From positions 240 to 64,239 of the forward strand of contig NZ_MRDH01000016.1 of the NCBI RefSeq assembly GCF_002008225.1: DNA of 64,000 nucleotides, in the 5' to 3' direction. The stretch's first letter is position 1. Every line of letters begins with the position of its first letter. The notes under the pieces are model-generated. The model saw only the letters and a list, made by a program, of their open reading frames with translations. It did no database searches and was not told the DNA's origin. The stretch is from Agrobacterium salinitolerans. Its GTDB lineage: Bacteria; Pseudomonadota; Alphaproteobacteria; Rhizobiales; Rhizobiaceae. Of the stretch, positions 1-64,000 are shown piece by piece. The position numbers and the translations under genes were made by a program.

Positions 1-56
1 ATCTCGAGAGCGGTCTGTTCAGGAGCAGGTTTCTTCAACATGTCCCAATGAATCAT
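1..56 (-). CDS. IS1182/IS5-like transposase, N-terminal fragment (cut by window edge)
   Basis: Eighteen codons of an open frame enter from the window edge. The peptide begins MIHWDMLKKPAPEQTALE, and the stretch from MLKKPAPEQ onward resembles the N-terminus of IS1182/IS5-type transposases known from rhizobia and Burkholderia (recalled from family knowledge, not searched). Start is ATG at 56 behind a GGGGG run, or the internal ATG at 41. A hairpin covers the GGGGG run (see the regulatory entry). The rest of the gene and the other IS end lie outside the window. Without those, a non-transposase identity cannot be excluded. Confidence 0.45.
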   Translation of the reverse strand, partial: MIHWDMLKKPAPEQTALE

Positions 57-96
57 AAACCCCCAGCTCACGCCAGGGGTTTGTCAGCAGTCTGAG
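57..96 (-). mobile_element. Probable terminal region of the insertion sequence, with ribosome-site hairpin
   Basis: Arms AAACCCC (57-64 region) and GGGGTTT (76-82) form a hairpin immediately upstream of the transposase start, so a transcript on the minus strand would fold its own GGGGG ribosome site away. The following bases TTTGTCAGCAGTCTGAG (80-96) look like the IS end. Exact terminal repeats and target duplication cannot be fixed from one end. Confidence 0.4.
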
Positions 97-121
97 CCCG
101 CCGGTAACGGCGGGTTTTTTG
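97..121 (+). terminator. Intrinsic terminator hairpin
   Basis: CCCGCCG (97-103), loop GTAA, CGGCGGG (108-114), then six T. It reads as a terminator for plus-strand transcription entering from the left. On the minus strand it lacks a T run, so it is not a good terminator for the DUF882 gene at 157. Confidence 0.75.
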
Positions 122-156
122 TTGGCCTCTCGGCCGTCTTCCTTATGAAAGTTGGC

Positions 157-2046
157 TCAGTGCATCTTCACCGGCGTGCTGAAGCGGCTGGATTCGATGG
201 CCGCGGCACCGGGCTTGAAGCTCGCGGAGGTCGCGGAAGCCGACATATCGTTGCTGAGCATGCGATTGGCGACAACACGCGGCGCCTTTACCGAGCGTCC
301 GGTCGTACCCTTGTTCTGGTTGAGCGCCCAATCCGAAATAAGATCCTGCGTCAGGCGTCCACCGCCCACCATGGCCTGCTGGGAAACGGCGGCATCCTGT
401 TTGCTCGGGCGCGAACCCTTGGTCGGAAGGCCGGCGCTGAGGCCGCCATTGATGGCAGGCTTCAGGTCGAAAGCATCACCGAAGCCAGCCTGCGGTTCGG
501 CCTTGGCCGTTTCGACGGGCGCAACGGTAACCTTGTGGTTGACGGCGGCCGGGAATGGCGCAGCTGTTGGCATCGCGGCCGACTGGACCTGCGACCGGGC
601 GGCCTGACTGCTCTGTTCAAGAGCGGCAACCACCGTGGGCGAAAGCGTACCCTGTTGCGCCTCGGCGAGATCGTCCTCACCTTCAGCGTCGGCATTGGCC
701 GCCGCCAGCAGGGCTTCCGCCACGGCCGGACGATTGGCGGGAACCGGAACAGAGGCGAGTTCGCCGGTTGCAACCGGTGTCGCACCCTCTACAGAAGCCG
801 TCAGGATCGATCCTTCCGCATCACCTCTCATGCCGCGCGGGCCGAGAAGCGTGGGCACCGGAACGGATACCTCAGCCAGATCGGCAAATTGCTGGCGCTC
901 GGCAGGCGCGGAAGCCGGCGTCGGCGTGGTCGCCGCCTGCAGGGCATCCTGCGCGGCATTGCGAGCCGGAGAATAAAGCGCCGTCGCAAGGCCGGTATTG
1001 GCAGGCGGCTGATTGCCGAAGGCGGGTCGGGCCGTCGGCAGCGGCGCATCGTTTACACCCGGAAGCGTCTGTGCCGAAGCAACTGCAATCGTGGGTTCAG
1101 GCTCCGGAGCCGCCGGGCGAGCAACGGCGGGGCGCTCTGCGGGCGCCGGCGCTGCGATGCTATCTGGATCTTCATCCTCGTCACCGCCGCCAAAGAGGGC
1201 CTGCAACAGCGTCTTGCGCTTGCCGCCGCCAGATGAGGCAGGGCCTGCACCGGCGCTGGAAGCAACCTGAATGGAGGAGGAGCTGACGCGCTTCTTGTAA
1301 TCGGCAAGCGCCTGCTCATAACCGGGAAGCGGCTTGCCGTCGGAAGGAAGATGCAGCGTATTGCCGTTCGGGAAGATGCGGACGAGTTCTTGGCGGCTCA
1401 TGCGCGGCCAGGCGCGAACGCCGCCGACATCCATGTGCACGAAGGGAGAGCCTGAGGTCGGATAAAAGCCGACGCCGCCGATCTGCATCTGCATGCCGAT
1501 TTCGCGAAGACGGGCAAGCTTCACACCGGGGATATAAAAGTCCATGGCCTTGCCGAGCATATGCTGGCTTTTTTCCGCAACGCCCTTCGTGCGTGAGCGC
1601 AGCAGACCATTGGTCTCGGGCGAACGGAAGGCCGAAACAACGTTGATATAGTCAGTCGCGCCACTGCGGCGATAAACTTCCCAGACGAGATCGAAAAGGC
1701 GCGGATCCATGCGTGTCGGCTGGTTGCGACGCCAGTCGCGCAGGAATCGGTTCAGCTCCTGCAGACCTTTCTGGTCATATTTTCCATTGCGCTTGAAGGT
1801 GATGACCGCCTTCTCGCGTGTATGAATATAATACAGTTTGAGGCTGCGTGTTTCGGCGGCGGCTTCCGTCGCCGAAACACCGACGAAAGGCATTGCGGCG
1901 AGCATCAGGCAGGCAAAGGTGACAGCGCGCGCCGACAGCTTCGTGCATATATCCTTGATCAAGCCGCGCGCGACCTTGGTCGAAAGCGCGTTATTCCGAT
2001 GCAGATATGGCAATTCGATCCCCGCCTGGAAGACAATTTCTGTCAC
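157..2046 (-). CDS. DUF882 / peptidase M15-like cell-wall protein with long low-complexity tail
   Basis: A 629-residue protein. Residues 30-64 hold a basic stretch and a hydrophobic segment ending in an Ala-rich cleavage-like site, so export is expected. Residues 67-220 match the DUF882 (YcbK/MepK-like, M15 fold) family, which includes murein endopeptidases. The metal-site pattern is visible: H162 and D169 in SQHMLGKAMDF, and H204 with D206 in FVHMDVGG. From about 250 to 629 the chain is Ala/Pro/Glu-rich without a recognisable domain, far longer than single-domain members. The first codon is GTG; the leader before the hydrophobic segment is long, so a later start is possible. Murein hydrolysis is inferred from the family. 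Confidence 0.8.
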   Translation of the reverse strand: MTEIVFQAGIELPYLHRNNALSTKVARGLIKDICTKLSARAVTFACLMLAAMPFVGVSATEAAAETRSLKLYYIHTREKAVITFKRNGKYDQKGLQELNRFLRDWRRNQPTRMDPRLFDLVWEVYRRSGATDYINVVSAFRSPETNGLLRSRTKGVAEKSQHMLGKAMDFYIPGVKLARLREIGMQMQIGGVGFYPTSGSPFVHMDVGGVRAWPRMSRQELVRIFPNGNTLHLPSDGKPLPGYEQALADYKKRVSSSSIQVASSAGAGPASSGGGKRKTLLQALFGGGDEDEDPDSIAAPAPAERPAVARPAAPEPEPTIAVASAQTLPGVNDAPLPTARPAFGNQPPANTGLATALYSPARNAAQDALQAATTPTPASAPAERQQFADLAEVSVPVPTLLGPRGMRGDAEGSILTASVEGATPVATGELASVPVPANRPAVAEALLAAANADAEGEDDLAEAQQGTLSPTVVAALEQSSQAARSQVQSAAMPTAAPFPAAVNHKVTVAPVETAKAEPQAGFGDAFDLKPAINGGLSAGLPTKGSRPSKQDAAVSQQAMVGGGRLTQDLISDWALNQNKGTTGRSVKAPRVVANRMLSNDMSASATSASFKPGAAAIESSRFSTPVKMH

Positions 2047-2222
2047 ATTGCCTCAAATGAACGTCAAATACGGTGACACGATGGCAAAATTGCCACACAC
2101 ATACAACCTTCCTCTATATAGTGAATCAGCCACTAACAAGAGGTTTATAGACGGTAAGCGGATATCCTTGCTCAGAAGTTAACGAATTTTGCGATCTGCC
2201 TCCAAATGCGGGGTTTGTGCCG

Positions 2223-3770
2223 TTAGGCTGCATCTCGAAGGGGATCGTCGGGATCGATGCCATAATCCTTCAGCTTGCGATAAAGCGTCGAGCGGCCAAT
2301 GCCGAGCTTTCTGGCGACCTGGCTCATCTGGCCGCGATAGAAGCGCAGAGCGAAACGGATGAGTTCTTCCTCGATTTCTGCCAGTTTGCGGATGTTGCCC
2401 GATTCATCCATGCTGGAGATCAGGTTTCCGCCCCGGTAGATGGTGGTGGAAATATCCGACGGCTCCTCGATGACGGCATGGCTTTCAGCAACCGCCGGAG
2501 GGGGCGGTGAATAGGCCGCAAGCTTCAGCGATGCCCCTGAAGGCGAGCGAATGACATCGTCCGCGTCGTCGCCGGTCGAAAATTCCGGCAGTTGCAGGGC
2601 GATCTGCGGAAAATCGGAATCTGACAGTTCCTCACCCTGCGACAGCACCACGGCGCGGAAGACGGCGTTTTCGAGCTGACGGATATTACCCGGCCAGTCA
2701 TAGGCCGTGAGCAGCGCCAGCGCGCTGGCGTCAAGGCCAACAGGATTGGGCAATTTCTGTTCCGCCGAAAAGCGCTCGGCGAAAACGCGCGCCAGATGGG
2801 GAATATCTTCCTTGCGGCGGCGTAGCGCCGGAATGGTGATCGGGAAGACGTTGAGGCGATAATAAAGGTCCTCGCGGAATCGGCCTTCCTTCACCTCTTC
2901 GATGAGGTTCTTGTTGGTGGCGGAAATCAGCCGCACATTCACCTTCTGCACCCGTGCGGAGCCGACGGTTTCGATTTCGCCTTGCTGGACCGCGCGCAGC
3001 AGCTTCACCTGCACATCCAGCGGCAGATCGCCGATTTCATCGAGGAACAGCGTGCCGCCGTCCGCCTCCATGAATTTGCCGACATGTTTTTCCGTCGCGC
3101 CCGTGAAGGCTCCCTTTTCATGGCCGAAGAGGATACTTTCCACGAGATTATGGGGAATGGCGCCGCAATTGACGGTGATGAAGGCCTTATTCGCCCTGTC
3201 TCCGGCCGACTGGATGGCGCGGGCGACCATTTCCTTGCCCACACCGGATTCGCCTTCCAGCACCACGGGAATGCTGGACTGGGCAGCGCGCTGCGCGAGT
3301 TCGATAACCCTCAGCATTGCCGGGCTTGCGGAAACGATATCGGTAAAATTCACTGCATTGCTCCGTCCGCGCCTTCCCGTGCGGGCTTTTGCCTCTCTCC
3401 TGTCGAGCTTGAGCGCATTGGAGATGGCAGCGCCGATCCTTTCCGGCGAAACCGGCTTGACGACGAAATCGAAAGCGCCGGCGCGCATGGCCTGTACGAC
3501 GGTATCGATGCCGCCCTGACCGGTCTGAACGATGACAGGAACATCGGTGCCGACTTCGCCGATAGCTTTGAGAAAGGTAAGCCCGTCCATTTCAGGCATC
3601 ATGAGGTCGAGGACAATGACGTTGATCTCGCCGCTATATTGCTTGAGCAGTTCCAGCCCCGCCTTGCCGTTTTCGGCAAGCAAGGCGAGATGCCCATAAC
3701 GTTCCACCGCATTTTTGAGCAGGCGGCGCTGGACGGGATCATCGTCTATCACGAGAACATGCGCGGTCAT
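2223..3770 (-). CDS. Sigma-54-dependent response regulator (NtrC family)
   Basis: A 515-residue transcription activator. The receiver domain (about 3-120) has acidic residues D10/D11, phospho-acceptor D55 and K105. The AAA+ domain (about 143-380) has Walker A GESGVGKE at 173-180, the sigma-54 contact loop GAFTGA at 220-225 and Walker B LFLDE at 241-245. A Fis-type helix-turn-helix lies near 478-505. It would be activated by phosphorylation and drive RpoN promoters. No sensor kinase gene is adjacent, so it is an orphan here and its signal is unknown. It is separated from the DUF882 gene by a 176-base gap and is transcribed away from pepF. Confidence 0.93.
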   Translation of the reverse strand: MTAHVLVIDDDPVQRRLLKNAVERYGHLALLAENGKAGLELLKQYSGEINVIVLDLMMPEMDGLTFLKAIGEVGTDVPVIVQTGQGGIDTVVQAMRAGAFDFVVKPVSPERIGAAISNALKLDRREAKARTGRRGRSNAVNFTDIVSASPAMLRVIELAQRAAQSSIPVVLEGESGVGKEMVARAIQSAGDRANKAFITVNCGAIPHNLVESILFGHEKGAFTGATEKHVGKFMEADGGTLFLDEIGDLPLDVQVKLLRAVQQGEIETVGSARVQKVNVRLISATNKNLIEEVKEGRFREDLYYRLNVFPITIPALRRRKEDIPHLARVFAERFSAEQKLPNPVGLDASALALLTAYDWPGNIRQLENAVFRAVVLSQGEELSDSDFPQIALQLPEFSTGDDADDVIRSPSGASLKLAAYSPPPPAVAESHAVIEEPSDISTTIYRGGNLISSMDESGNIRKLAEIEEELIRFALRFYRGQMSQVARKLGIGRSTLYRKLKDYGIDPDDPLRDAA

Positions 3771-3939
3771 TTTTAGCTCCGGTTTCCGGTTTATGGACCT
3801 GCTTCATGCGGTCCCTTATTCCGCACTCTGGCATGGGAGACTTGAACATCCAGTTTTGAGAATTGCTTGCATTTTATCCATTGCCGCGGGAAACAAGGTC
3901 CCCATATGCTTCGCACGCATAATCAGAAGGACACGTTCG

Positions 3940-5790
3940 ATGACCCTCAACCGCCCGACCCCGCAACCCGTCTTCTCCCTTGCCGAAACCGCCGGTCCGG
4001 CACTTGGCGACCTTCCCGGCTGGAAGCTCTCGGACCTCTATCCATCGGGGGATTCGCCGGAATACAAGGGCGATCTCGACAAGGCGGCGTCGATGGCGGC
4101 GGCTTTCGAGGAGAAATGGAAGGGCAGGCTTGAAGCTGCTGCAAAGGCGACGGGCGACAAGGGCATCGGCGCGGCGCTCAAGGAATATGAAGCGCTGGAT
4201 GATCTCATCGGCCGCATCGGCTCCTTTGCCGGGCTCACCTATTTTTCCGATACGTCGAACCCGGCAAACGGCAAGCTTTACGGCGATGCCCAGGCGAAGC
4301 TGACGGATATTTCCTCCCACCTCCTGTTCTTCACCCTTGAGCTCAACCGCATCGATGACGCCACAATGGACGCCTGCATGGCGAATGACGCAGTAGCGGG
4401 TCACTACCGCCCCTGGCTGGTGGATTTGCGCAAGGACAAGCCGCACCAGCTCGACGATCAGCTTGAACAGCTTTTCCTCGAAAAATCGATGACCAGCGCA
4501 GCGGCCTTCAACCGCCTGTTCGATGAAACGATGGCCGATCTGCGTTTCGACATAGACGGTGCGAGCCTGCCGCTGGAAGTGACGCTCAACATGCTGCAGG
4601 AGCCGGAGCCGGAAACCCGCAAGAAGGCGGCTCAGGCGCTGAGCGCCACCTTCAAGGACAATCTGCGCGTCTTCACGCTCATCACCAACACGCTCGCCAA
4701 GGACAAGGATATTTCCGACCGCTGGCGCAAATTCGAGGATATTGCCGATAGCCGTCATCTCGCCAACCGCGTCGAGCGCGAAGTGGTCGATGCTTTGGCC
4801 GCGGCGGTCAAGAAAGCCTATCCGCGCCTCTCTCATCGTTATTACGCCATGAAGGCGAAATGGCTCGGCATGGAGCAGATGAATTATTGGGACCGCAACG
4901 CGCCGCTTCCCGATACGTCGAACACGATCATCCCTTGGGATGAGGCAAAGGACACGGTGCTTTCCGCCTATGGTAGTTTCGCCCCCGAGATGGCCGATAT
5001 TGCTCGTCGTTTCTTCGATGAAGAGTGGATCGACGCCCCCGCGCGCGCCGGCAAGGCGCCGGGCGCCTTCGCGCATCCGACCGTGCCTTCGGCCCATCCC
5101 TATGTGCTGGTCAACTATCTCGGTAAACCGCGTGACGTGATGACGCTTGCCCATGAGCTTGGTCACGGCGTTCATCAGGTTCTGGCCGGCGAACAGGGCG
5201 CCTTGATGTGCGCCACGCCGCTGACGCTTGCCGAGACAGCCTCCGTTTTCGGGGAAATGCTGACCTTCCGCAAGCTGCTTGACGACACCAGAGACATCAG
5301 GGAACGCAAGGCCATGCTCGCCCGCAAGGTCGAGGATATGATCAACACGGTCGTGCGCCAGATCGCTTTTTATGAATTCGAGCGCAAGCTGCATACCGCC
5401 CGCAAGCAGGGCGAGCTGACTTCCGGGCAGATCGGCGAATTGTGGCTGTCCGTTCAGGCCGAGAGCCTTGGTCCGGCGATCCGGATTTCCGAAGGCTACG
5501 AGACATGGTGGACCTACATCCCCCATTTCATTCACTCGCCCTTTTATGTTTATGCCTACGCCTTCGGCGACTGCCTGGTGAACTCGCTCTATGCGGTTTA
5601 TCAGAAGGCAGAGACGGGCTTTCAGGAGAAATATTTCGAGCTTCTGAAGGCGGGCGGCACCAAACACCATTCGGAGCTTCTGAAACCCTTCGGCCTCGAC
5701 GCGACCGATCCCTCGTTCTGGGACAAGGGGCTTTCGATGATCGAAGGGCTGATCGACGAGCTGGAAGCGCTGGATAACAAACAGGCTTAA
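3940..5790 (+). CDS. pepF: Oligoendopeptidase F, M3 family zinc metallopeptidase
   Basis: A 616-residue cytoplasmic peptidase that cleaves short peptides. The zinc motif HELGH is at 405-409, with the downstream glutamate ligand at E432 in LAETAS. Length and the C-terminal pattern (the SPFYVYAYAFG segment) fit the alphaproteobacterial PepF/M3 clade. The frame stays open upstream to 3715, but that extension overlaps the divergent regulator's start region and reads as non-coding; ATG 3940 begins the conserved part. No signal peptide is seen. The gene is probably transcribed alone, with 99 bases to the next start. Confidence 0.92.
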   Translation: MTLNRPTPQPVFSLAETAGPALGDLPGWKLSDLYPSGDSPEYKGDLDKAASMAAAFEEKWKGRLEAAAKATGDKGIGAALKEYEALDDLIGRIGSFAGLTYFSDTSNPANGKLYGDAQAKLTDISSHLLFFTLELNRIDDATMDACMANDAVAGHYRPWLVDLRKDKPHQLDDQLEQLFLEKSMTSAAAFNRLFDETMADLRFDIDGASLPLEVTLNMLQEPEPETRKKAAQALSATFKDNLRVFTLITNTLAKDKDISDRWRKFEDIADSRHLANRVEREVVDALAAAVKKAYPRLSHRYYAMKAKWLGMEQMNYWDRNAPLPDTSNTIIPWDEAKDTVLSAYGSFAPEMADIARRFFDEEWIDAPARAGKAPGAFAHPTVPSAHPYVLVNYLGKPRDVMTLAHELGHGVHQVLAGEQGALMCATPLTLAETASVFGEMLTFRKLLDDTRDIRERKAMLARKVEDMINTVVRQIAFYEFERKLHTARKQGELTSGQIGELWLSVQAESLGPAIRISEGYETWWTYIPHFIHSPFYVYAYAFGDCLVNSLYAVYQKAETGFQEKYFELLKAGGTKHHSELLKPFGLDATDPSFWDKGLSMIEGLIDELEALDNKQA

Positions 5791-5889
5791 TCTCTTCCGC
5801 CGGCAGGGCTATCCTATTTCGGACAAGCTTTGCCGGTTGATATTGCCGGCGGAAACACCGGTAAACAATTCAGGCGACGAGCACAGGTA

Positions 5890-6525
5890 ATGAAACGCAA
5901 ACCCGCCGATCTGACCTTGAGGGAAACCTTGCGCTGGGAGCCGCAGACCGGCTTTCAGCGCATCGACCAGCATATGCGCCGATTGCTGCGCTCGGCCGAC
6001 GCGCTCGGTTTTCGCGCGCCGGTCAATGCGCTTCAGGTACTGGAAAAGAAGGTGGGCGGAGAAAAGCCGCTCTGCGTCAGGCTGGTCATGAACTACAAGG
6101 GCGAACTCGACGTCGAAACCGCCGACTTCCAGCCCTTGCGGCAGGATACCGTCTGGCGGGTTCGCATCGCCCGGCAGACCACGCTCGATTCTTCCGACAC
6201 CTTCTATCGTCACAAGTCCTCACGCCGCGAGCCCTATGACGCCGCCCGGGCCGAATTTTCAGCCGGAGAGGCCGACGAGGTTCTGCTCCTCAACGAGCGC
6301 GGCGAGTTGTGCGAGGGATCGTCGACCAGCATTTTCGTCGAAATGCCGGATGGGCAATTGCTGACGCCGCCGCTCGACAGCGGCATTCTGCCGGGTGTGC
6401 TGCGCGCCGATCTGATCCGCGACCGCAGGGCGCGCGGACAGTCGCTGAAACCGGACGACATTGCCGGCCGGAAACTCTTCGTCGGCAATTCGCTGCATGG
6501 ATTGATTGCGGCGGAACTCGTCTAA
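5890..6525 (+). CDS. Aminotransferase class IV family protein (4-amino-4-deoxychorismate lyase-like)
   Basis: A 211-residue PLP enzyme of fold type IV. The PLP lysine probably lies in the FYRHKSSRR segment, and the class IV block ELCEGSSTSIFVE followed by PPLDSGILPGVLR is clear. Small alphaproteobacterial members are usually annotated PabC-like (folate pathway: aminodeoxychorismate to p-aminobenzoate plus pyruvate), but branched-chain or D-amino-acid aminotransferases share the fold, so the substrate is an inference. ATG 5890 follows a weak AGGT and starts the conserved region; the frame is open to 5830. Its 3' end overlaps the convergent GGDEF gene by 4 bases. No pabA or pabB is adjacent. 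Confidence 0.8.
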   Translation: MKRKPADLTLRETLRWEPQTGFQRIDQHMRRLLRSADALGFRAPVNALQVLEKKVGGEKPLCVRLVMNYKGELDVETADFQPLRQDTVWRVRIARQTTLDSSDTFYRHKSSRREPYDAARAEFSAGEADEVLLLNERGELCEGSSTSIFVEMPDGQLLTPPLDSGILPGVLRADLIRDRRARGQSLKPDDIAGRKLFVGNSLHGLIAAELV

Positions 6526-7472
6526 ACAGTCACCGCTAGAAGCCGGTCGCGGCCTTTGTCCTTGGCCGCATAAAGAGCCTGATCCGCCCGCATGAAAACA
6601 TCATCCGTGCTTTCCGGTGCGCGATACACCGTCAGCCCGGCCGAGCAGCTATAGGAAAAATCCGGGAATTCAGAGAGGGGTCTCGAAAGACGCACCTTCT
6701 GCAGCAGCTGTTCAACGATCTCCCGGCCCTCGGCCACCGTGCTGCGCGGCAGGATGAGCATGAATTCCTCGCCGCCGATCCTGCCGAAACAATCCACCCG
6801 CCGGATGACGGAATGGGCGATGCCGACGAAATCGCGAAGCACCGCATCCCCGCATTTATGGCCGAAACGATCGTTGATCTGCTTGAAGAAATCGATATCG
6901 AGCGTGCACAGGCAAAAGGGCGTTTCCAGCCCCTTGGTAACCCGCTCCACCTGCAGAGCCAGCTTGGCGAAGACGAAGCGGCGGTTTGCGGTCCCGGTCA
7001 ATTCATCCGTCTGCGAGGCGCGCACCGCCAGATCCCTGTCCTGTCTTAGCGTCCTGTAACCTTGGCGCAATTCGGTAACGTCGCTTGCGACACACAGCAT
7101 CCAGCCATCCTGCTGCACCGTTTCCGTCATCCAGAACCAGCGGCCGTCATACATGTCCATCTCAAAGGCGCGATAAGGCAGCTTGCCGCGTCGGGATTGC
7201 GCCGACAACAGCCACCCCTCGAAATCACTGTTGCGGACGACGACGCCGCTGCGCAGCCGATGGTTCAACCGCATGATGTCCGCCCAGGTCGGAAAATCGC
7301 CGGCAGCAAGCTGAAAGCTTTCCCGAAACGACGGATTGGCATGGCGCAACCGATCCTCGGAATCGTAAAGGGCAATAAGAACGGGGGTGGCGCTCTGAAG
7401 CGCTGCGACACGCTCGATAAGATTATTCAACGGGCAACTCCCCTGCGATGGCGAAAACTCCCCCGTCGTCAT
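6522..7472 (-). CDS. Diguanylate cyclase with N-terminal PAS-like sensor
   Basis: A 316-residue soluble protein. Residues 18-140 look like a PAS-type sensor fold (including GRWFWMTETV and ending in the DVTELRQ linker), followed by a GGDEF domain at about 150-316. The active-site motif is GGEEF at 233-237, a functional variant. RRVD at 224-227, five residues before it, is an intact RxxD inhibitory site, so product feedback by c-di-GMP is expected. It should make c-di-GMP from two GTP. The gene is divergent from homospermidine synthase and shares a 216-base intergenic region with it. Confidence 0.92.
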   Translation of the reverse strand: MTTGEFSPSQGSCPLNNLIERVAALQSATPVLIALYDSEDRLRHANPSFRESFQLAAGDFPTWADIMRLNHRLRSGVVVRNSDFEGWLLSAQSRRGKLPYRAFEMDMYDGRWFWMTETVQQDGWMLCVASDVTELRQGYRTLRQDRDLAVRASQTDELTGTANRRFVFAKLALQVERVTKGLETPFCLCTLDIDFFKQINDRFGHKCGDAVLRDFVGIAHSVIRRVDCFGRIGGEEFMLILPRSTVAEGREIVEQLLQKVRLSRPLSEFPDFSYSCSAGLTVYRAPESTDDVFMRADQALYAAKDKGRDRLLAVTV

Positions 7473-7587
7473 CCGGCCAAAGCCCCCAAGCCTTTGGACA
7501 TAGAGAGGAAAAGGAGAACTTAATTATAAACGCACTCTCTAAAATGCGAAGAGGCAGAATGCGGTGAAAAGGCTGCCCGAACCCGTC

Positions 7588-7617
7588 CTGTCATAACCAT
7601 CGTCATATGTCCGTCAT
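7588..7617 (+). promoter_or_regulatory. Tandem GTCAT repeats resembling a Pho box
   Basis: CTGTCAT (7588-7594), TCGTCAT (7600-7606) and CCGTCAT (7611-7617) repeat at 12- and 11-base steps, the last two with the N4 spacing of a PhoB box (CTGTCAT-N4-CTGTCAT). They lie about 100 bases upstream of hss and within the region shared with the GGDEF gene. This is a motif match by eye only. Confidence 0.35.
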
Positions 7618-7688
7618 CCACCTGCCCTTTATTGTGGCACGCTTTTGTGATCTAGCTTACTTATTGGCTAAAAAAGGAAAATTGACGA

Positions 7689-9134
7689 ATGACGGATGCA
7701 AACCACCCGATTTACGGCGATATTGACGGCCCCATCATCATGATCGGCTTCGGCTCCATCGGGCGCGGTACTCTTCCGTTGATCGAACGTCATTTCAATT
7801 TCGACAGGACCCGGCTCGTCGTCATCGACCCGCGCGAGGACATCGCGGCCTTTCTGGCCGAAAGGAACATCCGCCATATCCAGACGCATCTGACCAAGGA
7901 AAATTACCGCGAGATTTTGAAGCCGCTCCTCAAGGGCGTTCAGGGCCAGGGCTTCTGCGTCAATCTTTCGGTCGATGCCGCCTCCGTCGATCTGATGCGG
8001 ATTTGCCGCAAGCATGGCATGCTTTACATCGACACGGTCGTCGAACCCTGGCCCGGGTTTTATTTCGACGCCGATGCCGACAATGCGTCCCGTACCAACT
8101 ATTCGCTACGCGAGACCATGTTGAAGGAAAGGGCGCGCAAGCCGGGCGGCACGACGGCGGTTTCCACCTGCGGCGCCAATCCGGGCATGGTGTCCTGGTT
8201 CGTGAAACAGGCGCTCGTCAATCTCGCCAAGGATACCGGCCACGACATCGAGGAGCCACAGCCACATGACCGGGAGGGCTGGTCAAAGCTGATGAAGCGG
8301 CTTGGCGTCAAAGGCGTTCACGTGGCCGAACGCGACACCCAGCGGGCGAAGGAACCCAAGCCCTTCGGCGCTTTCTGGAACACATGGTCCGTTGAAGGTT
8401 TTATCGCGGAGGGTTTTCAGCCCGCCGAACTCGGCTGGGGAACACATGAAAACTGGATGCCGAAAAACGCGAAAAAACAGAAAAAGGGAAGCAAGGCGGC
8501 GATCTATCTCGACCAGCCCGGCGCCAATACGCGGGTGCGGACATGGTGTCCGGGTCTGGGTCCGCAATATGGATTTCTCGTAACGCATAACGAAGCGATT
8601 TCGATTTCCGACTATTTCACCGTCCGCAACGATGATGGCGACGTGACGTATCGGCCGACCTGCCATTATGCCTATCATCCCTGCAACGACGCCATTCTTT
8701 CCCTGCATGAACTTTTCGGCAATGGCGGCACCCCTCAGCCCATCCAGCATGTGCTTACCGAAGACGAGCTTGTCGACGGCGCTGATGAACTCGGCGTTCT
8801 TCTTTATGGCCATGACAGGAATGCCTATTGGTATGGGTCGCGGTTGAGCCTGCAGGAGGCGCGTTTGCTTGCGCCCAGCCAGAATGCCACCGGATTGCAG
8901 GTCAGTTCCGCGGTTCTGGCCGGCATGGTCTGGGCAATCGAAAATCCTGAAGCCGGCATCGTCGAGGCGGATGAAATGGATTACCGCCGTTGTCTCGAGG
9001 TGCAGCGCCCCTATCTCGGACCCGTGGAGGGCCATTATACCGACTGGAAACCGACCGATGGTCGCCCCGGCCTGTTTCCCGACAACATCGATACGTCTGA
9101 CCCCTGGCAGTTTCGCAACATCCTCGTGCGCTGA
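7689..9134 (+). CDS. hss: Homospermidine synthase
   Basis: A 481-residue NAD-dependent enzyme that makes sym-homospermidine by aminobutyl transfer between two putrescines (or from spermidine). The N-terminus carries the dinucleotide-binding GFGSIGRG at 20-27. Conserved blocks such as TVVEPWPGFYFD and STCGANPGMVSWFVKQAL, and the length (about 477 in Blastochloris), match the bacterial HSS family. ATG 7689 has AAGGA ten bases upstream. Homospermidine is the typical polyamine of Rhizobiales, so the gene fits the host. It is monocistronic and divergent from a diguanylate cyclase. Confidence 0.95.
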   Translation: MTDANHPIYGDIDGPIIMIGFGSIGRGTLPLIERHFNFDRTRLVVIDPREDIAAFLAERNIRHIQTHLTKENYREILKPLLKGVQGQGFCVNLSVDAASVDLMRICRKHGMLYIDTVVEPWPGFYFDADADNASRTNYSLRETMLKERARKPGGTTAVSTCGANPGMVSWFVKQALVNLAKDTGHDIEEPQPHDREGWSKLMKRLGVKGVHVAERDTQRAKEPKPFGAFWNTWSVEGFIAEGFQPAELGWGTHENWMPKNAKKQKKGSKAAIYLDQPGANTRVRTWCPGLGPQYGFLVTHNEAISISDYFTVRNDDGDVTYRPTCHYAYHPCNDAILSLHELFGNGGTPQPIQHVLTEDELVDGADELGVLLYGHDRNAYWYGSRLSLQEARLLAPSQNATGLQVSSAVLAGMVWAIENPEAGIVEADEMDYRRCLEVQRPYLGPVEGHYTDWKPTDGRPGLFPDNIDTSDPWQFRNILVR

Positions 9135-9283
9135 CGGGACGGAGTCTCATATTTGTCACGCAGAGGCTTTCCTGAATGACGTCAGGAACCGGGGAGAGCG
9201 AGCAACGTTGCCTTGAAATAAGAAACGCTTCACGGCATGGTCGAAGCATAGAAAGTTTCATCGAATCGCAGGAGAACAGGCTC

Positions 9284-9658
9284 ATGAACTTCAAGACAAG
9301 CGCTGCTTTGCTTTCAGCCGCCATAGCGGTGTCTTCATGCGTCGCGCCGGGACCCTCGCAGCAGTCCTCGATGGCGCCTTCGCTTTCCCGCGGCCCGGCC
9401 GTCGATGGCCGCTGGATCGACCGTAACGGCATCGTATCGACCTTCCAGAACGGCGCCTTCTCCACCCGTTCGACCGACACCAACACGCTTCTGGCCTCCG
9501 GCACCTATGTCACGATTTCGCCGACGCTTTACGAAATCAACATGACCTCGCTGGTGCGCAACACGCAGTCGCGCGTAAACTGCGCCCTCGTCTCCCCGTC
9601 ACAATTGAACTGCACGACGGATACGAACAGCCAGTTCTCGCTGACGCGCCAGGGCTGA
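9284..9658 (+). CDS. omp10: Outer-membrane lipoprotein Omp10 homologue
   Basis: A 124-residue lipoprotein. The hydrophobic leader ends in a lipobox with Cys19 (AVSSC), followed by a short linker and a conserved domain with [25 protein letters not shown] and [14 protein letters not shown]. These blocks match Brucella Omp10, a surface-exposed lipoprotein of Rhizobiales. ATG 9284 is chosen because GGAG precedes it at good spacing and the signal peptide begins there; the open frame extends to 9176 without signal features. The gene is single, with its own terminator downstream. Confidence 0.88.
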
Positions 9659-9690
9659 TAACACCGTTTTTTAATGGGATGACCTTCTGA

Positions 9691-9720
9691 AACGCACGCC
9701 TTCAGCGTGCGTTTTTCTTT
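9691..9720 (+). terminator. Intrinsic terminator of omp10
   Basis: AACGCACGC (9691-9699), loop CTTCA, GCGTGCGTT (9705-9713), then TTTCTTT. It lies 33 bases after the omp10 stop. Confidence 0.85.
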
Positions 9721-9874
9721 ATTGCGCGCCTGTCATAATTTCGCTTGCGGCGGCTGCCGCTAAATGGAAACATCCGGCGTTCGAAAGACTGACATGTTTT
9801 CGGATTAAAAAATGAGTTCGGTCGGAGGATGATCAGCCGGCCTGTACTTCCGCTTTGAACAAGAGAGAGGGACG

Positions 9875-11782
9875 ATGAGGAAAATTTTGGCGCTGGGTAT
9901 GCTGAGCGTTTCGGTAATGACGCTTTCAGCCGGGGTCGCTCTGGCCGACTACAAACTTAACATTCTTCACATCAATGACCTTCACTCACGTATCGAGGCG
10001 ATCAACAAATTCGATTCGACCTGCTCACCTGCCGAAACGGAAAAGAAGGAATGCTTCGGCGGTATCGCCCGTGTGAAAGGCGCGATCGACGCGCGCCGCG
10101 GAGAGCTTGGCAGCAACGCCAACCTCCTCGTTCTCGATGCCGGTGATCAGTTCCAGGGCTCGCTGTTCTACACGCAGTACAAGAGCGAACCGATTGCTGA
10201 ATTCATGAACGGCATCGGCTTCGATGCCATGGCAATCGGCAATCATGAATTCGATGACGGTCCGGAAGAGCTGCTGAAATTCATCAACGCGCTGAAGTTC
10301 CCGATCATTTCCGGAAACACCAAGGCGGCCGCAGGCTCCATTCTGGCCGATAAGTACAAGGGCTACGTCATCAAGGATCTGGGCGGTCAGAAGGTCGCCG
10401 TGGTTTCGGTGCTTGCGACCGACACCAACGAGACCTCCTCGCCGGGCGACAAGATCAGCTTCGAAGACGAGATCGCCTATCTGAAAGGCGCCGTAAAGGA
10501 AATTCAGGATCAGGGTGTCAACAAGATCGTGCTGCTTTCGCATGTCGGTTACGTCCGGGATCAGGAAATAGCGCAGGCGGTGGACGGTATCGATGTCATT
10601 GTCGGCGGTCATAGCCACACCCTGCTTTCCAGCACCGACCCCAAGGCCGCCGGTCCTTATCCCACACTCGTCAAGAACCCGTCGGGGATCGATGTTCCAA
10701 TCGTAACGGCCTACGCCTATTCGAAATATCTCGGCGACCTCGCCGTGACCTTCGATGACAATGGCGTCGTCAAATCCGCCGAAGGCGCACCGAAACTTCT
10801 CGATGTCTCGGTTACGCCGGACGATGCATTCACCAAACGCGTGACGGAGCTTGCCGGCCCGCTCGAGGAGATGAAGAAAAAGGAAATCGGCTCCTCCGAA
10901 AGTGTGATCGACGGTTCGCGTGAAGTTTGCCGCGCCAAGGAATGCACGATGGGCAATCTCGTTTCCGACGCGCTGCTGGATCGCGTCAAGGATCAGGGCG
11001 TGACCATCGCCATCCAGAACGGCGGCGGTTTGCGCGCTTCCATCGATGCCGGAACGGTAACGATGGGTGAAGTCCTGACGGTCCTGCCGTTCCAGAATTC
11101 CATTGCCACGTTTCAGCTGAAAGGTTCGGATCTGGTCGCGGCTCTTGAGAACGGCGCAAGCCAGATCGAAGAAGGCGCCGGCCGTTTTGCGCAGGTCGCC
11201 GGCCTCAAATATTCGTTCGACCGCTCCAAACCGCCAGGTAGCCGCGTTGTTTCCGTCGAGGTCAAGGAAGGCGAAAGCTTCGTGCCGCTCGACCCCAACA
11301 AGACCTATGGCGTCGTCTCCAACAACTACATGCGCTCGGGTGGTGACGGCTACAAGGTCTTCGCGACCAAGGCGATAAACCCCTATGACTTCGGCCCAAG
11401 CCTTGAAGACGCGGTTGCGGCCTATATCAGTGCCAACAGCCCCTACAAGCCGCATATGGATGGCCGCATCACCGACGCAACTCCTGCGGATTACGTGGCG
11501 CCTGCAAAACAGCCAGCACCGCCGGCATCAGCCCCCGCCGCCGCCGCGCCCGCCGCAACCACCGCTGCTGCACCGGCGCCCGCTGCGACGGCCCCGGCAG
11601 CGCCTGCAACTGCACAAGCAGCCGCCAGCAAATATGTCGTTGAAAAGGGCGACTCGCTCTGGAAGATCGCAGCAGAGAAATATGGCGACGGCGCTCTCTG
11701 GAGCAGAATTGCCAAGGCAAACACGCTGAAGCAGCCGAACCACATCGAGATCGGTGAGGAACTGGAACTGCCGGCTCAATAA
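9875..11782 (+). CDS. Periplasmic 5'-nucleotidase / UshA-like phosphoesterase with C-terminal LysM domain
   Basis: A 635-residue exported protein. A signal peptide covers 1-24 (cleavage after VALA). The metallophosphoesterase domain shows NDLH (34-37), LDAGDQ (87-92), GNHEF (122-126), LLSHVG and GGHSHT. The 5'-nucleotidase C-terminal domain spans about 330-515 (SDALLDRV, IQNGGGLRASI, VLPFQNS). An Ala/Pro linker (about 520-585) leads to a LysM domain (588-634, VEKGDSLWKIAAEKYGDG). The enzyme should release phosphate and nucleoside from nucleotides or UDP-sugars in the periplasm; LysM suggests it is held on peptidoglycan. The start has GAGAGAGGG nine bases upstream. It is a single gene with a terminator. 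Confidence 0.92.
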   Translation: MRKILALGMLSVSVMTLSAGVALADYKLNILHINDLHSRIEAINKFDSTCSPAETEKKECFGGIARVKGAIDARRGELGSNANLLVLDAGDQFQGSLFYTQYKSEPIAEFMNGIGFDAMAIGNHEFDDGPEELLKFINALKFPIISGNTKAAAGSILADKYKGYVIKDLGGQKVAVVSVLATDTNETSSPGDKISFEDEIAYLKGAVKEIQDQGVNKIVLLSHVGYVRDQEIAQAVDGIDVIVGGHSHTLLSSTDPKAAGPYPTLVKNPSGIDVPIVTAYAYSKYLGDLAVTFDDNGVVKSAEGAPKLLDVSVTPDDAFTKRVTELAGPLEEMKKKEIGSSESVIDGSREVCRAKECTMGNLVSDALLDRVKDQGVTIAIQNGGGLRASIDAGTVTMGEVLTVLPFQNSIATFQLKGSDLVAALENGASQIEEGAGRFAQVAGLKYSFDRSKPPGSRVVSVEVKEGESFVPLDPNKTYGVVSNNYMRSGGDGYKVFATKAINPYDFGPSLEDAVAAYISANSPYKPHMDGRITDATPADYVAPAKQPAPPASAPAAAAPAATTAAAPAPAATAPAAPATAQAAASKYVVEKGDSLWKIAAEKYGDGALWSRIAKANTLKQPNHIEIGEELELPAQ

Positions 11783-11818
11783 GCCGAACGGGAACAGACA
11801 GGGCAATTTGCCGCAGAC

Positions 11819-11860
11819 AGGAAGCCGGCCCTCGGATATCGGGGCCGGCTTCCTATTTTC
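11819..11860 (+). terminator. Intrinsic terminator of the UshA-LysM gene
   Basis: Twelve-base arms AGGAAGCCGGCC (11819-11830) and GGCCGGCTTCCT (11843-11854) are followed by ATTTTC. It sits 37 bases after the stop codon. Confidence 0.85.
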
Positions 11861-12135
11861 CTTTTAAAACAAACCGTTACGGATCAAATTTTTGCAAGGG
11901 ACCGCGCGTGGCTTTCTCCCCCCGGGAAATAGCCTTCACCGGTAGTTTAATCCTGAAAAATTTCGTCTAGAACACGTGAACGAATTGACCGCACGAGCGT
12001 ATAGCTCGGGCATCGTCGGCCCAAACCCCGCCGCGGTTGGCGTTCGGCGCGCATCAACAGAAGATGGAGCGTTTCAGCCCTTATCCGGAACGAACCGCTC
12101 CTCACGCAAACAGTCAGAGTTTCAGGGTGTCATTC
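11861..12135. other. Intergenic region upstream of hemH
   Basis: The gap between the 5'-nucleotidase and hemH is 353 bases; after the terminator about 275 bases remain. An AT-rich stretch (11865-11900) and a second (11945-11970) could hold the hemH promoter, but no clear -35/-10 pair or Irr/RirA site was recognised. TTCGT and ACGAA (11960-11983) form a weak inverted repeat. Confidence 0.5.
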
Positions 12136-13170
12136 ATGGCGACAGAACTATCCGCACTCCCCGCAAACCATCCCCGCACGGCATTTGGCAAGGTCGGCGT
12201 CCTGCTGGTCAATCTCGGCACGCCTGACGGTACGGATTATTGGTCGATGCGCCGTTATCTGGCGGAATTCCTGAGCGACAAGCGGGTAATCGAATGGTCG
12301 CGTCTCTACTGGTATCCGATACTTTACGGTATTGTCCTCAACAAGCGCCCGCAGAAAGTCGGCAAGGCCTATGAGGAAATCTGGAACCACGAGCGCAACG
12401 AAAGCTATCTGCGCACCTATACACGCAGCCAGGGCGAGTTGCTGGCGGAAGCGCTGAAAGACCTGCCAAATGTTGTGGTCGACTGGGGCATGCGTTACGG
12501 CCAGCCCTCCATCGCCTCGAGGATCGACGCGCTGAAGGAACTGGGCTGCGAAAAAATCCTGCTCTTCCCGCTTTATCCGCAATATGCTGCGTCGACGACG
12601 GCAACTGTGAACGACAAGGCTTTCGAACACCTGATGAAGCTGCGCTGGCAGCCAGCCATCCGCACCGTCCCGCCATATCATGACGATCCGGCCTATATCG
12701 AGGCGCTTGCCGCCTCGGTGAAAAACCATCTGGCGACGCTGGACTGGGAACCGGAAATGCTGATCACGTCATTCCACGGCATTCCGCAATCCTATTTCAA
12801 AAAAGGCGATCCTTATTATTGTCACTGCCAGAAAACCGCCCGGCTGCTGCGCGAGGCGCTGGGGCGTACAGAGAAAAATTTCATGATCACCTTCCAGTCG
12901 CGTTTCGGGCCGGAGGAATGGTTGCAGCCCTATACCGACAAGACCGTGGAAAAGCTGGCGTCGGAAGGCGTCAAGCGCATCGCCGTGATGAATCCCGGCT
13001 TCGTTTCGGATTGTCTTGAGACACTGGAAGAAATCGCCGGTGAAGCGGGCGAGATTTTCCTGCATAATGGCGGAGAGAAATTTACCCATATTCCCTGCCT
13101 GAACGACAGTGCCGAGGGCATGAATGTTCTCGAAAAGGTTGTGAGACGGGAGTTGCAAGGGTGGGTGTAA
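12136..13170 (+). CDS. hemH: Ferrochelatase
   Basis: A 344-residue enzyme that inserts Fe2+ into protoporphyrin IX, the last step of heme synthesis. The N-terminal VLLVNLGTPD block, the catalytic SFHGIP with H214, and FVSDCLETLEEI with E295 are present. ATG 12136 is chosen because conservation starts near residue 15; the open frame reaches 12037 but the added residues look non-coding. No C-terminal [2Fe-2S] cysteine cluster is seen, as in most proteobacterial forms. The SPFH gene follows after 57 bases and may be read through. Confidence 0.95.
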   Translation: MATELSALPANHPRTAFGKVGVLLVNLGTPDGTDYWSMRRYLAEFLSDKRVIEWSRLYWYPILYGIVLNKRPQKVGKAYEEIWNHERNESYLRTYTRSQGELLAEALKDLPNVVVDWGMRYGQPSIASRIDALKELGCEKILLFPLYPQYAASTTATVNDKAFEHLMKLRWQPAIRTVPPYHDDPAYIEALAASVKNHLATLDWEPEMLITSFHGIPQSYFKKGDPYYCHCQKTARLLREALGRTEKNFMITFQSRFGPEEWLQPYTDKTVEKLASEGVKRIAVMNPGFVSDCLETLEEIAGEAGEIFLHNGGEKFTHIPCLNDSAEGMNVLEKVVRRELQGWV

Positions 13171-13227
13171 TCTTGCCATAACGATGCCGGGCTAAAACCC
13201 GCATGGTTCTGATCTGGAGGAAAAGTG

Positions 13228-14277
13228 ATGATTGCATTGGGCGGTTTCGATATCGTCGTGCTGGCGGCAGTGGTTCTGGTCATTCTGGTGCTGTTTGCCG
13301 GCATCAAGACCGTGCCGCAGGGATATCGCTACACGGTTGAACGTTTCGGGCGTTATACCCGCACGCTCGAACCGGGCCTTAACCTGATCATACCCTTCTT
13401 CGAGCGTATCGGCGCCCGCATGAATGTGATGGAACAGGTGCTGGATATCGCCACCCAGGAAGTCATTACCCGCGACAATGCCAGCGTTTCTGCCGATGCG
13501 GTGGCCTTCTACCAGGTTTTGAACGCCGCGCAGGCCGCCTATCAGATCGCCAATCTGGAAAACGCCATCCAGAACCTTACCATGACCAATATCCGCTCGG
13601 TGATGGGCTCGATGGACCTCGACGAGTTGCTGTCGAACCGTGACGCCATCAACGATCGCCTGCTGCGCGTGGTCGATGAGGCCGTCGGGCCATGGGGTAT
13701 CAAGGTCACCCGCATCGAAATCAAGGACATCGCGCCGCCGAAGGATCTCGTCGATTCCATGGCGCGGCAGATGAAGGCGGAGCGCGAAAAACGCGCACAG
13801 GTGCTGGAAGCCGAAGGCGCCCGCAACGCCCAGATTCTGCGCGCGGAAGGCGCAAAGCAATCCGCCATTCTTGAGGCCGAAGGCCAACGCGAGGCGGCGT
13901 TCCGCGACGCCGAGGCGCGCGAACGTCTGGCCGAGGCCGAGGCCAACGCCACCCGCATGGTCTCGGAAGCCATTGCCGCCGGCAATGTCCACGCCATCAA
14001 CTATTTTGTCGCCCAGAAATACACCGAGGCGCTCGCCGAGATCGGCACCGCGAAGAATTCCAAAATCGTGCTGATGCCGATGGAGGCTTCGGCGCTGATC
14101 GGTTCCCTCGGCGGTATCGGCACGATTGCGAAAGAGGTTTTCGGCGAAAGGGGCGACGCACCGACTGCGCCTGCCACCTCCACGGCGTCCCGCTCCGTGC
14201 CGCCGACGCGACCCTCCGGCCAGAGCATCAACGTCACGATCCCTGGTAATCCATTCGGTTCTTCGTCGGAGAAATGA
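13228..14277 (+). CDS. SPFH/Band 7 membrane protein (stomatin/QmcA family)
   Basis: A 349-residue protein with one N-terminal membrane segment (about 5-27), then the SPFH domain ([33 protein letters not shown]) and an Ala/Glu-rich coiled coil (about 175-250, repeated EAEGAR/EAEGQRE). The tail after 290 is Pro/Ser/Thr-rich. Members form membrane-associated oligomers and usually pair with an NfeD partner, as here. Start: ATG 13228 lies seven bases after GGAGG; the GTG three bases earlier is also possible. The stop overlaps the next gene in ATGA, implying coupled translation. Confidence 0.92.
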
Positions 14278-14744
14278 CGATGTTACAACAGCTTGCCACT
14301 GAGCTGGGGCCGTGGAGCTGGTGGATCGTCGCCTTCGTGCTTCTGGCCGCCGAACTCATCGCTCCCGGCGTGTTCTTGATCTGGATCGGCCTCGCCGCGC
14401 TGGTTATCGGCGCGGTCTCGCTGCTTTTGTGGGATGCTGCATTCTGGGCCTGGCAATTGCAGTTGGTGCTGTTTGCCGCGCTCTCCATCGTTTTCGCCCT
14501 GCTCGGCCGGAAATATTTCGGAAGAAACCGGGCTGCAAGCGACGAACCCTTCCTCAACCAGCGGGAGGCAAGCCTTGTCGGACGCACCGCGACCCTTCAG
14601 GAACCTATTGTCGAAGGGCGTGGCCGGATCAGGCTGGACGACACATGGTGGCCGGTCAACGGCGAAGACCTGCCGGCCGGCACCCGGGTAAGAATAGCTT
14701 CCGCACGCGGACGCACGCTGACAATCGAGCCGCTAGACCGATAA
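14274..14744 (+). CDS. NfeD-family membrane protein, partner of the SPFH protein
   Basis: A 156-residue protein with two or three hydrophobic segments in the first 80 residues, then a short OB-fold NfeD domain (about 90-156: [37 protein letters not shown]). Short NfeD proteins are encoded next to SPFH proteins and are thought to help them assemble in the membrane. It overlaps the preceding stop by 4 bases. It is convergent with the isomerase gene, with 20 bases between the stops. Confidence 0.9.
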
Positions 14745-14764
14745 GTTCAAGATCGGCGACGGCT

Positions 14765-15760
14765 TCAAGCCACGCCAATTCTCAAGAGATCGTGGAAATG
14801 CACCAGCCCAATGGGCCGGTTATCCTCATCAATGACAATCAGCGCGCCAATGTGGAATTTTTCCAGCGTCGCCAGCGCACTGGTCGCCAGCACGGATTTT
14901 TTGACGGTTTTCGGCGTGCGGGTCATGATGTCATCGACCGTCATCTCGGCGAGGTTGCGCGACAGGTTGCGCGCCATATCGCCCTCGGTGACGATGCCGC
15001 ACAGGCGGCCATCCTCGTCCAGAACGCCGACACAGCCAAAATGCTTGCGCGAGAGAACACCGACTGCTTCCGGCATGGCCGTTCCCTTGTTGACCAGCGG
15101 CACGCGATCGCCCGTATGCATGATATCGCCGACCAGCGTCAGGCTTGCCCCCAGCTTGCCGCCGGGATGGAACACCTTGAAGTCACCGGCAGTGAAATTG
15201 CGCGCCTCCAGCAGCGCAACGGCCAGGGCATCGCCCAGCGCAAGCTGCATCAACGTAGAGGTCGTCGGCGCAAGGCCGAGCGGGCAGGCTTCCTGCTCAT
15301 TGGGAACCAGCAGCACGATGTCTGAAGCCCGCGCCAGCGATGAATTTTCCGAACAGGTGAGCGCGATCAGCGGAATCGAGAAACGGCGGGAATAATTGAT
15401 GATGCTGCGCAATTCAGCGCTTTCACCACCCTTGGAAATGGCCAGTATCACATCATCGCCGCCGATCATGCCGAGATCGCCGTGATTGGCCTCAGCCGCA
15501 TGCACAAAAAAGGCGGGCGTGCCAGTGGAAGCGAAGGTGGCGGCAAGTTTTGCGCCTATATGGCCGCTTTTCCCGACCCCGGTAATGATGAGACGGCCAT
15601 TCGACTGGCCGATGGTCTCGATCGCCTTGCAGAATGGGTCAGAAAGACCGTTCCTCAGAGCATCCTCGAGGGCGGCAAGGCCAGCCCGCTCCATTGAGAT
15701 CGTCCGCACGGCGGATTCGATGGCGTTGTCTTCGACCAATTTGACGGCGCGTGTAATCAT
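14765..15760 (-). CDS. kdsD: D-arabinose-5-phosphate isomerase, KpsF/GutQ (KdsD) family
   Basis: A 331-residue enzyme converting ribulose-5-P to arabinose-5-P, the entry to Kdo for lipopolysaccharide. The SIS domain (about 40-180) contains GVGKSGHIGAKLAATFASTGT and SKGGES. Two CBS domains follow (about 212-265 and 278-331: VGDIMHTGDRVP, VDDIMTRTPKTV). Length and order match KdsD/KpsF. No other kds or lps genes are adjacent. The upstream PAS gene lies 111 bases away on the same strand, so separate transcription is likely. Confidence 0.92.
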   Translation of the reverse strand: MITRAVKLVEDNAIESAVRTISMERAGLAALEDALRNGLSDPFCKAIETIGQSNGRLIITGVGKSGHIGAKLAATFASTGTPAFFVHAAEANHGDLGMIGGDDVILAISKGGESAELRSIINYSRRFSIPLIALTCSENSSLARASDIVLLVPNEQEACPLGLAPTTSTLMQLALGDALAVALLEARNFTAGDFKVFHPGGKLGASLTLVGDIMHTGDRVPLVNKGTAMPEAVGVLSRKHFGCVGVLDEDGRLCGIVTEGDMARNLSRNLAEMTVDDIMTRTPKTVKKSVLATSALATLEKFHIGALIVIDEDNRPIGLVHFHDLLRIGVA

Positions 15761-15871
15761 GGCCGACTGTTACTCTTTCAACCGAAATAAGTCCACTCTT
15801 CACCGGCGGGCGCAGGGTTTTAGTAGATACCGCCCGAAAATCTCCAACGGTTTCGGTAAAGCGGCGCCTCG

Positions 15872-16237
15872 TCAATGACGCCGATCCGGCGGAGAAATCT
15901 CCTCCATCGTTCCAAGCCGTTTGAAGGGGATGTTTTCCTCGTCGACCAGATACCGCCCGAGCGTCCTTACCCATGAGACCGAGCCGTCGCTGCGGCGCAC
16001 GGCGTATTCCTGATTATAAAAACTTGCGGCCTTCAGGGTGATCAATGCCGATTCGATCACGCGGTTTCGATGATCGATATCTACTTTTTCAAGCATCTGA
16101 AAAATGCTGATCCCCTGCATTGCCTGTCGCAGCGGAATCCCAAAGAGTTTGGCACATACTTCGTCTAGATAGAAACGGTCATTGGTAATATCCCAACAAT
16201 AAAAACCGAGCTGCTTGGTGTTCAAAACCGGATTCAT
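15872..16237 (-). CDS. Single-domain PAS protein
   Basis: A 121-residue protein that is essentially one PAS domain (PAS_3-like): YCWDITNDRFYLDEVCAKLFGIP near the N-terminus and YNQEYAVRRSDGSVSWVRTLGRY at 75-100. No output domain is attached, so it would need a partner to signal. The ribosome site before ATG 16237 is weak. The codon pattern is less GC-biased than in neighbours. Function unknown. Confidence 0.7.
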   Translation of the reverse strand: MNPVLNTKQLGFYCWDITNDRFYLDEVCAKLFGIPLRQAMQGISIFQMLEKVDIDHRNRVIESALITLKAASFYNQEYAVRRSDGSVSWVRTLGRYLVDEENIPFKRLGTMEEISPPDRRH

Positions 16238-16656
16238 GAAACGATGCTGTCACACAAAATAAAATTCAATACCACTTGTTGGGCAATAGAAGATCAGCCC
16301 ATATAAACCATAGGGCGATTCCGCACCAAATTGAAACGTTTTAATCTTCTCATATTAGGAATATTTTGCATTCTTGACCATTTTCTTCCAGTCATGGTGA
16401 CGGGTGAAATCGTCCCACCGGGCCTGATGATCGGCGCCGTTGGCTTTGCGCTCCTACCATAACACCGAAATCCCGGCGATGTTTATCAACTGTTAACCAT
16501 AAAAAACCTATTGTTAAAGCGATGTTAAAACTTGCGTCGCCTGTCTGGTCCCTGGTTTCTTCACGTCATTTCATCGGCCTATTACTCATCGGGCCTGAGG
16601 GGATGTCTTGGTGGCCCTTCGATCCGGCATCGGCCAAACTTGCCGGGTGAAAAGGA
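16238..16656. other. Divergent intergenic region (419 bases) between PAS and beta-barrel genes
   Basis: The region is markedly AT-rich at 16240-16400 and 16480-16535, then GC-rich. It contains GTTAACCATAAAAAACC (16493-16508) and the CtrA-like box listed separately. No convincing gene was found: short frames at 16586-16837 are shadows of the beta-barrel gene. It probably holds both promoters. Confidence 0.6.
16514..16528 (+). promoter_or_regulatory. CtrA-like box TTAA-N7-TTAA
   Basis: TTAA (16514-16517), seven bases AGCGATG, TTAA (16525-16528) match the CtrA consensus TTAA-N7-TTAA(C) of alphaproteobacteria, with A in place of the final C. It lies about 130 bases upstream of the outer-membrane protein gene, inside an AT-rich island. 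Match by eye only. Confidence 0.5.
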
Positions 16657-18156
16657 ATGAACGTGAAGGGCGCCGCCACACGTCTGCCGACGTCGCGGAA
16701 AGCAGCAACCCTGCTGCTCGCCTGCACGATTTTTTACCCGCAGGGAAGCGTCTTCGCGCAGACTGCAACGACAGCCATACCTGTCTTGCCGGGCGCCGCT
16801 TCTGCCGTCGACGGAGCAGCTTCACCCACACCGGCAACGGACAGCGGGGTGAGCACTGGCGCTGTCACGGCCACAGCTACGACCACGCCCGCACCACAAC
16901 TCTGGCGTCCCTCCACCAATCCCGGCGATCCTATTTACGAACAGCAGGACGACGCAAGCCAACCCTCTGCCGAGGCCGAAAACCCCTATGAGCCGACGGT
17001 AGACGGTGGCGAAAACCCACGGATAGCGACCGAACCCGGACAGACGCCCGGCATCCGGCTCGGCACGTTCCTGCTGCGACCGTCAATCAGCCAGACGATC
17101 AATACGGAAAAGCAGACGAATACCGGCGGCCCCTCCAGACGCAACTATCTGACGACAGGCATACGCGGCACGCTCACCAGCGACTGGTCCCGTCACGCTT
17201 TGACGGTGACGGGCGACGGGGCCTGGGAGAGGAACTTCGGCAGCGACAAGGACGGCGAAGAGCCCCGGGCAAGGATAGAGGCCGATCTACGCCTCGATCT
17301 CGGTGAAGAAACGACGGCCAATCTCAAGGCAGGTTATGAATTCAGCCGCGAGGACACGACGGACCCCAATGCTCTCACCGGCGCTGCCGTGCAGGGCGGT
17401 GAGCACCGCTTCACCACCGGCGCGTCGATAGAGCGGGATTTCGGCAAGCTGCGCGGCCTGGCGGCGCTCGATCTGTCGCGCACGGTCTATACGGATGCGA
17501 AAGGCATCGACGGCCGGCCGATCAGCCTCAGCGACCGCGATCAGAACGGCGCGAACCTGCGTGGACGCATCGGTTATGAGTTGTCGCCGGCGCTCATCCC
17601 CTTCCTGGAACTGAATGCCGGGACGACCAAATATGACAGGCGTCTCGACAATTCCGGCTATGCCCGTTCCTCCAATGCCTATGGGGCGAAGGTCGGCGCG
17701 GAAGTCGATCTTGGCGAGAAGACCCGCGGCGAGGCCGCCATCGGTTATTTGCGCAAGCAATATGACGACGATCGCCTTGCCTCGATCGGCGCATTGACGC
17801 TGGATGGCGAGCTCAACTGGTCACCCCAACGCGGCACGAACGTCAATCTCGGTCTGCGCACGACGATAGAGGACTTCGCCGGCGGACCACAGGGCGGCTG
17901 GGTTTCCTATCGGTTGGATGCCGGCCTGACCCACGAATTGCGCAGCAACCTCGTTGCCCGCCTGACGGGACAGGTCGTGCATCGCACATTCCCCTCTTCA
18001 GACATAGAAAATGCCGTTGAATATACCGCAGGCGCCGGCCTGACCTGGGGGTTGAACCGCTATCTCGACCTGACGGCGGACGTCAGCTACCAGTGGACAC
18101 CGGTTTATGACAGCAGCGAGCTACGTGTCGGCGCAGGACTTGTCCTCAAGCGATAG
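16657..18156 (+). CDS. Outer-membrane beta-barrel protein
   Basis: A 499-residue exported protein. Residues 1-34 form a signal peptide (basic start, hydrophobic LLLACTIFYP, cleavage near VFAQ). Residues 35-125 are low-complexity Ala/Thr/Pro/Glu. From about 130 to the end, alternating polar/aromatic strands with regular turns (TVTGDGAWERNFG, ANLKAGYEFSRED, LTADVSYQWTPVY) end in a terminal strand GAGLVLKR, as in BBP2-type barrels. ATG 16657 directly abuts AAGGA; GTG 16663 would have better spacing, changing only two residues. No substrate can be assigned. The CtrA-like box upstream may tie it to the cell cycle. Confidence 0.8.
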   Translation: MNVKGAATRLPTSRKAATLLLACTIFYPQGSVFAQTATTAIPVLPGAASAVDGAASPTPATDSGVSTGAVTATATTTPAPQLWRPSTNPGDPIYEQQDDASQPSAEAENPYEPTVDGGENPRIATEPGQTPGIRLGTFLLRPSISQTINTEKQTNTGGPSRRNYLTTGIRGTLTSDWSRHALTVTGDGAWERNFGSDKDGEEPRARIEADLRLDLGEETTANLKAGYEFSREDTTDPNALTGAAVQGGEHRFTTGASIERDFGKLRGLAALDLSRTVYTDAKGIDGRPISLSDRDQNGANLRGRIGYELSPALIPFLELNAGTTKYDRRLDNSGYARSSNAYGAKVGAEVDLGEKTRGEAAIGYLRKQYDDDRLASIGALTLDGELNWSPQRGTNVNLGLRTTIEDFAGGPQGGWVSYRLDAGLTHELRSNLVARLTGQVVHRTFPSSDIENAVEYTAGAGLTWGLNRYLDLTADVSYQWTPVYDSSELRVGAGLVLKR

Positions 18157-18165
18157 GCTTCGGCC

Positions 18166-18200
18166 AAAAAGAAATCCCGGCGCTGAGGCCGGGATCCCGT
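18166..18200 (-). terminator. Bidirectional terminator between the barrel gene and galU
   Basis: ATCCCGGC (18174-18181) pairs with GCCGGGAT (18188-18195). On the minus strand the hairpin is followed by TTCTTTTTGG, a good T run for galU. On the plus strand the tail is CCCGTTTCTGTT, a weaker terminator for the barrel gene. Confidence 0.8.
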
Positions 18201-18215
18201 TTCTGTTCTGGTGGA

Positions 18216-19103
18216 TTACTTCAGCCCGTCGATCAGGGCCTTGATCGGCTCTTCGATCGCAGGGCGAATATCGCCACGCTCCAGCGCGAAAGCGACGTTG
18301 GCAAGAATGAAACCATCCTTGGCACCGCAGTCGAAGGTCTGGCCGCGGAAATGATAGCCGGAGAACTGCTGTGATTTGGCAAGCGTCAGCATGCCGTCCG
18401 TCAGCTGGATTTCGTTGCCGGCGCCACGCTCCTGATTTTCGAGAATGTCGAAAATCTCGGGCTGAAGGATGTAACGGCCGTTGATATAGAAATTCGACGG
18501 CGCCGTACCCTTGGCCGGCTTTTCGACCATTTCCGTGATCTTGAAACCTTCGCCCACGGCGTCACCCACGCCGACGATACCGTATTTATGCGTCTGATCG
18601 GGAGCGCATTCCTGCACCGCGATGACGTTGCCCTGGGTCTGGTCGTATAGTTCGACCATGCCCTTCAGGCAGCTTTTCTGCGAATGCATGATCATGTCGG
18701 GCAAGAGCACGGCGAAAGGCTCGTCGCCGACGATATCGCGGGCGCACCAGACCGCATGGCCGAGACCAAGCGGCACCTGCTGGCGGGTGAAGCTCGCGGT
18801 GCCCGCCTTGGGCAGAAGGCCGGCCAGCAATGTCAGCTCGGCATTCTTGTTGCGCTCGCGCAGCATCTGTTCGAGTTCAAATTGAATATCAAAATAATCT
18901 TCGATCACCGCCTTGCCGCGGCCGGTGACAAATACAAAATGCTCAATGCCCGCTTCCGCCGCCTCATCGACGACATATTGAATGACCGGCTTGTCGACGA
19001 CGGTGAGCATTTCTTTCGGAACCGCCTTGGTTGCGGGCAGGAAACGCGTGCCGAGACCCGCGACCGGAAATACGGCCTTCCGAATTTTCTTCTGTTCTAC
19101 CAC
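18216..19103 (-). CDS. galU: UTP-glucose-1-phosphate uridylyltransferase
   Basis: A 295-residue nucleotidyltransferase making UDP-glucose for exopolysaccharide, LPS and cyclic glucans. The signature [18 protein letters not shown] is at 17-34, with [25 protein letters not shown] and the metal-site region FAVLLPDM. Length is typical for GalU and shorter than GalF-type fusions. A 195-base gap upstream holds a strong 10-base inverted repeat. It is a single gene with its own terminator. Confidence 0.95.
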
Positions 19104-19148
19104 ATATCCCTCCTGAGAGATAAAGCTTGATCACAATCCCCGCACGCT

Positions 19149-19171
19149 GTTGTTATTTCAAAAATAACAAC
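19149..19171. promoter_or_regulatory. Perfect inverted repeat upstream of galU
   Basis: GTTGTTATTT (19149-19158), loop CAA, AAATAACAAC (19162-19171). It lies 46-68 bases upstream of the galU start and about 130 bases before the transglycosylase. It may be an operator or a leader hairpin; the AT-rich stem is unlike the terminators in this window. Confidence 0.5.
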
Positions 19172-19298
19172 GTTTTGTAAAGGGTGACGCTACCATCTAT
19201 TAATGGTAAAGAATTTGTTGACGTTCTTTTGTTATCCATGATGACGCCCGATGCGTTTTCGCAATCGAAATGACATTCGAGAGAACGAAAGACAGACG

Positions 19299-20522
19299 AT
19301 GACAAAGATGATCCTTTCCGATGTCCGCAAATTCGGCTGCATGGTGGTTGCAGGCCTGGCAATCTCGCTGGCGCCCGTTTCGGCCCGCGCCGATCAAGGA
19401 TTCCGTCAGTGGATCAACCAGTTCTACGCAACAGCCGCAAAAGAAGGCATAAGCAGAGCGACATATCAGAAAGCCTTTGCCGGTGTCAGCGAGCCGGATC
19501 CCGACGCGCTGCGCAAGGCCACCTTCCAGCCGGAATTCACCACGCAAATCTGGGACTATCTCGATTCCCGCGTCAATCCGTATACAGTGCGGATCGGCCG
19601 CGAGATGAAGATGAAGCACGCAACGACCCTCAACTGGATCGAGCGTAACTTCAATGTCGACAAGCATATCATTCTGGCCATCTGGTCGATGGAATCGAAT
19701 TACGGTGCGGTTCTCGAAAAGCCTGAGCGGCTGCACAATATTCCGCAGGCGCTGGCAACACTCGGCTATTCCGACCCCAAACGCGCCAAATTCGCGCGCA
19801 CGCAATTGATCGCCGCTTTGAAGATTCTCCAGGCGGGCGATGTGACGCCGAAACAGCTGACGGGCTCCTGGGCGGGCGCGATGGGTCATACCCAGTTCAT
19901 CCCGACCAGCTACCTGCTTTATGCGGTGGATGCGGATGGCAACGGCAAGCGCGACATCTGGCGCTCCATTCCGGACGCGCTGGCGACCGCGGCCAATCTG
20001 CTTTCCAAGAACGGCTGGCAGCCCGGACGGACCTGGGGTTATGAAACCGCCGTTCCGCGTGGCGGCGCCCGTTATGAAGGGCAGACCAAGACCATTGCGG
20101 AATGGGCGAAGCTTGGCTTCACCCGCCCGAACGGCAAGAACTTCACCCGCGGATCCGATCGCGCCATGCTGAAGTTGCAGGGCGGGGCAAACGGCCCCGG
20201 TTTCCTGATGATGAAAAACTTCTTCACCATCAAGAAATACAACGCCTCCGACAGCTATGCGCTCGCCGTCGGCCTGCTTGCGGATGAGATCGCCGGTTAT
20301 GGCGGTATGCAGCAGAAGTGGCCACGCCCCGATGGAACGCTGGATATTCGCGAAAAATTCGAGCTGCAGACCCGCATGAAGGAACTCGGCTATTATAACG
20401 GTGAGGTCGATGGGAACTTCGGCTCCGGGTCGAAAGCCGCAATCAGCGCCATCCAGTCGCGCATGGGTATGGAAACCGACGGCCAGCCGTCGCAGCGGTT
20501 GCTGAGAGCCTTGCGTAATTGA
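19299..20522 (+). CDS. Lytic murein transglycosylase, MltB family, with peptidoglycan-binding domain
   Basis: A 407-residue exported enzyme. A signal peptide covers about 1-33 (VARADQ region after VSARA). The MltB-type SLT domain (about 40-330) has catalytic E132 in WSMESNYGAVLEK and the following blocks AMGHTQFIPTSYL and WRSIPDALATAANLL. A C-terminal PG_binding_1 domain (about 350-407, MKELGYYNGEVDGNFGSGSKAAI) ends the protein. It cuts glycan strands to form 1,6-anhydromuramyl ends. ATG 19299 begins the signal peptide; the frame extends upstream to 19251. No lipobox is seen, so it is probably soluble periplasmic. Confidence 0.9.
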   Translation: MTKMILSDVRKFGCMVVAGLAISLAPVSARADQGFRQWINQFYATAAKEGISRATYQKAFAGVSEPDPDALRKATFQPEFTTQIWDYLDSRVNPYTVRIGREMKMKHATTLNWIERNFNVDKHIILAIWSMESNYGAVLEKPERLHNIPQALATLGYSDPKRAKFARTQLIAALKILQAGDVTPKQLTGSWAGAMGHTQFIPTSYLLYAVDADGNGKRDIWRSIPDALATAANLLSKNGWQPGRTWGYETAVPRGGARYEGQTKTIAEWAKLGFTRPNGKNFTRGSDRAMLKLQGGANGPGFLMMKNFFTIKKYNASDSYALAVGLLADEIAGYGGMQQKWPRPDGTLDIREKFELQTRMKELGYYNGEVDGNFGSGSKAAISAIQSRMGMETDGQPSQRLLRALRN

Positions 20523-20587
20523 TAATGTGCCGGTGAATTCGGCGGCTATCAAGAAACGCCGCCGAAATATCCGGAAGGGTTGATGTG

Positions 20588-21823
20588 ATGAGTGGGAAGC
20601 CTCAGGTGAAAAACGGAAGAACCGGCTGGCGTTTCTTGGCCGTCCTTCTTTCAGCCGTCCTTACCGTGCCGCTCGTTCCTTCCGAAAGCTTCGCACAGGA
20701 GCAACGGCGTACACTGTTTGAAATGCTCTTTGGCAAACCGGTGGGCCGCGACGGCGGATCCGGGCGCGACTACCAGCCCCGCAACCGCCGCGACTTTCCG
20801 TCTGCTCCGCGCGAAAGATCGGTCACCCGCCCCCAACCCGCCAGAAAAGCGCCCTCGGTGGTTCAGATGCGGACCGCAAAGCCGGAGCCAGCCGCCAAGC
20901 TTGAAAATGCGCGGCGCGTTCTGGTCATAGGCGATTTTCTCGCCGGCGGCATGGGGGACGAACTGGTCAATGCCTTTGCCAATTCGCCTGCAATCGCCGT
21001 CGATGTGCGTGCCAACGGCTCCTCCGGCCTCGTGCGTACCGATTATTACGACTGGTTCAAAAACCTTCCGCAGTTTATCAGCGAAACCAATCCGGCTACC
21101 ATTGTCATCATGATCGGATCGAACGATCGCCAGCAGATGCAGATCGGCGACACCAGGGAAAAGTTCGGCACGGAGGTCTGGTTCAAGGAATATGAACGGC
21201 GGATCGACGAGCTGCTGGCGCTTGCCGGACGCCAGAAGGCGCCGCTGCTGTGGGTCGGCCTGCCTGCCTTCCAGTCGCCGTCGCTTTCGGCCGATCTTGT
21301 CGGTTTCAACCGGCTTTATCGCAGCCATGTCGAAAAATATGGCGGTGAATTCGTGGACGTCTGGGACGGTTTCGTCGATGAGGCGGGAAAATTCGTCATT
21401 ACCGGTTACGACATGAACGGCCAACAGGCCCGCCTGCGCGAGGCTGATGGCATAGGCATGACCCAGGCCGGCAAACGCAAGCTTGCATTTTACGTTGAGA
21501 AATTCGTGCGCAGACACCTCGATAGCGCCGGACCGGACCTTGTGAAACTGGACGGCAGCAATCTACCGGCACTTACCTCCCTGCCCGCACTCGGCATCGA
21601 TGCCGGGCAGGTGCGCACCCAGCCTATCAGTCTCACCGATCCCAATCTCGACGGCGGCGACAAGCTGTTAGGCGATGCGCCTTTGGCCGCCGGGCCGACA
21701 CGCGTCTCCGTGGTGGAATCGCCACGCGAAAGGTTGACCAAGCGCGGCGAGATGGCCGATGCGCCGGCAGGCCGAATCGATGACTATCGTGTGGCGCCCG
21801 ATACCGCGCAGACAAAACAATAG
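20588..21823 (+). CDS. DUF459/SGNH-fold periplasmic protein lacking the catalytic serine and histidine
   Basis: A 411-residue exported protein; a signal peptide covers about 1-37 (cleavage near SFAQ). Residues 35-105 are basic and Pro/Arg-rich. The SGNH/DUF459 domain spans about 105-310. Block I, normally GDS, reads GDF with F117 after D116. Block III keeps GSND. The block V DxxH region reads DGIGMT (287-292), with Gly290 where His is expected. It therefore looks catalytically degenerate. The tail (310-411) has no domain. The start ATG 20588 lies eight bases after GGAAGGG (GTG 20585 also possible). Its location next to a murein transglycosylase suggests an envelope role. Confidence 0.78.
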   Translation: MSGKPQVKNGRTGWRFLAVLLSAVLTVPLVPSESFAQEQRRTLFEMLFGKPVGRDGGSGRDYQPRNRRDFPSAPRERSVTRPQPARKAPSVVQMRTAKPEPAAKLENARRVLVIGDFLAGGMGDELVNAFANSPAIAVDVRANGSSGLVRTDYYDWFKNLPQFISETNPATIVIMIGSNDRQQMQIGDTREKFGTEVWFKEYERRIDELLALAGRQKAPLLWVGLPAFQSPSLSADLVGFNRLYRSHVEKYGGEFVDVWDGFVDEAGKFVITGYDMNGQQARLREADGIGMTQAGKRKLAFYVEKFVRRHLDSAGPDLVKLDGSNLPALTSLPALGIDAGQVRTQPISLTDPNLDGGDKLLGDAPLAAGPTRVSVVESPRERLTKRGEMADAPAGRIDDYRVAPDTAQTKQ

Positions 21824-21972
21824 AGGCTTTCGGAGCGGCCCGACCGCCCCGCAGCGGGCGTAATGTTTAGGCAATCCGCACATGACAGGATAGGTACAGC
21901 TTTGCAGGAATGCGGGGTTGGTCATCCGCCATCCCAGTCCCTTTTTTTTGCATGGTGACATCGATTTAGCGG

Positions 21973-22015
21973 CGACGCCTCGCTTGTCCTTAGCGCGAGC
22001 GGCGTCGACGTTTTT
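21973..22015 (+). terminator. Hairpin with T run between the SGNH gene and the two-component system
   Basis: CGACGCCTCGC (21973-21983) pairs with GCGAGCGGCGTCG (21995-22007) leaving a two-base bulge, followed by ACG and five T (22011-22015). It lies 150 bases after the SGNH stop and about 50 bases before the regulator start. It could end the upstream transcript or act as a leader terminator. Confidence 0.6.
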
Positions 22016-22071
22016 GCCTTTCGCCGCGCCCCTTCCCGGAAGGGATACCGGACAATACCGAGATGGAATTC

Positions 22072-22746
22072 ATGCGCCTGCTGCTTGTTGAAGACGAACG
22101 CGAAATGGCAGCAGCCCTGTCCGCCGCGCTCCACCGGTTCGATATTATCGTGGATACGGTCGGCACGCTCGATCTTGCCCGTCACGCCATCATGGACGGC
22201 GTCCATGACCTTGTCGTGCTTGACCGGCAATTGCCCGATGGTGACGGCATCCAGCTTATCGAAGATTTGCGGCTCCTGCCCCTCACCCCGCCCGTCATCG
22301 TGCTGACGGCGCAGGGAGCGCTTGTGGATCGGGTGAACGGTCTGAACCTCGGCGCGGACGACTATCTGGCCAAACCATTCGCGGTCGAGGAACTGCTTGC
22401 GCGCATCCGCGCCCTGATGCGCCGGCCGGCCGGCGCCGTGACGATGACGGCAAAACTGGGCAGGCTGGAATTCTGCTTCGAAACCCGCGAAGTGCGCATC
22501 AAGGGTGAATTCCTTCCGCTGACCAGACGCGAACTGCTGATCCTCGAAGCCCTGTTGCGGCGACAGGGCAGGACGGTGCTGCGCTCATTGCTCGAGGAAG
22601 CCGTTTATAATTTCGACGATGAGATCCAGTCCAATGCACTCGATTCCCATATTTCCCGCTTGCGCCGCAAATTGGCGGCCGCGGATGCGGGCCTTGAGGT
22701 CCATGGCATTCGCGGCGTGGGTTACCTGCTGAGGGCGACCTCGTGA
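22072..22746 (+). CDS. OmpR/PhoB-family response regulator
   Basis: A 224-residue regulator. The receiver domain (1-115) carries the acidic pair in LLLVEDE, phospho-acceptor D51 in VVLDRQLPDGDG, and the K-P pair in YLAKPF. The winged-helix domain (about 130-224) includes LTRRELLILEALLRR and the recognition helix region NALDSHISRLRRKL. The start at 22072 gives the usual MRLLLVEDE; an in-frame ATG at 22063 would add three residues. It overlaps the kinase gene by four bases (GTGA), so both are translated together. Its targets are not visible. Confidence 0.9.
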   Translation: MRLLLVEDEREMAAALSAALHRFDIIVDTVGTLDLARHAIMDGVHDLVVLDRQLPDGDGIQLIEDLRLLPLTPPVIVLTAQGALVDRVNGLNLGADDYLAKPFAVEELLARIRALMRRPAGAVTMTAKLGRLEFCFETREVRIKGEFLPLTRRELLILEALLRRQGRTVLRSLLEEAVYNFDDEIQSNALDSHISRLRRKLAAADAGLEVHGIRGVGYLLRATS

Positions 22747-24098
22747 AGCTGGCCAGAAGAAAATCGCTCAAGCGCCGGCTGACCCTTCAACTGCTGTTGT
22801 TCCAGATCGGCAGCCTGTTCTTCGTCACCGCCGCCATGGTCACCTATATGTCGAGCGGCGGCGCAGGCAGCGCGCTGCTCAGCCCGGAGGCGGCCCAGAC
22901 AACCGCCAACGCGATCATACGGAATGAAGATAATCGGCTGGTTCTCAAAGAGACGCCCGAATTCGTCAAGCTGCGCAACAATACCTCCGATTTCTGGTTC
23001 GTCGCGGTCAGCGAAAACGGTGAGATCGTGCAGGGCGGGCAGGTGCCCGAGGCATTCAGCAATATGGATCAGCAATTGAGCGACATCAGGGTCTCAGACG
23101 TGCGCGACGCGGCGCTGTCCTATTCCTACCTCGCCGTGGTGCGAATCGCCGTCGTTCGCCGCGCTTCGGGGCCGGCGGGAGAATTCGTCATGATCGGCAA
23201 AGGCGGGCCGTTCAGCATGACGTTACCGGTTTTGTTGTTTTCGAACATCTTGATCATGCCTGTCCTCATTCTCATGTCCATCGTGACGGTCGTGACCATC
23301 CCCTGGATCATCCGCAGGGAATTTCGCGCCCTTTCCACCATTGCTCGCACAGCGGAAACCATCGATATCGACAGGCGCGGATACCGATTGCCGGATGGCG
23401 ATATTCCGAAGGAAGTGCAGCCTCTCGTTCACGCCGTCAACGGCGCGTTGAAGCGGCTGGACGACGGCTACGAACGACACAAGCGCTTCATTCTCGATGC
23501 CGCCCATGAATTGCGAACCCCCGTCGCCATTCTCCAAACCCGTGTTGAAACGCTGCTGGACGGCCCGGCTCGCAGCAGAATATTGGCGGATGCCAGCCGT
23601 GTCGCCGTGCTGGCCGAACAATTGCTCGATTTGCAGCGCCTTGGCGGGCAGAAGGCCCCTCTGGTCCCGCTTGATCTTGTCAACCTGTGCAGATCGGTCG
23701 TCGCTGACATGGCCCCGCTCGCCATATCACAGGGATATGCGCTGTCCTTCGAACCGGAGGAAGAGCCGATCCTCGCCCTTGCAGACCACGCTTCGTTGCA
23801 GCGCGCCCTGATGAACATCGTGCAAAACGCCATCGAACATGGCGGCAATCGCGGCACGATCACGATAAGGGTGGCAGCAAACCGGGTGATCGAGATAGCC
23901 GACGAAGGCAATGGCATTCCCGAAGAGGACCGGGAACTGGTTTTCGATGCCTTCCACCGCCTGCGACCGAAAGATCGCGGCACCGGGCTTGGGCTCAACC
24001 TCGTGCAGGAAATCGTCCGCTATCACGGTGGGGAAATTACCATCAGCGATGCTTCCACCGGTGGCGCCTGCTTCCGTATCACCCTTCCTTATTGCTGA
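22743..24098 (+). CDS. Sensor histidine kinase, partner of the OmpR-family regulator
   Basis: A 451-residue inner-membrane kinase. Membrane segments lie at about 15-37 and 158-190, enclosing a periplasmic sensor of about 120 residues with no recognised fold. A HAMP-like linker follows, then HisKA with H255 in AAHELRTPVAIL, and the HATPase domain with NAIEHG, DEGNGIPEED and GTGLGLNLVQEIV. The first codon is GTG. Architecture resembles QseC/TctE-type kinases, but the stimulus cannot be inferred. A shared bidirectional terminator follows. Confidence 0.92.
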   Translation: MKLARRKSLKRRLTLQLLLFQIGSLFFVTAAMVTYMSSGGAGSALLSPEAAQTTANAIIRNEDNRLVLKETPEFVKLRNNTSDFWFVAVSENGEIVQGGQVPEAFSNMDQQLSDIRVSDVRDAALSYSYLAVVRIAVVRRASGPAGEFVMIGKGGPFSMTLPVLLFSNILIMPVLILMSIVTVVTIPWIIRREFRALSTIARTAETIDIDRRGYRLPDGDIPKEVQPLVHAVNGALKRLDDGYERHKRFILDAAHELRTPVAILQTRVETLLDGPARSRILADASRVAVLAEQLLDLQRLGGQKAPLVPLDLVNLCRSVVADMAPLAISQGYALSFEPEEEPILALADHASLQRALMNIVQNAIEHGGNRGTITIRVAANRVIEIADEGNGIPEEDRELVFDAFHRLRPKDRGTGLGLNLVQEIVRYHGGEITISDASTGGACFRITLPYC

Positions 24099-24126
24099 AG
24101 AAAAGTCCTCATTTTCGCAACCAAAA

Positions 24127-24160
24127 GAAAAGGCCTGTTGCATCTGCAACAGGCCTTTTC
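24127..24160. terminator. Bidirectional terminator between the kinase and gltD
   Basis: A perfect 16-base inverted repeat, GAAAAGGCCTGTTGCA (24127-24142) and TGCAACAGGCCTTTTC (24145-24160), with T runs in both directions. It ends the two-component operon and the glt operon. Confidence 0.92.
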
Positions 24161-24181
24161 GGCTCGTATTACCGTCAGTGC

Positions 24182-25636
24182 TTAGCGCGGAAGGACGGTC
24201 GCACCCATCAGCGCTTCATCGATTGCACGCGCCGCCTGGCGGCCTTCCCGGATCGCCCAGACCACCAGCGACTGGCCACGGCGCACGTCGCCCGCCGCCC
24301 AAAGCTTGTCGACCGAAGTCTTGTAGTCGGTTTCATTGGCGATCACATTGGTGGAACCGCGACGGTCAGTGTTGAGCTTCAGCTTGCCGTCCATTTCCTT
24401 CAGCACGCTGTCCGTGAAGGGACCTGAAAAGCCGATCGCGATGAACGCAAGATCGGCCTTGATGATGAATTCCGTGCCAGCGATCGGCTTGCGGCGGTCA
24501 TCCACCTGGCAGCACTTCACTCCTGTCAGCACGCCGTCTTCGCCGACGAATTCGAGCGTCGCCACCTGGAACTCGCGGATGGCGCCTTCGGCCTGCGAGG
24601 ACGAGGTACGCATTTTCGTCGCCCAGAAGGGCCAGACCGCCAACTTGTCTTCCTTTTCCGGCGGCATCGGGCGGATGTCGAGCTGGGTGACCTTCACGGC
24701 ACCCTGACGGAAAGCCGTACCGACGCAGTCGGATGCGGTATCGCCGCCACCGACAACGACGACATGCTTGCCGCCGGCAAGGATAGGATCGGCCGGCCAG
24801 CCAATGCTGTCGATATTTTCGCGACCGACGCGGCGGTTCTGCTGCACGAGATAGGGCATGGCATCGTAGACGCCATGCAGATCGGCGCCGCCGATACCGG
24901 CCGGGCGCGGGGTTTCCGAACCGCCGCAATAAAGCACGGCATCGTGGTCGGCCAGAAGCGCTTCGACCGTTACATCGACGCCGACATTGACGCCGCAATG
25001 GAAGGTGACGCCTTCGCCCTTGATCTGCTCGACACGGCGGTCGATGAAGTTCTTCTCCATCTTGAAGTCCGGAATACCGTAACGAAGCAGGCCGCCGGGC
25101 TTAGATTCGCGCTCATAGACATGAACCTCGTGGCCGGCGCGGCCCAGCTGCTGCGCAGCCGCCATGCCCGAAGGACCGGAACCGATGATGGCGACCTTCT
25201 TGCCGGTGTGGATCGTCGCGGGCTTCGGCACGATGAAACCCAGCTCATAGGCCTTGTCGGCAATCGCCTGCTCGACGGTCTTGATGGCGACCGGCGCATC
25301 CTCGAGGTTCAGCGTGCAAGCCTCCTCGCAGGGTGCCGGACAGACGCGGCCGGTGAACTCCGGGAAGTTGTTGGTGGAATGGAGGTTGCGGATCGCCTCT
25401 TCCCAATTGTTGTTATAGACCAGATCGTTCCAGTCCGGGATCTGGTTATGCACGGGACAGCCCGTCGGGCCGTGACAGTAGGGAATACCGCAATCCATGC
25501 AGCGTGCCGCCTGCTTCTGCACTTCGGCATCCGACATCGGAATGGTGAATTCGCGGAAATGGCGGATACGATCCGATGCAGGCTGATACTTGCCCACCTG
25601 ACGGTCGATCTCCAGAAAACCTGTAACCTTGCCCAC
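24182..25636 (-). CDS. gltD: Glutamate synthase (NADPH) small subunit
   Basis: A 484-residue flavoprotein that passes electrons from NADPH to GltB for glutamate formation from glutamine and 2-oxoglutarate. The N-terminal domain has the iron-sulfur cysteines C46, C49, C54 and C60 ([16 protein letters not shown]) and a second group [10 protein letters not shown]. The FAD site is [13 protein letters not shown] and the NADPH site is [17 protein letters not shown] 25636 starts the protein. It lies 15 bases after the small membrane ORF and follows gltB in the same operon. Confidence 0.96.
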
Positions 25637-25651
25637 GTTTAAATCCTCACG

Positions 25652-25810
25652 TCAAAGCGGAGCGCCTGTCGGGCCCCAGTACCAGTAAGCGAAACCCATA
25701 GCCGCCCCCAGCACGATGAACTCAAATCCGGTCTCGCCGCTCGTCCAGGTGACCGCCATGGGAACAGCGACCGCGATCATCAGCGAGATCAGTTGGTGTA
25801 GTATCCTCAC
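25652..25810 (-). CDS. Small membrane peptide (52 aa) between gltB and gltD
   Basis: A short frame fitting exactly between gltB (stop 25819) and gltD (start 25636). It starts with GTG at 25810 (an internal ATG at 25780 is possible) and ends at TGA 25654-25652. The peptide begins VRILHQLISLMIAVAVPM, has two hydrophobic segments (about 5-20 and 30-45) separated by TWTSGETGFEF, and ends FAYWYWGPTGAPL. The fit, the hydrophobic pattern and codon choice suggest a real gene in the glt operon. The ribosome site for GTG is weak. No function is known to me. Confidence 0.65.
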   Translation of the reverse strand: MRILHQLISLMIAVAVPMAVTWTSGETGFEFIVLGAAMGFAYWYWGPTGAPL

Positions 25811-25818
25811 GCGGCGGA

Positions 25819-28800
25819 TTACTCCGCCGCCACGCCCATGCGCATGCGCTCCATTTCCTCAAGCGCACGACGGTATTCGACCGGCATGACCTTGCGGAAT
25901 TTCGGACGGAACTCGCTCCAGCGGTCGAGTATATCCTTGGCGCGTGCAGAGTTGGTGTAGTGGAAGTGATTGGAAATCAGCTGGTAGAGCCGCTCCTCGT
26001 CGTGACGCGTCATGTCCTCGGAAACGTCCACACGTCCCTTGTGCATGAGGTCGCCGCCGTGATGGTGCAGCTTTTCCAGCATGTCGTCTTCTTCCGGAAC
26101 CGGCTCCAGCTCGACCATGGCCATGTTGCAGCGGGTGGCAAAGTCGCCCTTCTCGTCGAGAACATAAGCCACGCCGCCGGACATGCCGGCTGCGAAGTTA
26201 CGGCCCGTTTCACCGAGAACGACGACGATACCGCCGGTCATGTATTCACAACCGTGATCGCCGACACCTTCGACAACAGCAACGGCACCGGAGTTACGCA
26301 CCGCAAAGCGCTCACCCGCCACACCGCGGAAATAACACTCGCCGGTGATCGCACCATAAAGCACGGTATTGCCGACGATGATCGAGTTTTCCGCAATAAT
26401 CCGGGTATTTTCCGGCGGGCGCACGATGATGCGGCCACCTGACAAACCCTTGCCGACATAGTCGTTACCATCACCCACTAGATCGAAGGTGATGCCACGG
26501 GCAAGGAACGCGCCGAAGGACTGGCCCGCCGTGCCCCGCAGCGTCACATGGATCGTATCGTCCTTGAGACCCTTATGGCCCCAGCGCTTCGCCAACGCGC
26601 CCGAAAGCATGGCACCGGCGGAACGATCGACGTTCTTGATCGGTACTTCGAAGACCACGGGCTCGCGGTTTTCCAGCGACGGCAGAGACTTCTCGATCAG
26701 CTTGCGGTCGAGAATGTCGTCGATCGGATGCTTCTGGCGTTCGGTCCAGAAGGTCGCTTCCTTGGGAGCCTCGACCTTGTGGAAGATGCGGCTGAAATCC
26801 AGCCCCTTTGCCTTCCAGTGCGCCAGCATCTCATCCTTTTCGAGCAGTTCGGAAGCGCCGATGATCTCGTCCAGCTTGGTCACGCCCAGCGAGGCGAGGA
26901 TTTCGCGCACTTCTTCGGCAACGAAGAAGAAGTAGTTGATGACGTGTTCCGGCGTGCCCTTGAAGCGCTTGCGCAGAACCGGGTCCTGCGTGGCGACGCC
27001 CACGGGGCAAGTGTTCAGGTGGCACTTGCGCATCATGATGCAGCCGGCCGCAATGAGCGGCGCGGTTGCAAAGCCGAATTCATCAGCACCCAGAAGCGCG
27101 CCGATGATGACGTCACGGCCGGTCTTCAGACCACCATCCACCTGCAGCGCGACGCGCGAGCGAAGGCCGTTCAGCACCAGTGTCTGCTGGGTTTCGGCAA
27201 GGCCGATTTCCCAAGGGCTGCCCGCGTGCTTCAGCGACGTCAGCGGCGAAGCACCCGTGCCGCCATCGAAACCGGAAACGGTGATGTGGTCGGCGCGCGC
27301 CTTGGCGACACCGGCCGCAACCGTGCCGACACCGACTTCCGACACCAGCTTCACCGAAACATCGGCTTCCGGATTGACGTTCTTCAGGTCATAGATCAGC
27401 TGCGCCAGATCTTCGATGGAATAGATATCGTGATGCGGCGGCGGCGAGATGAGACCGACGCCCGGTGTGGAGTGGCGGGTCTTGGCAACCGTCGCATCCA
27501 CCTTGTGGCCGGGCAGCTGGCCGCCTTCGCCGGGCTTGGCACCCTGCGCAACCTTGATCTGAAGCATATCGGCATTGACGAGATATTCCGTCGTCACACC
27601 GAAACGACCAGACGCGATCTGCTTGATGGCAGAGCGTTCCGGGTTCGGCTTGCCATTGAGCAACGGCAGATAACGGTCGGATTCTTCGCCGCCCTCACCC
27701 GTGTTGGACTTGCCGCCGATCTGGTTCATGGCAATGGCGAGCGTGGTATGCGCCTCGCGGCTGATCGAGCCGAAGGACATGGCGCCCGTCGAGAAGCGCT
27801 TGACGATCTCAGCCGCCGGCTCGACTTCATCGATGGAAACAGGCTTGCGGCCGAGCGCTTCCGCAGACTTGATGTTGAACAGGCCGCGAATGGTATTCAT
27901 GCGCAACGCCGTCTCATTCACCATGCCGGCAAATTCGCGGTAGCGGTCCTGGCTGTTGCCGCGCACCGCATGTTGCAGCGAGGCAACCGCATCTGGTGTC
28001 CAGGCGTGGCTTTCGCCGCGCATACGGTAGGCATATTCACCGCCGATATCGAGCGTATTGGCAAGGATCGGATCCTTGCCGAAAGCGGCCGTGTGGCGCG
28101 TTACGGTTTCTTCGGCGATTTCCGTCAGGCCCACACCTTCGATGGAAGTAGCGGTGCCGAAGAAATACTGCTCGACAAATTGCGACGACAGGCCGACGGC
28201 GTCGAAAATCTGAGCGCCGCAATAGGACTGGTAGGTGGAAATGCCCATCTTGGACATGACCTTCAGGATGCCCTTACCGACAGCCTTGATGTAACGATAA
28301 ACGACTTCGTCGTCGGAGACTTCCTTCGGGAAGGCGCCGTGCTTGTGCATGTCGAGCAGGGTATCGAAGGCGAGATAGGGGTTGATCGCCTCCGCGCCAT
28401 AACCGGCAAGCAGGCAGAAATGATGGACTTCGCGTGGCTCACCGGTTTCCACGACGAGGCCAACCGAGGTGCGCAGACCCTTGCGGATCAGGTGATGGTG
28501 CACGGCGGCCGTCGCCAGAAGTGCCGGGATCGCGATGCGATCAGGGCCAAGCTGGCGGTCGGAAAGAACGATGATGTTGTAACCGCCACGAACGGCCGAT
28601 TCCGCCCGCTCGCAGAGGCGGTCGAGCATTTCGGGCATACCTTCCGCACCGCGCTCCACATCATAGGTGAAGTCGAGCGTCTTGGTATCGAAGCGGTCTT
28701 CCGTGTGGCCGATGGAACGGATCTTTTCCAGATCGCCATTGGTCAGGATCGGCTGGCGCACTTCCAGACGCTTGGCGCGGGCTGCCCCTTCGTGATCGAG

Positions 28801-30564
28801 CAGGTTCGGGCGTGGACCGATGAACGAGACGAGGCTCATGACGAGCTCTTCGCGAATCGGATCGATCGGCGGGTTGGTGACCTGCGCGAAGTTCTGCTTG
28901 AAATAGGTGTAAAGCAGCTTCGACTTGTCCGACATGGCCGAAATCGGCGTATCGGTACCCATCGAACCGATGGCTTCCTGGCCGGTCGTCGCCATCGGCG
29001 ACATCAGGAGCTTGGTGTCTTCGCTCGTGTAACCGAAGGCCTGCTGACGGTCGAGCAGCGACACGTCGCGGCGCAGCGCGCGCGGCTCCACCGGCTTCAG
29101 ATCCTCAAGGATGAGCTGGGTGCGGTCGAGCCAGCTACGATACGGATGCTTGGCGGCGAGCTCGTGCTTCACTTCCTCGTCGGAAACGATGGAGCCCTTT
29201 TCCATATCGATCAGCAGCATCTTTCCGGGTTGCAGACGCCACTTCTTGACGATGCGCTCTTCCGGCACGGGCAGCGTGCCTGCCTCAGACGCCATGATGA
29301 TGCGGTCGTCATCGGTGACGAGGTAACGCGCCGGGCGCAGACCGTTGCGGTCGAGAGTCGCGCCGATCTGCTTGCCGTCGGTGAAGGCGACGGCAGCCGG
29401 ACCGTCCCACGGCTCCATCAGCGCTGCATGATATTCGTAGAACGCCTTGCGTTCGGCGGACATGGACTGGTTGCCGGCCCAGGCTTCCGGGATCAGCATC
29501 ATCACGGCATGGGCCATGGAATAACCGCCGCGCACGAGGAACTCGAGCGCGTTGTCGAAGCAGGCCGTATCCGACTGACCCTCGTAGGAAATCGGCCAGA
29601 GCTTGGAGATGTCATCGCCGAACAGCGCGGAGGAAACCGACGCCTGACGCGCCGCCATCCAGTTGACGTTGCCGCGCAGCGTGTTGATTTCGCCGTTATG
29701 GGCGACCATTCGGTAAGGGTGCGCCAGTTTCCAGGACGGGAAGGTGTTGGTCGAAAAACGCTGGTGCACGAGGGCGACAGCGGATTCGAAGCGCGGATCG
29801 GCGAGATCCTTGTAATAGGCGCCCACCTGATAGGCGAGGAACATGCCCTTGTAGACGATGGTCGAGGAGGAGAGAGAAACGGGATAGAAATCCTGCGTTT
29901 CCTTGCCGCCGCCCTCGTCATAAATGCGGTTGGAGAGAACCTTGCGGATCAGGAACAGCTTGCGCTCGAAATCGGCATTGCTCGCGGCGTCGCGGCCGGC
30001 GCCGATGAAGACCTGCACGTGGTGCGGTTCGGTCGCGGCGATATCCGGCGCCTTGGAAAGAGAGGAATTATCGACCGGCACATCGCGGAAGCCGAGGAAC
30101 TGCTGCCCCTCTTCGCCGATAACGTCGACGATGACCTTCTTGTAGTGCTCGATGCGGGAAGGATCGCGCGGCATGAAGATATGGCCGACGGCGTATTCAC
30201 CCGCCTTCGGCAACGTCACGCCCTGCGTCGCCATCTCCTCACGGAAGAAACGATCAGGAATTTGCACCAGAATGCCCGCACCATCACCCATGAGCGGATC
30301 AGCGCCGACAGCGCCACGATGCGTGAGGTTTTCCAGGATGAACAGGCCGTCCTTGACGATCTGGTGCGACTTTTGGCCCTTCATATGGGCAACGAAGCCG
30401 ACGCCGCAGGCATCATGTTCATTAGCCGGATCGTAAAGACCCTGCCTTTCCGGCAAACCGCCCGCGAAACGCGCTTTCGCAGAAACGGGCGCGGCCGCAG
30501 CCGCGGTGGGACAGTCTGTGGTCAGGGTGGCGGCAGCGATGTTCGCCTGCGGCTTGTTCGTCAT
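25819..30564 (-). CDS. gltB: Glutamate synthase (NADPH) large subunit
   Basis: A 1581-residue enzyme. The N-terminal glutaminase begins at Cys53 ([10 protein letters not shown]), exposed by removal of a 52-residue propeptide, which is longer than the short E. coli one and Ala-rich. The central and FMN domains (about 500-1250) contain [14 protein letters not shown] and [11 protein letters not shown], with a cysteine cluster [17 protein letters not shown] for the iron-sulfur centre. The C-terminal GXGXG beta-helix (about 1290-1530) includes [11 protein letters not shown]. It hydrolyses glutamine, channels ammonia and forms glutamate. GCAGGAGGG precedes the ATG. It is the first gene of the glt operon. 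Confidence 0.97.
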
Positions 30565-30934
30565 TTGTGTCCCTCCTGCAAAATTACTTGCATGGTTTCA
30601 TGCGAAGATCCGGCTCGACACGAATTTTCGCTTCCCGCAAAACTCGCATTCAACCCGGCTTTGGTCAATTTAGGACAGCAAAGCTGTCTCAATTCAGTAG
30701 GATTTTGGCAGAAACGGGCGGATTTAGCAAGGGTGCGAATCCAATTAGTGAAAGCCGCATTTCGCAGCGAAGTTTCGATACTGACCTATTGCGCGAAACT
30801 TTCTTGTCGCAAAGCAGGTCGACCCGTTGCTTTCATTACCGGATTTGCCAATCTCAATGTTCCGACCTAGAACTTTCCCCGTTATCGCTTCGAACAGCCC
30901 GAACAGAACCTCAGCTATCGGAAAGCCTTCAGAG
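30565..30934. other. Divergent intergenic region (370 bases) between gltB and threonine aldolase
   Basis: No gene is supported here. AGTTTCG (30771-30777) and CGAAACT (30794-30800) form an inverted repeat with a 16-base spacer and could be a regulator site. The gltB ribosome site GGAGGG lies at the left edge. Frames extending the aldolase upstream to 30827 look non-coding. Confidence 0.5.
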
Positions 30935-31987
30935 ATGTTTTTTGCTTCAGACAATTGGGCTGGCGCCCATCCGGCCGTCAACGAACGGCTTTCGCGGGAA
31001 TCCACACGCTTTGCCGCGGCTTATGGCACCAGCGAACTCGATCTCTCCATCGAAAAGCGCTTCAACGAGATTTTCGAACGCGAAGTCGCGGTGTTTTTCG
31101 TCGCGACCGGCACGGCGGCCAATTCGCTCTCGCTGGCCAGCATCGCCCGCGCCGGCGGCCTGACCTTCTGCCACTCCGAAGCGCATGTGATCGAGGACGA
31201 GTGCGGCGCGCCGGATTTCTTTTCCGGCATGCGCATGGTCGCCGTCGAGGGACCGAACGGCAAGATGCTGCCGGAGAACCTCATTGAGCGCATTGCGCGT
31301 TATCCGCAGGATGCCGTGCATCACGGCCGCGCCGCAGCCATCACCATGACGCAGGCGACCGAGGCCGGCACGGTCTACACACTCGATGAAATCGATGCCA
31401 TCGCCAAAATCGCAAAAGACAATGGCCTGCCGCTGCATATGGATGGCGCGCGTTTCGCCAATGCGCTGGCCGCACTCGGCACCACACCCGCCGAAATGAC
31501 CTGGAAACGCGGCGTCGACGTCCTGTCTTTCGGCGGCACGAAAAATGGCTGCTGGTGTGCGGAAGCGATCGTCTTCTTCGATCCCTCGCTCGCCAGGGAT
31601 TTCTCCTTCCTGCGCAAGCGCACCGCCCAGCTTTTCTCGAAATCGCGTTTCATCGCCGCGCAATTCGAGGCCTATCTGCAGGACGACCTCTGGCTCGGTC
31701 TCGCCAGCCACGCCAACGCCATGGCCAATCGTCTGCGTGCCGGTTTCGCTTCGCTGAACAGCGCCCGCCTTGCATGGCCGACTCAGGCCAATGAAGTTTT
31801 CGCTATTCTTCCAAAGGCCGCCGCAGAAGCCGCCACGGCAAAGGGTGCAAAGTTCTATGACTGGCTGGAGCCGCGCGATATGCCGGAAAATGTCGGCAAG
31901 GACGAAGTGCTGATCCGCATGGTCACGAGCTTTGCCACGACAGAAGCCGATGTGGACGAATTCCTGTCGATCTGCGCCGCCGTTTAA
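30935..31987 (+). CDS. Low-specificity L-threonine aldolase
   Basis: A 350-residue PLP enzyme of fold type I that splits L-threonine or L-allo-threonine to glycine and acetaldehyde. The start MFFASDNWAGAHP is the usual N-terminus of the alphaproteobacterial clade. HMDGARFANALAAL gives the aspartate that contacts the PLP ring, and K203 in SFGGTKNGCW is the PLP lysine. ATG 30935 is preferred over the upstream ATG at 30827, since conservation begins there. The gene is monocistronic and convergent with kdpE. Confidence 0.92.
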   Translation: MFFASDNWAGAHPAVNERLSRESTRFAAAYGTSELDLSIEKRFNEIFEREVAVFFVATGTAANSLSLASIARAGGLTFCHSEAHVIEDECGAPDFFSGMRMVAVEGPNGKMLPENLIERIARYPQDAVHHGRAAAITMTQATEAGTVYTLDEIDAIAKIAKDNGLPLHMDGARFANALAALGTTPAEMTWKRGVDVLSFGGTKNGCWCAEAIVFFDPSLARDFSFLRKRTAQLFSKSRFIAAQFEAYLQDDLWLGLASHANAMANRLRAGFASLNSARLAWPTQANEVFAILPKAAAEAATAKGAKFYDWLEPRDMPENVGKDEVLIRMVTSFATTEADVDEFLSICAAV

Positions 31988-31995
31988 ACTATCGC

Positions 31996-32018
31996 AGGGC
32001 GTCGCCTTGCGGCGCCCT
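31996..32018. terminator. Hairpin between threonine aldolase and kdpE
   Basis: AGGGCGTCGC (31996-32005), loop CTT, GCGGCGCCCT (32009-32018) pair with one G-T wobble. There is no strong T run, so termination strength is uncertain; the hairpin touches the kdpE stop. Confidence 0.45.
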
Positions 32019-32707
32019 CACACCTCCTGCAGCCGGTAACCGACACCGGTTTCCGTCAGGATATAGCGCGGCTGATCCGGGGTTTTTTCGATCTTCTGCC
32101 GAAGCTGGCGCACATAGACGCGCAAATATTGCACGTCGGTCAATTCGTCCCACACATGTTCAAGCAGGAAACGGTGGGTCAAAACCTTCCCGGCATGCTG
32201 CACCAGAACCCGCAGGATGTCATACTCCTTGGGTGAGAGCTTCACCTCCCGGTCCTCCACCTTGACGATACGCCTGACCAGATCGACAGAAAGATCACCG
32301 GTCTGAAACACCGGCCTCTCCCCCTGGCTTTGCAGACGATGGCGCAGGGCGACACGGATGCGGGCGACGAGTTCGTTCATGCCGAAAGGCTTGGTGATGT
32401 AGTCATCGGCCCCCAGCTCCAGCGCCTTGACGATACCCGCCTCATCCGTGCGGCTGGAGAGGATGATGACCGGCAGCGCCAGCCCTTCGCCGCGCCATTT
32501 CGCCAGAAGATCATGCCCCGACATATCCGGCAGGCCGAGATCGAGAACGACGAGATCGGGCTTGTCCTCGCTGACCAACTCCATGGCGACCTTGGCGTTC
32601 ATCGCCTCGCTCACCGCATATTCTTGGGTCGACAGCCCTACACGCAAAAGCTTGCGGATCGGCGGTTCGTCGTCGACGATCAGAATACGAACGGCGGAAT
32701 TGGTCAT
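32018..32707 (-). CDS. kdpE: KdpE response regulator for the potassium transporter
   Basis: A 229-residue OmpR-family regulator. The receiver domain has the acidic ILIVDDE, the phospho-acceptor aspartate in VVLDLGLPDMSG and the lysine in YITKPF. The winged-helix domain (about 130-229) contains LSPKEYDILRVLVQHAGKV and the HFLLEHVW/YVRQLRQKIE region typical of KdpE. It would activate the kdp operon on low potassium. It follows kdpD after 48 bases on the same strand and is the last gene of the locus. Confidence 0.95.
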   Translation of the reverse strand: MTNSAVRILIVDDEPPIRKLLRVGLSTQEYAVSEAMNAKVAMELVSEDKPDLVVLDLGLPDMSGHDLLAKWRGEGLALPVIILSSRTDEAGIVKALELGADDYITKPFGMNELVARIRVALRHRLQSQGERPVFQTGDLSVDLVRRIVKVEDREVKLSPKEYDILRVLVQHAGKVLTHRFLLEHVWDELTDVQYLRVYVRQLRQKIEKTPDQPRYILTETGVGYRLQEV

Positions 32708-32755
32708 TCCCGATCTCCTTCAGCGGCATGATCGCTTGTCGTCGGCAATCGCGCC

Positions 32756-35467
32756 TTAATCATGATCGATCACCGGAGCTCCGGAGGAAATCGGCAGACT
32801 GACGGTAAATTGCGCACCGGTACGGCCTGACCTGTTTTCCGCGTGGATCGAACCGCCCATGGCCTCGATAAACCCCTTGCAGATGGATAGTCCCAGGCCG
32901 GTTCCGGCCTGCACATGATCCGCCTTGCGCACGCGGTAGAAGCTGTCAAACACCCGCTCCGTATCGTCAGGTGGAATACCCGGTCCCGCATCGGCCACGG
33001 AGAGGAAGATATTCTTGCCCTGCCGCCAGCCGCGAATCTCGATGGCGGTATGTTCGGGAGCGTATTTGGCGGCATTGTCGATGAGATTGAACAGGACCTG
33101 TTCGAAAAGCACGGGATCGACCTTCAGCATCGGCAGGTCGGAGGGAATATCCAGAACAATCTCATGCCTGGCGACGATTTTGGCGGCGCGCGACAGCGCG
33201 GTTCCAACCATATCGCCCAAGAAATGCAGACCGTAATTCGGCTCCATCGCGCCCGAGCCGATCCGCGTCATATCAAGAAGATTGGAGATGAACCGGTTCA
33301 GCCGCTCGGATTCCTCAATGATCGTCGAAAGCAGTTCGGCGCGCGCATCCGGCGGGATGTCCTCGGCGAAATCCTTCAACGTTCCGGCCGAACCCAGAAT
33401 GGCCGCAAGCGGTGTTTTAAGGTCGTGGGAAATGGACGTCAGGAGCGCGGTGCGCAGCCGGTCGGTTTCCGCCGCAAGCCTTGCCCGGTCGACATCCGAG
33501 ACAAGCTGGATTCGCTCGATAGCGAGCGCCGCCTGATCGGCCAGGGCATCGAACAGCCGCTGCTGTTCCGGCGTCAGAAGCGGACCGAGCCGGTCATCGT
33601 CCAGTCCCACCACGCCGACGGCGCCGCTGCCGGTGCGCAGGGGCAGGTAAAGCCGCTTGGCGCCAGGAAGCGTATCCGCGCCCCTGCCAGCGGCCTTGTT
33701 ATGTTCCCAGGCCCATTGCGCGGCGGCAATATCGGCATCCACCAGCGTATCGTCCGGCGGATATCCCGCCTTGACCATGATCGTATTGTTTTCCGGTAAA
33801 AGCAGAACGATCCGAACCTTCAGCATCGAGGCCATCTGGAAAGCAGCCGCCCACAGCACGTCGTCCAGCGTTCCCGTCACCGAAAGCTTCTTGGAGAACA
33901 GATATAAATCTTCCGTCGTTCGCGCTCTTGCCCGCGCGGCGGCGGCCTGTCTTTGCACGGCCGCCGTGAGATTGGAGGCGACAAGCGCCACGCCGAGATA
34001 AAACAGCAGCGCCACGACACTTTCCGGATCGCGAACAGTCAGGGTGTAACGCGGCTCGAGGAAGAAAAAATTGAATGCAAAAGCGCCGAGCAGGGAAGCA
34101 TAAAGCGCTGGCCCCAGCCCGCCGCGTACGGCGGCGGCCAGAACCGCCATCAGGAATACCAGCGCCAGATTTCTGACATCGAGTGTCTGGTCCAGCACGA
34201 TGCCGGCCACGATCGCCAAACCGACGAACAGGGTGCTGTTAAGATATGGTCGTATAGAAGGATGCGATTGCGCCGAGGCCGGCTTTGCGGCCTGGCCCAG
34301 TTTCTCTTCTTTTTTATCACCGGAAATGACATGAACGCTGATATCGCCCGCATGGTCGATCAGATCATGCGTCAGCGAACGCTGAAAAATCCGCTGCCAC
34401 CAGGATTTTCGCGGGCGGCCGATGATGATGTGGGTGAAATTATTGGCGTTGGCGTAGGAGACGATTTCCCGCGTGAGATCAAGCGCCGGCAGGGTCACCG
34501 TCTCGCCGCCGAGCTGCTGGGCAAGCCGCATCGCGCCAGCCAGCCGGTCCTTCTCCAACTCTGACAATTGTTGCGAACGCGGCGTATCGAGATGCAGTGC
34601 CGTCCAGGGCGCGCGTAGGCGATCCGCCTGCCGGCGGGCATAACGCACCAGCCCCGGGCCGTTGCTGCCATGGTCAAGGCAGACCAGAACCCTGTCTCCT
34701 GCCGCCCAAGGGCCGGAAATGGCGTGGGACTGCATGTGGTTGAGCAATTGCTCATCCACCCGTTGCGCGGTGCGCCGGAGCGCAAGCTCCCGCAGCGCCG
34801 TCAGATTGCCGCGCGAGAAATAATTCTCGATGGCACGCCGGGCGGTGCGGGGCAGGTAAACCTTGCCATCCTGCAGCCGTTTGATCAGGTCGTCTGGCGT
34901 AATATCGATTATTTCGACATCGTCGGCCCGGTCGATGATGCTATCGGGCACCGTTTCACGAACACGGATGCGGGTGATCTGCGCAACGACATCGTTCAGG
35001 CTTTCGACATGCTGGATGTTCAGCGTCGTATAGACGTCGATTCCCTGCGCCAGAATTTCCTGAACGTCCATGTAGCGCTTGGGGTGGCGGCTGCCGGCGG
35101 CATTGGTGTGGGCAAGTTCATCGACCAGAACCAAGGCGGGACGACGGGCGAGAATGGCGTCGAGATCCATCTCCTCCAGCGTCTGGCCGCGATAATCGAT
35201 GCGCTTTCGCGCAACGATCTCGAAGCCCTGCACCAGCGTTTCGGTTTCCTTGCGGCCGTGCGTTTCCACAACGCCGATGACGGTGTCGACACCATCCGCC
35301 AGCTTCGCACGGCCGGACATCAGCATTTCATAGGTCTTGCCGACGCCGGGCGCCGCCCCTAAAAAAATCTTCAGCCGGCCCCGCGCCTCGCGCCGGGCGT
35401 GTTCCAGCAGCGCATCGGGCGATGGTCGGCTTGGCATATTGCTGATATCGTCAGGCATTGAACCCAC
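32756..35467 (-). CDS. kdpD: KdpD sensor histidine kinase for potassium
   Basis: A 903-residue membrane kinase. The N-terminal KdpD domain has Walker A GAAPGVGKT (37-45) and the DELAHTNAAGSRHPKR block. A universal-stress-type domain (about 250-375, RVLVCLDHGS) is next. Four closely spaced membrane segments lie at about 400-490, followed by a GAF-like domain, then HisKA with the phospho-acceptor histidine in SISHDLKTPLAAI and HATPase with NAAKYAPE, DAGPGIP and GTGLGLSICKG. The frame opens with GTG 35467; ATG 35458 is an alternative. It senses potassium or turgor and phosphorylates KdpE. Confidence 0.96.
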   Translation of the reverse strand: MGSMPDDISNMPSRPSPDALLEHARREARGRLKIFLGAAPGVGKTYEMLMSGRAKLADGVDTVIGVVETHGRKETETLVQGFEIVARKRIDYRGQTLEEMDLDAILARRPALVLVDELAHTNAAGSRHPKRYMDVQEILAQGIDVYTTLNIQHVESLNDVVAQITRIRVRETVPDSIIDRADDVEIIDITPDDLIKRLQDGKVYLPRTARRAIENYFSRGNLTALRELALRRTAQRVDEQLLNHMQSHAISGPWAAGDRVLVCLDHGSNGPGLVRYARRQADRLRAPWTALHLDTPRSQQLSELEKDRLAGAMRLAQQLGGETVTLPALDLTREIVSYANANNFTHIIIGRPRKSWWQRIFQRSLTHDLIDHAGDISVHVISGDKKEEKLGQAAKPASAQSHPSIRPYLNSTLFVGLAIVAGIVLDQTLDVRNLALVFLMAVLAAAVRGGLGPALYASLLGAFAFNFFFLEPRYTLTVRDPESVVALLFYLGVALVASNLTAAVQRQAAAARARARTTEDLYLFSKKLSVTGTLDDVLWAAAFQMASMLKVRIVLLLPENNTIMVKAGYPPDDTLVDADIAAAQWAWEHNKAAGRGADTLPGAKRLYLPLRTGSGAVGVVGLDDDRLGPLLTPEQQRLFDALADQAALAIERIQLVSDVDRARLAAETDRLRTALLTSISHDLKTPLAAILGSAGTLKDFAEDIPPDARAELLSTIIEESERLNRFISNLLDMTRIGSGAMEPNYGLHFLGDMVGTALSRAAKIVARHEIVLDIPSDLPMLKVDPVLFEQVLFNLIDNAAKYAPEHTAIEIRGWRQGKNIFLSVADAGPGIPPDDTERVFDSFYRVRKADHVQAGTGLGLSICKGFIEAMGGSIHAENRSGRTGAQFTVSLPISSGAPVIDHD

Positions 35468-35513
35468 CAGTGGTCGAGGCTATGGCTTGCGAACAAGCCA
35501 TAGCCATTTCAGT

Positions 35514-36080
35514 TCATGAGCCGGCTGCGTCAAGAGCCATGTTGAGCGCCAGCACATTCACGACCGGCTCTCCCATAAATCCGAGTTCCGGTCCTTCCAC
35601 ATGGCGTTCTACGATAGCGCGAAGTGCGGCCTCATCCATGCCCCTTGCCCTGGCGACACGCGGAACCTGGAAATAGGCGGCCTCTGGCGAAACATGCGGA
35701 TCAAGGCCGCTGCCCGAGGCCGTCACCAGATCGGCCGGCACCTCAGCTGTCGGATTTTCGGTTTTCGCCGCCTCGTAATCCTGCTTCACCCGGTCAATGA
35801 GCTTTGCGCTCGTCGGACCGAGGTTGGAGCCGGAAGACGAAGCAGCATTGTAGCCGTCGCCGGCGGCCGACGGCCTGCCATGGAAATATTTCTCGCCGGA
35901 GAAAGCCTGCCCGATCAATTGCGATCCGACGACAGTGCCATTCTTCTCGATCAGGCTGCCATTGGCCTGAACGGGAAAGATCGCCTGTGCGAGGCCCGTC
36001 ATGCCCAGCGGATAGGCGAGGCCGGTGATGGCCGTGGTGGCAAGGATCAGCACCAGTGCGGGACGAAACTGTCTAAACAT
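35514..36080 (-). CDS. kdpC: Potassium-transporting ATPase subunit C
   Basis: A 188-residue accessory subunit with one N-terminal membrane segment (about 8-30) and a periplasmic domain. Conserved blocks are [36 protein letters not shown], the [22 protein letters not shown] segment and the end [11 protein letters not shown]. KdpC stabilises the KdpA-KdpB complex and helps ATP binding. It starts 12 bases after the kdpB stop and precedes kdpD by 46 bases. Confidence 0.96.
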
Positions 36081-36092
36081 TGTCTTTACTCC

Positions 36093-38177
36093 TCAAGCAA
36101 GACCGAGCGCCGTAATAGTGAGGTCGATGGCCTTGATGCCGATGAAGGGAACGATGATGCCGCCGAAGCCATAAATGACCAGATTGCGCGACAGCAGCGC
36201 GCCCGCGCCGATCGGCCGATATTTGACGCCTTTCAGCGACAGCGGGATCAACGCGATAATGATGAGCGCGTTGAAGATGATGGCAGAGAGGATGGCGCTC
36301 TGCGGTGTCGAGAGCCCCATGACGTTCAGGACGCCAAGCTGCGGATAGAGCGCCAGGAACATTGCCGGGATGATGGCAAAATATTTTGCGATATCGTTGG
36401 CGATGGAGAACGTCGTCAGCGCCCCGCGCGTCATCAGCAATTGCTTGCCGATTTCGACGATCTCGATGAGCTTGGTCGGATCGCTGTCGAGATCGACCAT
36501 ATTGCCCGCCTCACGTGCCGCCACCGTGCCGGTATTCATGGCAACGCCGACATCGGCCTGCGCCAGCGCCGGCGCGTCGTTGGTGCCATCGCCGCACATG
36601 GCGACAAGCTTGCCCTTGGCCTGTTCCTCGCGGATAAGCTCCAGCTTGTTTTCCGGTGTCGCCTGGGCGAGGAAATCATCGACGCCGGCTTCCGCTGCGA
36701 TGGCGGCGGCCGTCATCGGATTGTCGCCGGTGATCATCACGGTGCGGATGCCCATGCGCCGAAGCTCCGCGAAACGCTCGCGAATGCCACCCTTCACGAT
36801 ATCCTTCAGCTGCACGACGCCGAGCAGCTTTCCATCCCGCACGACGGCGAGCGGCGTGCCGCCTGTCTTGGCGATCTCTTCCGCAATTGTCCGGATGCCG
36901 CGTGCGGCGTCCGTTTCGGTTTTGACGGCAACCGCCGCATTGCCCTGTTGCGAAGCGCCGCCGTTGACGTAGGCGAGAACGGCGTCGACTGCGCCCTTGC
37001 GGATGGAGGAGCCCTCAAAATCGACACCGCTCATGCGGGTCTGGGCGGTGAAGGGTACGAAATTCGCATGCAGTTTCTGCATGTCACGGGCGCGGATGCC
37101 GTATTTTTCCTTGGCGAGAACCACGATGGAACGGCCTTCCGGCGTTTCGTCGGCAAGGGAGGCAAGCTGCGCTGCATCGGCCAGTTCCTGCTCGGAAACG
37201 CCGGCAACGGGGCGGAATTCGGTTGCCTGCCGGTTACCAAGCGTGATGGTGCCGGTCTTGTCCAGCAACAACGTATCCACATCGCCGGCCGCCTCGACGG
37301 CGCGGCCGGACATGGCGAGCACGTTGAAACGCACCAGCCTGTCCATACCGGCAATGCCGATGGCAGAGAGAAGAGCACCGATAGTGGTGGGGATAAGCGT
37401 CACGAACAGCGCCACCAGCACGATGATGGGGATGGAACCGCCGGCATAGGATGCAAAGCTCGGAATGGTCGCGGTGGCCAGCACGAAAATCAGCGTCATG
37501 CCGGCGAGCAGAATGTTGAGCGCGATCTCGTTCGGCGTCTTCTGGCGTTCAGCACCCTCAACCAGCGAAATCATCCGGTCAAGGAAGGTGGAGCCCGCGG
37601 CGGCCGTGATGCGAACCCTGATCCAGTCCGACAGCACCTGCGTACCGCCGGTGACGGCAGAGCGATCACCGCCGGATTCACGGATGACGGGAGCGGATTC
37701 GCCGGTGATTGCCGCCTCGTTGACGGAGGCGACACCTTCGATGACCTCTCCGTCGGAGGGAATGATATCGCCGGCCTCGACGAGAACGACATCGTTCACC
37801 TTCAGGCCGGCGCCCGCCACCATCTTATACTGGCTGCGGTCATCGCCGGTGAGCAGTTTCGCCTGGGTTTCGGTGCGGGTCCGGCGCAGTGAATCCGCCT
37901 GCGCCTTGCCGCGCCCTTCGGCGACGGCTTCCGCGAAATTGGCGAACAATACGGTGAACCAGAGCCAGAGATTGATCTGGAAGGAAAACCCGAGATTGTC
38001 GCCACCCATGATGAAATCGCGGATGAACAGCACTGTTGTCAGCACCGACACCGTCGCGACCACGAACATGACCGGGTTGCGGGCCAATGTGCGCGGATTG
38101 AGTTTTTTGAATGCGGCGGCGATGGCCGGAACGAGAATGCGAGAATCGAGGATGCTCGCTTGTTTGGACTGGCTCAT
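36093..38177 (-). CDS. kdpB: Potassium-transporting ATPase subunit B (P-type ATPase)
   Basis: A 694-residue P-type ATPase that powers KdpFABC. The phosphorylation motif DKTGTIT is present in [14 protein letters not shown], with TGES in the actuator domain ([11 protein letters not shown]) and the hinge [18 protein letters not shown]. Membrane segments lie at about 35-85, 215-275 and in the C-terminal region. ATG 38177 is chosen: MSQSKQ begins the conserved protein. The open frame continues to 38300, but that stretch is the shadow of a small ORF in another frame. Confidence 0.97.
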
Positions 38178-38221
38178 GAAGAGGCTCCAGCGTTTGAAAC
38201 GGGGCGACCGATAAAGATCGA

Positions 38222-38386
38222 TCAGCCCGTGATAACTTCGAGAGCGACGACGGCGGCGACAAGAGCCGCCATCATCGCGAGAATGACATTGGAAGCGCAC
38301 CAGCCGCCGGGCGTCGCGCTCCCCCTGCCGGGAGCGCCTTTCCGGATGGAAACGACGCGGTTACTTCGGGATTTGTCGTCGTTCAT
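38222..38386 (-). CDS. Small membrane peptide (54 aa) between kdpA and kdpB
   Basis: An ATG at 38386, preceded by GAGGTGA, opens a 54-codon frame ending at TGA 38224-38222. The peptide starts [17 protein letters not shown], has a basic, Gly/Pro-rich N-terminal half and one strong membrane segment near the C-terminus ([20 protein letters not shown]). It begins 9 bases after the kdpA stop and ends 44 bases before kdpB. The good ribosome site, spacing and topology (basic side in, single helix) support a gene. It is not KdpF, which is found separately upstream. Function unknown; a Kdp accessory role is an inference from position. Confidence 0.65.
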
Positions 38387-38395
38387 GGCATCACC

Positions 38396-40099
38396 TCAGA
38401 AGACCTGGCCTACCGCCATCGCCAGATGTTCGGCAACGGGGCCGAGCGCTAGCGCAGGCAGGAAGGTAAGGCCGCCGACAATCAGGATCGTGCCGACCAG
38501 CAGACCAACGAAAAGCGGGCCATCCGTCGGGAAGGTGCCAGCCGAGGCCGGAACGGTCTTCTTGGCGACCAAGGAACCGGCAATGGCGAGTGCTGGAATG
38601 ATAACCAGAAAACGGCCCATCAACATGCCGAAACCAAGCGTGATGTTGTACCAGGTCGTATTGCCGGTAAGCCCGCCGAAGGCGGATCCGTTATTGGCGG
38701 CCGCCGAGGTATAGGCATAGAGGATTTCGGAGAAGCCGTGCGGCCCCGCCGTTCCTATCGACGCTACGGCCGAAGGCAGAACAGTGGCCATTGCCGTGAA
38801 GAAAAGCATGGCGAGCGGCAGGCAGAGAATGGCCAGAACCGCCATCTTCATTTCCTTGGCCTCGATCTTCTTGCCGAGATATTCCGGCGTCCGCCCAACC
38901 ATCAGCCCTGCCACGAAGATGGCGATGACGATGAAGAGCAGAATGCCGTAAAAACCCGCGCCGACACCGCCGACGATCACTTCGCCCAGTTGCATATTGA
39001 TAAGCGGGATTAGACCACCCAGCGCCGTGAAGCTGCCATGCATGGCATTGACCGCACCGCACGAGGCCGCGGTGGTGATGACCGCGAAGAGCGACGAGAG
39101 CGCCACGCCGAAACGGGCCTCCTTGCCCTCCATATTGCCGCCGGCAAGACCGAAGCCATGCATCAGCGGATTTCCAGCCGCTTCCGCCCAATAGGTGACG
39201 GCGACGCCGGCGATGAACAGCACGCCCATGGCGGCGAGGATCGCCCAGCCCTGACGCTGGTTGCCGACCATGCGGCCGAAAACATTGGTGAAGGCTGCCC
39301 CGATGGCGAAGATCGACACCATCTGGATCATGTTGGAAATGGCGTTGGGGTTTTCGAACGGGTGCGCGGAATTGGCACTGAAGAAGCCGCCGCCATTGGT
39401 GCCCAACATCTTGATCGCCAATTGCGACGCCACGGGCCCGACGGCAATGGTCTGCTTTGCGCCTTCCAGCGTCTGCGCATTAACATAGGCGCCGAGCGTC
39501 TGTGGCACGCCGAGCCAGACGTAAACGAGGGTCAGCACGATGCAGAAGGGTAAAAGCACGTAGAGGGTCGCGCGGACCATATCCACCCAGAAATTGCCGA
39601 TCGCCTTGCCGGAAGCACGCGAAAAAGCGCGGATGAGGCCGATGGCTATGGCCATGCCTGTTGCGGCAGAGACGAAGTTCTGCACGGTGAGACCGGCCAT
39701 CTGGGTCAGATAGGACAGGGTGCTTTCCCCGCCATAGTTCTGCCAGTTGGTGTTGGTGACGAAGCTGACCGCCGTATTGAAGGACAATTCAGGCCCGACG
39801 GCCGGCATCGCCTGCGGATTGTAGGGCAGCACGGCCTGAAAGCGCATCAAGGCGTAAAGCAGGGCAAAGCCGAAGAGGTTGAAGAGAAGCATGGAGAAAG
39901 CATAAGTCGTCCAGTGCTGTTCCTCGCGCTCGCTTGTTCCTGCAAGGGCATAGAGGCCACGCTCTACGGGTGCGAGAACCGGCGACAGCAGGGTGCGGTC
40001 GCCATTAAAGACACGCGCCATATAGAAGCCGAGCGGCTTCACCAGCGCAAAAATGATCCCGCAAAACAGCAGAATCTGAAACCATCCATTGAGGGTCAT
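38396..40099 (-). CDS. kdpA: Potassium-transporting ATPase subunit A (potassium-binding channel-like subunit)
   Basis: A 567-residue membrane protein with about ten helices. The selectivity-filter loops are recognisable: [45 protein letters not shown] and NNGSAFGGL. KdpA binds and conducts K+ while KdpB hydrolyses ATP. Length is typical. It starts 34 bases after the kdpF stop and is followed by the 54-residue peptide. Confidence 0.97.
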
Positions 40100-40133
40100 G
40101 GTACTTTAACTTTCAATAGCCGCCGCTTCCCGA

Positions 40134-40223
40134 TCAGAAGCGTTCGGGGCGAATGAGAGCATAGGTGAGATAGGCGGCGATAAAGACCGTGACAGCACCG
40201 CTCAAGATATAGTCGAATGTCAT
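40134..40223 (-). CDS. kdpF: KdpF small subunit (29 aa)
   Basis: ATG 40223 to TGA 40136-40134 encodes MTFDYILSGAVTVFIAAYLT followed by YALIRPERF. The single helix and the C-terminal LxRPERF signature are those of KdpF, the peptide that stabilises the KdpABC complex. GGAGGC precedes the start. It is far shorter than usual gene-finder limits. Confidence 0.9.
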   Translation of the reverse strand: MTFDYILSGAVTVFIAAYLTYALIRPERF

Positions 40224-40235
40224 CGCAGCCTCCGT

Positions 40236-40319
40236 CTAAAGCCGGTCGCAGGCGCGCGTATAGGCAAAGCAGAGGGCGAAAAACACCGTGGCTGCACCAA
40301 TCAGAACAACATCCATCAT
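40236..40319 (-). CDS. Small membrane peptide (27 aa) upstream of kdpF
   Basis: ATG 40319 (a second ATG follows at 40316) to TAG 40238-40236 encodes MMDVVLIGAATVFFALCFAY then TRACDRL. It is a single hydrophobic helix with a charged C-terminus, preceded by AAGGAG at ideal distance, and its stop lies 12 bases before the kdpF start. It appears to be the first gene of the kdp operon. Similar tiny frames ending in ACDRL-like tails are, to my recollection, found before kdpF in other bacteria. Function unproven. Confidence 0.72.
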   Translation of the reverse strand: MMDVVLIGAATVFFALCFAYTRACDRL

Positions 40320-40484
40320 CGATGGGACTCCTTTTTAATCGAGGAGCCGTACAGGAAGAAAAGCGCCGTCATGTGGGACGTCGCTTTTCAATCTTTCTGG
40401 CTGGAAAGGGAACACCATCCCTTCCCGAACAGAAGAATGCACCCGAACCGCATAAAGGTTCGAGACGGCCACAGATGGAATAAA

Positions 40485-40497
40485 ATAGGAATCCTAT
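40485..40497. promoter_or_regulatory. Short palindrome upstream of the kdp operon
   Basis: ATAGGA-A-TCCTAT is a perfect six-base inverted repeat about 165 bases upstream of the first kdp ORF, inside an AT-rich patch. It is followed by a second TAGGAAT copy. It could be part of the KdpE site or promoter; not recognised as a known operator. Confidence 0.35.
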
Positions 40498-40507
40498 AGG
40501 AATTTTA

Positions 40508-40526
40508 TGCCCGCCGGTTGCGGGCA
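40508..40526. other. GC-rich hairpin between kdp and asparaginase
   Basis: ATGCCCGC and GCGGGCAT flank a short loop. There is no T run on either strand, so it is not called a terminator. Confidence 0.45.
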
Positions 40527-40540
40527 TCGCTACCGCTACT

Positions 40541-40600
40541 TAGAGTCTTGACGCATCTCCGGACGGGAAACCGGGGTCCACTTTTCCTGGAAGTGCTCTA
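40541..40600. repeat. RIME-like rhizobial intergenic repeat
   Basis: The 60 bases from TAGAGTCTTGACGCATCTCC to the terminal GGAAGTGCTCTA match the familiar rhizobial RIME-type mosaic repeat (on the minus strand: TAGAGCACTTCCAGGAAAAG, then CCCCGGTTTCCCGTCCGG, then GCGTCAAGACTCTA). The ends TAGAG/CTCTA are inverted. The element abuts the asparaginase gene and supplies its TAG stop codon. Identification is from memory of the consensus. Confidence 0.7.
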
Positions 40601-41551
40601 AGCAAGCCGGCTGTCACCGAAAGCGGAAACGATGGTTTCCGCCGGGCTTTTACTGGCAAGCAGCGCGGCCAGCAAAATGCGGGCCTGTCCGGGACGAAGG
40701 GTGGATGAATGCACGGCGCCCGCTGCGACAAGGTCATGCCCGCCGCCACCGCCGCCGTAACTTGCCACGAGCCGCCCTTCCGGCACGCGGCTGGAAACGA
40801 TGACGGGAACGCCGCGTTCTGCGCAGCGCTTCACGGCTTCGGCGATACGCGGATTGGCATTGCCGGAACCAAGTGCGGCAAGAACGATGCCTTTCGCGCC
40901 CACCTGCAGGCTTGCATCGATATGGGTGGCGTCACAGCCGGGATGAATGGCGACGATATCGACGCGCTGATCGGTTACCGGGGCGGAAAGCCGCAGCGTT
41001 GCGGCAGCCACCATTGGCCGGGCCGAGCGGAAGGCATCCGCCTCGTCCGCGCTCAGCTTGTAAAGCCCCCAGGCCGGCAGACAGCGGCCGCCGAAGGAAA
41101 GGAGCACACCTTTTGCGGCATTCGCGTGATCGAGCGCTGTTTCTATGGCCTTGGCCAGATTGGCCGGTCCGTCCGCGTCCTTATGGTCTGCGGTAAACTG
41201 CGCGCCGGTGAAGACCACCGGCTTTGTGATGGCCCGCTGCAAATGTACGAGCAGCGAGGATTCCTCCATGGCGTCGGTGCCATGCAGAACCACGATGCCG
41301 GCAACGGCGGGATCATCAAGCTCCATTCCCACCGCATCACTGATGCGCTGCATGTCCGCCAATGTCAGGCTTGAGGAATCCTTCGCCATCAAATCGACCG
41401 GCTTCAGCCGGGCGTTGATCTGCGGAACCAGCGCCAGCAGGTCCTCACCCGAAAGGCTGGGCTGGCTTGCGCCATCGGCGCCACGCCGGCTAGCGATGGT
41501 GCCGCCGGTGGCGATGACCGCCACCAGAGGCGTTGCGCCCTGCCCGCTCAC
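40598..41551 (-). CDS. ansA: L-asparaginase (classical type I/II family)
   Basis: A 317-residue amidohydrolase turning asparagine into aspartate and ammonia. The nucleophile threonine is T18 in ATGGTIAS, and the second motif is [13 protein letters not shown]. The third block is [19 protein letters not shown], with the lysine of the triad. No clear signal peptide is visible, suggesting a cytoplasmic enzyme. The start overlaps the permease stop by four bases (ATGA), so both are in one operon. The TAG stop lies at the edge of the RIME-like repeat; nearby C-terminal residues may have changed on its insertion. Confidence 0.93.
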
Positions 41552-42999
41552 TGTATCGCTCCCGCACGCTCGTCCGCGAGGCGGTAGATGCGATCACGCA
41601 ACAGATACCAGCCGATGACGAGCGCTGGAATGATGACAATCAGCGAGGCGATGGTCCAGGAGCCGACAGGATAGTCAAACGCCATCAGCACAAGGACACC
41701 GAAAAGGAAGATGAGTGTGAGGATGCCGGTATAGGGCGCGCCGAACATGCAGAAATCCGGACGCACGATCTCACCGCGCTGCGACAGCTGCCAGAGCTTC
41801 AGCTGGCAGAGCACGATAACGGCCCAGGCGCAGATGATGCCAAGCGCTGACAGGTTAAGTGCGATTTCGAACGCGGCGGAGGGGACAACGGCATTGAGCG
41901 CGACGCCGAATACGGTAACGACGGCGGTAACCGCGATGCCCCCATAGGGCACGCCATTCTTGTTCATCTTCGCCAACGCTGCCGGGGCCGAGCCGGAAAC
42001 CGCCATGGAGTGGAGAATGCGGCCTGTGGAATACAGGCCGGCATTGAGCGAGGAGAGCACGGCTGTCAGCACGACGAGGTTCATGATCACGTCAGCGCCC
42101 TCTACACCGATGGAGCCGAAGAAGGTGACGAAGGGGCTCTCGCCGGCCTTGTAGGCGGTATAGGGCAGAAGCAGCGTGAACAGCAGCACGGAGCCGACGT
42201 AAAAGACGACGAGGCGCAGAACCACCGCGCGGATGGCGCGCGGCATGACCTTGCGCGGGTCTTCGGTTTCGCCTGCTGCCGTACCAATCAACTCGATCGA
42301 CGCATAGGCAAAAACCACACCCTGAATGATGACGAAGGCTGGAAGAATACCGTTGGGGAAAAAGCCGCCATTGTCAGTGATGAGGCTGAAGCCGGTGACG
42401 TGGCCCTCGATGGGCGTACCGAAAATGACGAAATAAATGCCGACGACGAGGAAGATCGCGAGAGCCAGCACCTTGATCAGGCTGAACCAGAACTCCAGTT
42501 CGCCGAACACCTTCACCGACAGCATGTTCATCGCCAGCACGACCACCAGCGCCGTCATCGCGAAGACCCACTGGTCGATACCCGCAAGCCACGGCACGTA
42601 TTGCTTGAAGAAATTCATATAAAGCGCAACAGCGGTGACATCGGCCACCGAGGTCATGGCCCAGTTGAGCCAATACATCCAGCCGGCTGCAAAGGCCATC
42701 TTCTCGCCGTAGAACTCGCGCGCATAGGACACAAAGGAGCCGGAGCTCGGGCGATGCATGATCAGCTCACCGAGCGCGCGCAGCACCAGAAACGCGAAGA
42801 AGCCGCAAAGCGCATAAACGAAAACCAGCGCCGGACCAGCCTGCGCGAGACGCCCACCGGCACCCAGAAACAGACCCGTGCCGATGGCGCCGCCGATGGC
42901 GATCATCTGGATTTGGCGCGGCTTCAGGGCTTTATGATAACCGAGATCCTCTTCGACGAAGACCTCACGTTCGGCGGGTGCCGTTTTTCCAGAATGCAT
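41548..42999 (-). CDS. ansP: Amino-acid permease, AnsP-like (APC family)
   Basis: A 483-residue transporter with about twelve hydrophobic segments. The N-terminal consensus of the amino-acid/proton symporters is clear: [20 protein letters not shown] (about 22-41), followed by [22 protein letters not shown]. The family includes E. coli AnsP, CycA and proline permeases; asparagine is inferred from the coupled asparaginase gene. It is divergent from aspartase, with two operator-like sites between them. Confidence 0.88.
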
Positions 43000-43105
43000 G
43001 GATTTATCCTCCCGATAAAACGCTTGTAGTCGGCAATAAGCCGGAAATCAAAGTGGAACTGGCGTCGTCCCCAATGCTGGAAATATGCCAGCGAATGCAA
43101 ACATG

Positions 43106-43126
43106 CTGTAAAGCTGCATGACAGAT
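43106..43126 (-). promoter_or_regulatory. Operator-like site facing ansP
   Basis: On the minus strand the site reads ATCTGTCATGCAGCTTTACAG, preceded by AAAA. It is almost identical to the site at 43214 but inverted toward ansP. Likely bound by the neighbouring GntR-family regulator (inference). Confidence 0.6.
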
Positions 43127-43213
43127 TTTTGCCGTCATAATGGCAGATAATGCCGCTCGTCAAGGGTATTCGACATGATTGACCTTCTCCTCCACCAAGT
43201 TTAAAGTCGAAAA

Positions 43214-43236
43214 ATCTGTAAGACAGCTTTACAGAT
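43214..43236 (+). promoter_or_regulatory. Operator-like palindrome facing aspA
   Basis: ATCTGTAA-GACAGCT-TTACAGAT is a perfect eight-base inverted repeat, 33 bases before the aspA start, so it overlaps the likely promoter or leader. It shares ATCTGT-N4-CAGCTTTACAG with the site at 43106-43126. Confidence 0.7.
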
Positions 43237-43268
43237 ATTACAACACTTAAAAGCCAGTGGAGGAAAGA

Positions 43269-44702
43269 GTGAGCGTGACGCGCAAGGAGCATGATTTGCT
43301 CGGGACGAAGGAAATTCCGGCGGATGTCTATTGGGGCGTGCACACGGCGCGCGCTGTGGAAAACTTCAAGATCACCGGGGTGACCATAGGCCACAACCCT
43401 TATCTCGTCCGGGGACTGGCCTATGTGAAGGAGGCGGCCGCACGCGCAAATCACGAGCTCGGCCTCATCGATGCCGAACGCATGGAAGCGATCGCGGAAG
43501 CCTGCCGCGAAATCCGCGCCGGCTCGCTGCATGAGCAATTCGTGGTGGATGAAATCCAGGGCGGCGCCGGTACCTCCACCAACATGAACGCCAATGAGGT
43601 CATCGCCAACCGCGCGCTTGAGCTGCTTGGTCACGAGAAAGGCGATTATGCCCGGCTTCACCCGAATGACCATGTCAATCTCAGCCAATCGACCAACGAC
43701 GCTTATCCGACCGCGATCAATGTCGGCCTGATCGAGGCGATCGATGATCTGGCGGCTTCCATGGGCGTTCTGAAGGACGCTTTCGACCGCAAGGCGCAGG
43801 AATTTGCCGGCTTCATCAAGATCGGCCGCACCCAATTGCAGGACGCCGTGCCGATGACGCTCGGCCAGGAATTCCGTACCTTCGTGGTGATGCTGGGAGA
43901 AGATCAGGCGCGTCTCATCGAATCCGCAGCACTCCTGCACGAAATCAATCTCGGCGCCACCGCCATCGGCACCGGGCTGAATGCACCGCGCGGTTATGCA
44001 GCGCTCGCCTGCCAGCATCTGGCGGAACTGACGGGAAGGCCGCTCGTGACGGCTGCCGACCTGATCGAAGCCACACAGGACCCCGGTGCCTTCGTGCACC
44101 TTTCCGGCGTGCTGAAACGCGTTGCCGTCAAGCTGTCGAAGACCTGCAACGACCTTCGCCTGCTCTCCTCCGGTCCGCGCGCCGGCATCGGTGAGATCAC
44201 CCTGCCCTCCGTTCAGGCGGGTTCCAGCATCATGCCGGGCAAGATCAATCCGGTCATTCCCGAAGTGGTCAACCAGGTGGCCTATGCGGTGATCGGCAAT
44301 GACATCACCATCACCATGGCCGCCGAAGCCGGGCAGTTGCAGCTGAACGCTTTCGAGCCGATCATCGTGCGGGCATTGTCACAGAGCATCAGCCAGCTCA
44401 GCGCCGCCTGCCGCACTTTGGCGGAACGCTGCGTCGAGGGCATCGTCGCAAACCCCGGCATCATGGCGCAGCGTGTGGAAGAATCGATCGGTCTCGCCAC
44501 CGCACTCAATCCGCTGATCGGTTATTACGCCGCGACTGACGTGGCGAAGGAGGCGCTTGCCAGCGGCCGTACCGTGCCGCAGGTGGTTCTGGAACGGGGT
44601 TACCTAACGGAAGCGCAATTGCAGCAGGCGCTGAGCCCGCGGCATCTTGCCAACCTGCCCGCGGTTACCGTTACGGCTGGCGAAGCCGATCTTCGCCGAT
44701 GA
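43269..44702 (+). CDS. aspA: Aspartate ammonia-lyase (aspartase)
   Basis: A 477-residue enzyme of the fumarase/aspartase superfamily that releases ammonia from aspartate to give fumarate. Blocks include TNMNANEVIANRALELLGH, HPNDHVNLSQSTNDAYPTA and the signature GSSIMPGKINPV. GGAGGAAA at 43259 points to GTG 43269 as start (GTG 43275 or 43257 are alternatives). With ansP and ansA it completes asparagine to fumarate plus two ammonia. Its 3' end overlaps the convergent regulator by 32 bases. Confidence 0.94.
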   Translation: MSVTRKEHDLLGTKEIPADVYWGVHTARAVENFKITGVTIGHNPYLVRGLAYVKEAAARANHELGLIDAERMEAIAEACREIRAGSLHEQFVVDEIQGGAGTSTNMNANEVIANRALELLGHEKGDYARLHPNDHVNLSQSTNDAYPTAINVGLIEAIDDLAASMGVLKDAFDRKAQEFAGFIKIGRTQLQDAVPMTLGQEFRTFVVMLGEDQARLIESAALLHEINLGATAIGTGLNAPRGYAALACQHLAELTGRPLVTAADLIEATQDPGAFVHLSGVLKRVAVKLSKTCNDLRLLSSGPRAGIGEITLPSVQAGSSIMPGKINPVIPEVVNQVAYAVIGNDITITMAAEAGQLQLNAFEPIIVRALSQSISQLSAACRTLAERCVEGIVANPGIMAQRVEESIGLATALNPLIGYYAATDVAKEALASGRTVPQVVLERGYLTEAQLQQALSPRHLANLPAVTVTAGEADLRR

Positions 44703-45387
44703 TCGTCGTCACCACCTGCTTCACCTGGCCGAGGTGAAGCTCCATCGCCTCACGCGCCTCGGGTGCTGAATTCCGCCGGATCGCTTCGACGATCCGGCGG
44801 TGCTCGAAATTCGAGGCGACACGGCGGCCCGCCATCAGATTGACCATCTCGGACTGCTGGGAAAGCGCTTCGCGGGCATCGGCCACCACCTTGGCGAATA
44901 GTCCGTTGGCCGAAGCTTCCGCGATGGCGCAGTGAAATTGCCCGTCGAGCAACACCCAGGGATGCGGCCTCTCTTCGGCGTCCATCCGGTCGCAGAGGTC
45001 CAGAAGGGCGGCCAGTTGCGCATCCGTGCGCCTCACCGCCGCCCAGCCGGCGGCCGGCACTTCGATGAAGGGCCGGGCCTCGATCAGATCGCGGGCGGAA
45101 TAGGCACCGTAACTCAATTCCGAAGGCGGTGTCGGCGTCATCACATAGGTGCCGCTGCCGGTGCGGGTCTGCGTCAGGCCCAGGGTCTGAAGCGAGCGCA
45201 GCGCCTCGCGGATGATCGGACGGCTGACGCCATATCGCAGTGCCAGATTGGACTCGGCAGGCAATCGGGTACCGACCGCAAGCTGACCCGAAGTGATGGC
45301 GGAACGGATATCATCGAACACCGCTTCCGCGGCATTCTTGCGATTGATCGGCTGTGCCTCTGTTAGCCAATCCGACAACCCGCCCAT
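44671..45387 (-). CDS. GntR/FadR-family (FCD) transcriptional regulator, probable ans regulator
   Basis: A 238-residue regulator. The GntR winged helix lies at about 16-82 (AAEAVFDDIRSAITSGQL, LPAESNLALRYGVSRPIIREAL) and the FCD ligand domain at about 95-225 (DLIEARPFIEVPAAG, HCAIAEASANGLF, HRRIVEAI). ATG 45387 follows GGAGGG; the longer frame to 45453 lacks support. Position next to aspA, and two palindromic sites in the ansP-aspA gap, suggest it controls asparagine/aspartate catabolism; R. etli has an analogous ansR. The last 32 bases overlap aspA antisense. Confidence 0.88.
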   Translation of the reverse strand: MGGLSDWLTEAQPINRKNAAEAVFDDIRSAITSGQLAVGTRLPAESNLALRYGVSRPIIREALRSLQTLGLTQTRTGSGTYVMTPTPPSELSYGAYSARDLIEARPFIEVPAAGWAAVRRTDAQLAALLDLCDRMDAEERPHPWVLLDGQFHCAIAEASANGLFAKVVADAREALSQQSEMVNLMAGRRVASNFEHRRIVEAIRRNSAPEAREAMELHLGQVKQVVTTIIGEDRLRQP

Positions 45388-45589
45388 ATTCAAACCCTCC
45401 GGCACCCTAATATGATCGGCAATATCGGCACGAAATCCTGAAGGATTTTGCAAGGCGCGACACAGCAGATTCGATAGGCGAGATCACGCGACCGTCCAGA
45501 AACGAAAGGACGGCCGCCGCTCTCGCGGCTAAGCCGACCTTCCTAACATCATCCTGCCCATGGGAACAACGATGGCGGATATTTTTATG

Positions 45590-45616
45590 GGAGTGAGGGC
45601 ATGACGCCCTCACTCC
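45590..45616. terminator. Hairpin after the RND operon
   Basis: GGAGTGAGGGC (45590-45600) and GCCCTCACTCC (45606-45616) form a perfect 11-base stem 10 bases after the RND stop. The tail on the minus strand is A/T mixed rather than a clean T run, so termination or 3' protection are both possible. Confidence 0.65.
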
Positions 45617-45626
45617 GTTTCCGATA

Positions 45627-48600
45627 TCAGGCCGTGACGTCGTGTCCTTCCGGCTTGTCATCCTCACGCGGAATGCGGAACCACGCAACATAAAGCGCCG
45701 GCAGGAAAAGCAGCGTCAGCGCCGTGCCCACGACGATACCACCCATCATCGCATAGGCCATCGGCCCCCAGAAAATCTCCCGGGAGATGGGAATGAGGGC
45801 AAGTGTGGCTGCCGCCGCCGTCAGCATGATCGGCCGCATGCGGTGCTCGGTCGCCTCGATGACGGCGTGCCAGGCCGACACACCCTCGCTCCTCAGATGC
45901 TCGATCTGCACCACGAGGATGACCGAGTTGCGGATGAGAATACCGATCAACGCCAGCACGCCGAGAATGGCGACGAACCCCATCGGCGCATTGGAGAAAA
46001 GCAGCGCCACCACCACGCCGATGAGGGCCGTTGGCGCCACGGCGAAGACCAGGAATAACCGGCTGAAACTTTGCAGCTGAACCATGAGGATCGTTGCCAT
46101 TGCAAACAGCATAAGAGGTACCACCGCAACGATCGGCGCTTGCGAATCCGCGCTGGATTCAACAGAGCCTCCCGTCTCCAGCTTATAACCCACGGGCAGC
46201 ATCTTCTCGAAAGCCTCGAGTTTCGGCTTCAGCTGTTCCACAATCGTCGCAGGCTGGGTCGGGCCAATAATGGCGGCCTTGACGGTGACCGTCGGGATTC
46301 GGTCGCGACGCCAGATGGTCGGCTGTTCCAGCTCATAGCGGAAATTGGCAATGGCCGAGAGCGGTACGGCCTTGCCGTTCGTCGCCGGCAATTGCAGGTT
46401 CTGCAGGGTCTCGATGGACCCACGCTCCGCCAGCTGCGCCCGCGCCACCACATTAACGAGATAGATGTCATCCCGAACCTGGGTAACGGTGGAACCCTCG
46501 ACAATGCTGTTCATGGCATTGGCGATATCTTCCGAGGAAACCCCGAGCTGGCGGGCCTTATCCTGGAGAACATCGACCTTGACCACGCGTGTCGGCTCGT
46601 TCCAGTCCATGACCAGATTGGACAGCAGCCGGTGTTCGCCGACAATGCCCGACAATTGCTGCCCGAGCTCGCGGACTTTCTGGATGTCGGGGCCGCTCAG
46701 GCGATATTGCACCGGTTTGCCGACCGGCGGGCCGATATCGAGCAATTTCACGAAGGCGTCGGTGCCGATGAATGTACGGTCCAGATAAGCCTGTAATTCG
46801 GCACGCACCTTGTCACGCACATCCAGCCCCTTGGTGACGATGACCGTCTGGCCAAAGGTCACGTCCGGCGTCTGCACGTCGAAGGACAGGATGAAACGCG
46901 GCGCGCCCTCACCGACATAGGTCGTCCAGTGATCGACATCCGGATTTTTGGCCAACATATCCTGCTCGAACTTGGCCATCTGCCGGTTGGTTTCGGCAAT
47001 CGAGCTGTTCTGCGGCAGGTTCCAGTCGACGATAAGCTCCACGCGGTCGGATGACGGGAAGAACTGCTGCTGCACCAGGCTCATGCCGCCGATGGACAGG
47101 GCAAACAACGCCACCGTGGCGACAATCGTCACCCAGCGCCAGCGCAGCGCCCGACCAAGAAGCCAGGAAAAGGCCGAGGCAAATCGCCCCTTCTTTTCAT
47201 GATGAGACTTCATCGTCTTCGGCAGGATCGTCACCCCGAGCAATGGCGTGAACAAAACTGCGACGATCCATGACACGATCAGGGAAACGGCGATCACCAC
47301 AAAAAGCGTGAACGTGAATTCGCCGGCCGCACTGTTGTTCAGGCCAACGGGTATGAAGCCGGCGACGGTGACCAGCGTGCCGGTCAGCATCGGAAAGGCG
47401 GTGGAGGTGTAGACATAGGTCGCTGCTTTCCTGAGATCGTCTCCCACCTCGAGCCGCGCCACCATCATCTCCACCGCGATCATCGCATCATCGACCAGAA
47501 GCCCAAGCGCGATGATGAGCGCACCCAGCGAGATACGTTGCAGCGAAATGCCCGTATATTCCATGTAGACGAAGGTAATCGCCAGCACGAGCGGGATCGA
47601 GACGGCAACCACCATGCCAGCCCTGAGACCAAGGCTGATGAAGCTGATGACGAGAACGATGGCGATGGCCTCGAAAAGCGCAGAGGTAAAGCCGGAAACA
47701 GCTTCATCAACGACGGCCGGCTGGTCGGACACCCGGTGTACATCGACGCCGACAGGCAGATCCGCGACGACGCGCTTCATCTGCGCATCCAGCGCCTCGC
47801 CGAAATGCAGGAGATTCGCGCCGGTTTTCATGCCGATCGCAAGGCCGATGGCCGGCTGGCCGTTGAAACGGAACAGCGAGGATGGCGGATCGACATAACC
47901 GCGCCGGATCGTCGCCACTTCCGTCAGCGGGAAGAAGCGGTTGTTAACGCGCAGATTGATGGACCGCAGGCTGTCTTCCGAGGTGAACTGGCCGCTGACC
48001 CGCAGGGCCACGCGCTCCGGCCCGGCATTAACGAAGCCGGATTGCGTGACGGCGTTCTGGGATTGCAGCGTCTTGATGATCGACTGCTGGTCGATGCCGA
48101 GAGCCGCGATCTGGCGTGTGGAAAACTCCAGATAGATTGCCTCATCCTGCGCGCCGATGACGTCGACCTTACCGATATTTTCGACGGTCAGCACCTTGGC
48201 GCGGGCATCCTCGACAAGATCGCGTAATTGCCGCTGGCTGAGACCGTCGCTGGTGAAGGCATAGATATTACCATAGACGTCGCCGAAGCGGTCGTTGAAG
48301 AAGGGGCCGACGACACCGGACGGAAATTCTCCCTTGATATCGCCGATCATGTTGCGCACCCGCACCCAGGTGGGTTCGACGTTGCGTGCCTTGGTTTCCG
48401 GCACCAGTTCCACAAAGATCGTGGTGCGGCCGGCCACCGTCTGGCTACGCAGATGATCGAGATTGTCGAGTTCCTCGAGCTTCTTCTCGATCCTGTCTGT
48501 CACTTGACGGGTCACTTCCTCGGCGGAAGCGCCCGGCCATTGCGCACTGATCACCATGGTCTTGATGGTGAAATTCGGATCTTCCTCGCGACCAAGATTG

Positions 48601-48698
48601 AGATAGGAGAAAACGCCGGCGAGAACGAAGACCAGCATGAAGTACCAGACGAGCGAACGGTGTTCGAGCGCCCAGTCGGAAAGATTGAATTTCTTCAC
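45627..48698 (-). CDS. RND-family efflux pump, inner-membrane transporter
   Basis: A 1023-residue transporter with the RND layout: one membrane helix at about 15-35, a large periplasmic loop, six helices near 330-540, a second loop, then five helices. The proton-relay aspartates appear in ALGLLVDDAMIAVE. It belongs to the AcrB/HAE1-like superfamily, in the shorter clade that works with two adaptors (compare Pseudomonas TriC). Substrates cannot be told from sequence. It overlaps the upstream adaptor by four bases. No outer-membrane channel gene is present, so an unlinked TolC is expected. Confidence 0.92.
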   Translation of the reverse strand: MKKFNLSDWALEHRSLVWYFMLVFVLAGVFSYLNLGREEDPNFTIKTMVISAQWPGASAEEVTRQVTDRIEKKLEELDNLDHLRSQTVAGRTTIFVELVPETKARNVEPTWVRVRNMIGDIKGEFPSGVVGPFFNDRFGDVYGNIYAFTSDGLSQRQLRDLVEDARAKVLTVENIGKVDVIGAQDEAIYLEFSTRQIAALGIDQQSIIKTLQSQNAVTQSGFVNAGPERVALRVSGQFTSEDSLRSINLRVNNRFFPLTEVATIRRGYVDPPSSLFRFNGQPAIGLAIGMKTGANLLHFGEALDAQMKRVVADLPVGVDVHRVSDQPAVVDEAVSGFTSALFEAIAIVLVISFISLGLRAGMVVAVSIPLVLAITFVYMEYTGISLQRISLGALIIALGLLVDDAMIAVEMMVARLEVGDDLRKAATYVYTSTAFPMLTGTLVTVAGFIPVGLNNSAAGEFTFTLFVVIAVSLIVSWIVAVLFTPLLGVTILPKTMKSHHEKKGRFASAFSWLLGRALRWRWVTIVATVALFALSIGGMSLVQQQFFPSSDRVELIVDWNLPQNSSIAETNRQMAKFEQDMLAKNPDVDHWTTYVGEGAPRFILSFDVQTPDVTFGQTVIVTKGLDVRDKVRAELQAYLDRTFIGTDAFVKLLDIGPPVGKPVQYRLSGPDIQKVRELGQQLSGIVGEHRLLSNLVMDWNEPTRVVKVDVLQDKARQLGVSSEDIANAMNSIVEGSTVTQVRDDIYLVNVVARAQLAERGSIETLQNLQLPATNGKAVPLSAIANFRYELEQPTIWRRDRIPTVTVKAAIIGPTQPATIVEQLKPKLEAFEKMLPVGYKLETGGSVESSADSQAPIVAVVPLMLFAMATILMVQLQSFSRLFLVFAVAPTALIGVVVALLFSNAPMGFVAILGVLALIGILIRNSVILVVQIEHLRSEGVSAWHAVIEATEHRMRPIMLTAAAATLALIPISREIFWGPMAYAMMGGIVVGTALTLLFLPALYVAWFRIPREDDKPEGHDVTA

Positions 48699-49780
48699 TG
48701 ACGGACCTCCTGATCGATCCTGATGGCTTGTCCATCCTTAAGCTTGTGCACCCCGGCGCTGGCAACACGCTCGCCGGGCTTGACACCGCCGGTAATGCGC
48801 ACGCTGCCGCCCTCGGCCGGCTCGCCTTCTATCGTGACCGGGCGGTAGGTCACCGTCGCCGTATCGGCATTAACGATCCAGACGCCCCAGCCGGTATCGG
48901 TTTTCAACAGCGCAGAAGCGGGAAGCGTGATCTGCGGTTCGGAGGCGGTAAGCGCCAGAGCCGTGACGACGGATCCGAGCCGGAATGCCTGCGGCGCATC
49001 CTGCAGGCTGATCTTTGTGCGGCGTGTGCGCGTTGCCGTTTCCGCTTCCGGAGCAATCTCGCGCACCACACCGGTCGTGTGGATTTTCGGATCGAGTTGC
49101 AGGGCGATCTCAAAGGTCGAGCCGATTTCCAGCCGCTGCGCCGCAAATTGCGGAACATCCACCACCACGTCGCGCACTTCCGGGCGGGCGATGGTCACCA
49201 CCGTCTGGCCGGCGGAAACGACCTGGCCGATTTCGCCCGACGTGGCGGTCACCACACCGTCGAATTCCGCACGCAGCTGCGCATAACCCAGCTGCTCCTC
49301 GGCCTTGTCAAGATTGGCGCGGGCCTTGGCGACGGATGCGTTGGCCGTGCGCGTGGCCTGTTCCGCCTCTTCCAGTGCCGCTTCCGTGCCGCTGCGGGCT
49401 TCGGCCAGCACACGCTGGCGCTGTTCCGTCGTCACCGCATTGGCGAGCTGCGCTTCGGCATTGGAAAGATCGGACTGCGCGCTTTTCACTGACAGTTCCA
49501 GCGCAAGCGGATCGATTGAGGCCACCACGTCGCCTTTCTTGACCAGATCGGCCACATCGACGTTGCGGGCGATGATGCGTCCGAGAACGCGAAAACCAAG
49601 ATCTGTCTGAACACGCGATTCCACCGTGCCCGTCAGCCGCAATGCATCGGCCGGCCTTTCTTCCACGACAACGGAGAGCACCGGGCGTGGCGCTTCAGCC
49701 GCCGCCTCCTGCTTTTCCTGGCAGGACGAGAGCGCGATTACGGGGAGCAACAAAAACAAACTTCTGTTTATCCTGAACAT
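48695..49780 (-). CDS. RND efflux periplasmic adaptor lipoprotein (second of two)
   Basis: A 361-residue membrane-fusion protein. A lipobox ends at Cys20 (VIALSSC), then an acidic/Ala-rich linker, the lipoyl/barrel-sandwich half with RVQTDLGFRVLGRIIARNVD (about 56-75), an alpha-helical hairpin with many Ala/Glu residues (about 105-165), and the second half with VTATSGEIGQVVSAGQTVV. It is distinct in sequence from the other adaptor yet adjacent to it. It should bridge the RND pump to an outer-membrane channel. Its start touches the preceding gene's stop (TAATG). Confidence 0.9.
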   Translation of the reverse strand: MFRINRSLFLLLPVIALSSCQEKQEAAAEAPRPVLSVVVEERPADALRLTGTVESRVQTDLGFRVLGRIIARNVDVADLVKKGDVVASIDPLALELSVKSAQSDLSNAEAQLANAVTTEQRQRVLAEARSGTEAALEEAEQATRTANASVAKARANLDKAEEQLGYAQLRAEFDGVVTATSGEIGQVVSAGQTVVTIARPEVRDVVVDVPQFAAQRLEIGSTFEIALQLDPKIHTTGVVREIAPEAETATRTRRTKISLQDAPQAFRLGSVVTALALTASEPQITLPASALLKTDTGWGVWIVNADTATVTYRPVTIEGEPAEGGSVRITGGVKPGERVASAGVHKLKDGQAIRIDQEVRQ

Positions 49781-50856
49781 TATTGTGCCTGCCCCTTTTC
49801 ATAGGCGACCTTTTCACCGGTGCGAAGAAATTTGGTACCGACGGTGACGACGAGATCACCCGGATTGAGCCCATCCGTGACGACGAATTGACCGGTCTCG
49901 TAATCGGCGACCTGAACCGGTCGCATGGCGACTTCCGACGATCGCGGATCGACCAGCCAGACAGCGGGGGCGCCATCCTGCGAGGCCATTGCCGACCACG
50001 GAAGCTCGATCGCATCGATCTGCCTGAAGCGGAAATGGCCGGATACGGGCGCGCCGAGCGGCATGGTCATATCGCCGTTGAGACCGACCTTGACCCTGAT
50101 CGTTCCATTGTCCGGATCGATCGTCGGCGAAATCTCACGCACGGGCGCCGCTATCGTTTGGGCAGGATTCGACAGGAGGCTGACATTGACGAGATTGTCG
50201 ATATCGCGTTCGAGGAAGAGGGATTCGTAGACGTCGAAGACCGCATCGCGCGGCCCGTCATGCGCCAGCGTGAAGACAAGCTGGGCGGCCTGCGCGACCT
50301 GGCCGACCTCGACATTGCGGGCCGTGATAACGCCGTCCGCATCGGCCCTGAGTTCGGTGTAGGACAACGCATCCCGCGCCGTATCGAGCTGCGCCTGCGC
50401 CGATCTTACCGCACCCTGCGTCGTGAGCAGGGTTTCCTGGGCCTTGTCGACCGCCGAACGCGAGGTCACCTGCGTCTTGAAAAGGCTTTGTTGACGATCG
50501 AACGTCAATTGCGCCTGCGTCTGCTGCGCCTCCGCAGATTGCAGGTTGGCCAAGGCGACATCGAGATCGGCCTTTTGCTCTTCGGGATCCATGCGGGCAA
50601 GCAATTGCCCGGTCTTGACCCGTGCGCCCACATCCACCAGCCGCTCGGTGATCTTGCCGCTGACCCGGAAGGATAGATCCGTTTGGACTCGCGCCTTTAC
50701 TTCGCCCGTGATGACGCTACCGCGATCGACGGGCTTTTTCTCAACCGCGACCACATCGACGGTGCGAAGCGGCTTTTCGGCGGGCGGCTCGTCATTGCTG
50801 CAGGACGACAGGGCGAAAATGCCGCCAAGCGCCGCCGCGATAAGAATGGTTCTCAT
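49780..50856 (-). CDS. RND efflux periplasmic adaptor lipoprotein (first of two)
   Basis: A 358-residue adaptor with lipobox Cys19 (IFALSSC), lipoyl half RVQTDLSFRVSGKITERLVD, helical hairpin at about 95-155 and the closing lipoyl half ITARNVEVGQVAQAAQLVF. It is the first gene of the efflux operon and diverges from the tetR gene across a region with a palindromic operator. Two dissimilar adaptors in front of one RND pump recall TriAB-TriC, where both are needed. Confidence 0.9.
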   Translation of the reverse strand: MRTILIAAALGGIFALSSCSNDEPPAEKPLRTVDVVAVEKKPVDRGSVITGEVKARVQTDLSFRVSGKITERLVDVGARVKTGQLLARMDPEEQKADLDVALANLQSAEAQQTQAQLTFDRQQSLFKTQVTSRSAVDKAQETLLTTQGAVRSAQAQLDTARDALSYTELRADADGVITARNVEVGQVAQAAQLVFTLAHDGPRDAVFDVYESLFLERDIDNLVNVSLLSNPAQTIAAPVREISPTIDPDNGTIRVKVGLNGDMTMPLGAPVSGHFRFRQIDAIELPWSAMASQDGAPAVWLVDPRSSEVAMRPVQVADYETGQFVVTDGLNPGDLVVTVGTKFLRTGEKVAYEKGQAQ

Positions 50857-51159
50857 GGTGACCTCTTGATTTTCGCCTCATCCTATAATATTTGACTGAC
50901 TGAATAGTCAATGAAATTCTTATGCTGCTGATCGGGGAGCTGTGCGGAGCATCCGCACGGGTTCCCGAATGATCATTCCCTCGTCGTCCGGCACATACCT
51001 GCGGGCGCATTGGCAATGGTCCGGCATAGCGAAGCATGTGCGCGCCTTCACAAAAATCGTTCCGGTTTTTGCGCCGGTGCTATAGGCAAACCCGTCTCTC
51101 ACTTCCGCCAATCGCGACGGACGGAAGGGCGCGCGTCGAAAACAGAAGGATCCGGGGCC
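50857..51159. other. Divergent promoter region (303 bases) of efflux operon and tetR
   Basis: It carries the palindrome listed at 50892-50911 close to the efflux start, in an AT-rich stretch (CCTATAATATTTGACT), which includes a TATAAT-like -10. The rest (50915-51159) is GC-rich and open upstream in the tetR frame to 51010, but without coding character. Nothing else recognised. Confidence 0.55.
50892..50911. promoter_or_regulatory. TetR-type operator upstream of the efflux operon
   Basis: TTGACT (50892-50897) and AGTCAA (50906-50911) are a perfect inverted repeat around GACTGAAT. ACTGACTGAATAGTCA patterns are common for TetR repressors of RND pumps. It lies 36-55 bases before the first adaptor start. 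Confidence 0.65.
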
Positions 51160-51774
51160 ATGCCGAAAGCAAAGCTGACACGTGCTGAACAGAAGATACA
51201 ACGTCCGCTGCAAATTCTCGATGCAGCATTCGAGGAATTCACCAAAAGGGGATTTACCGCGACCCGGGTGGAGGACATCGCGGAACGGGTGGGAGTGACG
51301 AAAGGCACGGTCTACGTCTATTTCGAAACCAAGGAGGCGCTTTTCGAGGCCATGGTAAAACGTGCCTCCATGCCGTTCCGGGAGACGTTCAGCGCCTATA
51401 CGCATAAGTCAGACGATCCCGTCGAGCAGCTTCGCCTGCTGCTCGAATTCCTGTTCGACTCACTCGTCGACAACAGAAAAATGCGGGAACTGTTTCGTCT
51501 AATCGTCGCGGAAGGCGCAAAATTCCCGGATCTCATCGACCAGCACTATGACACGATGATGGCGCCGGTCTTTGCGCGCATCGATACGATCCTGGAGGAG
51601 GGCGTGGCGAAAAAAAGGTTCAGGGCTAATCCCCCCGAACTCGCCAAGGTCGTGATGTCGCCCATGGTTGGAACGTTGGTGTTTCGGCTGATTTTCAACG
51701 ACCGGCGCATTCTGGACAGGCAGGCTGTTCTCAAGATTCATCTCGAACTGATTATGCGCGGACTGCTGGCATAG
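51160..51774 (+). CDS. TetR-family repressor of the RND efflux operon
   Basis: A 204-residue regulator. The N-terminal helix-turn-helix (about 15-62) contains ILDAAFEEFTKRGFTATRVE, IAERVGVTKGTVYVYF and KEALFEAMV. The rest is an all-helical ligand domain of the TetR_C type. ATG 51160 follows AGAAGGA; upstream in-frame codons to 51010 are not supported. Its divergent position and the palindrome near the efflux start make it the probable local repressor. Confidence 0.9.
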   Translation: MPKAKLTRAEQKIQRPLQILDAAFEEFTKRGFTATRVEDIAERVGVTKGTVYVYFETKEALFEAMVKRASMPFRETFSAYTHKSDDPVEQLRLLLEFLFDSLVDNRKMRELFRLIVAEGAKFPDLIDQHYDTMMAPVFARIDTILEEGVAKKRFRANPPELAKVVMSPMVGTLVFRLIFNDRRILDRQAVLKIHLELIMRGLLA

Positions 51775-51800
51775 GCATCAAGGCACGCGGCCGCGGACCT

Positions 51801-52541
51801 CTATTCCTGACTTTCAAGCCGATATCGGGAACCGGGGTAGAGCAGCCGTACGGATGTGACGGCGCGGCTCGATGACCAGGTTCTGCGGCGCACGAGAAGG
51901 CAAGGCTCGTTTCGGCTTATGGCCATCAATTTGCACTCCCAGGGCTGGGGCGACGCGGCCTCGATGAATTGCTCTGTTCGCGAAATTGGCGCCGCCGCTG
52001 TCAAATAGGCATTCGGGGTGAGCGTATTGAAATCCTGCATCAGATAATCTGGAGCGATCTCCGCATTGACGAAGCGATCTTCAAGCTGGATCGGCACATC
52101 GTCTTCGTGGTGGACAATGATGGAGTGAAAAACCTTCGCTCCCACGGCGATCTCCAGCGCCGTTGCGAGATCGGGACCGCAAACTTCCGTCTGGGCAAGG
52201 ATCAGGCTCGGTCGATGCGTCGAACCGCGCTCCTTGATCTCGTCGGCAATGTTGCGCACGCCCATCATGCCAGCGCTTCGCTTTTTCGGGGCGACAAAAG
52301 ACCCGCGCCCCTGCACACGAACGATCACCCCCTCGGTTGCCAACTCCCGCAGCGCTCGGTTCGCCGTCATCCGACTGACACCCAGCATGTCCACGATTTC
52401 GTTTTCGGAGGGTATCCTGTGGTTCGTCAACCACTCTCCGCCGGCGATCTTTTCCTTGATCTGTTCTTTCACTCGCTCATACAGCGGCAGGGAGGAGCGA
52501 TCGCCCGAGACAGGAAACTCGTTTTCGATGACGGACAGCAT
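51801..52541 (-). CDS. hutC: HutC-type GntR-family repressor
   Basis: A 246-residue regulator. The GntR winged helix (about 17-85) has LYERVKEQIKEKIAGGEW, PSENEIVDMLGVSRMTANRAL and GVIVRVQGRGSFVA. The UTRA domain (about 100-240) ends with LVRRRTWSSS and LYPGSRYRL, typical HutC residues. HutC proteins repress histidine-use genes and respond to urocanate. ATG 52541 follows TAGGAG; the frame is open to 52700 without support. It is divergent from the hutXWV-like operon and two matching palindromes lie between them. Confidence 0.9.
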   Translation of the reverse strand: MLSVIENEFPVSGDRSSLPLYERVKEQIKEKIAGGEWLTNHRIPSENEIVDMLGVSRMTANRALRELATEGVIVRVQGRGSFVAPKKRSAGMMGVRNIADEIKERGSTHRPSLILAQTEVCGPDLATALEIAVGAKVFHSIIVHHEDDVPIQLEDRFVNAEIAPDYLMQDFNTLTPNAYLTAAAPISRTEQFIEAASPQPWECKLMAISRNEPCLLVRRRTWSSSRAVTSVRLLYPGSRYRLESQE

Positions 52542-52641
52542 TGAAACTCCTAAAAATCGGGCGACTGCACAAAACGCAGCCAGAATCCGCACAAGCACAA
52601 AATTATCACATCCCGCCTTGCTTGTCTTTCGCAAATGTGTG

Positions 52642-52659
52642 AAGTTACATATACAACTT
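52642..52659. promoter_or_regulatory. HutC-like operator, proximal to hutC
   Basis: AAGTT-ACATATAC-AACTT is an inverted repeat with core GTTACATATACAAC. It lies about 100 bases before hutC and has the same arms and spacing as the site at 52902. Confidence 0.7.
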
Positions 52660-52901
52660 GAGGGGAAAATAATGGCGAGCGAAGACTCGATCTCTGGCAA
52701 CAGCAGGTCTCGCGCCGATGGCCGTGGCGATACTCAAATGCCCGCCCAGCGCAAGGGCAGCGGCTGCCATGCCGAAGGCGAAGCTGTATTTGATGGCGCG
52801 CCTAGGCAATATGTGCTGAAAGCTCACCCTTTTCAGAACCAACCAGCGCAGGCGCGTTCGACCCAACGTCGCCGATACGCGCGTCCCATGCGAATTTTTC
52901 A

Positions 52902-52919
52902 AAGTTGTATAGTGAACTT
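52902..52919. promoter_or_regulatory. HutC-like operator, proximal to the hutXWV operon
   Basis: AAGTT-GTATAGTG-AACTT has the same five-base arms and eight-base spacer as the site at 52642. It lies about 195 bases before hutX. Confidence 0.65.
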
Positions 52920-53113
52920 CCAGCATACCGCTTCAAGGCGAACATCCAATTCCACGTTGATTCGACGAGCGCCCGACCGCCGATTTCGCAGGGACATGAA
53001 ATGCACCAATGACCGCCGCGCTCAGGGGTAGACATCTGCCCAGGGCACGCCCGGCTGAAATCACAAAACGCATGCCAGCAACTTGCCAATCATCAAACCA
53101 AAAGGGGAATGCA

Positions 53114-54151
53114 ATGCTGAATTCAAAGTTGAAAATCGCGCTGGCCACCACCGCGCTTATCATGGGAGCCTATGCCGGGTCAGCGAGAGCAGAAGGCTAT
53201 TGCGCCGCTGGAAAGACCATCACCTTCGCCGGCATCGACTGGGAAAGCGGCGCTTTCATCACCGAAGTCATGAAGGAAATCCTCTCCAAGGGCTATGATT
53301 GCAAGGTCGATTCCATTCCCGGTAACTCCGTGACGCTGGAACAGGCAACCGCCAATAACGACGTGCAGATCTTTGCTGAAGAATGGATCGGCCGCTCCGA
53401 CGTCTGGAACAAGGCTGCGGAAGCCGGACAGGTAACATCGGTCGGCAAGACCTTCGTCGGCGCCGCCGAAGGCTGGTTCGTGCCGGAGTATCTGGTCAAG
53501 GGCGACCCGGCGAAAGGCATCGAAGCCAAAGCTCCGGACCTGAAGAACGTCGACCAGCTTTCCGACCCGAAGATCGTTGAACTGTTCAAGGATCCGGAAG
53601 AGCCCGCCAAGGGCCGCTTCCTCAATTGCCCCTCGGGCTGGACCTGCGAAGGCGTCAACACCGCAAAGCTGCAGGCCTACAAGCTGGAAGCAAACTATGT
53701 GAACTTCCGGCCCGGCACCGGCACCGCTCTCGACGCCGCAATTGCCGCCGCCTATCTCCAGGGCGAACCGATGCTGTTCTATTACTGGAGCCCGACGGCA
53801 ATCATGGGCAAATACAAGCTCATCCAGCTGCAGGAGCCGGCCTATAGCGACGCTTGCTGGAAGGAACTGACGAGCGCCGATGGAAAGCGCGACGCCGGTT
53901 GCGCCTTCCCCTCCGTCGAGGTGGCCTATGGCGTGAACAGCACCTTTGCGAAGGAAGCACCGGAGATCATTGCGATCCTTGAAAAGGCGACCTTCCCGTT
54001 GACGGAGATCAACGCCAGCCTCGCCTACATGACCGACAAGCAGGTCGATGCGACAGCCGCCGCCAAAACCTTCCTTCAGACCAAGAGCGATGTCTGGGGC
54101 AGCTGGGTTTCTGCCGACGCCAAGGCGCGTATCGAAGCCGCCGTCAAGTAA
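53114..54151 (+). CDS. hutX: ABC transporter substrate-binding protein, HutX-like (OpuAC family)
   Basis: A 345-residue periplasmic binding protein. A signal peptide ends near SARAEG (about residue 24). The OpuAC/glycine-betaine type fold is shown by ITFAGIDWESGAFITEV, FRPGTGTALDAAIAAAYLQG and LFYYWSPTAIMGKYKL. The family binds choline, betaines, proline or histidine; the HutC regulator and ammonia-lyase homologue in the operon favour histidine or a relative, as for S. meliloti HutX. ATG 53114 follows AAGGGGA. A hairpin right after the stop may raise its level over the permease. Confidence 0.87.
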   Translation: MLNSKLKIALATTALIMGAYAGSARAEGYCAAGKTITFAGIDWESGAFITEVMKEILSKGYDCKVDSIPGNSVTLEQATANNDVQIFAEEWIGRSDVWNKAAEAGQVTSVGKTFVGAAEGWFVPEYLVKGDPAKGIEAKAPDLKNVDQLSDPKIVELFKDPEEPAKGRFLNCPSGWTCEGVNTAKLQAYKLEANYVNFRPGTGTALDAAIAAAYLQGEPMLFYYWSPTAIMGKYKLIQLQEPAYSDACWKELTSADGKRDAGCAFPSVEVAYGVNSTFAKEAPEIIAILEKATFPLTEINASLAYMTDKQVDATAAAKTFLQTKSDVWGSWVSADAKARIEAAVK

Positions 54152-54160
54152 ACATCGCAC

Positions 54161-54187
54161 GCGCGCCGGGCTTCCGGCGCGCCTTTT
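54161..54187 (+). terminator. Hairpin with T run after hutX
   Basis: GCGCGCCGG (54161-54169), loop GCTT, CCGGCGCGC (54174-54182), then CTTTTC. Such hairpins after binding-protein genes often give partial termination or 3' protection, raising binding protein over membrane parts. Confidence 0.75.
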
Positions 54188-54246
54188 CCCGTCAGGACAG
54201 GGGCCGGCTACCGCACATGGGGTCGGCAGGCGCGAGGACGACACCA

Positions 54247-55104
54247 ATGTTTCCTGAAGTTTTCCATATTTCCATCCGCGGCCCGATCAATGAGATCGTG
54301 CGCTCGCTGGTGGTGAATTACGGCTCCGTTTTCAAGGCGATCTCGCAGACGATCCTGCAGGCGATCCTCTTTGTGGAATGGGTGCTGCGCGGTCTGCCGT
54401 GGTGGGCCATTTTTCTGGTCTTCCTGGTGCTCGCCTGGTTCGCGTCGAAGAAGATTTCGCTCGTCATCATGGTGGCGGTGATGCTGTTCATCGTCGGCGC
54501 GCTCGGTCTCTGGGACCTGACGATGCAGACGCTGGCGCTGATGCTGATTGCCAGCCTCATTTCCATCGTCATCGGGGTACCCATGGGTATCCTGCTTGCC
54601 AAAAGCGAATGGGCTCGGCGCATCACCCTGCCGATACTCGATGTCATGCAGACCATGCCGAGCTTCGTCTATCTCATTCCCGCCATCATGCTTTTCGGCC
54701 TCGGCAAGGTCCCGGCCGTACTGGCCACCATCGTTTATGCCGTGCCGCCGCTGATCCGCCTGACCGATCTCGGCATCCGGCAGGTGGACCGGGAAGTGGT
54801 GGAGGCGGCGACCGCATTTGGCGGCAGCCCGAGACAAATCCTCTTCGGCGTCGAATTGCCGCTCGCCACGCCCACGATCATGGCCGGCCTCAACCAGACG
54901 ATCATGATGGCGCTCTCCATGGTCGTCGTCGCCTCGATGATCGGCGCGCGCGGCCTTGGCGAGCAGGTTCTGAACGGCATCCAGACGCTCGATGTCGGCA
55001 AGGGCCTCGAAGCAGGTCTCGGCATCGTTATTCTCGCAATCGTGCTCGATCGCATCACCCAGGGTTTCGGTCGATCCAGCCGGAAGGAAATGGGCAATGA
55101 CTGA
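54247..55104 (+). CDS. hutW: ABC transporter permease, HutW-like (ProW/OpuAB family)
   Basis: A 285-residue inner-membrane permease with six or more hydrophobic segments between about 45 and 270. The BPD_transp_1 region contains the EAA-type loop EAATAFGGSPRQILFGVELPLATPTI (glycine at the conserved place). ATG 54247 follows GAGG. The end overlaps the ATPase gene by 8 bases. It belongs with the binding protein before it and the ATPase after it. Confidence 0.9.
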   Translation: MFPEVFHISIRGPINEIVRSLVVNYGSVFKAISQTILQAILFVEWVLRGLPWWAIFLVFLVLAWFASKKISLVIMVAVMLFIVGALGLWDLTMQTLALMLIASLISIVIGVPMGILLAKSEWARRITLPILDVMQTMPSFVYLIPAIMLFGLGKVPAVLATIVYAVPPLIRLTDLGIRQVDREVVEAATAFGGSPRQILFGVELPLATPTIMAGLNQTIMMALSMVVVASMIGARGLGEQVLNGIQTLDVGKGLEAGLGIVILAIVLDRITQGFGRSSRKEMGND

Positions 55105-55927
55105 TATCCATATCCGCAACGTGTCCAAGATATTCGGCGGCAACTGGAAAGCTGCGCTGACCATGGCCCAGCAGGGCGCGGAAAAAAGCGAAATCCTGGC
55201 AAAAACGGGATGCAGCGTCGGCCTCGACAATGTCAGCCTCGACATCGAAGCCGGCCGCATTTTCGTGATCATGGGCCTCTCTGGTTCCGGCAAGTCGACG
55301 CTGGTGCGCCACATCAACCGGCTGATCGAACCGACAAGCGGCGAGATTCTCGTCGGCGGCGACAATGTTCTAGCACTGAAGCCCAAAGACCTGCGCGACT
55401 TCCGCAACCGACGCGTCAGCATGGTGTTCCAGAATTTCGGTCTGATGCCGCACCGCACCGTCTTGCAGAACGTCGTTTATGGCCAGCGCGTGCGCGGGCT
55501 GACCAAGGCCCACGCACGGCCCATCGGCATGAAGTGGATCGAGACCGTCGGCCTTTCCGGCTATGAGGACAAGTTTCCGCACCAGCTTTCCGGCGGCATG
55601 AAGCAGCGCGTCGGTCTGGCCCGGGCACTCGCGGCCGATACCGACGTCATACTGATGGACGAGGCCTTTTCGGCGCTCGACCCCTTGATCCGCGCCGACA
55701 TGCAGGACCAGTTGCTGCAGCTCGAAAAGAACCTGCACAAGACCATCGTTTTCATCACCCACGATCTCGACGAGGCGCTCCGCATCGGCGCACAGATCGC
55801 GATCCTGAAGGACGGCAAACTGGTGCAGGTTGGAACGCCGGATCAGATTCTCAACAGCCCCGCAAATGATTATGTCGCCCGTTTCGTGGAACGCCGCGCG
55901 GGTGCGGGGGAAGGCCAGCATGGCTGA
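55097..55927 (+). CDS. hutV: ABC transporter ATP-binding protein, HutV-like (ProV/OpuAA family)
   Basis: A 276-residue ATPase. Walker A is GLSGSGKST (about 60-68), the Q-loop is FQNFGLMPHRTV, the signature is LSGGMKQRVGLARAL, Walker B is VILMDEAFSALDP and the H-loop is FITHD. Unlike long ProV proteins it ends soon after the NBD and has no paired CBS domains, so osmotic gating is unlikely. ATG 55097 lies within the permease's 3' end; its stop overlaps the next gene by 8 bases, indicating a tightly coupled operon. Confidence 0.92.
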   Translation: MTDIHIRNVSKIFGGNWKAALTMAQQGAEKSEILAKTGCSVGLDNVSLDIEAGRIFVIMGLSGSGKSTLVRHINRLIEPTSGEILVGGDNVLALKPKDLRDFRNRRVSMVFQNFGLMPHRTVLQNVVYGQRVRGLTKAHARPIGMKWIETVGLSGYEDKFPHQLSGGMKQRVGLARALAADTDVILMDEAFSALDPLIRADMQDQLLQLEKNLHKTIVFITHDLDEALRIGAQIAILKDGKLVQVGTPDQILNSPANDYVARFVERRAGAGEGQHG

Positions 55928-57464
55928 CACGATCACCATCGATCGTCCCCTCACCTGGCAAGAGATCGCCGCTGTTGCAAAAGGCGCCACGCTTTCCCTG
56001 TCGGACAAAGCGTGGCGGCGCATTGCCGAAGCCCGCGCCGTCGTCGATGCGCTCGTCGAAAAACGGGTGCGCGGTTACGGCATCAACACAGGTGTCGGCG
56101 CGCTCTGCGATGTGATTGTAGACATCCCACAGCAGCAGGCTCTTTCCCGCAACATCCTGCTCAGCCACTCCTGCGGCGTCGGCGAACCGCTCGGGCGCGA
56201 AGAAACACGGGCCATCATGGCCGCCCAGATCAACAACTTCGCGCATGGTTATTCCGGCGTGCAGGTCAAAACGGTCGAAGCGCTGCTCGCCCTGCTGAAT
56301 GGCGATATTCTTCCCGTTATTCCGTCAAAGGGCTCGGTGGGTTACCTCACCCATGCCGCGGCCATAGGGCTGGTGCTGATCGGCGAAGGCCGGGCCCGCC
56401 ATGGGGGCGAACTCATCAGCGGCCGGCAGGGGCTCGCAAAGCTTAGCCTCGAACCCATGGTTCTGCAGGCGAAGGAAGGGCTCAGCCTCGTCAACGGCAC
56501 ACCCTGCGCCACCGGCCTCGCCAGCCTCGCGCTTGCGCGCACGGCTTCGCTCCTTGAATGGGCCGATGCGGCAGCAGCAATGAGCTATGAAAACCTTGGC
56601 GCGCAGGCCGATCCCTTCGCCGCAGGGCCGCTGGCACTGCGCAGCTCGCCCGGCATCCAGACTGTCGGCGCAAACCTGCGCCAGCTTCTGGCGGCAAGCC
56701 CGCTGCTTGCCCGGTCAGCCGGATCCCGCACGCAGGATCCGCTTAGCCTGCGCGCCGTGCCGCAGGTGCACGGCGCCGTTCGCGACAGCGTCGCGCAGAT
56801 CGCGGACGTCGTAGACCGCGAACTCGCGAGTGTCACGGACAACCCGGTCGTCGGCGGCACGCCGCAGTCGCCCGAGGTCCACTCCCAGGCCCACGCCGTC
56901 GGTGCGTCGCTCGGGCTTGCCATGGATGGGCTGGCAACGGCCGCAGCCGAACTCGCGGCGATTTCCGAGCGGCGTATCGACCGGCTCGTCAACCCGCTTG
57001 TCAGCGGGCTGCCCGCCTTTCTGGCGGAAGGTGATGGTGTCTGTTCCGGTTTCATGATCATCCAGTACACCGCCGCAGCGCTTGCCGCGGAAAACCGCCG
57101 CCTCGCCGCCCCCGCCAGCCTCGATGGCGGCATCACCTCCGCCTTGCAGGAGGATATATTGACTCACGCCACCGCCGCCGCCGACAAGACGCTTTCGATT
57201 ATCGGCAACCTGGAAACCATTCTCGCAATCGAGATCATGAGCGCCGCGCAGGCTTACGACATGCAGCCTGACGAAGGCGGCCGTGCGCCCGGCACCGATA
57301 GGCTTTATCAGCGCGTCCGGACGGCGGCACCATTTTACCGCGATGACCAGCCGCTCAACAATCTGGTAGCCGCCATTCGGGAAATGTTGCAAACCACGCT
57401 TACGGGGATAGGTGTCGACAACATCAACCCGCCTCACGCAGAATGCTCATCCCATTCTTTCTGA
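55920..57464 (+). CDS. HAL/PAL-family ammonia-lyase homologue lacking the MIO tripeptide
   Basis: A 514-residue protein, full length for histidine ammonia-lyase. The fold is clear: GYGINTGVG (52-60), RNILLSHSCGVGEP, LVNGTPCATG and IIGNLETILAIEI. At 138-141 GSVG is followed directly by YLTHAAAIGLVLIGEG. In HutH this is GSVG-ASG-DLAPLAH, so the three residues that cyclise to the MIO electrophile are absent without frame loss. The usual Tyr of QDxYSLR is Leu275 (QDPLSLR), while Gln272, Arg278, Tyr53 and Asn192 remain. Histidine deamination by the normal mechanism seems impossible. It is last in the hutXWV-like operon, overlapping hutV by 8 bases, so it may act with the transporter or on its substrate. 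Confidence 0.88.
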   Translation: MADTITIDRPLTWQEIAAVAKGATLSLSDKAWRRIAEARAVVDALVEKRVRGYGINTGVGALCDVIVDIPQQQALSRNILLSHSCGVGEPLGREETRAIMAAQINNFAHGYSGVQVKTVEALLALLNGDILPVIPSKGSVGYLTHAAAIGLVLIGEGRARHGGELISGRQGLAKLSLEPMVLQAKEGLSLVNGTPCATGLASLALARTASLLEWADAAAAMSYENLGAQADPFAAGPLALRSSPGIQTVGANLRQLLAASPLLARSAGSRTQDPLSLRAVPQVHGAVRDSVAQIADVVDRELASVTDNPVVGGTPQSPEVHSQAHAVGASLGLAMDGLATAAAELAAISERRIDRLVNPLVSGLPAFLAEGDGVCSGFMIIQYTAAALAAENRRLAAPASLDGGITSALQEDILTHATAAADKTLSIIGNLETILAIEIMSAAQAYDMQPDEGGRAPGTDRLYQRVRTAAPFYRDDQPLNNLVAAIREMLQTTLTGIGVDNINPPHAECSSHSF

Positions 57465-58331
57465 AGCGTAAGAGCCGGGACCGGGGGGGAACACCACGGT
57501 TCGGCTGCCGTTCAGGAATAAACGCCGATGAATATGGGCGTGTATGGCGCGCGCCAGCACCTGCGCCTCCACGTCGCGGCCGAGCGACACGTAATCCTCC
57601 GCCGACTGGGCATGGGTGATGCGCACGATATCCTGTTCGATGATCGGTCCCTCATCCAGATCGGCGGTCACATAATGCGCCGTCGCGCCAATCAGCTTCA
57701 CACCGCGCTGATAGGCCTGCTTGTAAGGGTTGGCGCCCTTAAAAGAGGGCAGGAAGGAGTGGTGGATATTGATGATCCTGCCCGACATCGCCTCGCACAT
57801 CCTGTCGGAAAGCACCTGCATGTAACGTGCCAGCACGATGAGTTCCGTACCCGAGCTTTCCACGATCTCCATGATCCGGGCTTCGGCCTGCGGCTTGTTC
57901 TGTTTCGTCACCGGAATGTGGTGGAACGGAATGTCGTGATTGACGACAACCTTCTGGTAATCGAAATGATTGGAGACGACGCCGACAATATCGATCGGCA
58001 GCGCCCCGATGCGCCAGCGATAGAGCAGGTCATTGAGGCAATGGCCGAAGCGCGACACCATCAAAAGAACCTTCATCCGCTCTGCCTGATCGTGCAGCGC
58101 CACCTCCATGCCGAATTTTTCCGAGATGGGCGCCAGCCCGTCCATCAACGCGTCGCGTGTCTCACCCTCCTCGGAAATGAAACCCACGCGTATGAAAAAA
58201 CGGCCTGTGCCGAGATCGTCGAACTGCGAACTGTCGACGATGTTGCACCCCTTCTCAGCGAGAAAGCCTGAAAGGGCGGCGACGATGCCGCGGGTAGACT
58301 TGCATGTCACGGTCAGGACGAAGTTCGTCAT
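57447..58331 (-). CDS. purU: Formyltetrahydrofolate deformylase
   Basis: A 294-residue enzyme releasing formate from 10-formyl-THF. An N-terminal ACT domain (about 4-80: VLTVTCKSTRGIVAALSGFL) precedes a formyltransferase-fold domain (about 85-280: VLLMVSRFGHCLNDLLYRW, INIHHSFLPSFKGANPY and ATAHYVTADLDEGPIIEQD, which carry the catalytic Asn/His/Asp). Next to the glx/glnT cluster it would return C1 units released from methylated amines to the free folate pool. The 3' end overlaps the convergent lyase homologue by 18 bases. A hairpin separates it from glnT. Confidence 0.94.
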   Translation of the reverse strand: MTNFVLTVTCKSTRGIVAALSGFLAEKGCNIVDSSQFDDLGTGRFFIRVGFISEEGETRDALMDGLAPISEKFGMEVALHDQAERMKVLLMVSRFGHCLNDLLYRWRIGALPIDIVGVVSNHFDYQKVVVNHDIPFHHIPVTKQNKPQAEARIMEIVESSGTELIVLARYMQVLSDRMCEAMSGRIINIHHSFLPSFKGANPYKQAYQRGVKLIGATAHYVTADLDEGPIIEQDIVRITHAQSAEDYVSLGRDVEAQVLARAIHAHIHRRLFLNGSRTVVFPPGPGSYASERMG

Positions 58332-58357
58332 CTGGCGATCTTTCTGTCATCAATATG

Positions 58358-58386
58358 GAAAACGCCCGCGCGGCTGGACGCGCGGG
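58358..58386 (-). terminator. Hairpin between glnT and purU
   Basis: On the minus strand CCCGCGCG, loop TCCAGC, CGCGCGGG is followed by CGTTTTCC. It could partly end transcripts before purU. Confidence 0.6.
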
Positions 58387-58418
58387 GAAAGCCGCAAGCG
58401 CGGCGGGGAAAATCGGGC

Positions 58419-59726
58419 TTAGACATCGAGGGTCGTCTGATGCTCCCATGCGGTGAACTGCGCGCAATAGCTGTTCCACTCCCCCTGCTTGAGTTTCAGA
58501 TAGGCATTCGAGAATTCCATGCCGAGCGCCTGCTGCAATTCCGCATCTTTCTCATATTCGCGCAGCGCATCGAGAAGGTTGAGCGGTAGCTTCGGTGCAT
58601 CCGTGACCGTATGGCCCTCGCGATACATGTCGATATCGTAGTGCGGACCGGGATCGGCCTTGGAGCGGACACCGGAAAGGCCAGCCGCGATGATGATGGC
58701 CTGCAACAGATAAGGGTTCACGGCTCCATCCGGCAGGCGCAGTTCGAACCGTCCCGGCCCCGGCACGCGCACCATATGGGTGCGGTTATTGCCGGTCCAG
58801 GTCACCGTATTCGGCGCCCAGGTCGCGCCGGAAACGGTACGCGGCGCGTTGATGCGCTTATAGGAATTGACCGTCGGATTGGTGACGGCCGCAAGCGCCG
58901 ACGCGTGTTTCATGATGCCGCCGAGAAACGTCTTGCCCTTGGCCGACAAACCGAACGGCATTTCCCAGTCGGCGAAGGCGTTGACCTTGCCGTCGAGGTC
59001 CCAGACCGAAATATGGGCATGGCAGCCATTGCCGGTCAGGCCCTTGAAAGGCTTCGGCATGAAGGTGGCGCGCAGCCCGTGTTTTTCGGCGACGGATTTG
59101 ACCATGAATTTAAAGAAGGAATGTTTGTCGGCGGTCTGCAGCGCGTCGTCATATTCCCAGTTCATCTCGAACTGGCCGTTCGCGTCCTCATGGTCGTTCT
59201 GGTAGGGCTTCCAGCCCAGCTCCAGCATATAGTCGCAAATCTCGGCGATCACATCGTAACGGCGCATCACCGCCTGCTGGTCGTAGCAGGGCTTTTCCGC
59301 TGTGTCGTATTCGTCGGAGATTTTCGCACCATCCGGCGAAATCAGGAAAAATTCCGGCTCCACGCCGGTCTTGACCCTGAGCCCTTCGCTTGCCGCCTCA
59401 GCGATGAGCTTTTTCAGCACCACGCGCGGCGCCTGCTCCACCGGCTGGTCTTCCATCATGCAATCGGCGGCGACCCAGGCGACATCCTTTTTCCATGGAA
59501 GCTGGATGACCGAAGAGGCGTCGGGCACGGCGAATAGATCGGGATGGGCGGGCGTCAAATCGAACCAGGTGGCGAAGCCTGCAAAACCCGCGCCATCCTT
59601 CTGCATATCAGCGATCGCTTCTGCAGGAACCAGCTTGGCGCGCTGGCCCCCGAAGAGATCGGTATAACTGATCATGAAATATTTGACGCCCTTTTCGGCA
59701 GCAAATTTGGAGAGGTCCAGTGTCAC
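58419..59726 (-). CDS. glnT: Glutamine-synthetase family protein GlnT (gamma-glutamylmethylamide synthetase type)
   Basis: A 435-residue enzyme. GS-family sites are visible: KTGVEPEFFL and QFEMNWEYDDALQTADKH (metal glutamates), GNGCHAHISVWD (the GxxHxHxS loop) and RVPGPGRFELRLPDGAVNPYL. In rhizobia this clade is called GlnT or type III; in methylotrophs the same clade is GmaS, joining glutamate and methylamine. Because it sits with glxBCD (mgs genes), GmaS activity is the favoured reading, with glutamine synthesis as alternative. The first codon is GTG after AAGGGG. A strong terminator lies just upstream, so it may be expressed separately from glxD. Confidence 0.88.
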   Translation of the reverse strand: MTLDLSKFAAEKGVKYFMISYTDLFGGQRAKLVPAEAIADMQKDGAGFAGFATWFDLTPAHPDLFAVPDASSVIQLPWKKDVAWVAADCMMEDQPVEQAPRVVLKKLIAEAASEGLRVKTGVEPEFFLISPDGAKISDEYDTAEKPCYDQQAVMRRYDVIAEICDYMLELGWKPYQNDHEDANGQFEMNWEYDDALQTADKHSFFKFMVKSVAEKHGLRATFMPKPFKGLTGNGCHAHISVWDLDGKVNAFADWEMPFGLSAKGKTFLGGIMKHASALAAVTNPTVNSYKRINAPRTVSGATWAPNTVTWTGNNRTHMVRVPGPGRFELRLPDGAVNPYLLQAIIIAAGLSGVRSKADPGPHYDIDMYREGHTVTDAPKLPLNLLDALREYEKDAELQQALGMEFSNAYLKLKQGEWNSYCAQFTAWEHQTTLDV

Positions 59727-59760
59727 GTCATTCCCCTTTTTTGAATATCAGACACTCATC

Positions 59761-59796
59761 AAAAAAGACGGGCACATCCTCCCAAATGCGCCCGTC
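59761..59796 (-). terminator. Intrinsic terminator between glxD and glnT
   Basis: On the minus strand GACGGGCGCA, loop TTTGGGAGGA, TGTGCCCGTC is followed by TTTTTTG. It lies between the glxD stop and the glnT start, inside what otherwise looks like one operon. Confidence 0.8.
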
Positions 59797-59808
59797 CGTC
59801 TTTATGGC

Positions 59809-61137
59809 TTAAAAGCTGCCTTTGCCCGGGAACCAGCTGGTTCCCGCCAGCGGAACCTGCGCCATGGCGGCGGCCTCCATCGTCAGCGCCACCAGATCTT
59901 CCGGCTCCAGATTATGGAGATGGTTCTTGCCGCAGGCGCGCGCGATGGTCTGCGCCTCGAGCGTCATGACCTTCAGATAATTGGCAAGACGGCGGCCGGC
60001 GGCGACGGGATCGAGGCGTGCGGCAAGTTCGGGATCCTGCGTGGTGATTCCTGCGGGGTCTTTGCCTTCGTGCCAGTCATCATAAGCGCCTGCTGTCGTA
60101 CCGAGTTTTTGATATTCGTCTTCCCATTTCGGATCGTTATCACCCAGCGCTACCAGCGCCGCCGTGCCGATGGCGACAGCATCCGCACCAAGCGCCAACG
60201 CCTTGGCAACATCGGCACCGGATCGGATACCGCCAGAGACGATGAGCTGTACCTTCCGATGCATGCCGAGATCCTGAAGCGCCTGAACGGCGGGGCGAAT
60301 GCAGGCCAGCGTGGGCATGCCGACATTTTCGATGAAGACATCCTGCGTGGCGGCCGTGCCGCCCTGCATGCCATCCAGCACCACCACGTCGGCACCGGCC
60401 TTCACCGCCAGCGCCGTGTCGTAATAGGGCCGCGCACCACCGACCTTGATATAGATCGGCTTTTCCCAGTCGGTAATTTCACGCAGTTCGAGGATTTTGA
60501 TTTCCAGATCGTCGGGGCCGGTCCAATCAGGATGACGGCAGGCGGAGCGCTGATCGATGCCCTTCGGCAGGTTGCGCATATTGGCGACGCGATCGGAAAT
60601 CTTCTGGCCGAGCAACATGCCACCACCACCCGGTTTCGCACCCTGGCCGACAACGACCTCGATGGCGTCCGCGCGACGCAGATCCTTCGGATTCATGCCG
60701 TAACGGGAGGGCAGATATTGATAGACCAAAGTCTGGCTGTGGCCGCGCTCCTCATCCGTCATGCCGCCATCGCCCGTCGTGGTGGAGGTGCCAGCGATTG
60801 TCGCGCCGCGGCCGAGCGCTTCCTTGGCGTTGCCCGAAAGCGCGCCAAAACTCATGCCGGCAATGGTGATCGGCGTTTTCAGCGTGATAGGCTTCTTGGC
60901 GAAGCGCGTGCCGAGGGTCACGGTCGTATCGCATTTCTCACGATAACCTTCGAGCGGATAACGCGAGATGGAGGCGCCGAGAAACAACAGGTCGTCGAAA
61001 TGCGGCACCTTGCGCTTGGTGCCCGCACCACGAATGTCATAGATGCCGGTCGCCGCCGCGCGGCGGATTTCCGCCAGTGTATGATCGTCGAAAGTCGCGG
61101 ACTTGCGCGGCGGGGTGAAGGGGTTGTGATAGCTCAT
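59809..61137 (-). CDS. glxD: Glutamate-synthase-like FMN domain protein GlxD (MgsC-type)
   Basis: A 442-residue stand-alone version of the GltB FMN/synthase domain. Shared blocks are ITIAGMSFGALSGNAKEALG, GQGAKPGGGGMLLG, VLDGMQGGTAATQ and IVSGGIRSGADVAKALALGADAV. With GlxB (amidotransferase) and GlxC (beta-helix) it rebuilds glutamate synthase from three separate proteins. In methylotrophs the same trio is N-methylglutamate synthase. ATG 61137 begins the conserved MSYHNPFTPPRKS; the frame reaches 61317 inside glxC. It starts 16 bases after the glxC stop. Confidence 0.9.
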   Translation of the reverse strand: MSYHNPFTPPRKSATFDDHTLAEIRRAAATGIYDIRGAGTKRKVPHFDDLLFLGASISRYPLEGYREKCDTTVTLGTRFAKKPITLKTPITIAGMSFGALSGNAKEALGRGATIAGTSTTTGDGGMTDEERGHSQTLVYQYLPSRYGMNPKDLRRADAIEVVVGQGAKPGGGGMLLGQKISDRVANMRNLPKGIDQRSACRHPDWTGPDDLEIKILELREITDWEKPIYIKVGGARPYYDTALAVKAGADVVVLDGMQGGTAATQDVFIENVGMPTLACIRPAVQALQDLGMHRKVQLIVSGGIRSGADVAKALALGADAVAIGTAALVALGDNDPKWEDEYQKLGTTAGAYDDWHEGKDPAGITTQDPELAARLDPVAAGRRLANYLKVMTLEAQTIARACGKNHLHNLEPEDLVALTMEAAAMAQVPLAGTSWFPGKGSF

Positions 61138-61153
61138 CGGAATATCCCTCGCC

Positions 61154-61840
61154 TCAATACGCGTCGGCGTTGTCGATGTTGAAATTATAGAGCGTGCGGG
61201 CCGAACCGTAGCGTTTGAACTCGCTTGGGCTGACATCCGTGACGCCGGCCTTTTCGAGGAGTTCTGCAAGCTTTTCGAGATGTTCCGGCCGCATGTCCTT
61301 CTCGATACAATCGGCACCCAGGCTCTTCACCGAGCCGCGCACGAAAAGCTTCGCCTCATAAAGGGAATCGCCCAGCGCATCGCCCGCATCGCCGCAGACG
61401 ACGAGATGGCCGGACTGGCCCATGAAGGCGGACATATGGCCGATATTGCCTTTCACGACGATATCGATGCCCTTCATGGAAATGCCGCAGCGGGAGGCGG
61501 CATTGCCCTTTATGACCAGAAGCCCGCCGCGGCCGGTGGCGCCAGCATATTGCGAAGCATCGCCCTCAATGACGACGGTGCCCGACATCATGTTTTCGGC
61601 AACGCCCGGTCCGGCCGAGCCATGAACGGTGACTGTGCCGCCATCATTCATGCCGGCGCAATAATAACCGACCGAACCGCGCACATCGACGGTGACGGGG
61701 CTGTCGATGCCAACGGCGACGGCATGGTGGCCGCGCGGATTGACGACTTCGAATTCGGTATCGTTGACACCGGAGGAAAGACCGTGGAGCGCGCTATTCA
61801 ATTCACGCAAGGGTGTTTGGGAGAGATCGAAAACTGGCAT
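61154..61840 (-). CDS. glxC: GXGXG beta-helix protein GlxC (MgsB-type)
   Basis: A 228-residue protein matching the GltB C-terminal GXGXG domain. Repeating Gly-rich turns are evident: VTVDVRGSVGYYCAGMNDGG, VVIEGDASQYAGATGRGG, IVVKGNIGHMSAFMGQSG and LVVCGDAGDALGDSLY. The last 50 residues are helical. It should form the structural link of the three-part synthase. It lies 37 bases after glxB and 16 before glxD on one transcript. Confidence 0.9.
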   Translation of the reverse strand: MPVFDLSQTPLRELNSALHGLSSGVNDTEFEVVNPRGHHAVAVGIDSPVTVDVRGSVGYYCAGMNDGGTVTVHGSAGPGVAENMMSGTVVIEGDASQYAGATGRGGLLVIKGNAASRCGISMKGIDIVVKGNIGHMSAFMGQSGHLVVCGDAGDALGDSLYEAKLFVRGSVKSLGADCIEKDMRPEHLEKLAELLEKAGVTDVSPSEFKRYGSARTLYNFNIDNADAY

Positions 61841-61877
61841 GGATTATGACTTTCAAAACAGGCGCCGATGACGGGTC

Positions 61878-62783
61878 TCAGGCAGCCTTTTCATGGTCCC
61901 AGAAATAGACGGTCGCCGGCTCCGGCTCCCACACCCGGGCATTTTCAATGCCGGGCAGGTTGACCAGAGCGCGATATTCCGAACCGAAAGCGACATATTG
62001 GTCGGTCTCGGCCATGACAGCAGGCTTGCAAGCGATGGGATCACGCACCACGCCAAAACCGGATTTGGTGCCGACGACGAAAGTGAAGAAACCATCGAGA
62101 TCATCGAGCGCGCTTGTCAGTGCTTCGCCCAGATCCTTGCCCTTGGCCATTTCCGCCGTGAGATAGGCGGCGGCGACTTCCGAGTCGTTCTGGGTTTCGA
62201 ACGTCATGCCTTCGCGCACCAGTTCACGGCGCAGATTATTGTGGTTGGAAAGCGAACCATTATGCACCAGGCACTGGTCGGCACCGGTGGAAAAGGGGTG
62301 CGCGCCAAGCGTCGTCACTGCCGATTCCGTTGCCATGCGGGTATGGCCGATGCCATGGCTGCCGGCCATGGAACGCACGTCGAAACGGGCGACGACATCT
62401 TTCGGCAGGCCGGTTTCCTTATAGATTTCGACACTGTCGCCGGAACCCATCACCCGCACATTCGGCCGGATGGCGGCGAGAACCGCACGAATACCATCCA
62501 GCTTCCCGGCGGGAATATCGAGAACCGCATGGGTGCTTTTTACCGTGACCACGGCGTCAACGCTGTTTTCCGTGAGCGCCTCGGCAAGGCCGGAGAAATC
62601 GGCGGTCGGCTCGGCCGACTGGATCGTCACTTTCGCACGGCCATCGGCCGCACTTCCATAGATCGCGATGCCGGCCGAATCCGGCCCGCGATCGGTCATG
62701 GTGACGAGCATGTCCGAGAGCAGCTGACCCAGCTGCGGCTCAAGGCTTTTGTCTTTCAGGAATAGTCCAACAATGCCGCACAT
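61878..62783 (-). CDS. glxB: Class II glutamine amidotransferase GlxB (MgsA-type)
   Basis: A 301-residue Ntn-hydrolase amidotransferase. Met1 is followed by the nucleophile Cys2 (MCGIVGLFLKD). MTDRGPDSAGIAIYG, GIGHTRMATESAVTT and VHNGSLSNHNNLRREL are the glutamine-site blocks. It would supply ammonia (or, with the Mgs partners, transfer methylamine). No propeptide is present, unlike GltB in this window. It is the first gene of the glx run; inverted repeats of GGAAT/ATTCC lie upstream. Confidence 0.9.
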   Translation of the reverse strand: MCGIVGLFLKDKSLEPQLGQLLSDMLVTMTDRGPDSAGIAIYGSAADGRAKVTIQSAEPTADFSGLAEALTENSVDAVVTVKSTHAVLDIPAGKLDGIRAVLAAIRPNVRVMGSGDSVEIYKETGLPKDVVARFDVRSMAGSHGIGHTRMATESAVTTLGAHPFSTGADQCLVHNGSLSNHNNLRRELVREGMTFETQNDSEVAAAYLTAEMAKGKDLGEALTSALDDLDGFFTFVVGTKSGFGVVRDPIACKPAVMAETDQYVAFGSEYRALVNLPGIENARVWEPEPATVYFWDHEKAA

Positions 62784-62826
62784 CGATAGGCGCCTCCATT
62801 CGTTTCCGAATGAAGGGCTAACATAT

Positions 62827-62855
62827 GGAATTCTATTCCGTCAACTATGAGGAAT
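62827..62855. promoter_or_regulatory. Overlapping GGAAT/ATTCC inverted repeats upstream of glxB
   Basis: GGAAT (62827-62831), TCT, ATTCC (62835-62839), then GTCAACTATGA and GGAAT (62851-62855). The three half-sites form two inverted pairs 44-72 bases before glxB. The next gene upstream encodes an XRE-cupin regulator, a plausible binder. Confidence 0.5.
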
Positions 62856-62879
62856 ATTTTTTTCTTCTAAGGCAAATTA

Positions 62880-63545
62880 TCAATCGTTGCCTAGCCGCCT
62901 TTGCGGATAGGAAATGATCGACAAATAACGGGCGGGAAGCTTCACCAATTCCTCCGGCCCGTGCGGTGCATCGGCGTCGAAAAACAAGCTATCGCCGGCC
63001 TGCATGGTGAAAAGCTGCTCGCCGTGGCGGTAAACCACCTCGCCTTCCAGCATGTAGAGAAACTCCATTCCCTCATGCTGGAAGGTTGGGAACACATCCG
63101 AGTCCTTGGTCAGCGTGATGAGATAGGGCTCGACGGTGACGCCGCTGGTATTGTTGTCGATATGGCCAAGCAGGCTGTATTGATGACCGGCGCGCGTACC
63201 CCTGCGCTCGATATTCACGCCCTGCCCCGCCTTGACGAAAGTGGCGCTGCGCGGTTCCTCGAAACCGCGGAAGAAAGCCGTGATCGGCACGCCGAGCGCC
63301 TTTGAAAGCGTCTGCAGGGTGGTAAGCGATGGGGAGATATTGCCGTTTTCGATCTTGGAAAGCATGCCCACGGAGACGCCGGTGGCCGATGCCAGATCGG
63401 TGACCGTGATGCCGAGTTTCTTGCGATAGGCGCGCACCTCATGGCCAATCGCCATTTCCAGATTGTTGACCCTCGGCTCGCGAACGGCATGCGGATCCTG
63501 TGACAGGAACTGCGCAGCTTCGCTCTGGGTGGCATCCTTGGCCAT
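62880..63545 (-). CDS. XRE-family regulator with cupin sensor domain
   Basis: A 221-residue regulator. The HTH_3 domain (about 28-90) has KKLGITVTDLASATGVSVGML and SKIENGNISPSLTTLQTLS. The cupin_2 domain (about 140-210) has EGMEFLYMLEGEVVY and DSLFFDADAPHGPEE. Such proteins bind small metabolites, often amines or amino acids, in the cupin. It is just upstream of glxB on the same strand (96-base gap) and likely controls the glx/glnT genes. Confidence 0.88.
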   Translation of the reverse strand: MAKDATQSEAAQFLSQDPHAVREPRVNNLEMAIGHEVRAYRKKLGITVTDLASATGVSVGMLSKIENGNISPSLTTLQTLSKALGVPITAFFRGFEEPRSATFVKAGQGVNIERRGTRAGHQYSLLGHIDNNTSGVTVEPYLITLTKDSDVFPTFQHEGMEFLYMLEGEVVYRHGEQLFTMQAGDSLFFDADAPHGPEELVKLPARYLSIISYPQRRLGND

Positions 63546-63574
63546 GGTATCCTCCGGTATCGTCGTGTTTTCCC

Positions 63575-63587
63575 TTCCTTACAGGAA
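63575..63587. promoter_or_regulatory. Small palindrome upstream of the XRE-cupin gene
   Basis: TTCCT-TAC-AGGAA lies about 30 bases before the start, followed by AAACTATTTT; the glxB upstream region has a similar AGGAATATTTTTTT. It may be an autoregulatory site. Confidence 0.35.
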
Positions 63588-63594
63588 AACTATT

Positions 63595-64000
63595 TTAATT
63601 CGGAGGAAATCTTTGCCGCATGATATTCGGCGTATGGCCAAAGCGGGCCTTGAAGCTCCCTGAAAAATGTCCGGCGCTGGAAAAGCCGGTGGCGAAGGCA
63701 ACTTCCGCGATGGAGAGCGGGCTTTGCTCGAGCAATCGCCGGGCGTGATCGAGGCGGATCGCGCGGTATGTTCCCAAAAACGTCGTTTTCAGATGGGTTG
63801 CGAAAAGCCGGTCGAGGTGGCGCGCGCTGGTTCCCGCCAATTTCGCCATGGTCTGCCGATCAAGCGGGCTTTCAATGGTCGTTGCCATTTTTTCCAGCAC
63901 GGTCAACAGGGCCGGATGGTTGGTGCCATGACGTTCCGCCGAGGAACCGCGCTGCGGTGCGCCGGGTTCGGCGACCGCCGTGTGCAGGTACCAGTCACTG
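63595..64000 (-). CDS. glxA: GlxA-type AraC-family regulator, C-terminal part (cut by window end)
   Basis: The last 134 or so residues are in the window. The tandem AraC helix-turn-helix occupies the C-terminus: MAKLAGTSARHLDRLFATHL and SIAEVAFATGFSSAGHFSGS, ending KARFGHTPNIMRQRF. The preceding SDWYLHTAVAEPGAPQR and HPALLTVLEKM match the linker after the DJ-1/GATase1-like domain of GlxA-type regulators. The domain itself lies beyond the edge. Position next to glxBCD supports the name. Confidence 0.8.
   Translation of the reverse strand, partial: SDWYLHTAVAEPGAPQRGSSAERHGTNHPALLTVLEKMATTIESPLDRQTMAKLAGTSARHLDRLFATHLKTTFLGTYRAIRLDHARRLLEQSPLSIAEVAFATGFSSAGHFSGSFKARFGHTPNIMRQRFPPN

Follow-up and report, generated by a model that had tools for sequence, protein, structure and literature searches.

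A gene of the soil bacterium Agrobacterium salinitolerans at 55920..57464 (plus strand) of the window, the whole stretch of 64,000 nucleotides that was analysed, encodes a paralogue of histidine ammonia-lyase (HutH) that is missing the Ala-Ser-Gly triad of the MIO cofactor. Judged by its sequence and those of its relatives, it is a conserved, non-decayed lyase without MIO, and it is very probably an imidazole-betaine trimethylammonia-lyase. The favoured reaction, held with moderate confidence, is the conversion of hercynine (histidine betaine) to urocanate and trimethylamine, by which the enzyme would feed the Hut pathway. Elimination of trimethylamine as the likely chemistry is proposed by the present analysis and was absent from the first-pass annotation of this DNA.

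A HutH fold without the MIO triad

The open reading frame translates into 514 amino acids without internal stops and matches PF00221 at 506 bits. The GSVG motif (residues 138-141) abuts Y142-LTH, and Ala-Ser-Gly is absent between Gly141 and Tyr142, a junction at 56340..56345 (plus strand). In alignment with HutH (GSVGASGDLAPLAH), three residues are gone and the Asp that follows them is replaced by Tyr. The tyrosine of the QDPYSLR motif, Tyr280 of Pseudomonas putida HAL, is replaced by Leu275 (codon 56742..56744, plus strand), and leucine also occupies this position in four aligned ergothionase-type proteins (6s7j, L114, L121, and L129). The first-pass annotation had described a clean loss of the triad in an intact frame and the change to Leu275, and translation and alignment bear out both. 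The protein scores under both curated HutH cut-offs (TIGR01225, 455 against 539; NF006871, 469 against 524). Its predicted structure has a pLDDT of 88.7. In a Foldseek search with this model, P. putida HAL ranked first (1b8f, 1gkj; TM 0.89/0.90, 36% identity), and ergothionase 6s7j ranked sixteenth (TM 0.87/0.90). The same genome encodes a separate canonical HutH with the triad on contig C16.

Conservation and selection

An order-level search of 397 genomes returned a match in 31, and loci were read for 30 of them (G087 gave no locus); the triad is absent in 30/30 orthologues read. A second set, drawn from named genomes, comprises 81 rows with the window included and 80 loci, and the triad is absent in all 81 rows. 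The canonical HutH proteins from the same loci carry GSVGASGD in 23/23 cases. The HutH pocket residues Tyr53, His83, Asn192, Gln272, Arg278, and Glu411 are kept in the window lyase and are invariant across the 81 clade rows, and the regions of HAL around Tyr280 and Phe329 are replaced. Roles for the individual pocket residues are assigned provisionally, from what we take their functions in HAL to be. Estimates of dN/dS range from 0.06 to 0.18 (YN00; two of eight estimates gave no result, and distant dS values are saturated), which indicates purifying selection. Within the genus to which the window belongs, 27 of 37 genomes, the window's own included, carry a clade member at the threshold of the order-level search. 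The plasmid records inspected label clade members histidine ammonia-lyase or hutH although the MIO triad is absent. The first-pass annotation had asked whether MIO-less homologues form a conserved clade linked to hutXWV; the triad is absent in 81/81 rows, and ProX is present in 50 of 80 loci. Its view of a repurposed lyase fold, rather than a decayed gene, holds on the clade-wide loss of the triad, the dN/dS values, and the overlap with a betaine-type transporter ATPase gene.

Gene neighbourhood in the window

Upstream of the lyase lie three genes of a ProXWV/HutXWV-type ABC transporter, all on the plus strand. The periplasmic binding protein (53114..54151) has an OpuAC domain (PF04069, 202 bits), and its best PDB matches are the glycine betaine/proline-type binding proteins 7yle and 1r9l. 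The permease (54217..55104) has choline and betaine permeases as its best NCBIfam matches, under their cut-offs, and the ATPase (55094..55927) scores 348 bits against TIGR01186, over the cut-off of 327. The ATPase stop codon (55925-55927) lies past the lyase ATG at 55920, so the 8-base overlap first reported for these genes was read correctly. Further upstream, on the minus strand, is a hutC-type GntR/UTRA repressor gene (51801..52541; longest open reading frame 51801-52700), which matches TIGR02018 HutC at 285 bits (cut-off 220) and the Pfam GntR and UTRA domains.

A mismatch scan of the window identified two candidate operator-like palindromes, the only sites with at most four mismatches to AAGTTGTATATACAACTT. 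These are AAGTTACATATACAACTT at 52642..52659, with two mismatches, and AAGTTGTATAGTGAACTT at 52902..52919, with three. The 8-mer GTTGTATA occurs in 42 of 46 divergent hutC intergenic regions against 0.2 expected, a count that is not an independent test because the 8-mer was found and counted on the same 46 regions. Exact or one-mismatch copies of TGTATATACA are absent from the window, and no site of the gapped perfect form turned up anywhere in the genome. The window sites and the canonical hut site of C16 are related but not identical (six mismatches). Hut regulon features in the window are a HutC over its cut-off and a shared operator-like motif, and the operon would probably be induced by urocanate by way of this HutC.

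A probable methylamine module adjoins the lyase on the minus strand. It starts with purU, formyltetrahydrofolate deformylase (57447..58331; TIGR00655, 325 bits, cut-off 286), followed by a type III glutamine synthetase-like gene (58419..59726; TIGR03105, 673 bits, over the cut-off), which we take to be a probable gamma-glutamylmethylamide synthetase. Three genes at 59809..62783 resemble glutamate synthase, FwdC, and glutamine amidotransferase and may encode N-methylglutamate synthase subunits. Besides the window, methylamine-type genes occur in only 2 of the 80 loci (L032 and L040). A profile search found no PF11927 dimethylamine-monooxygenase-type gene in the window's genome, so full use of the trimethylamine nitrogen by a PF11927-type route is unsupported. 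For both reasons, the module is treated as a side observation.

Hut genes near clade members

Across the 80 clade loci, HutC is found in 64, ProX in 50, HutF in 48, HutD-like proteins in 43, HutU in 32, HutI in 29, HutG in 26, and canonical HutH in 23. HutF, HutI, HutG, HutU, and HutH occur all together in 21 loci, and 5 of the 80 have no hut genes at all. Eleven of the 32 adjoining hydratases were tested, and 11/11 are urocanases over the cut-off that fall under both thiourocanate-type cut-offs. A true urocanase is encoded in 31/31 clade genomes and lies at most 10.4 kb from the lyase in 20 of them. This association is weakened by the baseline, as a urocanase-family gene is present in about half of the sampled genomes (205/397). 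A nearby urocanase on the contig is absent in 11 of the 31, and the window's genome has its hut genes, including its one urocanase-family gene, a true urocanase on C16, on a contig other than that of the lyase; both observations count against hercynine as the substrate.

The transporter type varies between ProXWV and HisJQMP while the lyase remains constant, and in L043 and L107 the lyase lies directly between HutF and HutI with no transporter gene there. In Pseudogemmobacter humi, the hut operon holds the clade gene and a complete urocanate pathway, with no other HutH-like lyase alongside, and both PF00221 genes found in that assembly, whose completeness is not stated, are MIO-less. Whole-genome searches of eight genomes found canonical HutH as well in seven of them, which leaves P. 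humi as an isolated example.

Proposed function

In the proposed route, hercynine would be imported by the ProXWV-type transporter encoded directly upstream. The MIO-free lyase would then eliminate trimethylamine from its N,N,N-trimethylated histidine substrate, for which hercynine is the likeliest candidate, and the resulting urocanate would enter the ordinary Hut pathway through HutU, HutI, and HutF/HutG. Such a reaction could do without MIO: a free amino group has to be activated by the cofactor before it can leave, but a quaternary trimethylammonium leaves readily as it is. A betaine lyase is suggested by the clade-wide loss of the triad in a retained pocket, the association with the urocanate pathway, HutC, and betaine or amino acid transporters, and the precedent of a MIO-free trimethylamine-lyase. 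PMC8550315 lists hercynine with the quaternary ammonium compounds that abound in soil. No paper that joins hercynine, trimethylamine, and urocanate was found in the open literature searched. The title of a cited paper gives S. meliloti HutXWV as a histidine transporter, which counts against hercynine.

A broader proposal has about an even chance of being right. Hercynine trimethylammonia-lyases may be widespread in rhizobia, agrobacteria, and Burkholderiales, filed as hutH, and would bring histidine betaine into the Hut pathway. The hutXWV operon would then really serve hercynine uptake and degradation, and in some bacteria, such as P. humi, the lyase would have replaced histidase in a hut operon that serves the betaine and not histidine. 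If the protein is a betaine lyase, it would add a path by which histidine betaine in soil is turned into glutamate and trimethylamine, mean that such hutH copies and a known rhizobial transporter operon need re-annotation, and offer a second sequence type for the study of how the HutH fold functions in the absence of its cofactor. Ergothioneine is made from hercynine, so the lyase could also compete for this precursor.

Alternative readings

An ergothionase, or a lyase of S-methyl-ergothioneine or ergothioneine sulfonate, would also eliminate trimethylamine without MIO, from a sulfur-bearing imidazole to give a thio- or sulfo-urocanate. This is rather unlikely, though several observations favour it. 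Ergothionase has the same fold without MIO, and a rooted tree groups the clade with ergothionases (support 96/86; 7 of 50 rows dropped beforehand and triad-flanking columns included). Alternatives to this grouping are not rejected by AU tests (p 0.069 and 0.056), which, with the triad-flanking columns included, are compatible with one or two losses of MIO. The plasmid-borne relative L137, 60% identical to the window lyase, adjoins S-methyl thiourocanate hydratase, S-methyl thiohydantoin desulfurase, ErtD, and ErtE, a gene set for S-methyl-ergothioneine. Its pocket motifs are almost identical to those of the window lyase, so that the clade as a whole is not tied to hercynine alone. Ergothionase is reported in PMC13405746 for Burkholderia sp. 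HME13 and also for A. radiobacter, where the source cited is a paper on an ergothioneine sulfonate pathway; these enzymes, which are not on the tree, might belong to the clade. Against this reading, no hydratase in the window's genome scores over the thiourocanate cut-off, its sole urocanase-family gene being the true urocanase. Thiourocanate hydratase was found over the cut-off in 28 genomes, and 19 loci were fetched, 13 of which have no lyase-family relative at 60 bits or more. In seven clade genomes that encode it, the hydratase is near the clade lyase in 0/7, and a second, ergothionase-type MIO-less lyase is present in 5 of the 6 hydratase loci fetched from them. The first guess of a plain ergothionase is weakened by the lack of such a hydratase in the genome and by the other lyase at the hydratase loci. 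The aligned ergothionase-type proteins also lack the Asn192 motif that the clade keeps.

The loss of MIO, the overlap with the ATPase gene, and the presence of canonical HutH in 23 of 80 loci would suit a pseudoenzyme or sensor whose lyase fold only binds a ligand (histidine, urocanate, or a betaine) in aid of the transporter or HutC. This is improbable, as the pocket is invariant in 81 rows, the lyase stays where the transporter is exchanged or, in L043 and L107, where no transporter gene is present, and MIO-free catalysis has precedent. The first-pass annotation had left the choice among a non-MIO enzyme, a binding protein, a sensor, and a transporter partner; the enzyme is favoured, and the other three are disfavoured because of the six invariant positions, the change in transporter type, and the sole HutH-like lyase of P. 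humi. The neighbourhood appears to fix the product better than the substrate, which would accommodate a MIO-free lyase that forms urocanate from another imidazole, such as mono- or dimethylhistidine. Chemical reasoning makes secondary and tertiary amines poorer leaving groups without activation, and a betaine-type transporter adjoins the window gene, so this substrate class is very improbable. A missing active-site triad and scores under the HutH cut-offs could also mark a decayed or mis-sequenced hutH, an explanation of negligible probability given purifying selection and the intact canonical HutH on contig C16. A read error, which the first-pass annotation had allowed for, and decay are ruled out by the same deletion in every orthologue read (30/30 and 81/81 in the two sets) and by the dN/dS values.

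Comparison with known systems

Ammonia-lyases need MIO, according to the available part of PMC3903478, and the ergothionase of Treponema denticola works without it, according to that of PMC13405746. The general statement of the first-pass annotation that this family needs MIO thus stands for the ammonia-lyases and fails for the fold, as ergothionase 6s7j shares the fold but lacks the triad. Among the matches listed in a literature search for MIO-less members, the papers on the family were those on engineered MIO-deficient PAL mutants and PMC13405746, as far as their accessible text goes.

In S. meliloti, HutC, HutF, ProXWV, and the clade lyase lie in a row at locus L092, genes that we take to be SMc00669-SMc00674, the lyase presumably being the one named hutH2. 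The SMc00669-SMc00674 operon is given as one for histidine and proline uptake in PMC5596199, the accessible text of which mentions neither a missing MIO nor a betaine-lyase role. The NCBIfam Ert models (NF058530-32, NF058538, and NF058540) describe the gene set around L137, and none is matched beside the window lyase.

The window lyase is unlike HutH in lacking the MIO triad, in the change of Tyr280 to Leu, in the replacement of GGNFH by QAHAV, and in its scores under the HutH cut-offs. Ergothionase 6s7j (ergothioneine trimethylammonia-lyase) shares with it the HutH fold without Ala-Ser-Gly, the replacement of the QDxYSLR tyrosine by Leu, and conserved Tyr-Gly, His, and Arg motifs; the two are 27% identical in the structural match, and the Asn motif is changed in ergothionase. 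Relative to HutH, the loop is one residue shorter in ergothionase (SSIGE-GD) and three shorter in the window lyase (GSVGY---L). The rhizobial proteins closest to ergothionase lie near thiourocanate hydratase and not among hut genes. MIO-free lyases of the HutH fold are thus already known from ergothionase, which releases trimethylamine; what sets the present clade apart is the three-residue deletion, the retained HutH pocket residues, and the neighbouring HutC, HutF, HutI, HutG, and HutU.

A conserved MIO-free HutH paralogue

The lyase gene (55920-57464, forward strand) encodes 514 residues without an internal stop. Residues 138-141 of its product read GSVG and are followed directly by YLTHAAAIGLVLIGEG. 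In alignments with canonical HutH, the Ala-Ser-Gly triad (ASG) that forms the MIO cofactor of histidine ammonia-lyase (HAL/HutH) is gone, the next Asp is Tyr142, and the tyrosine of QDPYSLR is Leu275. The start codon of the gene lies over the ProV stop in an 8-base overlap. The missing triad, the leucine and the overlap with the transporter gene had been claimed in the first-pass annotation, and the translation, the HutH alignments and the position of the start codon bear them out. Pfam Lyase_aromatic spans residues 11-467 with 506 bits. The protein falls under the curated cut-offs of both HutH models (455 vs 539 and 469 vs 524 bits), and no clade-specific NCBIfam model was among the matches of the profile searches run on the window proteins.

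An order-level search found orthologues (E 1e-95 or better) in 31 of 397 genomes, and the triad is absent in all 30 that were read, the 31st match having yielded no locus. At the same threshold, 27 of 37 genomes of the window's genus have a match, its own genome counted. The best 80 of 568 relatives in a scan of named genomes include Agrobacterium, Shinella, Rhizobium, Neorhizobium, Sinorhizobium/Ensifer, Tistrella, Thalassospira, Labrys, Kaistia, Aureimonas, Pseudogemmobacter, Caballeronia and Paraburkholderia. These and the window protein make 81 rows, all without the triad and with the junction GSVGYL[TSA]; GSVGASGD is intact in the 23 canonical HutH genes of the same loci (23/23). The dN/dS between the window gene and eight orthologues is 0.06-0.18 (NG86, dS being saturated for the farther ones); YN00 gave estimates for six of the eight and failed for two. 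A decayed gene or a read error is ruled out by the triad loss (30/30 orthologues and 81/81 rows) and this dN/dS range. The read error hiding ASG that the first-pass annotation had named as its possible undoing is thus not the case, since all orthologues read share the deletion; the dN/dS check it proposed gave no sign of decay, and the MIO-less members it proposed to look for are a conserved clade. The window gene is a real, conserved, MIO-free HutH paralogue. The only other family relative found in the window genome is the canonical HutH, on another contig (C16).

Active site and predicted structure

Tyr53, His83, Asn192, Gln272, Arg278 and Glu411 of the window protein are each kept in 81/81 rows. 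We take their counterparts in P. putida HAL, in numbering and roles, to be Tyr53, His83, Asn195, Gln277, Arg283 and Glu414. The Asn192 position is Ser in one orthologue of the order-level set (L031). What the pocket has lost is the MIO triad, Tyr280 (Leu275 here) and GGNFH, the stretch around Phe329; in place of that stretch 81/81 rows have QAHAV, which includes His325. Judged from these residues, the imidazole and carboxylate sites would be retained and the machinery for activating the amino group lost. The active site of the HutH fold is assembled from several subunits. An AlphaFold2 model of the single chain, built from a 48-row alignment, has a mean pLDDT of 88.7 and a pTM of 0.90. Foldseek ranks P. 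putida HAL 1st for this model (TM 0.89/0.90, 36% identity) and T. denticola ergothionase (ergothioneine trimethylammonia-lyase, PDB 6s7j) 16th (TM 0.87/0.90, 27% identity).

Operon and genome of the window gene

The window gene is adjoined by a HutC (285 bits, cut-off 220), a permease, an ATPase and a binding protein with a glycine-betaine OpuAC domain; the top PDB hits of the latter are binding proteins of the glycine betaine/proline type. The hutC-proX intergenic region has two operator-like palindromes resembling AAGTTGTATATACAACTT, the only two within 4 mismatches in the 64 kb. In 46 of the 81 loci hutC directly faces proX, hutF, hisJ or the lyase, and 42 of these 46 divergent intergenic regions contain the 8-mer GTTGTATA, against 0.2 expected, the motif being derived from the same set. 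On C16 are the canonical hutF, hutI, hutH, hutG and hutU, plus one hutD-like gene and a further gene resembling hutC; an exact copy of TGTATATACA lies between hutF and hutI. The genome thus has two diverged HutC-type repressors (51801-52541 and L141:234-902, 30% identity), and their operator-like palindromes are related, not identical.

Downstream, 57447-62783 encodes a formyl-THF deformylase, a type III glutamine synthetase-like protein and three glutamate synthase-like proteins. Next, beyond the window (L112:335-5909), are a DAO-type gene and a sarcosine oxidase alpha/GCV_T-type gene. Together these look like the N-methylglutamate methylamine pathway. In A. arsenijevicii (L040), the synthetase and glutamate synthase-like genes are downstream of the lyase and run in its direction. 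Trimethylamine (TMA) may be released rather than used, because no PF11927 gene (dimethylamine oxidation) was found in the window genome.

Neighborhood of the clade

Neighbors lying up to about 10 kb from the lyase were counted in 80 loci, some of them truncated at contig ends. Families were built by single linkage on ORFs from a simple codon model, and a single representative of each named Hut family was compared with the NCBIfam models. HutC occurs in 64 loci, ProX and ProW in 50 each, HutF in 48, HutD-like in 43, HutU in 32, HutI in 29, HutG in 26, canonical HutH in 23 and a HisJQM-type transporter in 10. The ProV family (65/80) also contains other ATPases, and the HutD-like member checked reaches just 81 of the 292 bits that the Ves model requires, its name coming from a plasmid record. 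HutF, HutI, HutG, HutU and HutH are all present in 21 loci, the first four without HutH in five, and no Hut family at all in five. One recurrent complete order is HutC divergent from HutF, ProXWV, lyase, HutI, HutH, HutG, HutU and HutD (e.g., L049, L055, L060, L071, L096). Another is HutF, lyase, HutI, HutH, HutG, HutU, HutD and HutC behind another gene set (e.g., L057, L061, L066). Families f17, f12, f13 and f14 stand in for ProXWV before HutF and the lyase in L057, L059, L061, L064, L066-L068, L070, L072 and L085. The adjacent transporter is of the ProXWV type, of the HisJQMP type, or missing; in R. phaseoli and R. bangladeshense, hutC and a HisJQMP-type transporter come before the lyase, which adjoins a complete hut operon.

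Substrate and product

A PF00221 search of eight whole genomes found canonical HutH with ASG in seven. In Pseudogemmobacter humi (L098, L157) it found two members, both MIO-less, namely the clade member and one with GSVGCGD, and no canonical HutH in an assembly whose completeness is not given. The clade locus (L098), a hut operon complete but for canonical HutH, contains HutC, HutF, ProW, ProV, lyase, HutI, HutG, HutU and HutD. That the clade member is the sole HutH-like lyase of a urocanate pathway suggests that it makes urocanate, provided that the cell does not import this compound.

An ergothionase-type substrate would instead give a thio- or sulfo-urocanate. NCBIfam has separate models for urocanate, thiourocanate and S-methyl-thiourocanate hydratases. 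Eleven of the 32 neighboring hydratases were tested, and 11/11 are urocanases (911-992 bits, cut-off 375) under both other cut-offs. The one urocanase-family gene of the window genome is likewise a true urocanase (972 bits), under the thiourocanate cut-off. Of the 397 genomes sampled, 205 encode a member of this hydratase superfamily and 28 exceed the thiourocanate cut-off. A true urocanase is present in 31/31 lyase genomes, 20 of which have it no more than 10.4 kb from the lyase. Seven also have a thiourocanate hydratase; six of these carry it on a separate contig, and in the seventh it is 2.07 Mb away. Among 19 thiourocanate hydratase loci fetched from the 28 genomes, six hold a second family relative with the loop GSIGCAD, GSMGCAD or GSLGTGD; for the one tested, the top PDB hit is ergothionase. 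Six of the seven genomes with both pathways were fetched, and this second type is present in five, so a dedicated lyase appears to serve the thiourocanate route there. These ergothionase-type lyases (L114-L117, L121, L129) lie ~4-8 kb from the hydratase; five share 26-30% identity with the window protein in the matched region, and L129 was matched only by HutH. No family lyase was found at the threshold used in the other 13 loci (L118-L120, L122-L128, L130-L132), so the step may be carried out there by a different enzyme that releases TMA or by a lyase encoded elsewhere.

A plasmid relative in A. tumefaciens AF1/95 (NZ_CP124965.1, L137; 60% identity to the window protein) has neighbors over cut-off for S-methyl thiourocanate hydratase (976 bits against a cut-off of 880), ErtD, ErtE and S-methyl thiohydantoin desulfurase. 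A bisC-type S/N-oxide reductase of the same operon scores under its cut-off. This operon (L137:810-13494) apparently encodes an S-methyl-ergothioneine pathway. The relative's pocket motifs nearly equal those of the window protein, and the rooted tree places it inside the larger subclade containing that protein. Given its gene set, motifs and tree position, the clade is therefore better named imidazole-betaine trimethylammonia-lyases. Plasmid records call such proteins "hutH: histidine ammonia-lyase" (L137:12001-13494, L139:11998-13488, L140:11998-13488). The two read, from L137 and L139, are without the triad, and the label is apparently a misannotation.

The window protein is very likely an imidazole-betaine TMA-lyase, and genome context favors hercynine, on balance, as its main substrate. 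Hercynine is listed among quaternary ammonium compounds abundant in soil (PMC8550315), and soil hercynine is a plausible supply. An ergothioneine-specific ABC transporter of another system binds hercynine only weakly (PMC9732360); such transporters can therefore be selective. No paper that names hercynine, trimethylamine and urocanate together was found in the open literature searched, which is weak support for novelty because most subscription papers lie outside that scope.

Relationship to ergothionase

In a 45-row tree without an outgroup, the clade (100/100), HutH (96/89) and the ergothionases (100/99) each form a single group. In a 43-row tree rooted on three aminomutases (7 of 50 rows left out), the ergothionases and the clade join (96/86), with long branches involved, and one archaeal HAL (7tqr) is outside the remaining HutH. 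On constrained trees, neither HutH with the clade (AU p 0.069) nor HutH with the ergothionases (p 0.056) is rejected. The trees and constraint tests are compatible with one or with two MIO losses.

Ergothionase releases trimethylamine from ergothioneine without MIO (PMC13405746), so a HutH fold that does without MIO has a precedent. The MIO-free variant described here is filed in plasmid records as hutH/histidine ammonia-lyase. T. denticola ergothionase (6s7j) reads QDPLSFR and has the Tyr-to-Leu change in common with the clade, whereas its loop, SSIGEGD, is one residue shorter than that of HutH and the loop of the window clade is three shorter.
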